Of a stretch of 64,000 nucleotides of DNA, positions 1 to 64,000 are shown in pieces. The notes below the pieces were generated by a model, which did no database searches, was not told the origin of the DNA, and saw only the letters and a program-made list of their open reading frames with translations. The stretch's first letter is position 1; each line of letters starts with the position of its first letter. A program made the translations under genes and the position numbers. This DNA comes from Polytrichum commune. Its lineage: Eukaryota; Streptophyta; Polytrichopsida; Polytrichales; Polytrichaceae. The stretch covers positions 14,322,001-14,386,000 of the forward strand of contig OX485809.1 of assembly GCA_950295325.1 (NCBI GenBank). Reading direction: 5' to 3'.

Positions 1-3000
1 TCAATATAGTGAGCCTAAGCGATAGTGCAGCTTGAATAATTGATTACACCATCCAGGTCCACAAGGATATGTAATGATTGTCACGCTTGTCAGGTAGGGT
101 TGGTAACTACTAGAGTTTACCAGGACAATTCAATTTATCCACTGGGACACCCCACTTGGTACACAATCTGAAATACTGCAAAATTCAAATAAAACAAATT
201 ACCTGTGCTCAGCTTTCAGCATTTCAAAACGTACTACATCACTACTTCTGGTGCGGGAAGCCATTGCTGATGAGACTCCCATGATCACAGTACTCAGATA
301 TTCACTGAAATTTGGATATCAACACATCACATAGTGAGTGACATCATGAACTCTTTCCAAGTATATTCCAGGGCAAATAGATGCAGAAGACTAAGACAGT
401 AGGAGTGACTGACCTCAAGCATCAAGAAACCATACTCTTGTCATCATGGTTATGTGTCTTAAAACCCCTAATTTTTTGGGCTATTTATGATATGTTACAA
501 AATAAAATTTCTGTACTGAGAAATGAATAAGCTACTGCTCCTAAAAAATCTGCTGGCATTGCTATTTGAACGCTTCCTATTATGCCATTTAAGACAGTAA
601 CTATTGGAAGTTTATTATCCTGCAACGTGTAACATAGGAACCAGAACTCTAGGATAAGCTACTAATAAGGATCATACAGCCATCCAACCACGCATAGACA
701 CACATAAATGGTCTTATAGACACCTTATATATTAAACAACTGTTAGCTCAAATAATTTGGATTCCAGATGGAGTTCACAATGAAATCATTAGTCCTTCAC
801 TGCCCCAAATGGCCAAGTAATAGTGGCACATATAAAAGGACAGAAGAAAACTTGAAATTTTGTGGAGATTTTGAAGTCAACTCTTAAATCCAGACTTGGA
901 GCTCCTTCCACTAATTTTGACGGGACCACAATAGGTAAGCAATGGCAGTGCACATTTACCTGGTCAATTCATCTGGTTCAGTACCTATCCATTCAACCTT
1001 TTCCACCAGCTCTTCAATCTGCTTTACTCGCTTCTCATATTCCACATATTCCAATAGTGTGAAATCTTCTTTGACAAAATATTGGTTTTTTTCTTGAACG
1101 AATACCTGCATCTCAAACACAAACAACACCTTAAGTGATCACGCTATCAAAGGTAAAGTGTATGGAAATTAGATTTTCAGATTTTTAATAAAAATCAGGT
1201 ACTTACACACACACACACACACACACACACTCCTTTCACTGAAGTAGCAGTAAGGTCTGAATGAATACCCTTCCGTTTGTAATCACTGCATCCACCCCTG
1301 GTTCAAGACCACAGATCCGTGCCAAAAATTTGGCCTCCTGTAATCAGATGCCTCAAGATTAGTACTTCCAACACGTCCTATCACTATATATGAAGGGCAC
1401 GTTGTGCTTTCATGAGGTTGTAATAAGTATTCACAATAGATGCACAAAGTAAAATGTATCTTATCTGGTTTATGCTATTTGATTTGCCCATTTCAATGGT
1501 GTTGACGTGTGTAGTTTTATTACAAGTACTGTAGTGCCCATCAGATGTAAAAGTTTACCTCTTCAATCTTCTCAAGCACAACATGTGAAGAATCAAAAGA
1601 TATGGATTCTTCCAGGAAATCGGTTTTCAACCCCATCTCCTCACCAAGCTTCAGGACAGTCTTCACAGTTTCTATCTCCGCATGGACATCCGCATCCACA
1701 TTGGTGATCTCCTTTAATGTCAACAACTTCTGCAAGAATGGTACAACCTTTGCCCGCCGACTGTCCTTCAAGTCAGATAAGAAGGACAAACATTGAAAAG
1801 GTAAAAAATGGACAAGGTAAAGAAGGTACTCACTTCACTTGCACTAGAATGTGTGGAGGATTTAAATGGTAGTCAAGGTGGACGTTTGCATTCTGAAATC
1901 ATGTGGCTTGGTCTTTATCGGAATGGCAGAGGTGAAGACTATTTATAGAATGTGGTCTTTATTCATCAGCTTAGTAATGACTCTTAACAAGATGGGCACA
2001 CTGAGGATTTAACTTGCCAATGTATGAACTTCATGAGTTGACATACAGTATACCTTCCCAAATCATATGAAACTTGATAATTTGGAAACAAGAACACAAG
2101 CATCGAAATGATCACATGGCCTGCTGTATAATGTATTTTGGTTGAAAGTGGAATAATTCTGGTCTGAGCATTGCCTCACCATCTAAGGAAATTGCGTACA
2201 AAATCAAGTTTTACATGGAGCTTTTCATACCTGACAGAGTTGGCAGCTGCCATCACAACTCGGATCAAAAGAGAAGGCTCATAAATGTTGGTAACCTTTA
2301 CATTATGAAGGATTCCAACTCTCCCTTTCTTTGACCCACTTGACTGCAGAACGGATATATATAGCTATTAGCACAAGCAAACCACTCCAGTATAATGTGA
2401 GAATAAGTAAGAGCACGAATCTTTGAATATTTGTCCTGTGGAGCTCACAATGTTATGATATAAACATTTGATGCACTCACAGCAAGCACACTTCACAGTT
2501 GTAAATGCCTCTACCTCTAGAGTTGTTAAAATTTTATTCTGCAGCTCCATACATGTTGTCCCAAAGTACCTCTACCACAGCAGCAGGTCTAAGGGAAACA
2601 GGTAAGACAAGATAATTTTTAACAATATTGAAGTTGGACATTACAAGATAATGAAGAGCCTGTTGAAGGAGGCGAATGCCATTGCTTTGGGTAAGGTCGA
2701 GTGCCAACCAGTGTGTCACAGGCTTCAACTCGTCCTCAGCTGCACAGAAAAAGAGCCCACAGACTCAAAAAATTGTAAGTCAATGCCATATTAGTGCTAA
2801 ACAGGCACTAGCTCTTTCCCCACACTCAAGGCCTTGATTTCTAAGGGCAGGTGAATCAGCAGCAATGGAGAATCAAAGCAATGGCTAAAATTTGGAGTTT
2901 ATACACTAAGAATAGGCTAAATAGTTGCTGGATTTGTTGAGTTCTATAGCAGAGCCCCAATCCATAGAGGAACATAAGGGCTATGCTACCTACCAAAGAA

Positions 3001-6000
3001 GGAATAAAATGGTGAAAATTGAAAATGCAGGAAGATATGAGACATGCAAGGGCAAGGTACTGACTATGTAAGTAGGAGAGCTTACTTCCAGGATTATGCA
3101 GGTATTGCAGTCTTGTAAGAACAGGATCCTTTTGCGCTACAGGGTAGGCAAGGCCCACATATTTGCGGTCCTCTTTGGCAACCGCAACAATCTGTGATCA
3201 AAAAGCACAAGTCTCCTATACATGAGAACTTGCATATGAAATGAGGGTACTTGAAAAATGTTGTATCTGAAAGTCTGTTACAATAAACAAAAAGTTCAAA
3301 CCAGGCAAAACTTCATGTGTCTCAATTATCTATAATTCTGATTGAGGTACTTCTTCCTTGATATATAACAGTCCTTGATTCAGTTCATGAAACCTACGAA
3401 GGTAGGTCAAAGAGATGAAAGAATGGATGTCATTATTCCTGGGTAAAAAATATAGATAGGATAGAAATAGAGATGCAATGAATCTGCAGACACAAATATT
3501 AACCAATGACCAACCAGCATGTTGATGATGTATGTGTTGACAAGGTAAAGAACAGCACAAAAACAAGACATAAGTGATGCTTTCTGTAGTAATAATATAA
3601 AATAGTGAAATCAATACGACTAGTAGGTGTGTACTCCATCACAAATTACTGAACCATGACCTAAATCGAACATAGAAGTCACGTGGTACAAGAGAGACCA
3701 TTTAATAGTCGACCACAGCATGTTCCACAACCTGCTGTACTTCATACCTGAGGATTATACCGTGGCTCTCCGTCTTCTGTAAGAAACTTGTCAAGTATGT
3801 CGGTACGCTGATTAATATGACCATAGTAAACACCTTCTTGCAACCTAGGGAGCTCCTCATTCATCGCTTGAGTTGCAGCTACAAGGACCTGAAAGCAGAC
3901 AATCGAGAGGTTATTCAAAATAGCTCCTCTCATTACAATAGTGAAATATAATACACCACACATTATTAAGCACAAGAACTCTCACATTCACATAAATGGA
4001 TAGCTGGTGCAGTCTTCATGTGGACTATATTTAACCTCCATTGAGCATCTTCCATAAATTCCTACTAAAAGCACCCACCAAACGCTAGGATAGTATGGAA
4101 CAGCATCCGCATTTCTTGACATGTTTGACAAAAGAGGAGGAACAATTGCTGCCCTATACTTTGACTTTACTTACAATACTTTGGATCCTTCTTATATATC
4201 TGATAGAAGTCCTTTCAATGCTACACAAGTGCAAGAGTTGATGTACCTGATTAGGGCCATAAACTAGGCCATTCATTAAGAGGGCAGGATGCATTTTTGA
4301 CAATCCCAAGTTATACACAAATGTGGTGCTGTCCAAGGCCTCCTTCTTGTATTCGTCTCCAGTTTCTAGATTCTTCAGTATTGACATTACCTCCTCATTT
4401 TCTTCTTCAGCTGACTTACTGCTGCCACCAAAAACATGTTGGAAAGCAATAAGGTGACCAAAGGGGCAGTGTAGGGGCAACGGTAATCATCAAGGGTTCA
4501 AACTGTAATCCCGCTTGTAAGCTGCTCTAATTCTTCAAAACATAGACCTATACATGACTTGCTGCCGCTACAAAGCCATCACCAATCGACCCCATGCTTT
4601 CTATAATGTTAGTGGGTAACCAAGTTTTCTTCAACTTCTCCATTTTCTCAACCACCGTAATTGGCTTATGAAAATAATAAACATAGCTACAAGAATTTTA
4701 GCTTCATGTGTGGATAACAGCACATAGATACTAGCACTGTGCAGTAGACTTTCTAAACATGACAACCTGCACAACAAAGGAAGAAAGGAAAGGCTGCTGC
4801 ATCCTGTTCCTGACAAAATACCCAATTATTCAAACATGCCCAATGGTACTTGACAAGAAACAACCCTAAAATGACAGGAGCACCATCATTCAAACAATTA
4901 TAGCTCAGAAGCCAACACACCTCATAACTGCCATGAAAGCATCCACAATGTGGTGCATCTCTACAAGCGCTACTTCATCCCATACAGGATCTGCAGTCCA
5001 AGCCTCATGCAACTGACACAAATCACTCAGAAAATGTCAGCATTTCTTTACTACTCTTTGGAGGCCTTACCATCACTAAAAGATATAGAAGGGACTCTCA
5101 TCCAAAGAACCCAAACATCTCTTCTGGACCAGAGCAATAATTAACAGGCAAGTTCATTATCAAGTGACGCAACAGTGCCTCCTAACACATTCATTCTAGA
5201 TCAAATGTCACACAAACTTGTAGTTCACATGATGACTCAAATGGAAGTGAATGCCTCCACGGAAATTCATAAAATAAGCCCCATGGGCGGCGGTAACAAC
5301 ACTTTCCCACGAACTAAATCGAATATCTTTAAAAGATGCTTGTGCAAACGACACTGCTTGCTAATTAGAACCAAGCTATGAAAAGACATCTGAAAGAGAT
5401 AACCATTCTAGAGACTAAAGAGTTACATGATCATTTGAAACTCTCATTTTTACACTAAGTGAATGAAAGAACCTCTTCTGGTGATATCAAAACAAGAAGT
5501 GAGAGGAAATGCTTACTTGGTTCAAGAAAGCAAAAGCTGCCTGAAGATCAACTTTCTCCTTTACATAAAGGAATAAACGTATGACCTGCACAGAATGGAA
5601 GTAGCAACATGGCATTTAAACTTTGAAGGTCCTTTCAACTTAGGTGTTCAAAAAGATGAGGATGACATTGAACCATTATCCTCTTTCTTTCCTCAAATAT
5701 CCTCCAAACTGAGAGCAACATTCAACAGCCTGTCTGGACTTATTGAGTTGTTCAACATTTCTGGAAAGGTCACCTTCAGTCTTCAGGGGAAGTAAATAGG
5801 AGTTTAGTCATGCAGTCAACTATATGCCTATGCAGCATTATCCATTGCATAACTTGTTGACAATATCTCAGCTCCTATCCTTTGATGGATGATGTTTATT
5901 AAGAGGTGCATATCACCCCTAAATTTTCTAACCTGCAGAAGTTTTGGTTGACACTTGTCCCTATTCATACAACATTAGCAAGATTAATCTACATACAGAA

Positions 6001-9000
6001 TTTGAGAAATTCACAAGCAAATCCTGGAACAATTGCACAGGCAATGTTCTCAAGATTAAAACTGATATTGGAATAGAACTACTTAGGTCTCCGAACAGCT
6101 GAGAAAAAGCTGAAAATTGACTTTTCAAATAACAATCAATTACCAACGTAGAGAGGTCAGATGCTGCAGTCTCTAGGTCTTCACTTGTCAGAGAATCTTC
6201 GCCATTGATTTCCATGTTCTCCATTGCTTTTGTAGATAGAAGGATCAACCCAAAACGCATGGGAACATTGTTTTCATGCTGGAGGATAATTGATTCAACT
6301 ATCTGTACAAAGTCTCACATTGTCATTGGAACTTCCAAACAAAAATTTAAGGTGGCCATGCATATAACCTGCCCGAATAAGGACATCATGGCAATTCCTC
6401 AATTCTTTATTTGAAATCTCTGAAGTACTTAGGACTTTCGAAGAGTACACTTAAAGACCTTGTGTAATAACATTTAGTGGTTGTTCATTGTTGACATATT
6501 GATTGTTCATCTTTGTAGAGAAACCTAAGGTAGTCTCACAATGAATATCTTGAGGGAGGGGGCACGCAGTTATATGCATGTCTACTTCAAACTGGAAACC
6601 ACCACCAGAATCTATAAAGGAAAAAGACAATCAACAGAGATAAATAGTACTATGAAATTTAAACACGCTTTTTTTTTTTTTGGAAGTGTAACACATTTTA
6701 TTCACCCATAATATGACTAAAGTGGATAAGGAAAAGGCTTGCCTGTAACCCCTTTGGAGTAGCAGGGTCAATGACATACACGGCATGATACAAATTCTTA
6801 CGGACATACCGCATCTGGCCTGGAAATACTGGCATAAGCAACTGTTCCACCCAATTCCAAATTCCGTCAGTAAACTCGAATCATCCTGGAGAGGCACTCT
6901 ACATCTTCCAGATTCTTCAAATTATTCATATCAAGACAATCTCAAAGCTGGATACAAAAGCACTGCTAATGTATAGCATCAAGCTTTTATTAAATGTCTA
7001 CAATGTTCTTGTTTTAGAAGCCACTATTCTCATACTTAATCTGCTACAAACTTTGAAATTTTAGTGAGACCTTGTCTAATACATTAAGCCAATTGGACTT
7101 ACTTTGACCATTTCAACAAGCATGACAAATTTCACTGCGGAATGTGGGAAACATCAATGACCTCATTCAGATTGGAACGCCACCGCTTATATTTCTGATC
7201 TTCCTCAATATTATTGAGATAATGGACATAATCTTCAGACCGGAAGTCGAGACGTATAGCTCCCTGCTCCTGGGTCTCTGGTAGCTGCAGGAATTGCCTA
7301 ACAAATTTCTTTGGTATCTGCAAAGAGTACAATACCACCTCTTAATAAATTTTCACATTATTCAAATAGCCATGTGTACAGAGCCAACAACTGCAGAAAC
7401 TTGAGTGCCAAAAATGGTAAAAGCCTATCCTGAACACCCTATGAACAGACCCTTAAGTCTTTAAAGAGATGCGTCAACCTACAGGATTTGGATGTTAATC
7501 CAACCTGTAGACAGCAGCCTGTGCTATAAACGCAAGAGTTTGTTCTGAAAGAAGAAGATGAAATGTTTTGACCGGAGTGAAAGAAATAGATAAAGTCTGG
7601 CCTCTTTTAAGCTGGATTCCTAAAATATCATGTGATTTAATCTTCATCAAATTAGACCTCAAATTAGACCTAAAATTAGCCCAAGTTCAAGGGTCACCTT
7701 CATAGAAACAATGCTGCTGGCAAGCGACAGCTCACCTTGCACTAGCTCAATCAACCTGCACATATGAACAGGTAGGGACTGTGTCAGTGACAACACTTTT
7801 TCTGTTGTGATTTCTCAGTAGGTGTAATAGCACAGACATTGCAGAGATAATAACACCAAACCCTTACGAGAAAAGATCCACTGTTTCCAAGTTGAGGAGG
7901 GCTCCATTAATGGCTACTAAATTTTTGCCTGGTGGGAGCAACCGTTGGTTGGACACTATCTCTTCTTTAATTGTCTCGTTTATCTGCAAAACATGAGTAA
8001 ATGCTCTTCAGTAGTCACAAAGAAAGCAATGCAATTCCCCAATTTAGCACTAGAACACATATTACACCCCTCCCAGAGGGCTGAACAGCCACATCCACCT
8101 AACATGGCTGTAGTATATACGAGACTCATCTCTATGTTTCAATAGATGGAGATACCTGGGTACATGGTAAAAGGCAAGATAATTACCAGCATACGAGACA
8201 GTGATGACACCAACTTAGGGAAATTTTGATTAATTTCCTGCGCTAGTTTCAGAGGATCTGATGCCTTGATTATGCGCTGTATTGTTTGGTACCCAATATC
8301 TGCAATTTGAGGTCCTCAAGTCAGAAACTATAACAAAGGATCGATGAGAAGGCAACTCAGTTTATCCTGGAAATTTATCATCCAATCATTTGATTGCCAT
8401 ACAGATGTAAATCTCGGACATAGAACTGTGGACACCTCAGAATGATAGAACTCTATCATGATGCTGGAGCATACACAAGTCTATGTTCAATTTAGAATAA
8501 AGATGGAGCTGCAATGACAGCTAGAAGCATGGGGTACAGAGTATTGCTAATGGTGGTTGATGTTAAAGACTTGAATCCACCTTTGAGCTCCCCAACACTT
8601 ATGCTATCAGCAAGTCCAGACGATTTCAAATGCTCTTCAAATGTAATTGACTCTCCAGTCACTTCTGATTTCTCATCCTGCACAATTTCCTTCACCAGCT
8701 CTTCACTACTTGCATCATCCCCATCATCCCCTGAACAATAAACATTTCCATACACATGGTGAGCTTGTGCCATTTCAAGGTACCAGTCCGTAAATGTCTT
8801 AAGATGAATCCAAAAATGCAGTGCAGATTCAATTTTTTCTTACATAAGATCATGCCTAATTTATCACACAATTTCTTAGAAGTTCAAGCAGGTTTTCACT
8901 CCTGAAAAAAATATATAGATAGAAAAAAACCTTTCTTGACCTCGCTGTCATCAAGGGCTTTATACTCCATGTTCTTCAGGGCAAGCTCAACTCCGTACCC

Positions 9001-12000
9001 TCCTAAATTTAATGGACCGCCAGACCCAGTGCATGCACACCTTTCTGCCTCCTTCTCACAACCAGATGAAAGGACAGGGCGAACAACGTACTTGATATAC
9101 CCCTGCCAAAACCAGAACGCATATTAATGAACACTAGAAGAGTACATAGATACTATTGTGTCATATAGAGATCAACATCAGAAACTGATTTATGAAGCTT
9201 TGAGTAAGATCAGCCCAAAAGCCACAACTCCTCTTTTACTAAATTGAATATTCTTAAACTGCATTGAAAAGGAAATCCCCATTTGCATGTATTTAAGATT
9301 CTGCTTACATCTTTGCAGGCATCAGCCAGAAGAGTATGAAGCCTCTCAAAGCATGGAGTCCCAATTGCCCCATAAAGGATGGCTACAGATTCACCATCCT
9401 CAGATCCAGGATAAACATGGTCGAAGTCAAAAACCTCAGGCTGCACCTTTTCCTTGCCAGAACTGCAAGGAGAAGCAAGTAAGTAATTTTTATTAATCAA
9501 GGTAGCAAAGCATATTTTCTGTTTAATGTAATCACACCAGAATATCATGAGTTGTCTGAACCTCTACTCACAACACCTTATTTATCGAATATCCTAATCA
9601 GCAAGTCCTCAGAAACAACAAACTAAACAGGTAATGAGAAGTTTGGTGGACCTGCATCTGAGATGTGAGCAACAGATCATTATCAAGAGTAGATGATGTC
9701 AGCTACTTGCATATCAGTGTACTCATTAAAAAAATTGCACAACCTGGAATGCTTATGGTGTCAGTGTTGCCACATGCATGGGAATTTTAAACATGTGTGA
9801 AAACATGAAAATGTCGAGCAGGTCCATGACATACCTCTCTAAAGAAAATTGGAGCCAGTTGAAGACCTCACTTTCCTCAAAAAGGATCTCAGATCCAATG
9901 TCTATCCAGCAGCACCTCCCTTCTGGAGCTTTAGGAGCTTCTCCAACCAACCTTGAATTAGAATCCGATCTTTGTTGATCCTCCTCACCAGCCTGCATAC
10001 CATCCAACATAACCCAAATCAGTTGCCTTTAGCAGATCACTACAATGCTTTCTAGTTTCCACCCATCTGAGGCCATTGCTCAATGAACATCTCTCTAAAC
10101 TACCACAACTCTGGTGAAAAGGTTGTATTTGTAGCTCTAAAAAGGAGATCCAGACAAGTGCATTTCAGGATTGCTGAGTAACTTTTAAAAAAGTGACCTC
10201 AAATCTCTAACCTCTAGACTGTAAACACAATCTGATGGGCTGTTAAGTCTAAACAACAGGCCACACAGGCAACTCAATAGAACATAACATCTGCACATTA
10301 TAATGTCAGAATGAAGAAACACAGGCCATTTTTTCAGCATTATCTCTGATCCACCACAGTAAAACTTTTTGGTCTGCTGACCTCGTATCAGTCTTTCAGA
10401 CATAATACCATAGAAATCATCAGCTTTCTACATTGGCTTTCTCTCAGAGGTTCCTACTTCACAGGTGTTTCCTTCCTTCCTACCTTGTTAACATTGTCCT
10501 AGAATTTCAACTTCAGGGAATAATCAAACTTATTCTCTAGATTCCCTCTAAGTAGGTTTCACTAAGTGTGCAGACAAAAGGAACATTCTAACAAGAGATT
10601 GTTCTGCTATACTTGGAGTAGATGACTGTAGAGGTGTGGAGACTCTCATGATGCAATTTTGAAGAAAGACGTTTTGTCTTCATAAAATTCTCTGACAGAA
10701 TCAGTTCCATATCTTTCGTAAACAACAAACAGAAATTTAACATGCCATAAGAGCCTGTAGAAAGTAGAATCAGATCTAATCATCCTGTACTAAACGAACA
10801 GACTTAGTGCCCCAACTTTATAAACACAGATTGCCCTCACAACCCTGCCACTTTGCTTGCCCAATATGATGCATATGCTTCTTCTTGGATGTTAATTGAT
10901 AAGAAACTCTCACTAATTGCTAGAGGAGATCCATTAAGCATACAGCAAAAGTGGTAGAATTTAAAATCACAGATGTAGAATGGGGAGCAAATAAGGTGTG
11001 CAATAATACCTTGCTTCGAGAAGATGCAGACAAACTCTCACTTGCAAGTTGTTGATACAAAACCACCTTGGGTGATGCAGACCGGAGTGAGAGAGACAAC
11101 CGAAAGAGAGGGGAAAGAGTGGCTCCAAGAAGGACACTCCCCCTCTCTTCAATATGTTGCACACATTCTCTGTCTGTCTGATGCTTGGTTACTTTGTCAG
11201 ACTCTAGCCATTCCGTTACAAATTGCCAATAAAGCTCATTCCTCTCCTTTGCCAGTAATTCACTGCAAGTTGAAAATCACACACATCACTATCATACATC
11301 ACACCTGTTGATTCCAGATGTTGAGTTAAAAAGGGACATCCACACCAAACTATGTGAATCTCAATAACATACGCGTTACAATTCATGTAGCTGATTGGCA
11401 CTCTTCTGACATGTAAGGTGCCACCATTTCGCCCAATATGATGCATTTGCTTATTCTTGCAGTTCACTTTCAAAATATTTTGTCAATCCTGAAAGTGACC
11501 TGCAAAATCGATGAATGACAGAAGACCAAAGAAGAGAAACAATGCTGATGTTCTCCAAAACATTAATACCCCTTTCACATCCATATTAATATGACTCCCC
11601 ATCCGTTTCCAAAGTTCAGTACAGGAAGGAGTGCTTCAAACAACATCCTAACTAATGGATGTAAGAAGATGACCACGAGGGCTACAGAAAGAAATTTGCA
11701 CCTCTGTAGTTATTAACAACAAAATTTATATTTAAAAAATATCTAAAATATCTAAATTTCGTTTTGTTCTTCCATATAGCCATGGCCTCCGTAAAAATAT
11801 CATGACAACCATGGATTGGACCTTCGAGTGCTATCCGAAGCACACTCTCTACAGAAAGAAATTTGCACCTCTGTAGTTATTAACAACAAAATTTTAATTT
11901 TAGAAAAACATGAAGTGTCATCTACAACATGCCCTTCAACAGATTACCAACTCCGTTGAGGAGACATCTTTCAAAGAGTTCAATACAAGTTATGTTCAAT

Positions 12001-13507
12001 ATGTCCATCAAACTTAATTCGAAGCATACCCTCCAGAGAACAAAAAAAATTAATTAATTTTAAAAATAACACCCTGAAGACCACCTAAGAGACGTACTTT
12101 ATCAGCAGTGACAACTTTCATTTCAAATACTTTATTGACATTTTCAATACATTTTAAGTATGATGTGAGGTTTGCAAAAGCATCTATCCTACACCTCAAC
12201 TGTTCAGCACAGGCTTTTTCTCAGCTCTTTGGCACCCTTAATTTGACCTCAAATGTAGCTTAAGGTAATTTAGCTTAAGAATGAACAAATTGAGTTGACC
12301 AGTGTTCAGCTATAACTTTTGAGTGGTGTTCAGCTATCAATTTTCTAATCACGTGGGCATGATCTGCATCCACCTTGAGTATGTAAGTTTAAGCACCAGC
12401 TTTTACTCGTCAATTTCCCATCATGAAGTACATGTGGACACTACTTTTTGCGGCACAAATACAGATGACAAGCTTCACATGTGGACGAAGCAGATTCTGT
12501 TTCAGAAGCTTGAAATTCAGCCTGTATGCAGCTCATGTACTCCCCCTTAATCTATGATCTAACACTTGGTGCAGAGGAACTACTAAGCTCATCGCAGGTA
12601 ATTTGGCAGACATGATTTAGAACATAGTTTGTTTGCATTGAGGATGTAAATTTTAAGCACCAGTGACAAATTCTAATCATGAAATACATGTGGACAGTAA
12701 TTTCTGTGGGAGGAATTCAGCCATAATTTCTGCTGGGAGAAATTCAGCCTATATGGCAGCTCATTCACTCCCCCTTAATCCATAGTTCATTCGGCTTGAA
12801 TATGTAAGTTTAAGGGCCAGTGACAAATCCTCGTCATGAAATGCAAGTGGACAGTAAATCCTGTGGAGGGGACACAGATGACAAGCTCCACATGTGGCTG
12901 AAGCAGCTTCTGTTTCAGAAGCTCAAAATTAGGCCTGTATGCAGCTCATTTAATCCCCCTTCATCTATGATCTGGTACTTGCTGCAGAGGAACAATTAAG
13001 CTCTCGGAGGTGATTCGGCAGACATGATTTAGCACATAATTTATGTAGAACATCACATAATTCTAATCATGAAATACATGTGGACAGTAATTTCTGTGGG
13101 GGGCATACAGATGACAAGCTTCACATGTGAACGACGCAAAACTTTGTTTCAGAAAGCTGGAAATTCACCCTGTATTTCCAGCTCGTTTACTCCACTTGAT
13201 CCATGATTTAACACTTGCACTATTAATCTCTTCGCAGGTGGTTTGGCAGACATGACTTACCACATAGTTCACGAACAAAATCATAAAATTCCAATTAGGG
13301 AAATCGTGAAACTCACCCGGCTTCGAGAAGGAGAGAGGTGCTCTTCCACTTGGCTCGCACTGACACAGACACGCTCTTCCCCCCTTCCCCAGCATGAACT
13401 CCGCCTTGCAATGTGCACATCATCACAAGTACCACAATCACAATGAACAACACCGAAGAGGAGCACAATCCTGTCCTCCTCGCGGTGGCCATGACCATGG
13501 TGGGCAT
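1..13507 (-). CDS. UGGT/EBS1-like: UDP-glucose:glycoprotein glucosyltransferase (UGGT), 5' two thirds, multi-exon, runs off left edge
   Basis: UGGT is the ER-lumen folding sensor that re-glucosylates misfolded N-glycoproteins so that calnexin/calreticulin rebind them. Coding exons, 5' to 3': 13507-13317, 11262-11010, 9992-9835, 9462-9309, 9102-8931, 8730-8581, 8299-8187, 7983-7868, 7755-7698, 7317-7162, 6841-6743, 6302-6144, 5585-5517, 5012-4921, 4418-4247, 3888-3748, 3191-3086, 2739-2645, 2343-2231, 1760-1559, 1337-1269, 1105-960, 304-203. All phases join, giving about 1028 codons. The ATG at 13507 starts a short basic stretch, then a hydrophobic signal peptide ([10 protein letters not shown]) and the conserved [18 protein letters not shown]. 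Other family blocks are [94 protein letters not shown] and [16 protein letters not shown]. These cover the N-terminal thioredoxin-like folds and following region; the GT24 catalytic domain is outside the window. The intron after 6743 has a GC donor. The family assignment is very secure; a few boundaries (4418, 5012) rest on phase. Confidence 0.95.
1203..1230. repeat. (AC)n microsatellite in a UGGT intron
   Basis: About fourteen CA dinucleotides lie in the intron between the exons 1337-1269 and 1105-960. Confidence 0.95.
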
Positions 13508-13665
13508 CTCTTCCCGATAAGAGATGTCACCAAGGCTCCTCAAACCCCCAGTACCAATTTGTGTATCCTCCTATCACCTTGCAATCAGTGCATTGCGAAA
13601 CAATGTAACCCTAATTGCGTCTCCGCGATTTGATCTCTCCCTCTTTCTCCCCTCGATCTTTCACT
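13508..13665 (-). promoter_or_regulatory. Probable 5' UTR and core promoter of the UGGT gene
   Basis: This is the stretch directly upstream of the UGGT ATG. In the minus-strand direction the start-codon frame stays open upstream through a leucine codon at 13543, but there is no earlier ATG in it, so 13507 is the likeliest start. ATGs at 13498 and 13492 follow in frame and could also serve; all three leave the signal peptide intact. I see no clear TATA box; the transcription start is not determinable here. Confidence 0.4.
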
Positions 13666-14160
13666 TACAGCAATCCTTAACCTAAACCCAAACTCTCGGG
13701 TTCTCACATGGAATCTGCGTGAACTGAAATGCTCGACATCACCCTAACCCCTCGAGAAATAGGATTTCTCGAGTCTTCAATAAATTAATAAAGCTACAAA
13801 ACAGAGATGATGATGGCTGACATCACGCATAAACTCTGCTGTTGAATTTGTGATGAGATTAGGAACAGAGTGAAGTATAAAACATCGGTCATGATAATGT
13901 GCAGATCAACCACAAATTAATGAGGTCACTCCCGAGAGACAGCATTCATGAGCTGGGAGGATTTATTGCGAGATTGAGATAACTTCTGTTGCGAGTCCTA
14001 ATTCATCGTGTATTTGCGGAAGCACAGCGGCAGCCAAACCACAGTGGCCTCCCACGCTCCTGGACCTCGAGTGGCGTCCATGTAATCATGTGACGTGGTA
14101 CATTACTCTGACGTGGCATTTTGCACACTTGCTCTCTTTTGCAGCGACAACAATCATATA
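13665..14160. repeat. Upstream repeat B, copy 1
   Basis: This segment recurs, diverged and in the same order, at about 15205-15620. Shared landmarks are the AGAGATGATGATG...CATCA...CATAAACTCT block, TCCCGAGAGACAGCA, CATGAGCTGGGAG and the paired TGACGTGG motifs. Its left part (CCTAAACCCAAA...AACTGAAATGCTC...CACCCTAACCCCT) is repeated at 14165-14320, and a shorter copy of the AGAGATGATGACGG...GATGGGTTAG block lies at 17030-17165. It is non-coding. Confidence 0.7.
14091..14116. promoter_or_regulatory. Two TGACGTGG motifs upstream of UGGT (candidate unfolded-protein-response elements)
   Basis: TGACGTGG occurs at 14091-14098 and again at 14109-14116, about 585-610 bases upstream of the UGGT start codon. 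TGACGTG(G/A) is the published consensus of the UPRE bound by ER-stress bZIP factors, and UGGT is an ER-quality-control gene, so the placement makes biological sense. The same pair recurs at 15509-15516 and 15522-15529 in a diverged copy of the segment. ACGT cores are also bound by other plant bZIPs (G-box/ABRE/C-box classes), so regulation by ER stress is an inference. Confidence 0.45.
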
Positions 14161-14164
14161 CTTA

Positions 14165-14320
14165 TACAGCAACCCTTGACCTAAACCCAAAACCCTCAGT
14201 TTCTCATATACTTATTAAACACACATGGCACCTAAGTGCACTGAAATGCTCAGATGTCACTCTAACCCCTTGAGAAATAGGAGTCCTCAAATCTCTAATA
14301 TATTAATCAACTATTCTCTA
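14165..14320. repeat. Upstream repeat B, partial copy 2
   Basis: The segment carries CCTAAACCCAAAACCCTC, a CACTGAAATGCTCAGATGTCAC block and CTTGAGAAATAGGAGTC, matching 13670-13790 with substitutions. It probably arose by local segmental duplication with copy 1. The DNA from 14320 to 15200 holds no gene that I can support. Confidence 0.6.
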
Positions 14321-15204
14321 GGTTTATTGAGAATCTCATGCCATCCATACATGCATGCATGCACGGTACAGGATGATTTCATATGGAATTTAATTATTTT
14401 TATTTCTGATGAAAAGTAATTGATGAGAGGAGGTCATTCGGACATGAAGGCTTGACATGTGTAGGTAAAAATAAAAATAAAAAGAGAAGCAGACATGGCT
14501 ATCACACATAACTCTAGAGAAATCTAGAGCTCTCTTCCTCGGCCACGGGGTTTTAGTAAAATAAACTACGGATGGGTGGTGACTCAGTTGTTGGTTCAAA
14601 GTTTCAAAATCAAGCTTATTGATTGACAACAATGGCATGTTGAGTGGATGGTGCATGCATGACTTGGGACATTACTTAAGGCCCACTTTATACTTGGGAT
14701 TGGATTAAGGGCTAGTCCGTACTCTAAGAATTTTCAACCAATAAGATCACTTGGTTTCATCAAAATCTAGACTAACGGCATTATACTAGGGTTGGGCCCC
14801 AACATTTACCAATCCTATATGGTATCCTCAATGGCACAAATTTGGCGCCAAACCTTCCAACCAGTTTGAAAAATCCAAGACAAGGTTTTCCTTGGCTTGA
14901 ACTCTCAACATGGGCCAGTTTGGGCTCATCTGTTGGAAGATGAATATCTTTATTATCAATCCATGAAAGGTTAATTCTCTTCACTAAACTTTTCCCTTGA
15001 GAACATCAGGACCAAAATTAGACCTCGTCACTGTACATGTGACAAGATTAAACCCAACATAAGTTGATAAAGTTGAGCCAGGTTGAAGACTTTATACTTG
15101 AGAATCAGACCAGTGCTCAAGCCAACCCCATGATGTGTACAAAGTACCTAATTCATATGCGCAAGTGCAACATGCTGGGACGACACATGCCCATATTAAT
15201 GAAC

Positions 15205-15620
15205 TCACAAAAGAGAGATGATGATGATGACCGACATCATCGCACATAAACTCTATTGTTGAAATTAGTGATGGGTTAGACAGAGTGTGTGAATCTTGAT
15301 GAAGATCAGCTACAAAATGTGTTTGAGTCAACCATACGTTGATTGAATTGTTCCCGAGAGACAGCAACTTTCATGAGCTGGGAGAATTCATGTTGAGACT
15401 GGGGTATGAAACTATGTGACCTGGCAATTCATTGTGGAAGATATTTGCAGAGGCACTGCAGCTGTGGCATCGAGAACCCATGTCATCATCAGAGGTGGCA
15501 CTTTATGATGACGTGGTAATATGACGTGGCACTTTCGTCATCTCACAACAACCTTTGGCTTCTCTCACACACAGACACACATGGCAACACAATGAACTAG
15601 AATGCTCGAACATCACCCTA
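15205..15620. repeat. Upstream repeat B, copy 3, with a second TGACGTGG pair
   Basis: This is a diverged direct copy of 13665-14160, including TTCCCGAGAGACAGCA, TTTCATGAGCTGGGAG, an AGGCACTGCAGC block and TGACGTGG at 15509 and 15522. It ends next to the Harbinger-like MITE that starts at 15630. Confidence 0.65.
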
Positions 15621-15668
15621 CTACACTGAGGGCCACTTCACACACAAGGCTGAAGGCCCCTGACCATG

Positions 15669-15998
15669 CAATGTAAGAGCTCTCATTGGTCGAAAAGGTA
15701 GAGACCATCCAAGTTCACTTCACACTAGGAGGTGAAGGCCTAAAGGCCCAAAGAAAAGTTCGTGGATGAAAAGTCTACATGGAGTCCTACATGGCAAGTT
15801 GTGGATAAGGGTGCATGGTCTCCCGGAATTTGCAATGTAAGAGCTCTCATTGGTCGAAAAGGTAGAGACCATCCAAGTTCACTTCACACTAGGAGGTGAA
15901 GGCCTAAAGGCCCAAAGAAAAGTTTGTGGATGAAAAGTCTACATGGAGTCCTACATGGCAGGTTGTGGATAAGGGTGCATGGTCTCCCGGAATTTGCG
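15669..15998. repeat. Tandem duplication, unit 164 bp, inside MITE P copy 1
   Basis: The stretch beginning CAATGTAAGAGCTCTCATTG at 15669 begins again at 15833 and is nearly identical through GGTCTCCCGGAATTTG. Only a few substitutions separate the units, for example AAAAGTTCGTGG versus AAAAGTTTGTGG, so the duplication is young relative to the surrounding decayed repeats. Confidence 0.9.
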
Positions 15999-16048
15999 TC
16001 AAGCCCACCTCCAAGAGGTGGGCTTGACGCAAATTCCGGGAGACCATG
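15978..16048. repeat. Perfect 34-bp inverted repeat with 3-base spacer
   Basis: Left arm 15978-16011 (starts CATGGTCTCCCGG) and right arm 16015-16048 (ends CCGGGAGACCATG) are exact reverse complements around the spacer CAA. Diverged equivalents lie inside the sister MITEs near 53390-53450 and 53818-53890. Confidence 0.95.
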
Positions 16049-16382
16049 ACTTTTTTAATATATTTTTCAGCATGACAGATTTCAAGACAGACTGCAAGGC
16101 ATATTCCAAAATAGATTCTAAGACAAACAAACACCACCAAGTAATTCTCTTAAATTGATAAAATTTGAGACGTACTATATTGAACCAATTCCTCCCCTCT
16201 TTTTCTACGAACAAAATATGCAATGGTCCCGCAACATGGTCCATTCTCACTTCACACTATGGTTGAGGGCCCCTGACTACATAAAACGGCTTTCCCAACA
16301 CCCATGGTACGGCCTTTGGATGAGAGTCAAGGGTCCTCACCATTACAAGGTCACGGCTCTTGGCTCATGTGTGAAGTGGCCC

Positions 16383-17400
16383 TGATTATCCCAATTAGTG
16401 CGTGTGGTACTAATTCCCGAGACACACTCTATTTCCAACGTCTCAAAATTAGTGAGGGTTGAATTTTTTTATAGAGTGATACTAAATTCATGAATGAATG
16501 TTCAAATACCATACATTTCAAGAAAATTAATGTGCTTTCTAAGGTGCTTGTAGAGTGATAAAAAAAACCTATATGTGAAACACATGATTATCAATGAATA
16601 GTGGCAAGAAGAATAATGTTGATACTCTCAATGAATAGTGTGGAGATGAACAATGCTTCCTAGATCTTGTGATGGCACTAATTTCATAGTGTTAAAGAAA
16701 TATAATACCACCTTCACTAATTTTTCACTTGCACTATTAACCCTCCCTCTCTAACTGGGATAATTAGTGTACTTAACCCCTCGAAAGATGCCTACCCCAA
16801 ATATTGTACTTAATGTCATGTGGTATTTTAAGTCATTGTGGTAACTATTCTAATGGCACTCCTTGTGAATGGGTTTATAAGTGCTATCATCCCAACTCAT
16901 AAATAGTTCATCCACTACCCTATTCGCGTGTTTTTGCATTCTACATCTTTGGTATAGTAAATTTGGTATATTCTGCATCCTAACAATCATCTAATGAGAA
17001 ATTGTCAAGGAGGATTGAAACTTGGATGGAAAATCATTTAGTGTAGTTCTCAAATCTCCACTAGATTGATGAAGCTATGAAATAGAGATGATGACGGTGG
17101 CCAACATCATAATGGATAAACTCCGATGTTTAATCTGTGATGGGTTAGGGACAGTGTAATAGCTACAATGAAACTGAAAACATAATAAAATAATAAAATA
17201 ATAAAAACTAAAACTAAAAATTGCAGCTTATGGGTTGTGGATCATCCATAACTACCCATGTAGCCGCAATCAATGTAGTTTTTCCCCCCTTTTTTCAAAC
17301 TCTCAATCCGGAAAAACATTGCATACTTCTATTTACTTATGTGTGTATCTATTTAAAGATAGGTGGTAAGTTCGACTAAACTTTATAAGTTATGAGGTCA
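16383..17400. other. AT-rich intergenic DNA with a short repeat-B fragment
   Basis: No open frame, RNA gene or terminal repeat that I can support. A fragment of upstream repeat B (AGAGATGATGACGG, GTGATGGGTTAGGGACAG) sits at about 17030-17165, followed by short AT-rich microsatellite-like sequence near 17185-17215. Confidence 0.4.
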
Positions 17401-17525
17401 AGCAGCCCACCCTTCAAAAGGATGGAAGTAACCCTACCGAGAAGGTTGGTAAAACATGATCATGGTAGGAAGAATGGGCTCCCATTCACGTCGGTGTTCG
17501 AAATACTTTGATGTTATTTTTTCAT
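17340..17525 (+). repeat. Probable 3' end of a non-LTR retroelement
   Basis: The segment contains GCAGCCCACCCTTC, then GGTTGGTAAAACATGATCATGG and GGGCTCCCATTCACGTCGG before a T-rich tail. The same order (GCCCACC, a run of short G/C-rich words, GGGCTC..ATTCACGTCGG or CTCGCATTCATGCCGG, then a T-rich or short-period tail) is seen at 50030-50160 and 57480-57660. This suggests three 3' ends of related retroelements. Confidence 0.5.
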
Positions 17526-17539
17526 TTCCTTCCTTGAAA

Positions 17540-18970
17540 CATTCGGTTCTAAAAGCAACATTGATCTAAAAGAGATGTCTATGTTTCATTCTTAGATCAT
17601 CACAAAGTGAGTGCGACGGTGCATTCAGGAAGCCAAATTAAGTAGTCACAAATCATTTGTGTCATGAAGTACAAAATAATGCCACTTTGGCCAATCACGA
17701 TGGCTAACATAGGATCTACTCTCTCAAGGATGCAGTGGAGGATGTATTCAAGAAAAGGTGAACAACAAATTTTTGTTAATACAAGACCTCACGCGCTAGG
17801 AGACTAATTTTGTGGAGTTTTTTGCAAAACAATCCAACATTAGTCGCCTCTTGCCTTATTTTGAGGCATATGCTAAGTCACAGTGATGATTAACAACTTC
17901 ACCATAAGCACCAACTCACGACACTTGACGTTCAAGTGTGTTTCTTAATATCTTGGCATGAGTATGTTCAATACAATGGTGTTGTGAGGTGCATGCCAAT
18001 GTTACACAATGATCTACAAGTTGACTCAAGTGTACGCAAATGACACCTGTCATTTAGTGCTCTCAAGAATATTTTTCTCTTACATACTAAAATGTAAACA
18101 CATGACACTTGCCATTAGTATGCTCAAAAATATCTTCTCATTGCATACCAAAACACAAGACTATCATCTACAATATCTTAATGCGCTACTCCAAATGTCA
18201 TAATGTAGATATTTTCACTTTAAATAAAATATATATTATATTGACGAATGCAATCATATTGGCAATTAGTAGGCGCGACACTTTGAGACCTTTGGACCTC
18301 TAGTTTAAGCCCTTCGCAAATAGTAAACGTGACACTAATAGGTGGTCCATTTTGACAATTTAGCTCTCATGATTTCCATGGGTTGCATATAATATCCTTT
18401 TTTCCCCTTTCTTTTGGTGTAGATCCAACACACATTTTCTATACTACCCTAAGTTTTCCAATTTGTTTCATCCTTGGTAAGTCCCCCAAACAAAAGCAAA
18501 GTGTTTGGGGTGCCACTTCAAGGATTACTTACCTTATCTTGACTTTGAGCTCCTTTTTTTAAGGAGCAAATTGTGTATATGTCAATGTGAGGTTAAAACA
18601 TAACCTTCCTCTTGTTAACTTTGTACCGAGCTTAGGGGACTAGAATTGAGCAAGCTAATCCGTGGCATTTTGGATGATTGTGAGAATGTTATGAAGCGCA
18701 CATAAGGCATGAGTGCTTGCAAGTGACACTAATATTAAAACAACACTTGTTTTTTATCCTTAAGTTGACAACAAGTGAATGCAACGGTGCACTTTAAGTA
18801 AGTCAAGATTAGAAACCATTAATCATATGCATCATTAGGTACAAAATAGCACCAACTTGGCCAACATAGTGGCAGTGTAAGAAGGGTGTAAGAAAGGTTC
18901 ACGATAAGCACCAACTTTGGCCAGTTGCATTGGTTTATCTAGGATTGACCTACTCAGAGAGGCGACATAA
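17540..18970. repeat. Dispersed repeat C, two copies in direct orientation
   Basis: The stretch at about 17540-17720 (GAGTGCGACGGTGCATTC, GTCATGAAGTACAAAATAATG, TTGGCCAATCACGATGG) recurs at about 18730-18880 (GAATGCAACGGTGCACTTT, CATTAGGTACAAAATAGCAC, TTGGCCAACATAGTGG). Both copies are heavily diverged. Between them are fragments of repeat D (18020-18220). No gene is seen. Confidence 0.55.
18020..18220. repeat. Dispersed repeat D, copy 1, internally duplicated
   Basis: The words GACACTTGCCATTAGTATGC, ACTAAAATGTAAACACATGAC and ACTATCATCTACAATATCTTAATG recur in the same order at 22775-22945. Each copy has the GACACYTGYCATTTAGT..CTCAA word twice, so the repeat contains an old internal duplication of about 65 bp. 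Confidence 0.65.
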
Positions 18971-20815
18971 GATTTAGTGCTCAACAAAAGGTTAACAAGC
19001 TTTCAATCAATGCAAGATTCTTGCATATTACAAAGACAACTTTGTAGTCATCCCTACTTAAGAATATAACATTTGTGGAGACACATGGTGGGTATAGTTG
19101 ATATTTAAGTAAAATTAGACCAAGTTCAAGTCTAAAATTATAACATGATGAGTTCTTTCACATGATTCGAGGATAGGATTGTGTAGTAAGATCCTTCAAC
19201 AATATGCAGAGGTGATCATGATAGTATAATAACAATTGCTTTGCTGATATTTCACTATTCATATTCATGCACTGAAATTTGCAAACCCACATGTGTTTAG
19301 GTACAACTCAATGCCATAAGCTTAATGCTTGATTTCCACAAACCCAATATGCACGATTACTATAAATAAACAAATCAAAATTATCACCAACACCACAACT
19401 TTGGTTTGACTAGGCTACTTGCTTGCACGAATTTCAACCCAAAGCAACATTATACCAAAAAAACAAAGGTGACCTTTGAATCACGGTAAGGTACATGCCG
19501 TGGTGGACTCGGAATCACTAGGATCTTGACCTAATCAACCCCACAGTTGTCGAGTCCAATCTATGCAATCGCATGTTTGCAGTGTGAAACAAGATGCATA
19601 AATGGTTGGAAGATTATCTGAACCTTGTAGGAAGCTAAAAGCTAAAACCCACAACCCACAACCAACAAATCCATTGGAATATGGAAAGAAATTCAACATA
19701 ACATGCGTACACCTAAAACTCATGCCATAATCCAAATTACCCCATATTGTTGGGAATTCATGTTCCCTTGAAGCCCTAAAGAGCTTTGACCAAAAGAACC
19801 TTTGTTGTTGGCATTGATGAAATGAAAATTCAATGAGAAATGTAATGCAAGAGGGTTCATATAAATCAATCCGAAATTCTAAACCTGCAACTATATTGCA
19901 AGCTCCCCCACCAATCCTAATCAACTCCAAATACATACAATCTACGCCTCAAATTAGAAAACCCAATAAAATCTTCATTAAATATCATATGCTTCAATAA
20001 ATCTTCTCATTCTTAAGTGAGCCTGGAATTTAAGGCCACCAACTCTTTCAAAACAACATATCTTGTGTTCATAGCCTTCCTACCCACTCAAGTTGCACTC
20101 AACTTGAAATTGGACATGTCTTGCAAGTTTGAGTCATCTTACCATTGCATATGCAATACTGATGTTCGGACTCGGCCTTCCTTCCCCCACGCAAAAGCTT
20201 TGAAATCCATGAAAGCCACGCTTTTTGTTGATGCTTGGATGGGCCAAGTGAAATCATTTGTAAGTAATACTGCCCCCAAAGTGATATCAATTTATTCAAA
20301 TTTTAGCCAACTTGGAAATGAAGAATAAAAAATGATATTGTATTGGATCATGCAAAAAATTGTGGAGCCAAGTCACATGCAAACTTGCACAATAGCATGG
20401 TCTACAAGATTTCTCATTGAAGTTGGTGCATCTTTTCTAGCTCAAGTTTAGGACTCGGCAACTATGCAATTGATTAGGCGAGTCATTTTAACCTTGGGAG
20501 TTAGAAGCTATGCAACATTTGAACATCAATCGGAAATTGGGTATCAGAAACACATGTGCGTCCAAGAACCTAGATCCCCAAAATTACTCAAACTTGTAGA
20601 AGTCCTAGATGGCAATCAAACCATGTAGTCATTGATTTTCAACTCGCAAATCAAGCTCCCTTCTTCTTTTTTATTTTATTTTTATTTTGGTCTTTCTCTG
20701 CTTTACATACTAGTCATAAGGTAGTGATAGGGCAATTTAAACCATCAATTCACAACATAAGAAAAGAAAAGACTTCAAGCTTTCTCAAAGTCTTTGATTT
20801 GTGCTTCTTACACGC
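18970..20815. other. Intergenic DNA without recognisable gene
   Basis: Open frames of about 100-130 codons exist on both strands (19535-19936 minus; 20017-20328 plus), but their translations show no domain, no splice-supported extension and no resemblance that I recognise. I treat this stretch as non-coding or as an unidentified decayed repeat. Confidence 0.35.
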
Positions 20816-20817
20816 CC

Positions 20818-20845
20818 CCTAAACTCTAAACCCTAAACCCTAACC
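20818..20845. repeat. Short telomere-like tract (CCCTAAA type)
   Basis: The tract CTAAACTCTAAACCCTAAAC continuing into CCTAACCC carries about three to four degenerate copies of the plant telomeric heptamer CCCTAAA. It is too short to imply a chromosome end and is best read as an interstitial telomeric repeat or a chance promoter-type telo-box cluster. Confidence 0.6.
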
Positions 20846-20969
20846 CACCCAAATCCTCAAGCATGAGGGTACATGAGAGGGGAATGTGACAACAAGGAGG
20901 GAGATTTGAATTGAGCACACCCTTTCCCTAGGGTTTGGGGATATAAGAGAGGGAATAACATTACAGAGG

Positions 20970-21280
20970 TCAGAATGTATTTAGTAAGATTGAACTATAC
21001 ATCCCAAAAACGATAAGCCATTCTAGGCTCAACGATCAATATAATTGGAGAAGGGGGAGGGAGGAGGAGGACCTATATGACCATTCAACTTCCACCAGAA
21101 TCTTCACCTCGACAATGAATAATATACTCAACGAGCCCCATAAATCATGAGAAAAAAAATGGCTACAAACACAATCCGCAATCGACAATCATCTTGCACT
21201 CACTACATCTCTCACAACCTACGAGATATGAGTACATAGAAAAAGTGTCCATTCAAGACCTGCTTAAACCTCAACATTTG
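20970..21280 (+). repeat. Dispersed repeat A fragment
   Basis: It shares ATTGAACTATACATC..AAACGATAAGCCATTCTAG, CAATATAATTGGAGAAG, CCTATATGACCATTCAA and GGCTACAAACACAATC blocks with 37140-37400, and more weakly with 23500-23600 and 57180-57380. It is a non-coding member of an abundant repeat family. Confidence 0.5.
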
Positions 21281-21564
21281 TAGCAACTTTTTTGACAAAA
21301 CCTGAGCAAACCTAAACATCTTGGCTCTGAGACGCTATGTCCTATTCCAATGCCTCTATCCTTAGACCTATATTACATGTCCTCCTACTACTCTTTTTGC
21401 ATTCACCCTACATGTCATTCTCCACTCCACGTAGACCTCATGCTCAAGCGGTGTTCCCACAACAATGCATCTATCCCAAACTAAACTTGAGACAGAACCA
21501 ATAATTTAGTATGCAGGTGGCTTTCGCCTTCACATCTTCACTGCCATCTTCACAGAAAAGCAGT

Positions 21565-21566
21565 GG

Positions 21567-21599
<33 letters not shown>

Positions 21600-21600
21600 T
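21565..21600. repeat. Microsatellite (TG)n(AG)n
   Basis: About eleven GT dinucleotides run directly into about six GA dinucleotides. Confidence 0.95.
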
Positions 21601-22054
21601 ATTTAAGGAAGGCCACGTGGCTTCAGCCTTCACATCTTATACTGCGATTTCGAGGTACATGCCACATGGTAGGTGGCCACTTTACGTACCCTGAGAAAAA
21701 GAAGGGATCGATCGATGCTTCCGTTTTTGTTTTCTTCATCTGGAGACGTTCCCGGTGGGCAGTCCGGTGTTTGGGGTGATTTTTGGGCATGATCGATCAT
21801 GATCCCATTGTTTTCCAACTCCAACTGGCTACATGTTGTGATCTTTCGTTTTGCTTTGTGTATGGGAGGTGTGTTTTGTAGATTTCTCGAATGGTCGGTG
21901 AGTTTCCTCGAGCCTTGAACTTCAACCGGTGGTGATTTCTCAAACTCAACCGGTTCATCTGTAACTAGCGGCTGAATCTCCCCGTTCATCACGGCAGTCG
22001 AAATACTTATCCATTTTATTTGATTTTTCAAAATCTCCAAACTTAATGGACTCA

Positions 22055-22607
22055 GGGGTTGTTTGCATCATGGACCATGAAGTTGTCCCATATCAAAGGG
22101 TAATTTCCCCGTGGTCACACTTCCATGGTCTGGTTTCTAAAAAATGCATTTTTAAAGCCGTTGGGCCCATGACTAGGTGTAAACCGAATGTGGGCCATGA
22201 GAAGTGACCATGCACCAAAAAGGGCAGTTTTGAGAAACTTCTTCATCTTTGACCTTCTCCCTTCTTTTTCTCTTCTTTCCTTGTAACTATGGAAACATTT
22301 TGGCAAAAAAAGAAAGAAAGAAAGAAAGAAAGATTATTACTATTAAAATGACATTTCTCTGTCATGGTCCTTTGACATTTGCAACGAGAAAACCTCTTTT
22401 GCCTATCTCATTACAAAACCCGTTGGACCATGATAGTGGATAACGTAGGCCTAAAAATAGGCCTTCTAGAGACCTCAAACTCCATGATCACTCTTACATT
22501 TTTTGTTGTTGATGTGAACCGAAGTGGTCCCAGGACGAGTTCAACGGCCAATCACATGTTTTGAAGGAGCAAGGGGCGACTCCATGGTCGATGACGTAAA
22601 CACCCCC
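22055..22607. mobile_element. MITE Q, copy 1
   Basis: The element is about 553 bp with inverted termini GGGGTTGTTTGCATCATGG and, at the right, the inverse of GGGGGTGTTTACGTCATCG. Its sister at 58541-59749 has GGGGCGGTTTACACTATGG termini and a clean 3-bp TCA duplication. No coding capacity. An (AGAA)n run lies at about 22308-22333. Subterminal GGACCATGAAGTTG is shared between copies. Confidence 0.65.
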
Positions 22608-22774
22608 TGAGTTCATTCCTAATAGCAGCCAACTATGCATGTCCAGGCATGTGTCTGAAAACCTTGAAATTATGGGGAGAATGTATCTAACCCCTTCGAA
22701 TGCGTGTCACAACATCACAAATTAATTGAGAATGAGACCAATCATAATTTTTTGCCCCAAAATAACTCCAAAAT

Positions 22775-22945
22775 AACAAAAATGACACTTGCCATTTAGT
22801 ATACTCAAGAGTATCTTCCACTTGCACACTAAAATGTAAATGTTTGACACTTGCCATTAGTACGCTCAAACCAACTTCCCCTTGTACACTAAACCACAAA
22901 ACTATCATCTAAAATATCTCAATGTGCTACTCTAAAATGTCAATT
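22775..22945. repeat. Dispersed repeat D, copy 2
   Basis: This direct-orientation match to 18020-18220 includes GACACTTGCCATTTAGTATA, ACTAAAATGTAAATG, a second GACACTTGCCATTAGTACGC and ACTATCATCTAAAATATCTC. Confidence 0.65.
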
Positions 22946-23439
22946 TGAAAATCCCATTGATTTGCCGAAAATGCCCTAGTGGATTAGACTTGGAAACAAA
23001 TCCTCTCATTGGATGAGGGGGGGGGGGGGGGTAGTTTCGTTCAACATTTCCGAATAGGCACTTCTCAAGTTGAGGGCAAGTGGTGTTCCCACATTGGCTG
23101 AATAACAAAGGGACTTGTATATAAACAATCAATCGTGATGGCATAAAGCAACAGATGTAAGACTGATGTATGGCGGATTAAAGAATATGTGATTAGAGGG
23201 TTTTAATTGACATTCGCCCCTTTCTTTGTAGCAGCTTGACCATTTTTTTTTTAATTTTTTTTTAATATTTTGGTTAAGGTATACCATTGAGACTCTTCCT
23301 ATGCTCTGAAGTAAAGATTTGTATGTGAGCTTCAAATTGGCACTTCAAGATAGAGTGGTCGGTTCTTCCCGTTCATTGTAACTTTCTTGATGGTAAGGTT
23401 TGCAGGCTTGATTTGGTTGCTTGTTTTAAAGAAACACCT

Positions 23440-24700
23440 ATATTAGAGTGGTGTGTGGCTGGTGTGGATCTAAGAATGGACACCAAAAAGACATATGTTT
23501 AAATGAGATTGAATTACGTGCTCAATATTAATCTCAGCTCAATAGTGATATATAAAGGGGGGGAGGACCTATATGATCATCTAATGAAGGAGAGAATATT
23601 CACTTTGATATTGGGGCGCAAGCACGGTCAAGTACACAACTTCATTCCCTTGCACATGTTTAAGTGAAAGTGATTCAAAACTATATACTAACTTTGAATT
23701 TTGTGAAGGAAAAAATCACAAACATTTGAAAAACTCATTGATCTACAAAGCCAAGTAATTTATGTTGACATGTTTATTTCCAAGAAAAGACTACATATTT
23801 TAGAGTACGGTGCAAGAAGTGTGCAAGTAGATGTATTGAACATGAAATTGTTTAAAAATTGTTTAAAACACAATAAAATTATGTTAAATTAATGTTTTTT
23901 TACATAGTTTCATAATGATGCCCTCAAGTTTATGATGAATTTAAGGAATATGAAAAAAATCCAACTTCAAAATGAAATCTATGTCCAAAACCAAATTGAG
24001 CCATTATCTTTTGAGCAGTACTTTTAGTAATAAATTTTGAAGATCTCATCTTGAAATCTCGGGGGGGGGGGGCAGTGTGTTAAAAAGTTAAGGATATAGG
24101 TGCGAACAACCACTATTTTATAGGGGGTATTACTTTCAATTCTCTTCTTTTTTCACATGCTATCATTATGTAAATTTCTACTTTGGGTTAATAGAAAATG
24201 GCTTGCATTACTTATAATTCCAAATTACTTATTATTCCATACCCTATAGTACTTTAAAGATGTCCAGTGCCATTTTTGATACCCTATATTACTCTTAAGT
24301 CCAATTATAATTTTTTGCCCCCCCCCCCCCGAGCTTGACATTTTACATTTGAGTACCTAACACAACAATAAAGGGCACCATGAAAGAAAAAGAATAAGAC
24401 CAATTTAAACAATACCTTGCTGCTACTTTTAGGCGTTTGACCAAAAAAATGATTCTAGTATACTGGAACATTTTTCTGTATAATTGACCGTGCTTACTTC
24501 CATTGAATAAGAAAATATAATATACATGATCTCTGAAAATAATGAGAAAAAAGTTACAAAAATTACAGTTTGGGTTTGCTAATCATCTCGCATTAGTCAC
24601 GGGTTTCATATCATAGGAGAAGTGGGTGCATTGTTAAAAGTGTTTGTTTAAAATTAGCTATACCTTATCACAACTTATCAACTCCTCAAGGGGTGCACTT
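23440..24700 (+). repeat. Dispersed repeat A, broken copy
   Basis: The copy begins around GTGGATCTAAGAATGGACACC at 23463, continues with TTGAATTACGTGCTCAATATT and AACCTATATGATCATCTAATG-like blocks, and resumes near 24560-24700 with TTTGCTAATCATCTCGCATTA and TTTCATATCATAGGAG. The same blocks occur in order at 37100-37400 and 57150-57760, and reversed near 28120-28170, 28905-28950 and 56890-56960. Homopolymer G runs at 23019-23031 and 24061-24072 and a C run near 24318-24330 lie in the neighbourhood. Confidence 0.5.
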
Positions 24701-27000
24701 CCTACATATACCTATGCTTAGAGTATATATCTTTCACACCTATTTATAATACATTCAGACATATATACACTTATATTTACTCTTTATTGACTTCGAGTTT
24801 CAGTTCTTCCATAGATAGTTCTACCATATGTGCTTTCGAATGTTTACTTTTGAAAACTGGATGGATTATCTTGCTTAATATGTTTATAAAGAAATTAGAC
24901 TTGATGTATTAGAATACCTTTTACTTTGATTGCATGTAATTGAGAACATTTTTCAATGATCACATGAGTTGCACTGAAGGGCTTTTAGATAACTAATGTC
25001 CCTGTTTGAGACATTCGTCGAACTCCATACCTTGCAGACAAATGAATATTTGAATGTCAAGATTGAGAGTAATCCTAGACATTCAATCTAAGAATGTCTC
25101 TAACAAAGACACTTTGGAGATGAGATGTTGCAGGTATCCTCCAGTGCATATTGGGGGCTAGTTCATTCGGAAGTAAAATTTCGTGATGGATTTTGAGGAT
25201 CGAAAATCACAGTTGGAGGTGAATTACAAATCATCTGTGGGGTAAGTTATTGGGTTTCAATGCAAAATGACAATGAATTGCCTACATACCACATGTTGCG
25301 TCATTACTGCATAGTGGATCTGATTTATGGCATTCATGGTAGTGGCAATAGCCAATATCCGGTACACAACTGGCCAAGACCAATCTGTAATAGCATTGAT
25401 TTGTGAACAACCAGTAGAGGTAAAATGCACATGGTCTGTGGTAAGAATAATTCATTTCTCGGAGAAGATGCAAAATTCATTTCTGGTTGTCCCCCCTCGC
25501 TTCTTGCATATTGTCCTCTTCGATGTGGCTCATGTCCAACCTTCACTGTTCGTCGCAGCCGAATCTCCTCCGAGAATTGCCTTCATGCCATGCATATGAT
25601 GAACATGCAACAACACAGAGCTCATGCCTTTGTGAAACGTGCGTCTACCATGGACCAAATTGTCATGTAAACACCCTCAGCTATGATTTTTGAAGCTCTC
25701 GTGTTGAACCACCTGCAAATTTCCATGAGCAAGTGCATGGTCCTTGACGTATCCATCATAATAACAACGCGTATATTATGTTCCACAATAGTTGGGACAT
25801 TATCCGGTTTAGATATGTGTAAGTGCAAAAGAGCCTCGTAGCTGGAAACTCTTAGATTAATATTAATTAAAGCACATCAAATGTTGAGCCTCCAAAGCTA
25901 CACTCTCATCTGCACAACAGAAACCAAACAACAACTGCACTTCCCATGACGGTGAAACTAAAATCCACCATACCTTATCCAACATCCACCAAAGGTTTCA
26001 TAGCGCAATGAACCTTTTCTTCAGCGTATATCTCCTCTCTCTTAGGCTGTAACAGTGGCGAATTGCTTGTTTTGTTCGTCGGCTCTCAACTTCTGGTCCC
26101 AAGAAGTCTTTGGCAGTTGGTCTCCCATGTTGTCAGTTGGTGCGGAGGTCAACAGAGCTTAAGAGTTGGAAACGACTACAGAGAACTGTAGTAGACTAGC
26201 GGAAGCATGGAAACTCATTTTCACTGCTCATATATTGTTCTGCATTTATCTTGTTGGGGCTGAGACGTCACAAAGGGTTTAGGGTCTCAGCTTGCCTACT
26301 CGAGATGTGGAGCTTGCCTACTCGGGAAAGACAGAAGAAATCACAGGAGAATACTGTGTGTTATCCATCATTTGCCCAAATCCATGGGTGCACTTTGGTG
26401 AAATTTCAGAACACTTAATGCTCCCAGGGTCCAATACCTTGAGAAACAGGGGAATTTTTCTTTCAAATGATTTAATTACGTGGGGGTAAATCGCCATGTA
26501 AGGTCATTGTCTATCTGATTGGAGGTTGAGGGGCATCATCGACAACCTCCACAAACTATTGTCGCCAAGTATTCATGACATTACAGAGACATTCATGAGC
26601 GAGACTTTTCCTTGCAGCTGGAGACATACATGGGGGAGACATTCTCGCAGAGACCTTTTTGAATTAGTGCCTGAGACATTCAAGGAGACATTGCCCCTTC
26701 CAGAACGAGACATTAACCTCTGTATATTCCAGTAGTGCAAGTTACAGATGCATTGGTTGAAGTTCAAGATTATAAGAAAACTACCTATCAATTTAGAGGA
26801 ATCTATAGAATATACTTCGAATGAGTAAAGAAACACTGAAAGATTTCAACATGTAACCAGTTGGAGTTGGAAACACTAGGATCTTGACCCATTATGCTCC
26901 AAAATCTTCTGAGACACTGGTAAGTTAGACTTAATTTTGACAGTTATTGCTCTTTTCATTTAAAAAAAGCAGGACTGTCCAAATCTCGTGTCATGTTCAC
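24700..27000. other. Intergenic DNA without recognisable gene
   Basis: Several short open frames on both strands overlap at 25280-25830, but none shows a domain or convincing splice sites. I report no gene here. Whether the cluster of frames reflects a decayed element cannot be settled by eye. Confidence 0.35.
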
Positions 27001-27029
27001 ACACCTCCTAAACTAACTATGTAGCTTAT

Positions 27030-27810
27030 AATGTGGACAGATTGAATGGGCCTGAAACAGTTGTGAAAGTGGGGACTTCTGGTGCGTTTTGAGAGGAAAG
27101 TTCGAATCTCGAGTCTTCAGATGTCCTGACTCGATCCTGCAGACCTTTCACATCTCGCAGAAAGGGGACGATGATTTTGACATGTACAAGAAAGTAGACG
27201 ATGATTTTGATCAAATTCTCCAAACGTACAGGAGCCATGTAATGTACTCTCTTGTGGATTTCAACACCGTCATTCTTGAAGGCAGGACTTCTTGTCAGGA
27301 AACACCGAGATGTAATGCATGCAACTAGGTGCATACCAATCTAGCAACTTCACAGTCATCAGTTCCATGATCTGTCTGTCAAATCACTACCAACGTATGA
27401 GTCCCTGGTTATCATCGTACGTCATTGGAAGAAATATGTAAATCTATCGTCACTAGGATGTAGTTTTGGAGCCTTTCCACTGATGTAGGATAAATTTGCA
27501 GTGACTCGCGTCAATTACCCATGACTCATATGCTTGTAGTGAATGGAATCTTCAAAAGTTGTGATTTGATAAAGGATTGTTTGGGATTTGATGCCTATGG
27601 CTGACCTTTGGGATCTTGCGGGAGAACTAATATGACACTTGATGGTTTTGACATTACTTGGTTCCATAATAGGTGTTGTCCACTACAAACTTTTTGGTTT
27701 CTAAAATTCGTGCATGTACTTGTAGGAGCCAAAGAATCATAATCTTGTTGATTTCAAAAATGTCACTTGAGACGTCACTTCTTTTCATGAAAATCCTGAG
27801 AATGTTGGGA
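27030..27810. repeat. Dispersed repeat E fragments
   Basis: The segment at 27650-27790 (TTGTCCACTACAAACTTTTT, TTGTTGATTTCAAAAATGTCA) matches 33770-33900 (TGTCCACTACAAAATTTTC, ATTGATTTCAAAAACGCCATT). The segment at 27180-27320 carries a related GTGGATTTCAACACCGTCATT and shares CTTCTTGTCAGGAAACACCG with 29790-29815. These are pieces of one decayed element family. Confidence 0.45.
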
Positions 27811-28599
27811 TGATTATTATTCTAGCAACATAAGGTATGTGGCCCTATTGTGGGCTCTTCTTGCTCCAAAAATAATTATGGTCATTTGATCAACTCCCAA
27901 TTAGTTTGAGAATCGTCCCATCCAGTCAACCGTTATGAACCATGAAGATAATCATTTCAAAATTCATATTGGAGTAGAGATGCAAAAATTATGATAGTGC
28001 AATGTGCAAATTTTCATACCCTTTAAAACATAATGAACATAAAATAGACCTTCCCAATTGTGTTAATTACATTTATGTATCTTGAATAATGTCTAGATTT
28101 CTGAGAATGTGGCCCAATCTCATCAAACCACATGTCTTTTTGGTGTCCATTTTAAACTATAGCCTTGTTATATCTAATAAATAGTGTTGATAGTAAGTGT
28201 ATGATAAGAGAAGTGCTTACATAAGACCCACATTTCAATGTAGTATTTCAAGATCATCATTTTCACTATGGGCCTAGGATATGTGAAATGACCACTTGGA
28301 AGCTCCTTGGGATATAGGTCAATTTATTCTATTAATTGCAACGTCTCACGATTTCATTTGTGTCACGCTTTCATCCAATTTGTTCAATCTTATAATATCT
28401 TCCTACCAAAACTCATCCCCTACTTGTTTACATCCATCAAACCCTAGATGCACATATAGCATAGATAAATTGCCCACCAACATATTAGCAAGCTAAGGTA
28501 TTAGGAAAGTAAATTTTGGTTTCGATTCTTATTTCAGCAAGAATAATCATTGTAAGTTGTTTGAGCTTGTTGCATTCCAATGGGCTCCATTCTAGTTTT

Positions 28600-28960
28600 A
28601 TATTGTCTAAGGTGAACAAACAAACGGTCGGTTTTTGTTATTTTTCCGTCATTCTTAACTTGGATTCTTAAAGTTAGGATTCATCTTAGATCATCTGCGA
28701 ATGTGATAAGATTTTAGCAACAATCTATGGATTTTTTTGATCATGTTGTTGTTGCTATGATTTTTCCAAATCAAAAGTGTGAGAGCTATAAAATGACAAG
28801 GCCCCCTCCCCTCTCCCCAATTATGTTGATTATTGAACCTAGAATGGTTAATCAAATTTGAGCACATAGTCTCCTCTCGTTCAAACACATGTTTTTGTTG
28901 TTGTTTGTTTGTTCTTAGATCCACACCTGACCACATGCCACACAATAAATGATAGAACTT
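28600..28960 (-). repeat. Dispersed repeat A, minus-strand copy
   Basis: GTTCTTAGATCCACACCTGAC at 28911, the CCTCCCC-rich word before TTATGTTGATTATTGAAC and AACACATG-type words are the inverse of the family A blocks at 23440-23560 and match 56790-56960 in the same orientation. Confidence 0.5.
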
Positions 28961-29369
28961 GGGACATCTTTACTAGTGTTGGATTGGTATTATCTTCTTT
29001 ATTATACTCTTCGGGTACCTAAAACAAGGATTTCACATTTAATACCAATAGGGTATGGACAATATTTGTGATTTCAATACCATTCAGGTATGCATACAAT
29101 GCAAACCCATAGAATGGTATATCAATGTAGTATCAATTTGGTATAGAATGGTATTGACCCATAGAATAACTTAGGTATACAAAAACTCTCTAACCCTCAC
29201 ATACCCATCATATTTGATTGTATTACAACTGTGATATTCACATGTAGATTCTTTGATACCATTATAGATGTTGATATTGATATCATGCATTCACCTATAT
29301 ACTAGTCCAACAATGGTCCTACTCCTACATACTTACCTTTGGCATCTCGTAGAAGCTAATATAAAATTT

Positions 29370-29720
29370 GATAGTTTTGACATGGAAGTCAGAAGTATCC
29401 CACAAGTATCCATCACATGCACAGTTGAAAACGAGGCATACTTTGTGTTCAAGTGTCCCCTATACAACCCAATTAGAGATAAGTTCCCATCATTGTTTAC
29501 GAATGTAGTATTAGGGTACCTCAAGTCTTTCCTACAAACAGATCATCCAGTTGACATTAGTCTCTATCTCACGAAGGCTACCGCACTCCGCCGCTCTAGA
29601 AAATCAGCCGGTTTGAAATCATCTTGATATATCTTCGATCCTACTAGCCTTTTGGCTTCCTAAACTCTAAAATAAACTTCATTTTAATCATTTTTTAAAA
29701 CATAAAATGCACTTCTAAAA
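29370..29720 (+). pseudogene. LINE reverse-transcriptase C-terminal remnant, copy 1
   Basis: The + strand translates to ENEAYFVFKCPLYNPIRDKF followed by PSLFTNVVLGYLKSFLQTDH and PVDISLYLTKATALRRSR. The HFVLECPxYNxIRDKFPS block, its zinc-binding-type Cys, and the DISLYL tail recur at 46350-46740 (plus) and 50355-50760 (minus). This is typical of the carboxy-terminal zinc region of a non-LTR retrotransposon ORF2. No reverse-transcriptase core remains next to it, so this is a 5'-truncated dead copy. Confidence 0.65.
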
Positions 29721-29837
29721 AAAATGATGTCCACATCAAGCCTTAGATATAATATCATGTCGATTCAATAACTTCAGCCGTGAAGTGATACTTCTTGTCA
29801 GGAAACACGGAAGATATATTTCATGACCCGACATGTA

Positions 29838-29934
29838 CTATTGGATTGGGTATGGACCTCGTATAACAATTGACCCGATATTGGGTCAGTCGTGAAGGTT
29901 GCATGTATACGAGGTTCATACCCCAATCCAATAG
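29838..29934. repeat. Imperfect inverted repeat, arms about 28 bp
   Basis: CTATTGGATTGGGTATGGAC..CTCGTATA is inverted as TATACGAGGTTCATACCCCA..ATCCAATAG with about 41 bases between. It lies within a repeat-rich stretch and has no coding content. Confidence 0.85.
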
Positions 29935-30738
29935 CTTCACAATCATCACTTCCTTGACCAACATTATACAAGATTCATATGAGTGTCGGTATGGTATATA
30001 GGTGAATGCACGGTATCAATAATCAAGATCAACAATGCTATAAAGAATCTACTTGTGGGTATCAAAATTATGATGTTAATTGGATATTGATATGAGGTGG
30101 GTACGTGAAGGTGAGAGAAGTTTTGTATATCAGTGTCATTCTAAAAACATACTGATATTGGGACGATTTAACCTAGCTATGAAGGTTCTTGCATGGTATA
30201 TAGACATGAATGATTTTGAAAACAAATTAATGTCAAATACCTCTACCTTGCTTGTATCAAAAAAATCTTAATTTCTTGTTATGATACCCAAATGGTGTAA
30301 GAAAACATTACCATACCAACATTGATACTTACATAGTCTAGTAACTTCACACCTCCATTATTTGTATTGTCCCTCAAAGTAGGACAAGATTGTGTGTTTG
30401 ATCCTTTTTTGAGAAAAAATTCTTTTAAAAGTTTGTTGGCTCGTTGTGTATTGGACCCTAGTTTGAAAGTTGGGTGAAACTTTTGGGACCTCCCCTTTCC
30501 ACCTCTCAAACTTTGACAAAATATTAATATCTAAAATAAGGTATGTGCATGGGACCCGCAGTTTTAAACCTTGGATCGACCTATGCAAAGCTTGCTTGGT
30601 CCACCCATCTCAGTAGGACAAACTAGAAAGCCATATTCCAATAGCCCAATACCACTCTTCGTGTACGGTAATTTAAGCATTACGAAAACTTGGGTGACTT
30701 TGTGTCAATCATTTTAAACTCAATTTGTTGTTAATCTT

Positions 30739-32550
30739 GTGGGGGCTTTGAGAGGAGCACATGTTCCTACACCGGATGCACCAACAGATACAAAATATTG
30801 GAGACATGATAGTGCAACCAATTTAAGATGGACAATGACCCAACTTGATGTTGCATTGGATGCGTTTGATATAGAAACAAAAATTGTAATTGCAGCTCAT
30901 GACTTTGGTATTCCCGTAGCACCTTGTAAAACCACCATGTCGAGGAAAAGGGGAAACCCCACCACGTGAGGAAGAAGAACTTGTCATCTACAACAAGAGG
31001 ATGACCACCTTGGGTTATCCTATGACACTCCTCCAACTTTGTATGAAAGTTGCAAAGATGACCCAAGAGGGCTAATGCCCATGAAAAGTTTGAGGATTTT
31101 ATGTCAATCTCGAATTGGTATATAATCTACGTAAACACAACTCTCATTGTATGTGGAATGCGGATGAGAGCGGCGCTCACGCCGGCAATAATGGAGGAGT
31201 AAGGGTCTTGTTATCTAAGGGTGCACGACAATTCTACACTCAAATACCGGATGAAAGAGAGCATTTGTTTTGAGGTGCACCAATGTAAACAGTGCAAGCA
31301 TCCAAAAAGTTTACATTTTTAGATGTAAGCAATGTCGTTGGAACTACACGAAGGGTTGTGAGTCAGGAGCATGTATGGCCATGCAACCTAGTGCTTGGAT
31401 GATCGTCTTTTGTTTGATAATGGTTGGACCATTATATAGCATACACGCAAAAGATGGGTGAGAACATGTCAATGAAAAATTGTCACCTCTTGATCATGAA
31501 TGGGCGTGCAAGCCATGTGATTGTTGATGTTGTGGCTAAGGCGAGGGTTATAGGATTGGATCTCATTACACTCCCAAGTCACACATCGCATGCCTTGCAA
31601 CCCCATGATGTTTCATGTTTCAATAGCTTCAAGGCAACATTTTGTGCATGTAGTGACTCCTGGATCTTGACACATCAAGGTGTTGGAGTTTGGAAATAAA
31701 AACACATATTGTCTTGGGTGGCAAGAGCTATGAAGAAAACAATAACAATCGGAGAATATAAAGAAGGAATTCAAGGCATGTGGAATTTGGCCATCGGACA
31801 ACAATGCAATGGATGAAAAATGACACCCTTGGAAGGTAGTTCGTTGAGAGGAGCAAGAGGAGTTTGTGTGCATTGAGGAAGTTGAGGATATCAACGATGC
31901 ATGTGAAGGCATTGTGCCATGTCACTATTGTGTTGTTGAAGAAGAAGTGCCAATTTATGACATTTTGAACCTCGTCCTTATTGAAGAAAAACAGGGGAGT
32001 GCCATCACTCCATTTTTGACATTTCTTAGACATACTCCACCTACAAAGGAGACAACGACAAATCCAATCATTGATTATTCATGGCCATTGGTTATGACGA
32101 GCGATGAGTACATGGATACAATGGCAGAAAATGCAAGGAAGAAAGCACATGCCGAAAATGTGAGAGCTCGGAAGAAGAAGGAATTGGAGGCTACAAAGAA
32201 GCACCAAGAGGATAAAGTTCTACAAGAGGCGCAAAAGAAGGAAAGGGCGGACCAAAGAATCGCCAAAAGGAATTTGACAAGGCTTGGTCCGCTCAAAATT
32301 GTGTGGCAGTTGGGGATGCACTACACGAGAAAATCAAAGAGAATCCACCTATTGTACGTAACAAGGGGAGATATTGTGGCTATATGCCATTGGTGTGCAA
32401 GCACAACATGTCCATTGAAATTGAGAAGAAAAGAATGCTCAAATTGGGCCTATCAATTGAAGGGTACAACTTGATGGATATTCTTTGGGACTTCAAGGGC
32501 AATGCATGCCGTGGGCCATTAGGTGGTATAGAGTGCATTATTGTGCTGAT
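30739..32550 (+). pseudogene. Degenerate pogo/Tigger-type (Tc1-mariner superfamily) transposase
   Basis: Scattered frames read in family order. A Psq-type helix-turn-helix remnant (AAHDFGIPVAPCKTTMSRKR, 30893-30951) is followed by EEEELVIYNKRMTTLGYPMT and LLQLCMKVAKMTQE (about 30964-31070, Tc5/CENP-B-like N-terminal region). Next is HCMWNADESGAHAGNNGG (about 31147-31200), holding the first catalytic Asp of a DDE_1 domain. Then come LLIMNGRASHVIVDVV (31480-31530) and LPSHTSHALQPHDVSCF (31570-31620), and finally a lysine/glutamate-rich tail to 32550. Frame changes and stops separate the pieces. The second catalytic acid, normally Asp in the DGHASH motif, is Asn here. The element is therefore inactive. 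I could not find its terminal repeats. Confidence 0.75.
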
Positions 32551-33484
32551 GTGAGGAGCCTTCAAATAATGTCAAAATTGTTTGAGGAAGTGGTTGATTT
32601 GTAAGTATGTCACACGCCTTGAATTTTGTAATTTTCTTATTTATTGGGTCTAATATGCTACAAAATATTAGATGTAAGACATAACATATATGCATAGGTA
32701 TATAGGCATTATGTGTAGGCATATATAGGCCTTTTATGTATCGAGAATGGCTGATTATATGCAAACGTACAATGTGAATAAGGAATTGTTGGAACCAACT
32801 TGAGCCATTGGAGCTTTAGCGAAAGAATGGAGTACATATTGGTGGTTAGGACATAGGTCTAGGGGTGGAACGAACAGACACTTCATTCACGTCGGCCTCT
32901 TAATAGAGACCGAAGTTTTTTTTTTGGTTAGGTAGCCGAATTAGGCTTAGTTAGTTGTATGGTTTGTGTTTAAGCCCACCTCACATCGAGAGCCAAGGAG
33001 TCTGCGCATGGCAACATATCATTATATCCACATGCTAGCAAGGATCTATATATTGAAGCCACTCATTTTGATTACTGTTGCTCCATAACTATTAAATGAT
33101 ATGGGTAGCTGCAGTTGGAAATACTAGTGTATGCACTTATGACACAAAGTCTTGTAGCACCTACAAGTTGAAAGTACACATCAATGGGTTTTGGCAAAGC
33201 TTTGTGTGGACTACCCTATCCTGCCATATACAAAATCAAGGTGGCTGCACTTGCAAAAATCATTGTAAATTCAATCAGGGCCCGGTTTCATATTAGGTTT
33301 GGCCTAACACATAATCGACGATGTGCTAATTTAGTGCAATTGTTGCTACGTTAATTGGGGAAATTTATATAGGTAATCCATTAGAAACTAACCACTTAAC
33401 ACCTGCATACCTTAGGTAACGAGATTTGAAGAGCAATCAGTTGGGATGTCGTGCAGAGAGACCTTTGGCATCTCTCCTAGAAGA

Positions 33485-33715
33485 GATGATAAGACATTAG
33501 ATGCATTATGTTAGTAGAAATTTGGTAGTTACATGACATGACAATCTAACACGAAGTGACCATGATGACACTAGCCAAGAGAGATGATATGACAATAGAT
33601 GCACTATGTTAGTAGAAATGTGATAGTTTCATGACACAACAATCTAACACAAAATAACTATAATGACATCAGTTAGATTGTTGTGTCATGAAACTACCAT
33701 ACTTCTACTAGTGAT
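33485..33715. repeat. Tandem pair plus inverted copy of an about 45-100 bp unit
   Basis: GATGCATTATGTTAGTAGAA at 33501 recurs as GATGCACTATGTTAGTAGAA at 33598 with following TTTCATGACACAACAATC. The segment 33671-33711 is the inverse of 33609-33650 (GTTAGATTGTTGTGTCATGA..CTTCTACTA). This gives a potential stem of about 40 bp with a 20-base loop, resembling the end of a foldback element. Confidence 0.8.
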
Positions 33716-33719
33716 GATT

Positions 33720-33970
33720 TCGACATGGAAGTGGTGGTCGTGAGGTCCATAAAATGCAATTGGCCATGGATTTCTTCCATAATATCCATCCATGTCCACT
33801 ACAAAATTTTCGGTGTCAAATTCTTCACACGTATCCCACACGCATATGAACCAACGAAATATAATTCTATTGATTTCAAAAACGCCATTCTTGAGTCACT
33901 TCTCGTCCGCTTAAAAACCAATAATATATTCCACAACCAACATGACACTAGGTGCATACACAACCTATGA
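33720..33970. repeat. Dispersed repeat E, copy 2
   Basis: It matches 27640-27800 through the TCCACTACAAAATTTTC and GATTTCAAAAACGCCATTC blocks. A frame of 81 codons on the plus strand has no recognisable domain. Confidence 0.5.
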
Positions 33971-36900
33971 ACTTCACATCGATCAACTCCATGATAATAT
34001 GTGGTCTCCACAACTAGGATATTGAGTATCCACAATGTTGAAATCTCACGTCATCTTTCCCCATCTCCCTCCTTGCAACACCTAGACACGACATGCTTGC
34101 ACTTTGGGCCTGAGCACTACCGTAGCACCATAGCTAGTTCGTGCACCTTGAAACAAATATTTGTTTATTTTTTGAAAAATAAGGTTCATCAACTAATAAT
34201 ATAATTTATGAAAGTTCGTCAGTCTTATGATTTAAAAATATTTAATTCGTTTTTTTGGTAAGGTCCAACAACAGTGGAAGTAGGTTGTTGTTGTTTTTTT
34301 CATTCATTTGTGGCAGTTTCTTGGTCTTAAACCTAAGTATCCACCTTAACCTTATCTAGTGTGGCTTTGTTTGTCTTTGCATAGTGTATGTGTTAGGTAT
34401 TTTGTAGGTATTTGCACTTTGACATGTGTGAGAAGAGTGTTAGAAATGGCACCAAAACAACGACGGGTTGATTTTGCTTTGATCCCTATTAGCAAGGAGG
34501 AGAGGAAGATGAATATAGAAAGAGAGTTTGCCGCTTTGAGTGAGCAGGGAGCCAAGCCATTAACGCGTTAGCATGCAACCTCTTATGGCGCGTCGACGTG
34601 GTTGGAGCTTAGAAGAGTCCAAAATTTCCAGTAATTAGTTTTTTTTCCCTAATATAAAATTTCACTTATTCGTTTGATTGGGTTCATAATTTATGTTTTT
34701 TTTTGGTTTTTTTTTTGGGAATTATTTTTGCACAAACCAACTATGCTGCTACGGTATATCGTAAACTCTGAACCTCAAACCCTAAAGTTTTGGTCTTAGC
34801 AACATGTTTTGTAACATTTATTATACATAAGGGTATTGACAGTAAGGTGTGTGGTTTTTAATGTGACACTTTCAAAGTTTAAATTGTGTATCGTTTCAAC
34901 GATTGAGGTGAAAAAATGAAAGGAGAAATAGTTCATACTTGCAAACGTGTGGGCAATCCACTCTTGAAAAACATCAATTGCCAATATTTAAGTAAAATTG
35001 GACAAAGTCGAAGTCCGAAATGATAACATGTAGAATTTTATTATAGGATCTTAGAATAAGATTGTATGATAGAATCCTCCAATAAAATATACAAAGTTGA
35101 TTATGATAACATTATAGTAGTTGGTATGATTATATTTCAATTATTCAACATTTGATTATATAAAATTAACATCATAAATATTTTAATAACATAACATTCA
35201 TTTAAACACAAAGAATTCACTTATCTCCCATAGAAGTTAGGTGCATCACAAGTGTGTCAACATATCCACCCATAGAATTGAAGCAACCATAAAATCCATA
35301 TTTTGAGAATATACCCATATTTAATATGATACAAGTTCTATAAATCAACAAAATCTATTGTTTGTTTGAGGTTTTGTATGTTAGGTTAATGGGGTATGTG
35401 TATACTTAGAAACTAAGTGATTGCGGTCTACAAAGTTGCATTTAACCATCTTGGCAAGCTTTTGTATAAATTTTCATTGAGATGAACTTACCTTGCATCC
35501 GGACTTCAAGCACCAAAATGAAATCTACAAAGTTTGTGCACATGCATGTAAGGTTGTGTGTGGGTACCGAGCCTTACTAAAAATGTTGGCATCACTTTCC
35601 AATATCATGGAATGCATAGCCTAACCATTCACCTATCCTCACCCACCATTGGCTCCTTCCTCAAAGCCCTCGATTCCTCTTCCATGCATACGTTCGAAGC
35701 TAACAGTTGTGGCTAACTTTAAAGCATGCCTTACCCTTTAAACCTTACAATCATAATATTAACATGCCATTCCAATTACTAGTAGGTTGTTTTCATTATG
35801 GATAGTTAATATTTGGTGTTGGATATTTGACAATAAGTTGCCTAAATTAGCGTGATGTTAACTTCACTAAGATGTTTGTTACAACTTTAAGTTTATATAT
35901 CTTTATAGACATCTCTTATAATAAATCAAATGTCAAATTGATCTCAACCAGTAGTTATTGAAATAATAAATAACCCAAACTACTGTCTTAAACATTTTTT
36001 TTGGCTACTTCAATCACTTGTCTTGATTTCTTAGTAAAAAAAAAGTGTGGTTGTCCAAACTTAACCAATGTATGTATATAGCTCAACTCAAAATTGCATA
36101 GTTTGTTTGCTTACATAGATCACTAGAAGAGTTTTATGCAACAAAGTTTTACCATACGATCTTTTTTCTTCATATATCTATATATGTATATTTGACCATA
36201 TAAAAATAACATTTGTAGTTGTCATATGATTGTGATGCTTGTGATCTAAATGTGAGCTAATTTGAGTTTCATGTGTGCATAGGGTATTGCCCCTACTAGG
36301 ACCCTATCCAAGAGACCTTTCACAAGTGAATAACTCCAAAGGATGAGGAATTTGAGAAGGATTTTTACATTGACATGCACTAGGGCCAATCACATTATAT
36401 GCAAAAGAGCGCTACTATGTCACCCCTTTGCAAATCTTTAAAGTGCAAAATATTTGATGATGACTCTAACCATCATAAGCTAGAAAGAATAGTAGCATTA
36501 TGAGATAAAAATGTGGAGAGTGTGACATCAACTCAGGGTCGCCTCTCTTATTATTGGTACAATATACCAACGATCCCATCTTCAATTTGTGAGGAGCTAC
36601 AAATCTTGGGGCTCATACTTGGAAAGTGTAGTATGATTCCCAAATCCAACGTGGCCTACTGTACTCTAGCTTTTACATTGGGAGTTCAACCCAAAAATTT
36701 AAGTCAACAATCTTAATATGGTACACAAATAATTAGAGTGGACCACATTGATTTGGAAGTAGCTTGGAATTGAGGTGGACCACATAGTTTGACTACTTGT
36801 CATTGGGCACTGGGCACAGTTATCACAATGAACTCACCAACCCTAAGCCATTCATGCACGAGGTTGAAGCTCTCTCATTTTCCATCAGGTGTTGAAATTT

Positions 36901-37100
36901 ATCAAAACAAAGTACGTGCTCAAATGTAATAAACTTGTTACATCACGTTACTTTACAACACATGTTACTTTGAATTTTTACCACATGTTTAACTATAGCC
37001 TATTTATAGGAGACATATTTATACGTTTCATAATTGGGAGAGATGCCCATAAGTTATAGAGTAGATGTGCCTATTTCAGGTGCCTCGTTAAATGGACACC
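33970..37100. other. AT-rich intergenic DNA, no gene supported
   Basis: The largest frames are about 60-70 codons. One (34359-34571, plus) contains MAPKQRRVDFALIPISKEER with a charged helix, which might be the start of a transposon-encoded protein, but it stops after 70 codons and nothing coherent follows. No terminal repeats are seen. Confidence 0.35.
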
Positions 37101-37420
37101 TACATTTGATTGGTAAACAATGGGTGTATAGTTAAGAACGGACACCCCAGAAACACATGTCGATAAAAAATTAAACTACGTGCATCAGAAACTATTAACC
37201 ATTCTAGACGCAACAATCAACATAATTAAAGAAACCTATATGATTAGTTAATAACTCAAAGAATGCTCACTTATGACCATGAATAAGATATGTAGATGAG
37301 CCCAGAAATAACGAGGAAAGTAGCCACATGCACGATTTGAATTTGCTAACCATCTCACACTAATTATGTGTTTCATATCCTATGAGAAATAAAAAATGTG
37401 TTTGTTTAAGACCTGTATAC
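37100..37420 (+). repeat. Dispersed repeat A copy upstream of the ORP gene
   Basis: AGTTAAGAACGGACACCCCA, AAATTAAACTACGTGCATCA, AACCATTCTAGACGCAACAA and TTTGCTAACCATCTCACACT are in the same order as in the copies at 20970, 23440 and 57150. Confidence 0.6.
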
Positions 37421-37499
37421 TGTAGAGCATTTTTCCCCTCATTGACATAATATTTGCCCCCCATTTTTTGAAAGGTGGATGGGAAATTCAAAGAGAAGG

Positions 37500-38353
37500 A
37501 AGAAGAAGCTGGGACTGAAGCTACCTAACTTAGGGCTTCTTCACTGGACGCACGATCCAATGACTGTCCAGCGTTCACCCTGACGTGTCCACTAAGATCC
37601 ACCGGTCCCAAGGCTATTACCCAGTGGACGGTGATGGACAGCGCGGGACAAACAAAGTGTAACCACTGGACGACGATGAGAACCGCTGGACGCCGATCCA
37701 GCAGTCCAAATCCAACAGGCTGTAGGTGCTGAAGTTCGGTGGATAGCGGAGGAAAACCAAGGGACGGCGACTGAAGGATAATGGTGGAAGGACGCAACGA
37801 CTGAAGGGCGCCAGACTTCGCCGTAGTCCCTCTCTCCTTCCAGGAGGGTGGCCGAGCGCCCGTTGTTAAGCTTTTATGTTGTTGAGAAACCCCGCCAGGG
37901 ACTCTTCTTCCGCTGACGCTAAAGTTGGAGCTGGCAGGAGAATTCCACCTCCCTCAGATCTGACTTGCCAACCACATTCCTGCCACGCACGCTGCAATTT
38001 ACGGCATCTTCTACAATGCTCTGAGGTCGAAGAACCACGGAAGAACCATCGTCGCGAACTGAAAGCAGTCCTCGAAGCGGAATGCGGGAGCCGGCGGTGC
38101 GGCCCCATGCCCCGAGTTAGCAAAAGCTTAAGTTAGATCTTGTGTCAGCGTCGGCATCCGTCCATCATTTGGATACAAGCTTTCGATTGTTGGAGGAGGA
38201 AGAAGGACCTTTCGGGCTTGATTTGTTTGGCGAAGCCCGGAATTTGGAGGCTTTCAATCGTTGTGTTGTGTTGTGTGCTTTGTTGGAGAGAAAAGGGTTT
38301 ACAACAAATAGAAAAGGTGTTTTGGTGAGGGTTCGATTTTGGTGGAAGACATC
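37500..38353 (+). promoter_or_regulatory. GC-rich promoter and 5' UTR region of the ORP gene
   Basis: Base composition changes from AT-rich repeat DNA to a GC-richer stretch from about 37500 to 38340, directly before the ORP ATG at 38354. Open frames of 60-100 codons lie here on both strands but show no domains and are best explained by the higher GC. A pyrimidine/purine-mixed leader with several out-of-frame ATGs precedes the start, so small upstream frames may lower translation. The transcription start is not visible. Confidence 0.45.
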
Positions 38354-41300
38354 ATGAGTACTCCGGCGAGAAAAGGGGGTTTCTTTGCGGCCATAACCTC
38401 CAGCTTCTCCAACTTCGGTAGCGCTGCCTACAGCAAAGTTAACAGGTCTGTTAAACTTCCAAAATTTTCTCATCACAAGTTCTCACATATTTGTTTTCAC
38501 GAACTTGATATGCCTGTGTTATGCTTTCTACACCCTAATACTACATCTCTTCGGTGCTTGAAATTATGATGTGTGTTGCGATTGTGTCCTCGCAATATTG
38601 AGGCATGCGTGTACACTCAAATGGCAATTGCTTTCTAGCATCGTTTGTGTTATCGTTGCTCCAAGTCCATAAAGTGATTTTTGGAAGCGCTTGTGTTGAG
38701 TTCAGGCTCTTGGATACCACAGGCACTGGTCACAGATGCGTGCAACGCATCTGAGCTTGTCCCACTTCTTGTTCTGAGCTGGGACTGTGGCATTTGTAAG
38801 CATGATCACGTGGTTGTACTTGTTCGTTTTCAGTTCTTGGCTTGCAAATCAGAAGCAATTTGGTTGTGAGTTCGGTGTTATGACTGATTTTTTTTTCTCG
38901 CTCTGTTCCTGTCCGCCACTGCCAACGAACAGCATGCTCGTGAGTACACTAGTGTCTTTGATGCATGTGAGGCCATGTGTTGCGGGTGCTTGTAATGTGG
39001 TGAACTTGCGTAGTTTCCCTACCTGCTTCTGAAATACAGGAGAATTACGCATACGATTTTGCACGTGGATCATGGTCGGCGTCTTCGATTTGAGATTTTG
39101 CGATATCTTGATTCATTTTAGTAAGGAATGGCATATCATGATGGAGCAGATGTGCATCGTTTTGAGGAACTCAGCGACCTAATGTGTTTTTCAGAAGTTT
39201 CTCCAATGATCTAGGTTTGGCCATGGTTGGTGTGACTCCATTGGATTACAATTTTTTTAAACATTAGGGTGTTGGTTTGGAAATTAAAAGGCTATATCAA
39301 TCGCACATTGAATTGTATTATAACAACCTAGTGTGCAGTCCCGATCCAGGTGATTCAGCTGAGTCATCCTCTCCCCTCGTCATGATTGTCCTCTCTGGTC
39401 ACTGTTGACTTTTGATACAGAGCAGATTGTGAAGGGTACAGAGTAGCGTGGGTTACTCTCTGCAGATTATACATCTTGGAACTTAGTAATTACACACTGC
39501 CCTTTTCTCGTGAGCAATGTATACCACATGGAGACATATCTTAATATAGTTATGGCCATGTGAATTCATGGCCACAATCATGCATATTTCTCGTTCTGGT
39601 ATCTGGAGCTGGTTGATCATTTTGCTTCATGCATGCTATAGAATCGCATCATCTTACACTACACAAAGATCCTTCTATTTTGGAAATTGTTAATGTGTGA
39701 GGTCAGTTGTGTTAATAACGATTGGGCAAATGTGTTGTCAATGGGTAATTACTAGAACAAATGATGCGGTTGCAATGACTTGGGTTAAGTGCAGGCATTC
39801 AATGCTCCTGTGCATTTCTTGGTCGATTTTGTTCTGGAGAGAGATTCTATTTTCCAGTTTATGTCACTTGAGAACAGATTTGTCATCAAAACGAGTAATT
39901 TATAATCTCTCCAAGGAGAATCTGTGACATTGTCTCAGATTGTGTCATGTTGTGTGTAAATTGTCAAGCTTGGTTGCCTGTATGGTTCTGTGCTTGTGTT
40001 AGAAAAATCTTTACTTTTTCTCTACATTGACTTATGATCACTAAATTCACCTGTTTGCTTCTACTACCTGCTTCACTGTCTATCGGTCCTTAATCTTAAA
40101 AATACAATTTGTGTTTGAAAGGTATTGCTTTCTACAGCTCACTGTGGCAAAATTTTAGAGGAATGATGTGCTTGTCTACTTTGTGATGTGAGAATTGTTT
40201 ATTTTGCAGTTTACTTGGACATGAGGGGTTGGAAGTTGTCAACCCTGAAGGAGGCCAAGAGGATGTTGAAGATGAGGCCATCAGAGGCAGGTTTAAGCAA
40301 GAGGTAGGTGTCTTCTAAGCTTATCCTGCTACTATATCTCAGTTGATATTGATTCTTAATACGTACCTTGGCATGTGATCATGTGCACATGCATACTTAC
40401 TTTGTATCAGAGGAGCAAATGTACATGAGTTATTAATGTGCGACCACAGTCTGGCATATTATACAGGTAGTGCAGGTTTCTTTCTTAAAGACAAAAGCTT
40501 ATGTAACCAGTTTTTGTAATATGCAGGATAGGGAAAGCTACTGGAAGATGATGCACAAGTATATTGGGTCTGACATTACATCCATGGTGACACTCCCAGT
40601 TATCATATTTGAGCCAATGACAATGCTGCAAAAAATGGCCGAGGTATGTCTGGTTGTTTGACTCGTGGCTATCTGGCAATGACGACAAGGTCTCTGTTCA
40701 ACTATCGGATTATAGGTGTTTCCCTTTGGTCTGGAGTGTACTGAGATTTGATGGGCTTCTTCCTGCAGTTGATGGAGTATGCTTATCTGCTTGACATGGC
40801 AGACGAGTGTGAAGACCCTCATGTTAAGATGGTGTATGCTGGTAAGCATATATCTCTTTTACTTTTGGGTCTTGTACTCTGTTGACCATCCTTCAAGATA
40901 TGTTTACACATAACCACCGTTTCAGTGGTTGGTGGTTGTAGTCTACTTTCTTAGGCTCTATTTTTAAGCGATGAGGAGGGATAAGGTGCATTGATGATGA
41001 CCACAATCACAACTGCTCTGACTTGCCCAACTATGATGCAAGGTGTAGTTGTGGTGGTAGTAGTTCACTTTCTTTGGCTCTATTTTGTTTGTAGTTACTA
41101 TGTGGCATCAGGAGAGAATTTCAAGGTCAACACATGGGAGGGGATTTGTAGGAGGCATTAATTATTGGACAACTGATTACTAAAATCCACAATTTTTTTG
41201 TCTTCACTCCACGGATTGCACCAATAGTAGGGATTCTTATTGAGGTCGAATCTGCTCTTTGACCATGCAAGCAGTTGTGTGTAAACAATAAATATGGTAG

Positions 41301-44300
41301 TTGTTGTTGAAAGTGGGCCTGAACCACAATCACTTAAGGAGCTGTGTGTAAAGGCACCTTCAGAGGCTTGATGTCAGTACTGATTTTTGAGCTCATATTT
41401 CTATGTCTTTATTGTGCAGCTTCATGGGCAGTGTCTGTTTACTTTGCCTATCAACGAACTTGGAAACCTTTCAACCCTATTCTTGGTGAGACCTATGAAA
41501 TGGTCAACCACCAAGGCATCAGGTTCCTTGCAGAGCAGGTGAGAAATCACTGGTGGCATGTCTAATCATCTGTTCTCAAGCCAAGTGGAAATAGAATTTG
41601 CAATGAGAAGGGAGTGTGGTTTATGGATCCAGGGATCTGGTATTCCTGGTGGTTTAACTCAATCAGGGGAGATTTAATAGTTTATTAACACTGTATAGAT
41701 GCCTTTTTGAAGGCAATCACCTTGTGCTCATTGGGATACCATAACTTAAAGCTTTCGTACCATATATTTCCCTCTCTGTACTTTCTATCTCATTCATCCG
41801 CTTGCCACTATTGATAGAGATGAAATAGGTCAGAAAGCATATTTGGAAGTCCTTGTAACGGTTCAAGTTTTGTATCCATTCTGACAGGTGAGCCACCACC
41901 CACCAATGAGCTCTGGACATGCAGAGAATGATCATTTTTGCTACGACGTAACATCAAAGTTGAAAACCAAGTTCCTTGGCAATTCTGTGGACGTGTATCC
42001 TGTTGGGAGGCAAGTGTCTCTTCATTTATATTAATCCTAGGAATTTTCTTTTCAGCATGTATGTGCTTAGATGCACATGATGATGCTCTTGGAGTTTGGA
42101 TCACATTGCTCCTTCTGGTCAAGATTGATCCACCTCCTCGATGAAAAATTGCGATACACCCTGATGAATTTCTCCCTGCAGACCTCTTTCTTGAACCAAA
42201 AGTTATTCCAACTTTTTACTCAGTTAAAGCTTGATATTATGTCAGTCATAAGGACATAGCTCCTAAGATTTTTGTTCACTTAATTGTTGGCTTTTAGTTC
42301 TCACTAATAGTGGGTTTGGCATTTCTTTTCTTATATTATTTTGCATTTGCTATCTGCAGTTTCTTCAATTTATTTTTCATTTGTTTTTCCTGTCTGCTAA
42401 ATGATCTTTTGAACTGAAGCAGATGACAGCAGCACATGTGTTGTGGCTTAACTTCCATACCAAGCATTGAGCTATATGTCTAATTTTCCTTGAAATGCAT
42501 GTTCTTTGAAAATGCAGAACTCGAGTTTTGCTGAAGAATTCGAATATGACTCTGGATTTAGTACCTCCACCAACAAAAGTGCACAATCTTATCTTTGGAA
42601 GGACATGGGTGGACTCTCCTGGTGATATGGTCTTCACAAACCTTACTACCGGTGATAAAGTTGTTCTCTACTTCCAGCCTTGTGGTTGGTTCGGGTATGC
42701 ATGAAGAGCTTTTTCAGACTCTACTTTCTAAATTTCTAAGCTGGGCTCCCTACAGTTATGGGGCATGACTTGGTGAAAATACCGCTTATGGGTATCTTGT
42801 AGATTTTTATAAAGTTATGTTATATTCTCATGGTTGCGAATTACGATGCAAGTCAGCTTGCATATATATGTACTCCTGTAGTTAGTGAGACATGCATGTG
42901 ACATACGTAGAGCTTTTCTATGTTTGAGGATATTTTATTATGACACTATTGAGATTGAGTACCTGCAAATTTCATCTTTTCATGATCTTGCAGAAAGTGC
43001 CAAGGATCCTCCTTGATTTGTTTTTTGAAAGGTTCTGAATCCTATGACTTGTTTGATCCATGTTTTGTGTACAGGAAGGGAAGATATGAAGTTGATGGGT
43101 ATGTCTACAACAAGGATGAGGAACCCAAAATCATGGTGACTGGCAAGTGGAACACATCTATGAGCTACCAGCCTTGTGATGCGGAAGGGGAGCCTCTAGA
43201 AGGGACTGAACTTAAGGAAGTGAGTCACTAGACTCATCTATTTCTTCTTTCTCTTGTTGGATGAGTTATTGACCTTGTATCTGCTGATCTTAGATTTGCA
43301 CTCCCTTTGTAATAAGATTAGATTTCATGGTAGTTTCTCTTTCCTTCTTGTGCTGCTGTTTGTTTTTTTAGCAAAGAACTGAGCCATTTATGTGTCTGTA
43401 ATCTTTAGGGTAAGTGGGATAGCAATTATAGGTCTTCTACTATAAGTTTGTGTACTAATTATCCTGATAAATATTTAATGGGTTTTGAAGGTATGGAGAG
43501 TGGCTGACTTACCAAAGGGCGATAAATTCCAGTACACTAAATTTGCACATGTCATTAATAGCTTTGACACTGCGCCTCAAGGACTTCTTCCTTCAGACTC
43601 ACGGCTGCGACCTGATCGATTTGCCTTGGAGTTGGGTGATATGAGCAAGGCCGGTTCTGAGAAATCAAAGTACACTACCTCCAAATACTATTGGTTGTTT
43701 TGGTTCTGAATCATTATTTGCATTTTTGACAGCAAGAATTTTTTGTTAACACGCATGCAGAAATGAGTTGCTGTCTGCAATCTTTTCAATAAGGAGTCTA
43801 GCTACAATTTGAATCAATTAACCAGCTACTGTAGCACCTTATCAGTTTTGGCACAAAATTATTTGTTTCATGAGGGATGGTGCCACATGTTATGCATTTG
43901 TCGGTTGCAAGACATGCAAAATTTGATGTTGCATGAAAATCGATGTCTGCAAGCAAACTGCCTACACTATAAGGTACCGCAGTATATATCCAGAGGCATT
44001 AGTCTGATCATCATAAAGAGTTGTTCTTAAATGAAATATACTAATTTCCTGATACCCATTGCAGGATGGAGGAGAGACAGAGGGCTGAGAAGAGGCTTCG
44101 GGAAACAAAGAAGGAAGAGTTTAAACCAAGATGGTTTTCATTAACAGGTGATGTCACTCCAACTCCCTGGGGTGATCTTGAAATTTATGAGTTTAATGGG
44201 AAGTATACGGAGCATCGCCAGAAAGAAGAAAGTGCAGCTTCGGACAAGCCAGTAGATGTTGAACAGCTCAAAAGCATTACTTTCAATCCTTGGCAATTCG

Positions 44301-44374
44301 AAGACTCAGAAGATCAGAATATTGCTCACGGATCGCAAGTTCTTCCCGTGTCCATTGAGCCAACATCATCATAG
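38354..44374 (+). CDS. ORP3/ORP4-like: Oxysterol-binding protein-related protein (short, lipid-binding domain only), ten exons
   Basis: ORPs bind and exchange sterols and phosphoinositides between membranes in the cytosol and at ER contact sites. Exons: 38354-38445, 40210-40303, 40527-40643, 40769-40841, 41420-41538, 41888-42009, 42518-42694, 43075-43219, 43491-43669, 44065-44374. They sum to 1428 bases, 475 residues plus stop, close to the roughly 460 residues of plant short ORPs that lack PH and transmembrane domains. The N-terminus [20 protein letters not shown] is plant-typical. The family signature [11 protein letters not shown] spans the exon 5/6 junction. Other conserved blocks are [70 protein letters not shown] and [16 protein letters not shown]. 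The intron after 42009 uses a GC donor (GAG|GCAAGT); all others are GT-AG. Frames and phases are continuous, so the gene appears intact. ORP3 versus ORP4 assignment needs a phylogeny. Confidence 0.95.
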
Positions 44375-46340
44375 GCCAGCAAGCACGGGCTTAAATTTTT
44401 TCCCTCCCATCGTTCCCTCTTCCCTTGGAGTATCAATTTATAGATGTAGTGACTGTCAATACTCTTTACGTGACAGGCAGACTACAAAAGTATCAAAAGG
44501 AGGTTCTCAAATTTGTTTGTGTAATTCCATAGATAATCTTCTCCATGTACAAGAAATTGGGGTCGAGCTTGACAAGGTGTAGGGAAATGTAACATGATCT
44601 TTTATGGCCCTTATGGGTCTGATCTGCTTTGAAGTTTTTATGTACTCATGTGCATTCGCACAGCTCTCAGTTCTAGTTTTGGTATGTTATTGAAAGGATA
44701 GAAGTATTTTTTTCTTTTGTAGTTCAATTTCCCAGCTTGTAAAGATTTTTGCATGGTATGCACGAGTCGTTAACTTTTATTGGAAACAGGACAGTCACTC
44801 TAGTGTGCTCTTGTTGGTTCTACTTCTACTACATGTTCATCATCAATTCTTATGTATTTTTAAAGATTGTATATCACATAAAAGTCTGCAAGTTTGGTTC
44901 AATGTATCGAAGAGGATAAATCCAAAAAATTGTGTTGTCTTTTGGGTCACCTGCAATGATCTTATGTTGTATTTTCCACCTTGGTATACTGAACCGTTTT
45001 TTAGTTTATGTTGTGGTCCTGGAAGATTTCTTGGGAATTGTAGAGTAACCAAGAAACGGAAGGGTTTTTATTTTGCAAGGTTTGTCATCAGAGTTTAGAC
45101 GCAAAAGTCATAAGAGTCAAGTGAAGATTCTTGTTTTCTTCTAACAGTCACAGAGGCTCTTCCAATTGTATCAACTATCATGTCTGCATTTTGAGTACCT
45201 AGTGTAATCTTGTTGTGACACGTGTGTTTGTGATGTCCATTCTTAACTACAAGTGTTATGCCCCCTTCCCACCCTACTTTAGCTTAGCCTAAAAGTTTTT
45301 TCTAAGAACATGGTCTTCGCAGATTTTATTGAATCCTGAGCCTAGTTGGTGAGGGATGTGGCATGGTTTAAAAATGGAGGTTTAAAACTTTTAGCACTGA
45401 CCCTCCCATTGGTATTTAAAGATGAGGGAAGAATGTAGGACCTTTGAAATTCTTGCTTCCGGTGTTTGTGATTGGTTGCTTTTTGTCTTAGCTATGAGGG
45501 GTTGAGAAGCTTCATTAACAAAATCTGATGGTAACATAGATGAGTGGTAAGGCATTTGGGAATGGACAAAAGCTATTCAACATGTTGTTGTTCGGAAGGT
45601 AAAACAATGAACATGTGACACATGTACTCGATTAAAACCTACTCGAAAATATGTTGAGCAAGTTTTTGGGAGGTGTGTTGGGATAGCCTGGTGCCTCCGC
45701 CATAATCGAGAGAGTTTTACTTGGTTTTTAGGAAAAACTTTGGTTATTTGGTAAGCCATGTGGGGATGGGCCTTCAAATGGCCAATGATATTGATATTAA
45801 TTAAAAACATAGGTGTTCTAAACTCTATATGCCTAAGAAGCCAGAAAGTGATGATGAGTGGTTCTCAAAGATATCTTTTTTAAACAAACTTGTTTGTTCC
45901 TTATTTTCTTGCACTTTGAATTGATAAAAGTTCTACACTATCTAGACCAAGCTTATTGAAAATATCTATCAAGATATGGACCTTCAAGTGGTTGGAACCC
46001 TTAAATTTTTCTTTCTTACAAAATCTATTGTTTGAGGAAAGTAACTTAGGTTAATGACATGATTTATTTTTTCCCATTGAGTTATGAAACTCATGCTTAT
46101 AGCTGATTACATCAAAGATCAATAGATTTTGATTCATCTTGGAGTTTTAGTTCCTTGTTTTTTGAAGAAATACAATTCTAAAATTATTTGATTGAGATCA
46201 AAGATACCGATCACATTTGATGATCTCAAGGAGGTTTTTCTTGCTGAAGAGTGGAACTCTTTCCATCTCTCAAGGAATAAACTAGATCACTCACCTCCAC
46301 CTCAAGGATTTTCTCAAATAAGAATGTGAATTTTACTTGA
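44375..46340. other. ORP 3' UTR and downstream intergenic DNA
   Basis: The first few hundred bases after the stop at 44374 presumably hold the 3' UTR; no canonical AATAAA site stands out. From about 45200 on the sequence is repeat-like, with a fragment of family A (GTCCATTCTTAACTAC) near 45235. I see no further gene. Confidence 0.4.
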
Positions 46341-46349
46341 AGCAACCAT

Positions 46350-46740
46350 TAATACCACCCCAACCCAAGGTCATTGATGCTAACTGTGCCTTGAATCATA
46401 GACTTGCCATTGAATTAGAGGGTGGTCAACTTTCCTATCTTTAGAGATAATAGATTATGCCACTTTTGCTCTTACAATGTAGTTGAAATGAGGCACACTT
46501 AGTGTTGGAGTGTTTGCTATACAACTCCATTAGAGATAAGTTTCAATCACCATTTTAGAATGTAGTAGGGAGCATCAAGTCTTTCTTTCAATTTGACCAT
46601 CAAGTTGACATTATCCTCTATCTCTGAAGGCTACTGCACTTGCTACTCTAGGGAATGGGTTGGTTTGACACAATCTTGATGTACTTTTAGTCCCCTAAGC
46701 CTTTTAGCTTCTCGGACTTTAAAAATATGATCAATTTTGT
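46350..46740 (+). pseudogene. LINE reverse-transcriptase C-terminal remnant, copy 2
   Basis: Read across stops, the plus strand gives DANCALNHRLAIELEGG, then NEAHLVLECLLYNSIRDKF and SIKSFFQFDHQVDI, matching the remnants at 29370 and 50355. Stops and frame changes show that it is dead. It lies just upstream of the retroelement module at 47100. Confidence 0.6.
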
Positions 46741-46881
46741 TTCACTATAATTGCATGGATGTGGTCTAAAATTCATTTCCTACAACTTGCCTTCATTTGT
46801 CAACATAAAAATAATCTCGAATTTATAATTAGAACACATCTTTGATTCAAGCCAAAAACTCCATGCTTTTAGGGGTTGAGG

Positions 46882-46980
46882 GCACACTTCCATGTGTTGG
46901 CCAAGTAGGCAATAAACAAATAAATGTCAAAATTTTGACCCCTAGCCCTAGTCAAAATTTTGATCCACATGGAAGTGTGC
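46882..46980. repeat. Inverted repeat, 15-bp perfect outer arms
   Basis: GCACACTTCCATGTG (46882-46896) is inverted exactly at 46966-46980. Between the arms, GTCAAAATTTTGAC at 46926-46939 is itself a palindrome and recurs as GTCAAAATTTTGA at 46951. Confidence 0.9.
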
Positions 46981-47105
46981 ATAGGTTTCTTGGGAGAATG
47001 AGCATTGGTGGATACCATAATTGTAGGGGGCAGTTGAAGTTTGAGTAGGCAAAGTTGACCGCCTTTTTATTTCATGACCAAAACTTGATGTAGATTCGCA
47101 TAAAT

Positions 47106-49530
47106 ATGGTGTGGGCCCAAATCCAAAACCTCGGTACTGGAACCATACTAACACCACAAGAATTTAAATCCACATACACACATATACCTAAAACTATCAA
47201 AGAGGCCCTCCAACAAGCATCAACAATATTCCCCCCTACACCAATCACAAATCCCACACACATCACACAACAAGCACAACCACAAGGAGAAACCTCGGTG
47301 AACACCCCCCCCCCCCCCCCACTCAACCCATAGGATACTAGGTCAAGCAATTCAAACCATAATAAAGGAAAAAAACACCACCAAAAAAGACAAATGGGGA
47401 GCCCACGCGATACAAAAAATGTACCTATGCCAATGGCAAGCACCACAAGGAGCCATACAACAATGGCGAAAAGAAGACGAACTCCTACACCTGGACAACA
47501 TCTTCCTAGAACACAACATGCTATGCCTCACACAATTTTACACAAAACAAACCAAACTCAATACCACTCAAGAATATGCTAATTGCCTCAACCACATTCA
47601 ATCAAAGGATAACAAATTTATACATCCCCCCCTACAAATCACCAACCTAAAACTATCCACACAAGAATGTAACCCCGATAAAGATATCCAAACTAACCAA
47701 CCAACCATCCAAATACAAGCCTCGGAAGCTAATATCTATGACCAACAAGGAAACTACATGGCCACCATCACCACCGAAAGACTACAATGGTTATGGAACC
47801 AATTCTCCTACCACCGCCCCATACAAGCAACAACTTCCCTCCAACCCCCACCACAAGATTTCGAAACAGAAATGCTTTGGCTCATACAAAGATACATAAC
47901 CATACTCCCCAAGCGAAAACCAAAAACCATACAACCCAAAAACTTACACCACACATTACACCCGGCAATTATCACAACTTTAATAGAAACTTTTAAAATC
48001 ACACACTCATATTATTCATCCCCTCTCACATGCCCCATACAACTCACGCAATACCACTCCCCCCACAACCGGGATAAAATATTCGGCTCCATAGGACACG
48101 CGCAAACCTTCCGATGGAAAGGCATCGGCCTAGCATACCCCACGGACCACAACACTACCGTGGAAGCCATCCACTGGGCAAGAATGGCAGCCAAAGAAGA
48201 TACAAACACTGCCACCATCCTCATAATTAACCACAATGACTGGACCCCACAACAAATCCCACTTAGTGCCCATGGGGACATACATACAATTGCTACCATC
48301 CCCCCACATACCATACTATACAACCCCACACCAGAATGGCCAAAATACTACCAATACGTAGAACCATCACTCATATCAATAATATGTGTACATAACCAAA
48401 CCAACCCCACAACAACCTTACAAACCCCCCAAGAACTAGCACAAGTATTAGAACAAACCACTAACACACAAATAGACACCTTCCCCATACATCCCACGAC
48501 ACCGAATTACCACATCAAATACTCCAATACTTGGAAACATGCCCCCATAAACAACATACCCCCATCAAGAAATACCCCCCAAACACCACTCCCAACTAAA
48601 TATTACCGCCAACACCACCTCAAATACCCACCCCACCAATGCATATACACCGACGGATCATTCATCCCCCCAACTAAGAATTCCGAAGGACAAATAGAGG
48701 GTGACATCGCAGGTTCTGGAGTATACAGTCCCAACCAATTAGATATCCACATATCAGAACTAAACGCAATACTCATAGCCGTCAAAACCATACAAACTAC
48801 TCAAACCGACACACACATATTCACAGACAGTCTTAATAGCATATATCTGATTAGTAATCACATGCAACACCCAACTTCACAACACCACCATCCAGACAAA
48901 CTCCTCATAAAAGCCATAATCCACCAAATCTATTGGACACCGCACTTAATTCACATCCACAAAGTAAGGGCACATACGGGCATCATAGGAAACGAAATAG
49001 CGGACGCATTAGCCAATGAAGGAACAACCAAAGAAAAATCCACCCCCACACCACACATACATATAGCCCATGCCACACCCTATTGGCTAGCAAGTTGCCC
49101 AACTGCCACACGAGATGGAGCAATTAGAAACCTACACACATTCGTAACAAAGACACACGACTACCAAGAAGTTAGGATAGCCCAACATAAATACCCCTAC
49201 GTAGACAAATGGCTATCCAATGACCAAATAAATCAAAAGCTCTCCAACCACTTTTGGAAAAACAACAAAATCTCCGATGCTCAAATCACCCAAACACTAA
49301 AATTCCGTTACGCTCAATACATGGGCAATCACAGAAAAAACATTTTTTGGCCCCTCATATACCAAAACCCCAAATGTACACTATGCCACAAAAATGAAAG
49401 AGACACATGGCCACACCTACTATCAACATGCGAACACCCATACATGAAAGGACTAAGAATGGCCCGCCACAACAAAGCGGTACACCTCATCACCCAAACA
49501 TTACAAGCCAACAAACACACTAGATATTAA
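47106..49530 (+). CDS. Retroelement polyprotein C-terminal part: unassigned module, RNase H, zinc-binding tail
   Basis: The continuous frame is 703 codons from ATG 47419 to 49530. The same frame is open upstream from about 47321 (GQAIQTIIKEKN..KDKWGAH), and the frame 47106-47333 (QNLGTGTILTPQEFKSTYTH) would join it if the 16-base C tract at 47305-47320 differed in length. Residues 1-190 are uncharacterised. About 220-330 (FGSIGHAQTFRWKGIGLAYP, HWARMAAKEDTNTATILI) form a conserved-looking module I cannot name with confidence. An RNase H domain at about 410-540 shows all four acids: YTDGSF, SELNAI, FTDSLNS and HTGIIGNEIADALAN. A CTLCHKNERDTWPHLLSTC motif (C-x2-C-x8-H-x4-C) follows at about 654-672. 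RNase H plus this zinc motif is typical of the carboxy-terminal part of non-LTR retrotransposon proteins. The protein is Thr/Pro/His/Gln-rich with A- and C-ending codons, unlike the cellular genes here. Confidence 0.7.
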
Positions 49531-49535
49531 CCCTA

Positions 49536-49949
49536 ATGAATGCAGGTAATCTCAATAACAACAACCAAGATAACACCGTCCCCGATTGGCTCATAAACTG
49601 TACATGCACACAAACAAGATGCCAATGCCATGCCAAATTACGACTGGACATCCTCTGCATAATAGGGGCCCCGAACCACACACCTACACCTATAGCACCC
49701 TCACACTCACACACAGTACAATTCATTGAATTTACATACTGCCATGATAGATTCCCTGAACAAGCAATTGCACAAAAACACGCCAAATACGATCCACTAA
49801 TTAATGAGATAAGAAACAACGGATGGAAAACAAAGCCCCTCATCACTATCACGGCAGGGGTAAGAGGAGCCATACACGAACAATCCATCACCAAATTAAC
49901 GGACCTCAACATCCCAAAGACAAACATCAAAATGCCATTAAATACCTAA
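49536..49949 (+). CDS. Small second frame of the retroelement, restriction-like nuclease candidate
   Basis: The frame of 137 codons begins five bases after the stop of the RNase H frame, in another frame. It has a Cys-rich start (NCTCTQTRCQCHAK), then LDILCIIG, HTVQFIEFTYCHDRF, KYDPLINEIRNNGWK and TITAGVRGAIHEQS. An Asp followed by a strand with E-x-T, then a KYxPL..GW helix and a G-x-x-G turn, resembles PD-(D/E)XK-type nuclease folds attached to some retroelement proteins; this is inference from pattern. The frame ends LNT at 49949, but the adjacent frame continues with AIKYLTYLVLNKRKLDNK to about 50009, so a frameshift near 49925-49935 probably cut off the C-terminus. Alternatively it could be a translated part of the main polyprotein. 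Confidence 0.45.
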   Translation: MNAGNLNNNNQDNTVPDWLINCTCTQTRCQCHAKLRLDILCIIGAPNHTPTPIAPSHSHTVQFIEFTYCHDRFPEQAIAQKHAKYDPLINEIRNNGWKTKPLITITAGVRGAIHEQSITKLTDLNIPKTNIKMPLNT

Positions 49950-50354
49950 CATACCTCGTACTCAACAAAAGGAAACTAGATAATAAACAAACCACCATTA
50001 CACCCCCCTAATGAGGAAATATAATCTTAAAACCCATAGAGCCCACCTCCTAAAAGAGGCATAACCCCTCATGCGATACCACGACTAAGTTGGGGTAAAC
50101 ATTTGGGTAAGAGGCTCGCATTCATGCCGGTATAATGTACGGGCGTTGTTTTTTCTTTTCTTTCTTTGGTGTGGGCCCCAAACTGACACACTATATAAGA
50201 AATGTATTGTGGTGGCAAATTCTCATCATTCAAGCCTTGCCCTATTTTTGATTTGTTTTAAATTTTTCAGTATCCCAAGAAATGAAATGATAAATTTTAA
50301 TCATAAATCCACTCATGCAACATTCAAAATGAAACGAAATTGATTTTAAAGTAG

Positions 50355-50760
50355 GGCAAGCCAAAAGTCTTTATGGGACTAAAAGTGCATCAAGGTGGTG
50401 TCAAACACGTTAATTCACTTCAGCAATGGAGTGCAATAGCCTTCACAAGATAGAGGCTAATATCAACATTATGGTTCAACTGGAACAAAGACTTGAGACT
50501 CCCTAGTACTTACAACATTCTCAAACATTGAAGGGAACTTATCTCTAATGGAGTTGTATGAGGGACACTCCAACACAAAGTGTGCCCTCATTTTCAACTT
50601 CATTGTAAGAGCAAAAATGGCACAATTTATTGTCTCTAGGGATTGGGAATGTCGATCACCAACCAATTTCAATGGCAAGTCTATGATTTGAGGTGCGGTA
50701 AGCATCAATGATTTTGCATGGGTGATGTCAATGTTTGAATCGAATACAATTGACATTCAT
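50355..50760 (-). pseudogene. LINE reverse-transcriptase C-terminal remnant, copy 3
   Basis: The minus strand reads CAIFALTMKLKMRAHFVLEC, then PSYNSIRDKFPSMFENVV and a diverged tail. It is the inverse of the remnants at 29370-29720 and 46350-46740. An open frame covers 50469-50756 but has no reverse-transcriptase core. Confidence 0.65.
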
Positions 50761-51720
50761 GAATGAAAAAGTCCTCGAGTGTGAAGGTGATCCTCATTTC
50801 TTCCTTGTGAGGTGGAAAGAGTTCCAATCTTTAGCAAGGAAGGCCTCCTTGAGAGCATCAAATGTGATTTTTGGTGGTTATGGGATGTTATGGGTTTCCC
50901 ATTGAGGTAGACCCATAGAGAAAATCCAATTGGTAAAGGTGATGTCTGCCATAGTCCAACTTGCATGATTGACAACTTTCCACTTGTAACATAGTATTTG
51001 TGAAAAAGTCACATTCACATGTGATGTTTTTTTTTCAATGCTAGCTCAATTTCTAGTCTTGTGCAGTGCACTTGAACTTTGAAAAGGGTTGTAGTTGGCA
51101 AAACCTGCCTCCAAAGACCGATTCACGCCAACTATTCAAGAAAAAGACATATGTGTCATTTTTACTTGCCAAGTGAGGTTTTCACAAATACCACGTTCTC
51201 TAATATGTTGACCTCCCAACTAAATCTTTTACACCTATTACTAAGGGTTGAAAGTTATTGTGGGTAGGAAATAACATGACCTACTGTATTTTATGTGTGG
51301 GTAGAAAATTAGGGTTGCTTACAATATATACTAATAAAGAATAATAGAATTTAAACTGATAAAATGTTAAGAATATAACGTTAGAAATTTGATATAAAAT
51401 TATTATTATATGATTTCAACCCATAATAATTCGTTTTTACATTTTACATTAAAAATTTCTTTCATATTTATAGTTTCACACATATAATACTATGGACTCA
51501 AAATTTTCATGGGTCAAGAAAAGTTACATTGACCGATATTATCATTGTATGACAAAATTAAAGCCAACCCCAATATTAGATGTACAAAATGTACTTCACA
51601 TCAAAGTACTCAACTAAATAAGTGTTAAGTAGGAGACTCATTTAAAGCTTCGCCGACATCAAGTGAGGTGACTCAAGTTTGTATTAATACTACTATTCTT
51701 CCTCAACTTGTTTATAAACT
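50760..51720. other. AT-rich intergenic DNA, no gene supported
   Basis: Only short frames lie here and no repeat termini were identified. The minus-strand DNA continuing from the LINE remnant to about 51000 may belong to the same dead element (a 72-codon frame at 50757-50975 lies in the right place) but has no domain that I recognise. Confidence 0.35.
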
Positions 51721-51731
51721 CTCTTTAGTAC

Positions 51732-52579
51732 AGAGGACGTTAGGTACCCCCACGAACTTTTCGGGGGGGGGAATATTCTGTTAGGGGCAGCCCCCGACAT
51801 TTTTTCTGCACCCGACCGAAAACTGCTGCCCGTCTGCCCGATTTCAAAAAAACTATTGTACTTGCATTTTTGAAGGCTACTTGTCCACAACTCCCATATT
51901 GAGTGCACTTCATTTTCAAGGTCTCAAATCCAATATATATGTTCACTTCCATTGAGTAAATAAGCAATTGACTAGATTTCATTTTCAAAGTGAAACCGCC
52001 AATAAAGCATGTAATTAACTTGGAAGTCAAAAATATTACAAAATCCTCATTAGCACTGAGGTTATAATTTTTGTCACTTACAATTCAAAGGGACTTTGTC
52101 ATTCTAAAATGAAACTAAAATTTATTAAAAAATAATATGTATATATATATAGATAGATAGATAGTTAATATAGTTAATACCTTCTACTATCACAAAGTTT
52201 TCATATGCATTTAAACTAGTTAAGTAAGATTGAATGCAACTAAGTCTAAGATATTTTGATTAATCCTAACTAATCCTATTTAAGCCCAATTAAATCAGAA
52301 AATATGCTTACCAAATTAATTAATCCTAATTAATTATAAAATGTACTTCCTGGAATTAATCATGATTTAAATGGAATTAACTCCAGTAAATGTAATTTAT
52401 GATGCACTCAATATGGGATTTGTGGACAAGTAGCCTTCAAAAATGCAAGTACAATAGTTTTTTTGAAATCGGGCAGACGGGCAGCAGTTTTCGGTCGGGT
52501 GCAGAAAAAATGTCGGGGGCTGCCCCTAACAGAATATTCTCCCCCCGAAAAGTTCGTGGGGGGGTACCTAACGTCCTCC
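51732..52579. mobile_element. Foldback MULE-like non-autonomous transposon with 9-bp target duplication
   Basis: Long terminal inverted repeats of about 176 bp (51732-51907 and 52403-52579) start with GAGGACGTTAGGTACCCCC and are almost identical, differing mainly in the length of G/C runs and a few bases. The pair is flanked by CTTTAGTAC at 51723-51731 and CTTTAGTAC at 52580-52588. A 9-bp duplication and TIRs above 100 bp are the hallmarks of Mutator-like elements. The about 500-bp centre is AT-rich and encodes no transposase, so mobility would need a helper in trans. Confidence 0.85.
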
Positions 52580-53196
52580 CTTTAGTACTGTGGCAAACTC
52601 CAATTTTCTTCCCCGCCAGCATCACATGTCAGAAATGAGCCCTTATTCAATTCATGTGGTTGAGATCTTGCTTACCAATTTAGGACCAATTTGCACTTGA
52701 AAAATTGCACCAAGGATCGAAAAAATTGTATCCATATTATATCATATGAAAGGTGTAGTTTGCAAGTTTTCATGATAAAATATTACACTAAAAATTGTAA
52801 TTAGTCTCACATGGTATTTTATCTCAATATTGTAGCTTTTCTAATGAGACTTGCTATGAATAAGTTTGCAAATGTTGTCGTTGCAACTTACTTTTAGTTC
52901 ATCCACTACCCAAACACTCTACCTACTCTGCTGGGTTGTTGAAATGTGGTTGGGTGCATGCTCTTGGTTGCCCACTCTTCTATGCCATAATGTATGAAAT
53001 CCATGTCATCATTGAAACAAAGTTTAGTATATTATGCATCCGAACATTTATGCAATGAAATGTTGTGAAGTCTGATTGGAATTTGGATGAAAAATCATTT
53101 AGTAACTGACAATAATTATAACACTCTAAATCTATAGTGCCCAATTTTTTTTATTTTTTTTATAAGGAATGACAGATATTGTTTGGCTTACGTTTA

Positions 53197-53536
53197 GGGC
53201 CATTTTACACACGAGATTGAAGGCCCGCAACCATTGCATTATAAGATCTCTTATTGGTTGAAAAGGCCAAGATCGTCCAAGTTCACTTCACACTAGAAGG
53301 TGAAAGCTCAAGGGCCCAAAGAAATCATCATAGATGAAAAAGTCTACATGAATTCCTACATGACAATATATAAGTATTGTTTCATGCTGTGTCGGAATTC
53401 GCATTAGGCTCATCTCCAAGAGGTAGTCAGGACGCAAATTCCGGCAGACCTCGTCTAGTCGTATGACCTTTGGAAGAGAATCAAGCGCCCTCACAGTTAC
53501 ATGGTCACGTCCCTTGGCTTGTGTGTGAAGTGGTCC
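53197..53536. mobile_element. Harbinger-like MITE P, copy 2 (target duplication TTA)
   Basis: The element is 340 bp, from GGGCCATTTTACACACGAG to GTGTGTGAAGTGGTCC, flanked by TTA at 53194-53196 and TTA at 53537-53539. The interior retains AGGTGAA..GGGCCCAAAG and a degraded form of the hairpin that is perfect in the copy at 15630. Confidence 0.8.
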
Positions 53537-53573
53537 TTAGTGTTGATGACACTACAAGGGTCGTTTACAACTA

Positions 53574-54072
53574 GGGCCACTTCACACATGAGCCAAGAGC
53601 CGTGACCATGAAATTGTGAGAGCCCAAAAGAAAGTGTCCAAAGGCCGTCCCAAGACACCTCCAAAATCATATAGTGTGGTCACGGACCCTCAAGTCTAGT
53701 GTGAAATCACATGTGACGGGGCCCTCAACCAATTGATATTTCAATCAATTTCTATTCATGCGGGTCCTCACACATGATAAAATAAAATAAATCAACGGTT
53801 GCGAGCGTTCGGAGTGCCATGGTCTCCCGGTTTTGTGTTAGACCTACCTCCAAGAGATGGTTTTTGAAAATATTCCAAGTGACCATGAAACATGATCCAT
53901 TTGATGCCACGTAGAAATCCATGTGGACTTTACATCCATCTTGCATTCACATACTGCACTGGTCCCTCAAGCGTAGTGTGAAGCGAACTTGGACCGGCTC
54001 CACCTTTTCGACCAACGAGAGTGCTTGAAGTGTAATGGGCACGGGCTCTCAGTCTCGTGTGTGAAGTGGCCC
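53574..54072. mobile_element. Harbinger-like MITE P, copy 3
   Basis: The element is 499 bp, from GGGCCACTTCACACATGAGC to GTGTGTGAAGTGGCCC, flanked by CTA on the left and TTA on the right, so the duplication has one mismatch. It lies 37 bases from copy 2 in the same family. The interior carries CATGGTCTCCCGG near 53818 and its diverged inverse ending near 53890. Confidence 0.75.
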
Positions 54073-54900
54073 TTAGTAATAAGCAAAACAAATAGGAATT
54101 GGCGACATGACTAAATACAACATTTAGTGTACGTAATGCCATTGTTTGAATATAGGTGGTGAACTATTGTAGTATATTTCCCAAGGAGGACGACTATGTC
54201 CCTCATCCCCCACTCCTTCATGGAATAAAGCCTAGTGGGAGATAAACCCCCCCTCCCCGTTTGGAAAGCGGAGTGTGCCGCCCTATTTGCAGCCCATCCG
54301 CCTTTTCCGTTGCCCTAATTTACTCAACCCCTATAATCAAGGGCCATTGACTTATGGATCCACCCATGCTCTTGTAATAGCATGCTATGGTATGGTAGGC
54401 TAGGGAAGGGGGGGGGGGGGGGATCCTATCTACCAATTCTTCTTTAAAGTTCTCTGCATATTCCGCTCTTCATTTGGAATATGGATCTTGAATCTAAAAG
54501 TATTAGATGAATCTTGAATCTACGCGTATGCTAAAACCGCCACTTTTGAGCGCGAAGCATAGTTGCTATTCTTCGGCACTAATCGCGGTAAATGGTGGTC
54601 GTGAACGATTGACAAGGGATTCCAACGTACCAGTTGGTGAAAGTAAGTTTTTTTTTTTTAAAAATTTTGTATGCAAACGTTATGTTACAGCTCAAAGTTT
54701 TATCAATAGGTGACTCAAAACCAACAATATGGGGTTTATTGTTGGTAAGGTGTTGGACATTCTCGTAATCAATGTGGATTTATTTATATTTTGCAAAGTT
54801 TTATAGTGTTGGTTTTAGTACCGTTTATCTTAGTAGATGATCATTCCAAATAACATGTGACTAAAGTTTTGACTAAAGTTTTGACTAAAGTTTTGTTTGC
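54072..54900. other. Intergenic DNA with a G homopolymer, no gene supported
   Basis: A run of about 14 G (about 54408-54421) and ordinary AT-rich sequence. One 68-codon plus-strand frame (54507-54713) shows no domain. Confidence 0.35.
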
Positions 54901-54929
54901 ATATACATGAAGTGACTCACGTTTCACAA

Positions 54930-55960
54930 AGGCTTTAGCCTTAACATGGGTTTTGGATTATGGCCAAATGTGCTTGAAGCACACCAAACACTCCACATCT
55001 TTTCTTGCAGACTCTTGCTTTTTAGCAAAATACTTTTGTTTTTCATCTTGTGGTTCATGGATGGTTTGAACAAAACAACTTCAATGGGGGTAGATTCCAT
55101 CAACTTAAAGGTAGTACCTATTATACTAAACATACCTATTAACCCTAAAGTTGATACCATCACCTCTTCCATTACGTATGTTCTTAATTAGAGGGGATGT
55201 GTTCAAAACAATCAAATTGTTGTTGGAACTTGAAACTCCAAAGTAAGCATGCCAAATCCACACGGATTGATCATCCATTGCCTTAAGAACTATGGACTTG
55301 TTACCTGAATCATTCGCGTATTGACCTACCCAAGAGGCATGATGACAAATTTTCCACCACCAATGCGTACAATCTATAATGGCGAACATGCCAGGTCACC
55401 CTCTTCCTTCATTAATGTTCATCTGGCGCAAAATGTTAGCACAAGTAAGGTTGTCTCGAATACGTAGACTCAAAACACTCTCTCACAACAATACAAAACC
55501 TTTTCATGCTCTCATTGATGATTGACCCACCCATGCAACAATAATCATCTAGGAATTAAATGCCACCCCATAACCAAACATTCTTATGGTAGCAATGCAC
55601 ATCTGCACCATGGAAAAACCCAATTGGTCTGCAACATCTTATAGATGTGTAAAGTATATACATCTTGTTGACATACAACATTCATAAATCGAGTGAACAA
55701 GGATCTACACATACGAAACCTTCTTCTAAATTTATCATTAGGATATTGAAGAGGGTTGGCACAGTAGCTTCTCTTGAGTTTTGAATGTCTAGTTGCTCTC
55801 CCCCTATCTATATTAGCGTGTTTTCCAATCATTGAACCCCTGTGATGGCTAGAAGAAGCACCATAATCATCAACGTAAAGCTCTTGCACCAACTCAATAG
55901 ATGAATCTACCATTTGCTGCACGAAGTGATCCTCGTCGGAATCATCATTCAAAGCATCCT
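54930..55960 (-). pseudogene. Degenerate PIF/Harbinger transposase (DDE_Tnp_4 / plant transposon protein family)
   Basis: On the minus strand the fragments run in family order. They are an acidic N-terminus (55952 downward), FRRRFRMCRSLFTRFMNVV (about 55670-55730) and TIRMFGYGVAFNS (about 55560-55600). Then come RDNLTCANILRQMN and GMFAIIDCTHWWWK, then WVGQYANDSGN..VLKAMDD with QSVWIWHAYFGVSSSNNNL (55126-55389), and a tail resembling the family end (SLQEKMWSVWCASSTFGHNP, about 54960-55020). The DC-x-HW block holds the first catalytic Asp. Stops and frameshifts between 55390 and 55590 make it a pseudogene. It sits 0.9 kb from two Harbinger-like MITEs, though their ends have not been matched to it. 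Confidence 0.75.
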
Positions 55961-56019
55961 ACAACAAGGCTTGGTAATAGTTGTAACCATAATAATCCAT
56001 CATTGTCATTACGAAGACA

Positions 56020-56770
56020 CCAACGTTGCCCTAAAAAATATAAAAGAGAATAAGAAAATTAAGAGGAAGAGAGAAAGGGACGAAGATAATAATAGAAAAA
56101 TAGAGAAAGAGAGAAGTGGAAGACAACAAAAGGATGTACCCAATATTCTAAACCACAACCCATATATATATGATCGTATGCTAGATACTATGTTGTGTTG
56201 TTTATACACATACCCTAAACCCGTTTAAACATTATGGTTATTCACCTTGAAAAGGGTGGTAAAACCCAAAACATTCAACCTTAAACTATATGTTCACCAT
56301 ATAAGATAAAGCTATTGGTGAGTTATGCAACCCGCTCGTTTATCTTTATTGGCCATGCTCAAAAGGGTTGGTCACATTTATAATTAGGCCATGAGAAATT
56401 TGTAAAAGGATGTTGATGAGATGATTAATGGCTGCAACCCCATATCCTTAGAAAGTAGAGTTGTGGATGAAAATCGGATGAAGATTGGAGATGAGCTGAA
56501 ATGGATGAACACCATATATTGGGAAGAAAACTATGTAAAATAGTTTAAAAGCATCAGTGACCACCCAATTATCATAATTTTTTGAGGGATTAGATTCTTA
56601 GTAAGGTAGATGTGTGTTATCAAATACCTTCCTCTTTGCGCCCACCTTTTGTAGGATATGAAACAAGCAATTAGTGCAAGATGATTGGCAATCCAAATTG
56701 TGCATGTAGCCAGTTGTCTCATAATTTATGGAGCTCGTATGATTATCTTATTATTGATTAAAGTAAAGAT
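56020..56770. other. Intergenic DNA downstream of the Harbinger pseudogene
   Basis: Purine-rich, with an AGAGA/GAAAGAG stretch near 56045-56130. No gene, RNA or terminal repeat is supported. Confidence 0.35.
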
Positions 56771-56970
56771 TATCATGCTCATTACCTGATCATATAGCCT
56801 CCTCTCCCCTTCAACTGTCCCAATCTTGTTGACTATTAAATCTAGAATGATTAGCATATTTTGAGCACATAATACAATCTCTTTCAAAAACATGTCTTAT
56901 TGGTGTTTGTTCTTAGATCCACACCTAATCACATATCACTCAAATATAGGTGTCCATGTTGATGTTGTGT
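56770..56970 (-). repeat. Dispersed repeat A, minus-strand copy 2
   Basis: CCTCCTCTCCCC, TTGTTGACTATTAAATCTAG and GTTCTTAGATCCACACCTAA match 28800-28930 in order and are the inverse of the plus-strand copies. Confidence 0.55.
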
Positions 56971-57119
56971 TGGAATTAGGCACGTCTACCTTAAGCTTAC
57001 AAAGAAATGTCAAATAGCACAACAATGCTCAATTGGACGGAGTGCATGAAGCCCATGCATAAAAGTTCCATCATTTTTTACCACCAAAGGTTTAAAGTTT
57101 AAGGTAGAGGTGCCTAATT

Positions 57120-57420
57120 TTATTACATATCTTAGTCGGACACCTATATTTGATTGGTATGTGGTTAAGTGTGGATCCAAGAATGGACACCACGACATGT
57201 GATTAAAAAAGACTGGACTACATGCTCAACATTTGTTAGCCATTTAAAGCTCCGTAGTCAACACAAATGGGAGAACCTATATAACCATTTAATGAACACG
57301 AGATTCTTCACTTTGATTATGATATGAGCTCCGAGAATTGTGAGGAAAGTGGCTATGGTCTTGATTTGGATTTGCTAAAAGACTGAGATGTCCCTAAACT
57401 ACCGGGTGATAGTGGAGAGG
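57120..57420 (+). repeat. Dispersed repeat A copy interrupted by a retroelement tail
   Basis: GTGTGGATCCAAGAATGGAC, GACTGGACTACATGCTCAAC and ATATAACCATTTAATGAAC follow family A order. The next family word (TTTGCTAACCATCTTGTGCT) appears only at 57664, after the tail at 57420-57660, so the tail element seems to have inserted into this copy of A. Confidence 0.6.
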
Positions 57421-57660
57421 TACCCATTTTTGAATAGAGTGGTTGGCGATTCAATTCCCGTTGGGAAATCTTCTCTCTACTTGACGGAAAAAACTAGCTA
57501 GGTAGGTAGGAAGCCAAGAGCCCACCCACCGCAAGGTAGGTAGTAAACCCCACCCTGCACCAAGAGGATTCTTGAGCAAGGTAGGACCAATGGGCTCAAA
57601 TTCACGTCGGATTGCCCAACATTAGTTATTTATTTAGTTATTTGTTTATGTATTTGTTTA
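57420..57660 (+). mobile_element. Short retroelement 3' tail (SINE-like or truncated LINE) with period-8 end
   Basis: The piece runs from about GATGTCCCTAAACTACCGGG through GCCCACCCACCGCAAGGTAG and GGGCTCAAATTCACGTCGG to a TTATTTAG-type short-period end at 57625-57660. GGATTTGCTAA occurs on both sides (about 57367 and 57661) and could be its target duplication. The tail resembles those at 17340-17525 and 50030-50160. Confidence 0.5.
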
Positions 57661-58540
57661 TGGATTTGCTAACCATCTTGTGCTAATCACGTGTTCCACA
57701 TCCTAGGAGAAATGGGCGAGTAAGAAAAAATAATTATTTAAGACTCATCTACCTTATGATAAAATAACTCTGCTGTTGACAGTTCTTGAATCCCTCACTC
57801 TGTAACTCGAGTCCAGTTTTGAATCTTCTCAGGCTGCCATGCCATGTGTAAGTCAGTGTCCTTGGAGATTTTTGGGCATAATTGGTCAAGATTGAAGTCC
57901 TCATATGAGTTTCATTTTGAAGGGCTCTCAAATTCCAGCCCTTCAATTGAAGGGCTGGTTGAAATCCAAGACGTCAATCCAAGAATATAGAAACGAAGTA
58001 CAAAAATCATATTAAACTTGTGCATGAATTATAATATGGTACATGTTTCTAGTACAATGTGTAGAATTAAGAATCAACCATCTAACTCCACTTCTTGTAG
58101 TGACAATGCCCTACACTTGTTGGTCTTGTGGCGGGCAGATTATATTGAGGACTTCAAATGATGTCTTCATTTTCAAGTTGGGGTTGCGTTTTGAAGGGCT
58201 ACTTTGAGAGAGGTATATTTTGAAGGGCCAAATCGCATTTGAAGGGCATTGAAGACTTCGATCTTGAACACTGGTCAAGATCCTAGTGTTTCCAAGTCCA
58301 ACCGGTTACATGTTGTTATCCTTCAGATCTTCTTCATTAATTTGAGATATATTCCATAGATTCTGATTAGGGGAGGAATGGACTCAAAAGGTTGTTGCCC
58401 TTGTAGTAACCAAAAAAATAGATTCTTAATATCCCAAGCCCTGTAGTACAAGGGCGTACCCACAAGCTCAAATGGCACATAAGGTGCCACATGGTTGTGG
58501 ACCATGGGTCTAGCCAATGGAGTCGTGCTTAGCGTACTCA

Positions 58541-59749
58541 GGGGCGGTTTACACTATGGACCATGAAGTTGGACCAGGGCTCTGCAAGGCAGCTGATTGG
58601 CTCTTGAAGTTGTCCCGGGACAACTTCGGTTTACACTAAGGAAAAAATGGCAGAGGGACCATGGAGGTTGAGGTCCCCAAAATATAATTTTTAAGGCCAA
58701 ATAAATGCACTGACATGGTCCAACAGGTTTTGCGGTGAGAGAGGCAAGAGAGGTGGTCTGGTAGGAAAAGGCAAGGGCCCATGTTAGAGAAATGCCATTT
58801 CAAGAATGTTTTAATGAATCTACCTTTTATGTGCCTTAATTATATTATAGCCCATGAGACATACCAGCACTATCTTGCCCTACCCCTTAAACCGGCTTAC
58901 ACGTGTTTCATCAAACAATGCGGGACATCTAGAACTCAAGAATTCAGGTGCAGATTTGATTTTTTTGATCTACCAGCTGCAATGTTTGGAATTTGGGGGC
59001 ATGTAATATACCGTTGGAAAGGTCTTGAAAATACCTTTCCAACAATATATTACACGCCCCAAAATGTTTAAAAACTACAGTAGCAAAAGAAAAAAAAGAA
59101 AAAAACGTAGTTGTTTAGTGACTGTAGATCAGGGTGGTCAAAAGAAGCGCAATGGGAAATCTTCTAACATTAATTATCAAAGAATTGAAATTTAGTGTTG
59201 AGCAAGGTTGGGTGGTAACAACATTTGATATAATCAAACATCAAATATCCTATTTAATGTAGTGACAACACAAGGTACATGTCACAGTTAAATTACATTG
59301 AACATGTACAAATTGAATCGCTCATTTTTTTTTTGTAAAAATTGTTGTGAGAAGATTTGCAAGCCACATCTTCGACACATTTAACAAGAAGTGAAGACAG
59401 TTGAAGCCCAAGAGATGACAAGAAAATGATCAAACTTTAAGGCGAAAAGAGGAAAAAACTAAGTGACAAGATAAGTGAAGGCATGTGTAGGCAAGTGAAG
59501 GCAAATTGAAGTCAACAAAATGGTCAAACTTCATTTTTTTCCCAAAACTGCCCTTTTTGGGCTTATATTAAAAAAATCAGCACATCCACTTCTTGCCGCA
59601 TGGTCATTCCTCTTGGTCCACATTCGGTTTACACCTAGTGAGGGGCCCAACGGCTTTGTAAATCAAATGAAATGTAGACCATGAACTCGTACTGCGGAAT
59701 AAGGCATCTTCCGTGGGACGAGTTCATGGTCTATGGTGTAAACCGCCCC
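58541..59749. mobile_element. MITE Q, copy 2 (target duplication TCA)
   Basis: The element is 1209 bp, from GGGGCGGTTTACACTATGG to the inverse CTATGGTGTAAACCGCCCC, flanked by TCA at 58538-58540 and TCA at 59750-59752. It shares termini with 22055-22607. The interior repeats GGTTTACACTAAGG near 58630 and contains the hairpin at 58990-59065. No coding capacity. A 3-bp T-N-A duplication again suggests the Harbinger group. Confidence 0.75.
58990..59065. repeat. Imperfect hairpin inside MITE Q copy 2, arms about 34 bp
   Basis: TTTGGGGGCATGTAATATAC..GTTGGAAAGGT is inverted as ACCTTTCCAAC..AATATATTACACGCCCCAAA with a short A/T loop around 59024-59031. Confidence 0.85.
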
Positions 59750-61490
59750 TCAACCTTGCCAATTTGACTCCGAAAGTACATAGTGGAGGTCCTTTTTTGG
59801 GACCAACCTCATGGACACCTTTTGAGTTCATTCCTCCCCTACTGTATGGAAGTCTTGACCTTCCACCGGTTATTTCTCAACCTCGACTGGTTCATCTGTA
59901 ACTGGCGTTCAATGTTCCCTGTTCATTAGTGGTGTAGGTATATGTGTATATTCAAAGTGAAACAAAAACCATTGTAGACTACCTATCTTCCAAGCTTTTG
60001 GGGCTGCTAGGGCTGGTTTGTCTTGCACTTTAGGCTGCTGGGCCCCTACCAGAGTTCGGGAAGTTTTTGAAGCCTTAGTGGCTAATTGCCGGTAGTTGCT
60101 ACGAAGGGTCGGATTTTTTCCAATTTACATCGGCAAGAGCTGGTCTTTTGTAAAATCAATCGGCCAATTGCCTATATTTTCATATTTTCATTGGCCAATA
60201 TCCGATTAAATGGAATTCATATCGGCACTGATTGTTTAAGAAATGTATGAAAAGTTATTAGAAATCATTTCTTAGTACAAAATCTTGAATAAGTGAAAAG
60301 AAAGGCATGCTCAAAACTTTAAATTTGAAGAGTTAATATCCTTGGCAGGAATTGAACCTAGCAATGCCTTCACCGCTTGAAGGCCAAGGGTCCCCCAATT
60401 CTTCATAGAAGCAATTGGATTTGGTCATGGAAAGGTTGCATAATTCAAAAAGTTTAAGGTTTAGGGTACTTCCTCAAGTGTATCATCAGATGCCCCAGAC
60501 AAATAGCGATTTGGATGCTTCTAGCTGAAATCCAGTAACTCACAAGAAGAATTGGCTACATTTCCGGGACATTTTCTGGTCCATCGGCTAATTGCCGGAG
60601 GATTGAAATTACAGTCGGATTGCCATCCGATGGTTGGAAATTTGGACTGGCCACGAGGGGAAATCCATCGGCTGATAATGAACTAGCCGTCGGTTTTCCC
60701 CGAACATAGGCCCCTACCAATCTTACTGTAATTTATCCCTTTCTTCAGTTTCATGCGGAGGCCACACGCCACATTCCAAACGGAGTTCAATAAGCCCACC
60801 CGATTGATGTGGGAGAACCGGCTACTAGAGTAGAACCATATATTCCCGATTAGGACCCCATCAGGAATTTGTAGGGTGTCATAATTTTGATCAGGATGCG
60901 ATTAATTTAGGTTATTTCTTTTTGTGGGTGGCTGAAATAAGGTTTCATGATTCATGGTTTCTAAGGGTTTGTTTCCATGTAGGCCACCCCCCGCTCACCC
61001 ACCATATTCTAGTGAAAATGTATCGTAGAGGCGCTTATTCTCGATCATGACCCCATCAGCAATCTATAGGGTACTCGAATTTCGATCAGGTTCGGATTGA
61101 GTTTCGACTAGGCTAGGACTATATTACGATAAGGTCGGAACCAATAATGTCATGACACAAGTTCTAGTTTTGAGTATTCAAGTGAGAAGGAACGAGCGGT
61201 TAAAATTGGCAGTTATGGCAAACTCTAGACATAGGTAATATAACAGGACCAACTCTTGGCTTCAAAAATTCATAATAATTTCAATTTAAGGAATATAATT
61301 ACTGAAAAATTCACAGTCCTCCTAATTTCTATCTTCCTACGTAAATTTGTTTTTGTTACACCGTTCACGTAGACTCCCCCCTTTACCTTGATAATAGTGG
61401 TAGGGGCCTAGCTCAAAGAGGTGGGCATCTAGCTAGCCCTACACATACCAGCAACTAAAGAAATGTAAACAATCCAGTTGGCCCAGCAAC
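59750..61490. other. Repeat-like DNA without a gene
   Basis: The stretch 59865-59935 (CACCGGTTATTTCTCAACC, GACTGGTTCATCTGTAACTG) matches 21915-21985 (CAACCGGTGGTGATTTCTC, ACCGGTTCATCTGTAACTAG), so a further dispersed repeat flanks both MITE Q copies. At 60080-60710 CGGCCAATTGCC/CGGCTAATTGCCGG-type words recur. At 60850-60905 and 61030-61095 an imperfect direct repeat (GACCCCATCAGGAATTTGTA versus GACCCCATCAGCAATCTATA) lies about 185 bp apart. No gene is seen. Confidence 0.45.
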
Positions 61491-63650
61491 AGCCAGCCGA
61501 GCTAACCCCCGGTTACCCGGCCCAGTATACCCGCCCCAGATACACCGTCCCCTGATACCCTGACCCCGGATACGCCCTCCCCCCACTTCCCCCCCCCTAG
61601 GTTGTCTCCGCAGCCTCCCTTCCTGCTGCCTGCCGCAACATCGCAGCCGGCAACGAGTGTTCGAATCCCGCTACCTACACCAGCAGACCCCCCGAACCTC
61701 GTAACCTCGTAGAAATATGGTTGCTGGGGGCACCTCGCAGCAGGCTCATCCTTGTGCCGGGCTCTCTCAGGACAGGCCTCCTTGTGTCCGTGTGTCTGTC
61801 GCTCGGCCCTCCCTGCTCATGATCTCTCACGCATTCCTGCGGTTTTTCTTGTTTTAGTCCAACTATTTTTTTTAACTGAAGACCAATATACTTTCCTGCA
61901 CCTGGGATCAGAGCAGCCTGCTGCTTGCTGGGATTCATCATCAGTTGCGGGTCGGATCAGTGTCTGTAAGTTTAGTAGTGGTGGGACGTTTTCTTTGACA
62001 TGTTGGTGAAGGTCAGTGGTTTTATGAGAGTTGGGGTGATGATTGGTTATTCCGAGATCCTTATTCTACCCCGCAAGTCTGCATTTGTTAATACGAACAT
62101 AACCTCCCCTGCTGTGTCTGGGGGTTGCTGTTGGGATAGGGATAGGGATTGCGGTCCCTCAATCAAGTGGTTTCTCTGCCAGGGTTTAGAAAGTTTCATG
62201 GTTTCGGTATCATAGGATCATGCGTGCTGATGATGCATGAGAGGAGGCTGCGACATTATTGCTGCGGAGCCTGTAGGGAGGGCGGTGTGGTGAGGTAGGG
62301 CATTGTTGGAGCGAATTTGGCCGTGATCGCGGGGAGCTTTAACTTGAAGGAGTGAGTTGAGGAGAGGAAAGGAAAGGAAAGAAAAGGAAAGTCAAGTTTC
62401 GGCCGGGGGAGGGACTGTGGTTTTATGAGGGTTTGGGGAGCGGTTACTGCAGGAGTTGGGGTCGTCGGTTGATTCTCGGGTCTTTTGGGGCCATTTATTG
62501 TGCGTTCTGGGAAACTGGGATGCTGATGATGTTGTGGACTGCTCTCACGAATTATTAGCTTTGCCATCACGGAGTTGCTGCTGTAATTTTTCAGATTTTT
62601 CTTAAAAATCTGCCTTCGATCTTCGTCAATGCGGTGATCAGTGCTATTTGCGCTACTTATAAGATTACATTTGGGTGCATGACCAGTTCCATAACGCAAG
62701 GGAAGGATGTCAATGTGATTCGTTGGATCCGCAGGCTTGGACCCACTCATCATCACATATGGGTTTTAGGGGACGCATGCCAAGCATGTGATACCCTACC
62801 AGTATCCCAGTTGCCCTTCAATTTCTAATCTACGCAGTTCCAGCTATATATGGAATACAGGGAACCATGCTCGGCTGTTCACATTTTGGTGCTCAAAGTT
62901 GCGTTTCTTTGACGAATGTTGTTGAGCCTTTCATACCGTCACAACTCAAGAGTGGTCGTGGAAGTGATGTTTATTGCTCCTCGATCGTTAGTTCTCCACA
63001 TGTTTGTAGTTTTATAGCTACTCGAAGGTGGATTGAGATTTTCGGGTGTCAACTATCGCTGCGCTGTAGGCAGGTTGAGATTGTTAAAACAGTAACAGCT
63101 CTGAATTAATCCCGTTAGTATCGGCTCAGATTCGGCACAGGAAATGAAAGACCAGGTACGCTAGCTCAGAAAGGCTGGTAGACTGAAGGAATTCGATGTA
63201 CCAGAAGACCTCAAGCGAAGACAAGTGGCATTTGTAGGACCTGTATCGGCGCTTGCAACTCGAATTTGTTCAGACTTCACTTCACAATTTGTGTCAGGGT
63301 TTACAATGGACCGCAGACTTACATGTGACGCAAATGCCAGCAGTTCTGACGTGACAGACTCGAAGGAATGCTAGAGGGACCATCGTTTATCACACACAGT
63401 CCAAGAATTTGACCTTTCTCCGAGCTGCTGATCCTACCGAGGTGAGCAACTTCATCACAGTAGTAACTGCCTCAATTAAACATGTACAAGTTTTCGGTCA
63501 CTGATGTACATGGGACCTTGAATGTTTTACATTGCCTGGTCTACCTCTGCATTTCGCACTCGTGAACTTAGTGTGTGAATGTCATGAGATTGTCCTCTAT
63601 TTCAGTACACTTGTACTGCGAATGCCTGTATCCGTGGAGGTGAATTTTAG
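61490..63650. other. GC-richer stretch, possible promoter or leader region, no gene assigned
   Basis: GC content rises from about 61490, as it does in front of the ORP gene. A 166-codon minus-strand frame (62256-62756) is Pro/Ser/Thr-rich with a low-complexity FPFLSFPFLSS stretch caused by a GGAAA-type repeat; it shows no domain and I do not call it a gene. The rise in GC may mark the 5' region of a gene lying mainly to the right of the window. Confidence 0.3.
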
Positions 63651-63700
63651 CTAGGTTATGCTGTTTCACGTGACCTAATTCGACTCCACTGAACATCTAC

Positions 63701-63853
63701 CTGAGCTTCTAAGCTGACCATGTAGTCATTCATCAAATCCACAATTCTCTCATTCTTCAATAACTGGCTTTCTGAAACTTTGAAAGTAACTGTAGCAATC
63801 AATACTTTGTACTGAGCATATTCCTCAGAATATGCAATTTGTGAATATATCGA
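63701..63853 (-). CDS. Possible internal exon of an unidentified minus-strand gene
   Basis: Between a TTGTGCCAG acceptor (minus strand) and a GAAGCTCAG|GTAGATG donor there are exactly 51 open codons in phase 0: SIYSQIAYSEEYAQYKVLIA, then TVTFKVSESQLLKNERIVDL and MNDYMVSLEAQ. The balanced, helix-forming composition is more protein-like than other unassigned frames here. I do not recognise the family. No partner exon is visible in the 150 bases to the right or convincingly to the left, so this is a weak call. Confidence 0.3.
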
Positions 63854-64000
63854 CTGGCACAAGGGTCCCTTGTTGCATAACCCGTGGGAAAGGCAGGCCT
63901 TTCACCCCCGAATATCCACCGAAAATACACTTTACTTGGCAAGAGTGCAAAATGATGAAATTGGTACCATCAACTGTGGATTTAGGAGGTGAACCCAATT

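What the first reader, a model, noticed from the sequence alone, without database searches (positions are those of the whole stretch)
47100..50160. Retroelement 3' module with RNase H, an unassigned module and a separate nuclease-like frame
A 703-codon frame survives intact in otherwise decayed DNA. It has a full RNase H acid set and a C-x2-C-x8-H-x4-C motif, preceded by roughly 400 residues, including FGSIGHAQTFRWKGIGLAYP, that fit no reverse-transcriptase motif I know. A second small frame follows that looks like a PD-(D/E)XK nuclease. Non-LTR elements usually carry either an AP endonuclease upstream or a restriction-like nuclease in the same polyprotein; here the nuclease-like part sits in its own frame. 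The unassigned module may be a poorly described domain of plant or algal retroelements.
Basis: partly seen in the sequence, partly recalled or inferred. Interest (0 to 1): 0.75.

Follow-up and report, generated by a model that had tools for sequence, protein, structure and literature searches.

The report
LINE with cap-methyltransferase-like domain
The sequence is a broken copy of an abundant jumping gene whose long copies carry two kinds of DNA-cutting enzyme plus a domain borrowed from an RNA cap-methylating enzyme; its catalytic amino acid is replaced in nearly all copies that could be read, so the domain probably binds something rather than modifying it.

Summary
Window 47119-50166 is a 5'-truncated LINE copy flanked by a 12-bp target-site duplication. 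The "separate nuclease frame" is a frameshift artefact: 42 of 45 paired places have both parts in one reading frame. Copies with long open frames encode APE endonuclease - RT - "unassigned module" - RNase H - CCHC knuckle - restriction-like endonuclease (RLE; by ordered motifs), with a 2A-like peptide upstream. Both endonucleases in one protein match the published Dualen/RandI description. The module matches Pfam PF12237 in 14 of 14 members, six of them not chosen by that family; in the PDB its profile finds only PCIF1/CAPAM, the cap-adjacent m6Am methyltransferase. PCIF1's catalytic NPPF is not kept: of 630 genome-wide pattern matches the Asn position is His/Tyr in 539, Phe in 72, Asn in 2, both in broken copies. 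The module is nevertheless under purifying selection (dN/dS 0.09-0.20). I read it as a pseudo-methyltransferase kept as an RNA-binding part; binding is inferred. The 3' UTR has a covarying RNA structure. My searches found no report of a PCIF1-like domain in a LINE, but the library is partial and no Dualen sequence could be compared.

The parts
47107..47118 (.). left copy of the 12-bp target-site duplication TGGTGTGGGCCC
   Evidence: exact repeat at both edges of the homology to other copies
47119..50166 (+). 5'-truncated LINE copy (3' part of ORF2 plus 3' UTR)
   Evidence: blastn homology to held copies starts at 47116-47118 and ends at 50163-50173 in the longest hits
47119..47418 (+). remnant of the linker after the RT domain, readable in another frame; frame broken further on
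   Evidence: translation in the third frame resembles the linker of L010 by eye; blastn homology
47419..49530 (+). 703-codon frame: linker, CAPAM-like module, RNase H, tether, CCHC knuckle and RH motif
47731..48453 (+). PCIF1/CAPAM methyltransferase-like module (PF12237 match at about 47848-48114)
   Evidence: Pfam E 4.5e-8 in the frame, 1.2e-8 for the module alone; 14 of 14 family members match; the profile matches only PCIF1 in the PDB
48127..48141 (+). G-L-A-Y-P, the stretch aligned with the catalytic NPPF loop of PCIF1; Asn position is Tyr
   Evidence: alignment; position; genome-wide tally
48640..49023 (+). RNase H domain with its D-E-D-H-D set
   Evidence: PF00075 E 8e-12 at residues 408-535; motifs located
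49375..49431 (+). zinc knuckle C-x2-C-x9-H-x4-C that precedes the RLE
   Evidence: its C, C, H, C invariant in alignment A2 of six copies
49465..49473 (+). RHN, start of the RLE (RH motif of R2-type RLEs)
49536..49949 (+). frame-shifted RLE catalytic part; this copy has L-D where the six long copies have P-D, then E in IEFTY, KHAKY (K-x2-K-Y) and GWK
   Evidence: motif meaning from PMC5678591 passages
50039..50146 (+). structured 3' UTR RNA (five helices, 33 pairs, 12 with changes on both sides)
50147..50166 (+). T/C-rich 3' tail (TTTCTTTTCTTT type)
50167..50178 (.). right copy of the target-site duplication

Best explanation
The window holds a dead, 5'-truncated copy of a multi-copy dual-endonuclease LINE of the Dualen/RandI type, in what is probably a moss. 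The long copies encode ORF1, a 2A-like peptide that probably splits the product during translation, and a large ORF2 protein: APE endonuclease, reverse transcriptase, a PCIF1/CAPAM-derived domain, RNase H, zinc knuckle and RLE. Shown by sequence: the order of domains, the target-site duplication of the window copy, the conserved 3' RNA structure, the replaced catalytic Asn and the purifying selection on the module. Inferred: target-primed reverse transcription that starts at a nick made by one endonuclease, with the 3' hairpins as template signal, RNase H removing the template and the second endonuclease (RLE, as in R2) serving second-strand cleavage. Also inferred: the CAPAM-like domain is a pseudo-methyltransferase kept for RNA binding, most likely recognition of capped or element RNA in the RNP.
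For: Long open frames in L009 (2372 codons), L010 (2305) and L011 (2422), and in a second group found through PF12237: L017 (2919), L018 (2890, cut by the locus edge), L019 (2625), L020 (2663). Pfam finds RVT_1 (E 1.4e-32, 8e-32, 3.9e-27, 1.4e-29), PF12237 and RNase H in the four ORFs scanned (L009, L010, L017, L018); an APE family in three of the four, not in L018, but the QE, GDFN and SDH motifs are invariant in six copies, L018 among them. RLE motifs RH, PD, E, K-x2-K-Y and GW are invariant in the same six copies; the only two PDB hits are R2 chains (name recalled), E 0.74. Module: PF12237 in 14 of 14 members, of which window, L002, L006, L009, L010 and L011 were not found through that family; PDB hits up to E 10 are only PCIF1, 6.1e-5 and 0.0079; PF12237 is stated to be a CAPAM-like methyltransferase, not a WW domain (PMC7641849, passage). 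NPPF Asn lost: 539 H/Y, 72 F, 2 N, 17 other of 630 pattern matches; both N copies are broken inside the module. NPPF mutants of PCIF1 are reported inactive (PMC10544176, passage). dN/dS of the module 0.09-0.20 in five within-group pairs. 2A-like D-x-x-x-NPGP in 8 of 8 long loci read. 3' UTR: 12 pairs changed on both sides, 0 of 500 shuffles as high.
Against: The RLE match to a solved structure is not significant by itself (E 0.74, and it covers only the knuckle-to-RHN part), and Pfam has no hit in the C-terminal 270 residues of the two copies scanned. Both structure predictions, made from single sequences, failed (mean pLDDT 37.2 and 33.5), so neither fold was shown by structure. No Dualen sequence was available for an RT tree. 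RNA binding by the module is untested. PF12237 scores of L009 and L010 whole ORFs (27.4, 25.5 bits) are under the curated cut-off of 31.1, although the window frame (33.3) and L017/L018 (47.0, 41.6) exceed it. The module is somewhat less constrained than RNase H (0.05-0.16) and knuckle plus RLE (0.07-0.12) in the same pairs, and dS is near saturation in many pairs. The pattern matches were not each checked to be LINE modules. Asn could be functionally replaced by His. L010 has its 2A-like motif in a frame other than that of its ORF2.
Confidence: 0.72

Rival explanations
1. The CAPAM-like module is still an active methyltransferase with an altered catalytic loop (His/Tyr/Phe-Pro in place of Asn-Pro-Pro-Phe) and methylates the element RNA or the new DNA.
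For: The replacement is confined to His/Tyr/Phe rather than scattered (611 of 630 pattern matches), and the module is under purifying selection.
Against: NPPF mutants of PCIF1 are reported inactive (PMC10544176 passage); the second Pro of NPPF is also lost in most held rows (PP kept in 3 of 44, two of them the same place).
Confidence: 0.15
2. The module is a structural spacer between RT and RNase H with no binding role of its own.
For: It lies between RT and RNase H, a region that varies between LINE clades (general knowledge); it is a little less constrained than RNase H and RLE.
Against: 52 of 250 columns are invariant across 14 members that are as little as 39% identical to the window copy, and dN/dS is similar to that of the APE domain (0.07-0.17).
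Confidence: 0.15
3. One reading: the nuclease is a separate frame by design and the module is an undescribed domain.
For: The window copy alone shows two frames.
Against: 42 of 45 pairs are in the same reading frame, and 19 of 45 have the same open-frame length listed for both parts (counted by hand); PF12237 match.
Confidence: 0.02
4. The element belongs to another RLE clade (R2-like) or to an L1-like clade that gained a second endonuclease on its own, not to Dualen.
For: The RT profile scores highest with R2 proteins (118.6 bits) and lower with L1 (69.7). Dualen elements named in the passages I saw are from Chlamydomonas; the one held paper with all of Dualen, moss, retrotransposon and genome has Moss as an author's name.
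Against: APE plus RLE in one protein is the published hallmark of Dualen (PMC4640811, PMC3636483 passages); RNase H is also listed for Dualen/RandI.
Confidence: 0.2

Closest known systems
Dualen / RandI non-LTR retrotransposons (Chlamydomonas)
   Same: APE and RLE in one protein with RT and RNase H (here; published); a (CTTT)n 3' repeat is listed for SINEX-2_CR, whose tail is from RandI-2 (PMC3747384 table passage)
   Different: Host is probably a moss; has a CAPAM-like module and a 2A-like peptide; whether Chlamydomonas Dualen carries these could not be checked
PCIF1/CAPAM cap-adjacent m6Am methyltransferase (PF12237)
   Same: Sequence of the methyltransferase core, including FGSxG and the stretch around the catalytic loop
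   Different: Catalytic NPPF replaced by H/Y/F-P-x in nearly all readable copies; no WW family found in four ORFs; fused into a LINE polyprotein
R2 LINE restriction-like endonuclease
   Same: Zinc knuckle, RH, PD...E, K-x2-K-Y and G-W in order; RT closest to R2 in the PDB
   Different: Knuckle spacing x9 rather than x7-8; APE also present; no common target in seven of eight other 3' flanks read
DNMT-bearing LINEs and DIRS of Symbiodinium (de Mendoza 2018)
   Same: A methyltransferase captured by a retrotransposon and under purifying selection (PMC5890265 passages)
   Different: Cytosine DNA methyltransferases, in ORF1 for the LINEs; here an RNA cap methyltransferase-like domain in ORF2 without its catalytic motif

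Membership tests
Dualen/RandI | both APE and RLE endonucleases in one ORF | tested here: met
   APE by Pfam in L009, L010, L017 and not in L018, with motifs QE, GDFN and SDH invariant in six copies, L018 among them (motif names recalled); RLE by motif set only
Dualen/RandI | RNase H domain | tested here: met
   PF00075 in the four full ORFs scanned and in the window frame
Dualen/RandI | RT groups with Dualen in a tree | not testable with these tools
   No Dualen sequence held; the RT profile is nearest to R2, then L1, among PDB chains
Active PCIF1/CAPAM methyltransferase | PF12237 methyltransferase core | tested here: met
   14 of 14 members, best E 6.8e-14, eight of them chosen through PF12237 itself; only PCIF1 in the PDB
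Active PCIF1/CAPAM methyltransferase | catalytic NPPF loop | tested here: not met
   2 Asn of 630 pattern matches, both in broken copies
Active PCIF1/CAPAM methyltransferase | N-terminal WW domain | tested here: not met
   no WW family in Pfam scans of four full ORFs up to E 1
Active PCIF1/CAPAM methyltransferase | cap-binding helical domain | not tested
   no structure model of use
R2-type RLE | knuckle, RH, PD, D/E, K-x2-K-Y, GxW in order | tested here: met
   invariant columns of A2; definitions from PMC5678591 passages; here the last motif is GW rather than GxW and the knuckle spacing is x9 rather than x7-8
R2-type RLE | restriction-endonuclease-like fold | tested here: inconclusive
   single-sequence model, mean pLDDT 37.2; profile match to R2 E 0.74
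2A-like ribosome-skipping peptide | D-x-E-x-NPGP (recalled consensus) | tested here: inconclusive
   D-x-x-x-NPGP in 8 of 8 loci, but the strict form with E in only L011, L017 and L019 (3 of 8)

The most novel reading that the evidence does not exclude
A whole lineage of dual-endonuclease LINEs captured the mRNA cap methyltransferase fold, lost its catalysis, and uses it as a cap or m6Am reader to select its own capped full-length RNA, a retrotransposon example of a pseudo-epitranscriptomic enzyme.
Probability: 0.3. Interest if true: 0.78.

Novelty: new variant of a known kind. Interest (0 to 1): 0.56.

Why it matters
LINEs are usually described with one endonuclease and a nondescript tether between RT and RNase H. 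Here the long copies read carry both endonucleases, and hundreds of places in the genome carry a domain derived from the enzyme that marks the first nucleotide of mRNAs, with catalysis apparently lost. If the domain reads the cap or the 5' end, it would give a direct handle on how a LINE protein selects its own RNA, an open question, and the long copies make it testable. It also suggests that dual-endonuclease LINEs, known to me from green algae, thrive in a land plant.

Tried and rejected
Both models were useless, so no fold search was run.

A distinct host PCIF1 gene was looked for with PF12237 in the own genome; of 697 candidates 150 were scored and listed. I opened 25 of these places and 25 of 25 match the LINE module profile. 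A host gene split by introns may have been missed.

Relatives of the module outside this genome: none confirmed in viral contigs (27 pattern stretches), prokaryote genomes (49 stretches) or phage records. No eukaryote collection was available.

Literature: PCIF1 with retrotransposon terms gave one review, seen in the listing only; PCIF1 with non-LTR retrotransposon gave 0; Dualen with methyltransferase gave one paper, where that word is in a reference; a wider search with adenine methyltransferase, LINE and PCIF1 gave 26 papers, 20 listed, of which one was looked into by passages. A 2016 BioEssays survey of eukaryotic adenine methylation that I recall as relevant is not held, so the link may already be in print. 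Polytrichum commune with LINE terms gave 0. A search on 2A-like sequences in LINEs was seen in the listing only. PMC5348765 (oomycete and plant retrotransposons) has no mention of Dualen or moss.

Rejected: strong target specificity. Of eight other independent 3' flanks (L002-L007, L010, L011) one, L003, begins with the same TGGTGTG as the window's duplication; the other seven share no site by eye. L008 is the same place as L010, and L009 was cut inside the ORF. A target-site duplication was looked for in the window copy only.

Full report
What is there. The two frames exist as described. The large open frame, 742 codons, is far beyond chance (shuffle mean 120, maximum 249 of 1000). DNA homology to held copies starts at 47116-47118 and ends at 50163-50173 in the longest hits, and a 12-bp exact repeat stands at 47107-47118 and 50167-50178. 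So this is one 5'-truncated insertion of 3,048 bases. The coding homology upstream of 47419 continues in another frame, so the ATG is not a start. The best held copy by DNA, L003, is 79% identical over 2,954 bases; a closer one by protein (89%) was not fetched.

Multi-copy family. A search of the own genome (408 Mb) with the large frame lists 63 places, the window itself at 100% and the others at 66-89% identity; the small frame lists 150 places, all that were scored. For 45 of the 63 places a partner small-frame match is listed; 42 of these 45 have both parts in one reading frame, and 3, one of them the window, do not (two of the 42 lie further apart than usual). In 19 of 45 the two calls list the same open-frame length (counted by hand). 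The separate nuclease frame is thus an artefact of a frameshift in the window copy.

Full layout. Copies L009, L010 and L011, relatives of the window element, and L017-L020 of a second group, found through PF12237, have open frames of 2305-2919 codons (L018 is cut by the locus edge; L011 lacks about 50 residues of the RT region). In L009, L010, L017 and L018 Pfam gives RVT_1, PF12237 and RNase H in that order, preceded by an APE family in all but L018; APE motifs are invariant in six copies including L018. The C-terminus has the zinc knuckle, RH, PD, E, K-x2-K-Y and GW invariant in six copies. PMC5678591 (passages) describes these as features of LINE RLEs, with the catalytic Lys in K-x2-K-Y. 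A profile search of the PDB returns two sequences, both of which I recall as R2 of Bombyx, but at E 0.74 and over the knuckle-to-RHN part only, so the RLE assignment rests on the ordered motifs. The window copy has L-D in place of P-D. The RT profile is nearest to R2 proteins (118.6 bits), then L1 (69.7). A 2A-like D-x-x-x-NPGP lies in 8 of 8 long loci read, with the strict E in 3 of 8; in L010 it is in another frame than ORF2, and in L017 one open frame runs from well upstream of it to the end of ORF2.

The unassigned module. Residues 144-232 of the frame match PF12237 (E 4.5e-8). Fourteen of 14 aligned family modules match it (best E 6.8e-14); eight of these were found through PF12237, so the independent count is six of six. 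The profile of the 14 finds two sequences in the PDB up to E 10, both PCIF1, at E 6.1e-5 and 0.0079. PMC7641849 (passage) says that PF12237 is not a WW domain but a CAPAM-like methyltransferase. In PCIF1 the NPPF loop is catalytic, and mutants of its Asn and Phe are reported inactive (PMC10544176, passage). Of 41 profile rows from distinct held places or pieces the Asn position is H in 26, Y in 7, F in 4, M in one frameshifted piece and a gap in 3 (44 rows with duplicates). Genome-wide, the DNA pattern for [K/R]-W-x-G-x-G-x-A-x-P has 630 matches (backward-read control 36); 539 have H or Y (control 0), 72 F (control 0), 2 N or D, both N, leaving 17 others, chance matches among them. The matches were not each checked. 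Both N copies match the module profile in two frames with stops inside. So the loss looks fixed in the lineage, not the decay of single copies. The module still evolves under constraint: dN/dS is 0.20, 0.13, 0.16 (first group), 0.11 and 0.09 (second group), like the APE domain (0.14, 0.13, 0.17, 0.07, 0.12) and a little weaker than RNase H (0.06, 0.09, 0.08, 0.05, 0.16) and knuckle plus RLE (0.07, 0.09, 0.12, 0.10, 0.10); the near-identical pair L018/L020 (0.29) is uninformative, between-group values are 0.24 and 0.35, and dS is often near saturation.

3' end. The 3' UTR of eight copies aligns and folds into five helices with 33 pairs, 12 of them with changes on both sides; none of 500 shuffles reaches any of the five observed measures and slid versions fall to 26-42% paired. 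The structure was derived from the same alignment, so the slide control leans in its favour. A T/C-rich tail follows. Seven of eight other independent 3' flanks share no site with the window by eye; L003's begins with the same TGGTGTG. This fits TPRT with structured template recognition.

Host. Seven contigs of 42-78 Mb make up nearly all of the assembly. The plastid psaB is nearest to PDB chains 8htu, 6l35 and 7ksq, which I recall as the moss Physcomitrium. Probably a moss; the species is not known to me.

How it works (inferred). Translation gives ORF1 and, after 2A skipping, the ORF2 protein. ORF2 binds the 3' hairpins, one endonuclease nicks the target, RT copies, RNase H removes RNA, and the other endonuclease serves the second strand. 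The CAPAM-derived module, with catalysis lost and sequence constrained, most likely binds RNA, perhaps the cap. None of these activities was tested.

Known and new. Both endonucleases plus RNase H is the published description of Dualen/RandI (PMC4640811 and PMC3636483, passages). My searches found no held paper reporting a PCIF1-like domain in a LINE, but the library is partial and a survey that I recall is not held. DNMT capture by Symbiodinium LINEs (PMC5890265, passages) is the nearest precedent that I saw.

Noticed in passing
L012 929-8155: Two 2A-like motifs (GDIQPNPGP and GDIHPNPGP) 154 residues apart in one open frame, as if the 5' part were duplicated.
   Followed up: no
window 48001-50000: The element's coding strand is extremely rich in A and C (GC skew -0.44, AT skew +0.39).
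   Followed up: no
L003: The locus holds pieces of two copies of the family on opposite strands, perhaps a nested insertion; its 3' flank begins with TGGTGTG like the window's duplication.
   Followed up: no
L011 167-1573 and L009 32-1186: ORF1 proteins (468 and 384 codons) have no Pfam match over a cut-off (best E 0.031).
   Followed up: partly
window 47305-47320: A run of 16 C near a frame break; could be a true expansion or an assembly error.
   Followed up: no
window 31866-32474: A 202-codon frame, the only other one of 180 or more codons in the window.
   Followed up: no
window 1-64000: No Rfam family reaches its gathering score in the window, the structured 3' UTR included.
   Followed up: no
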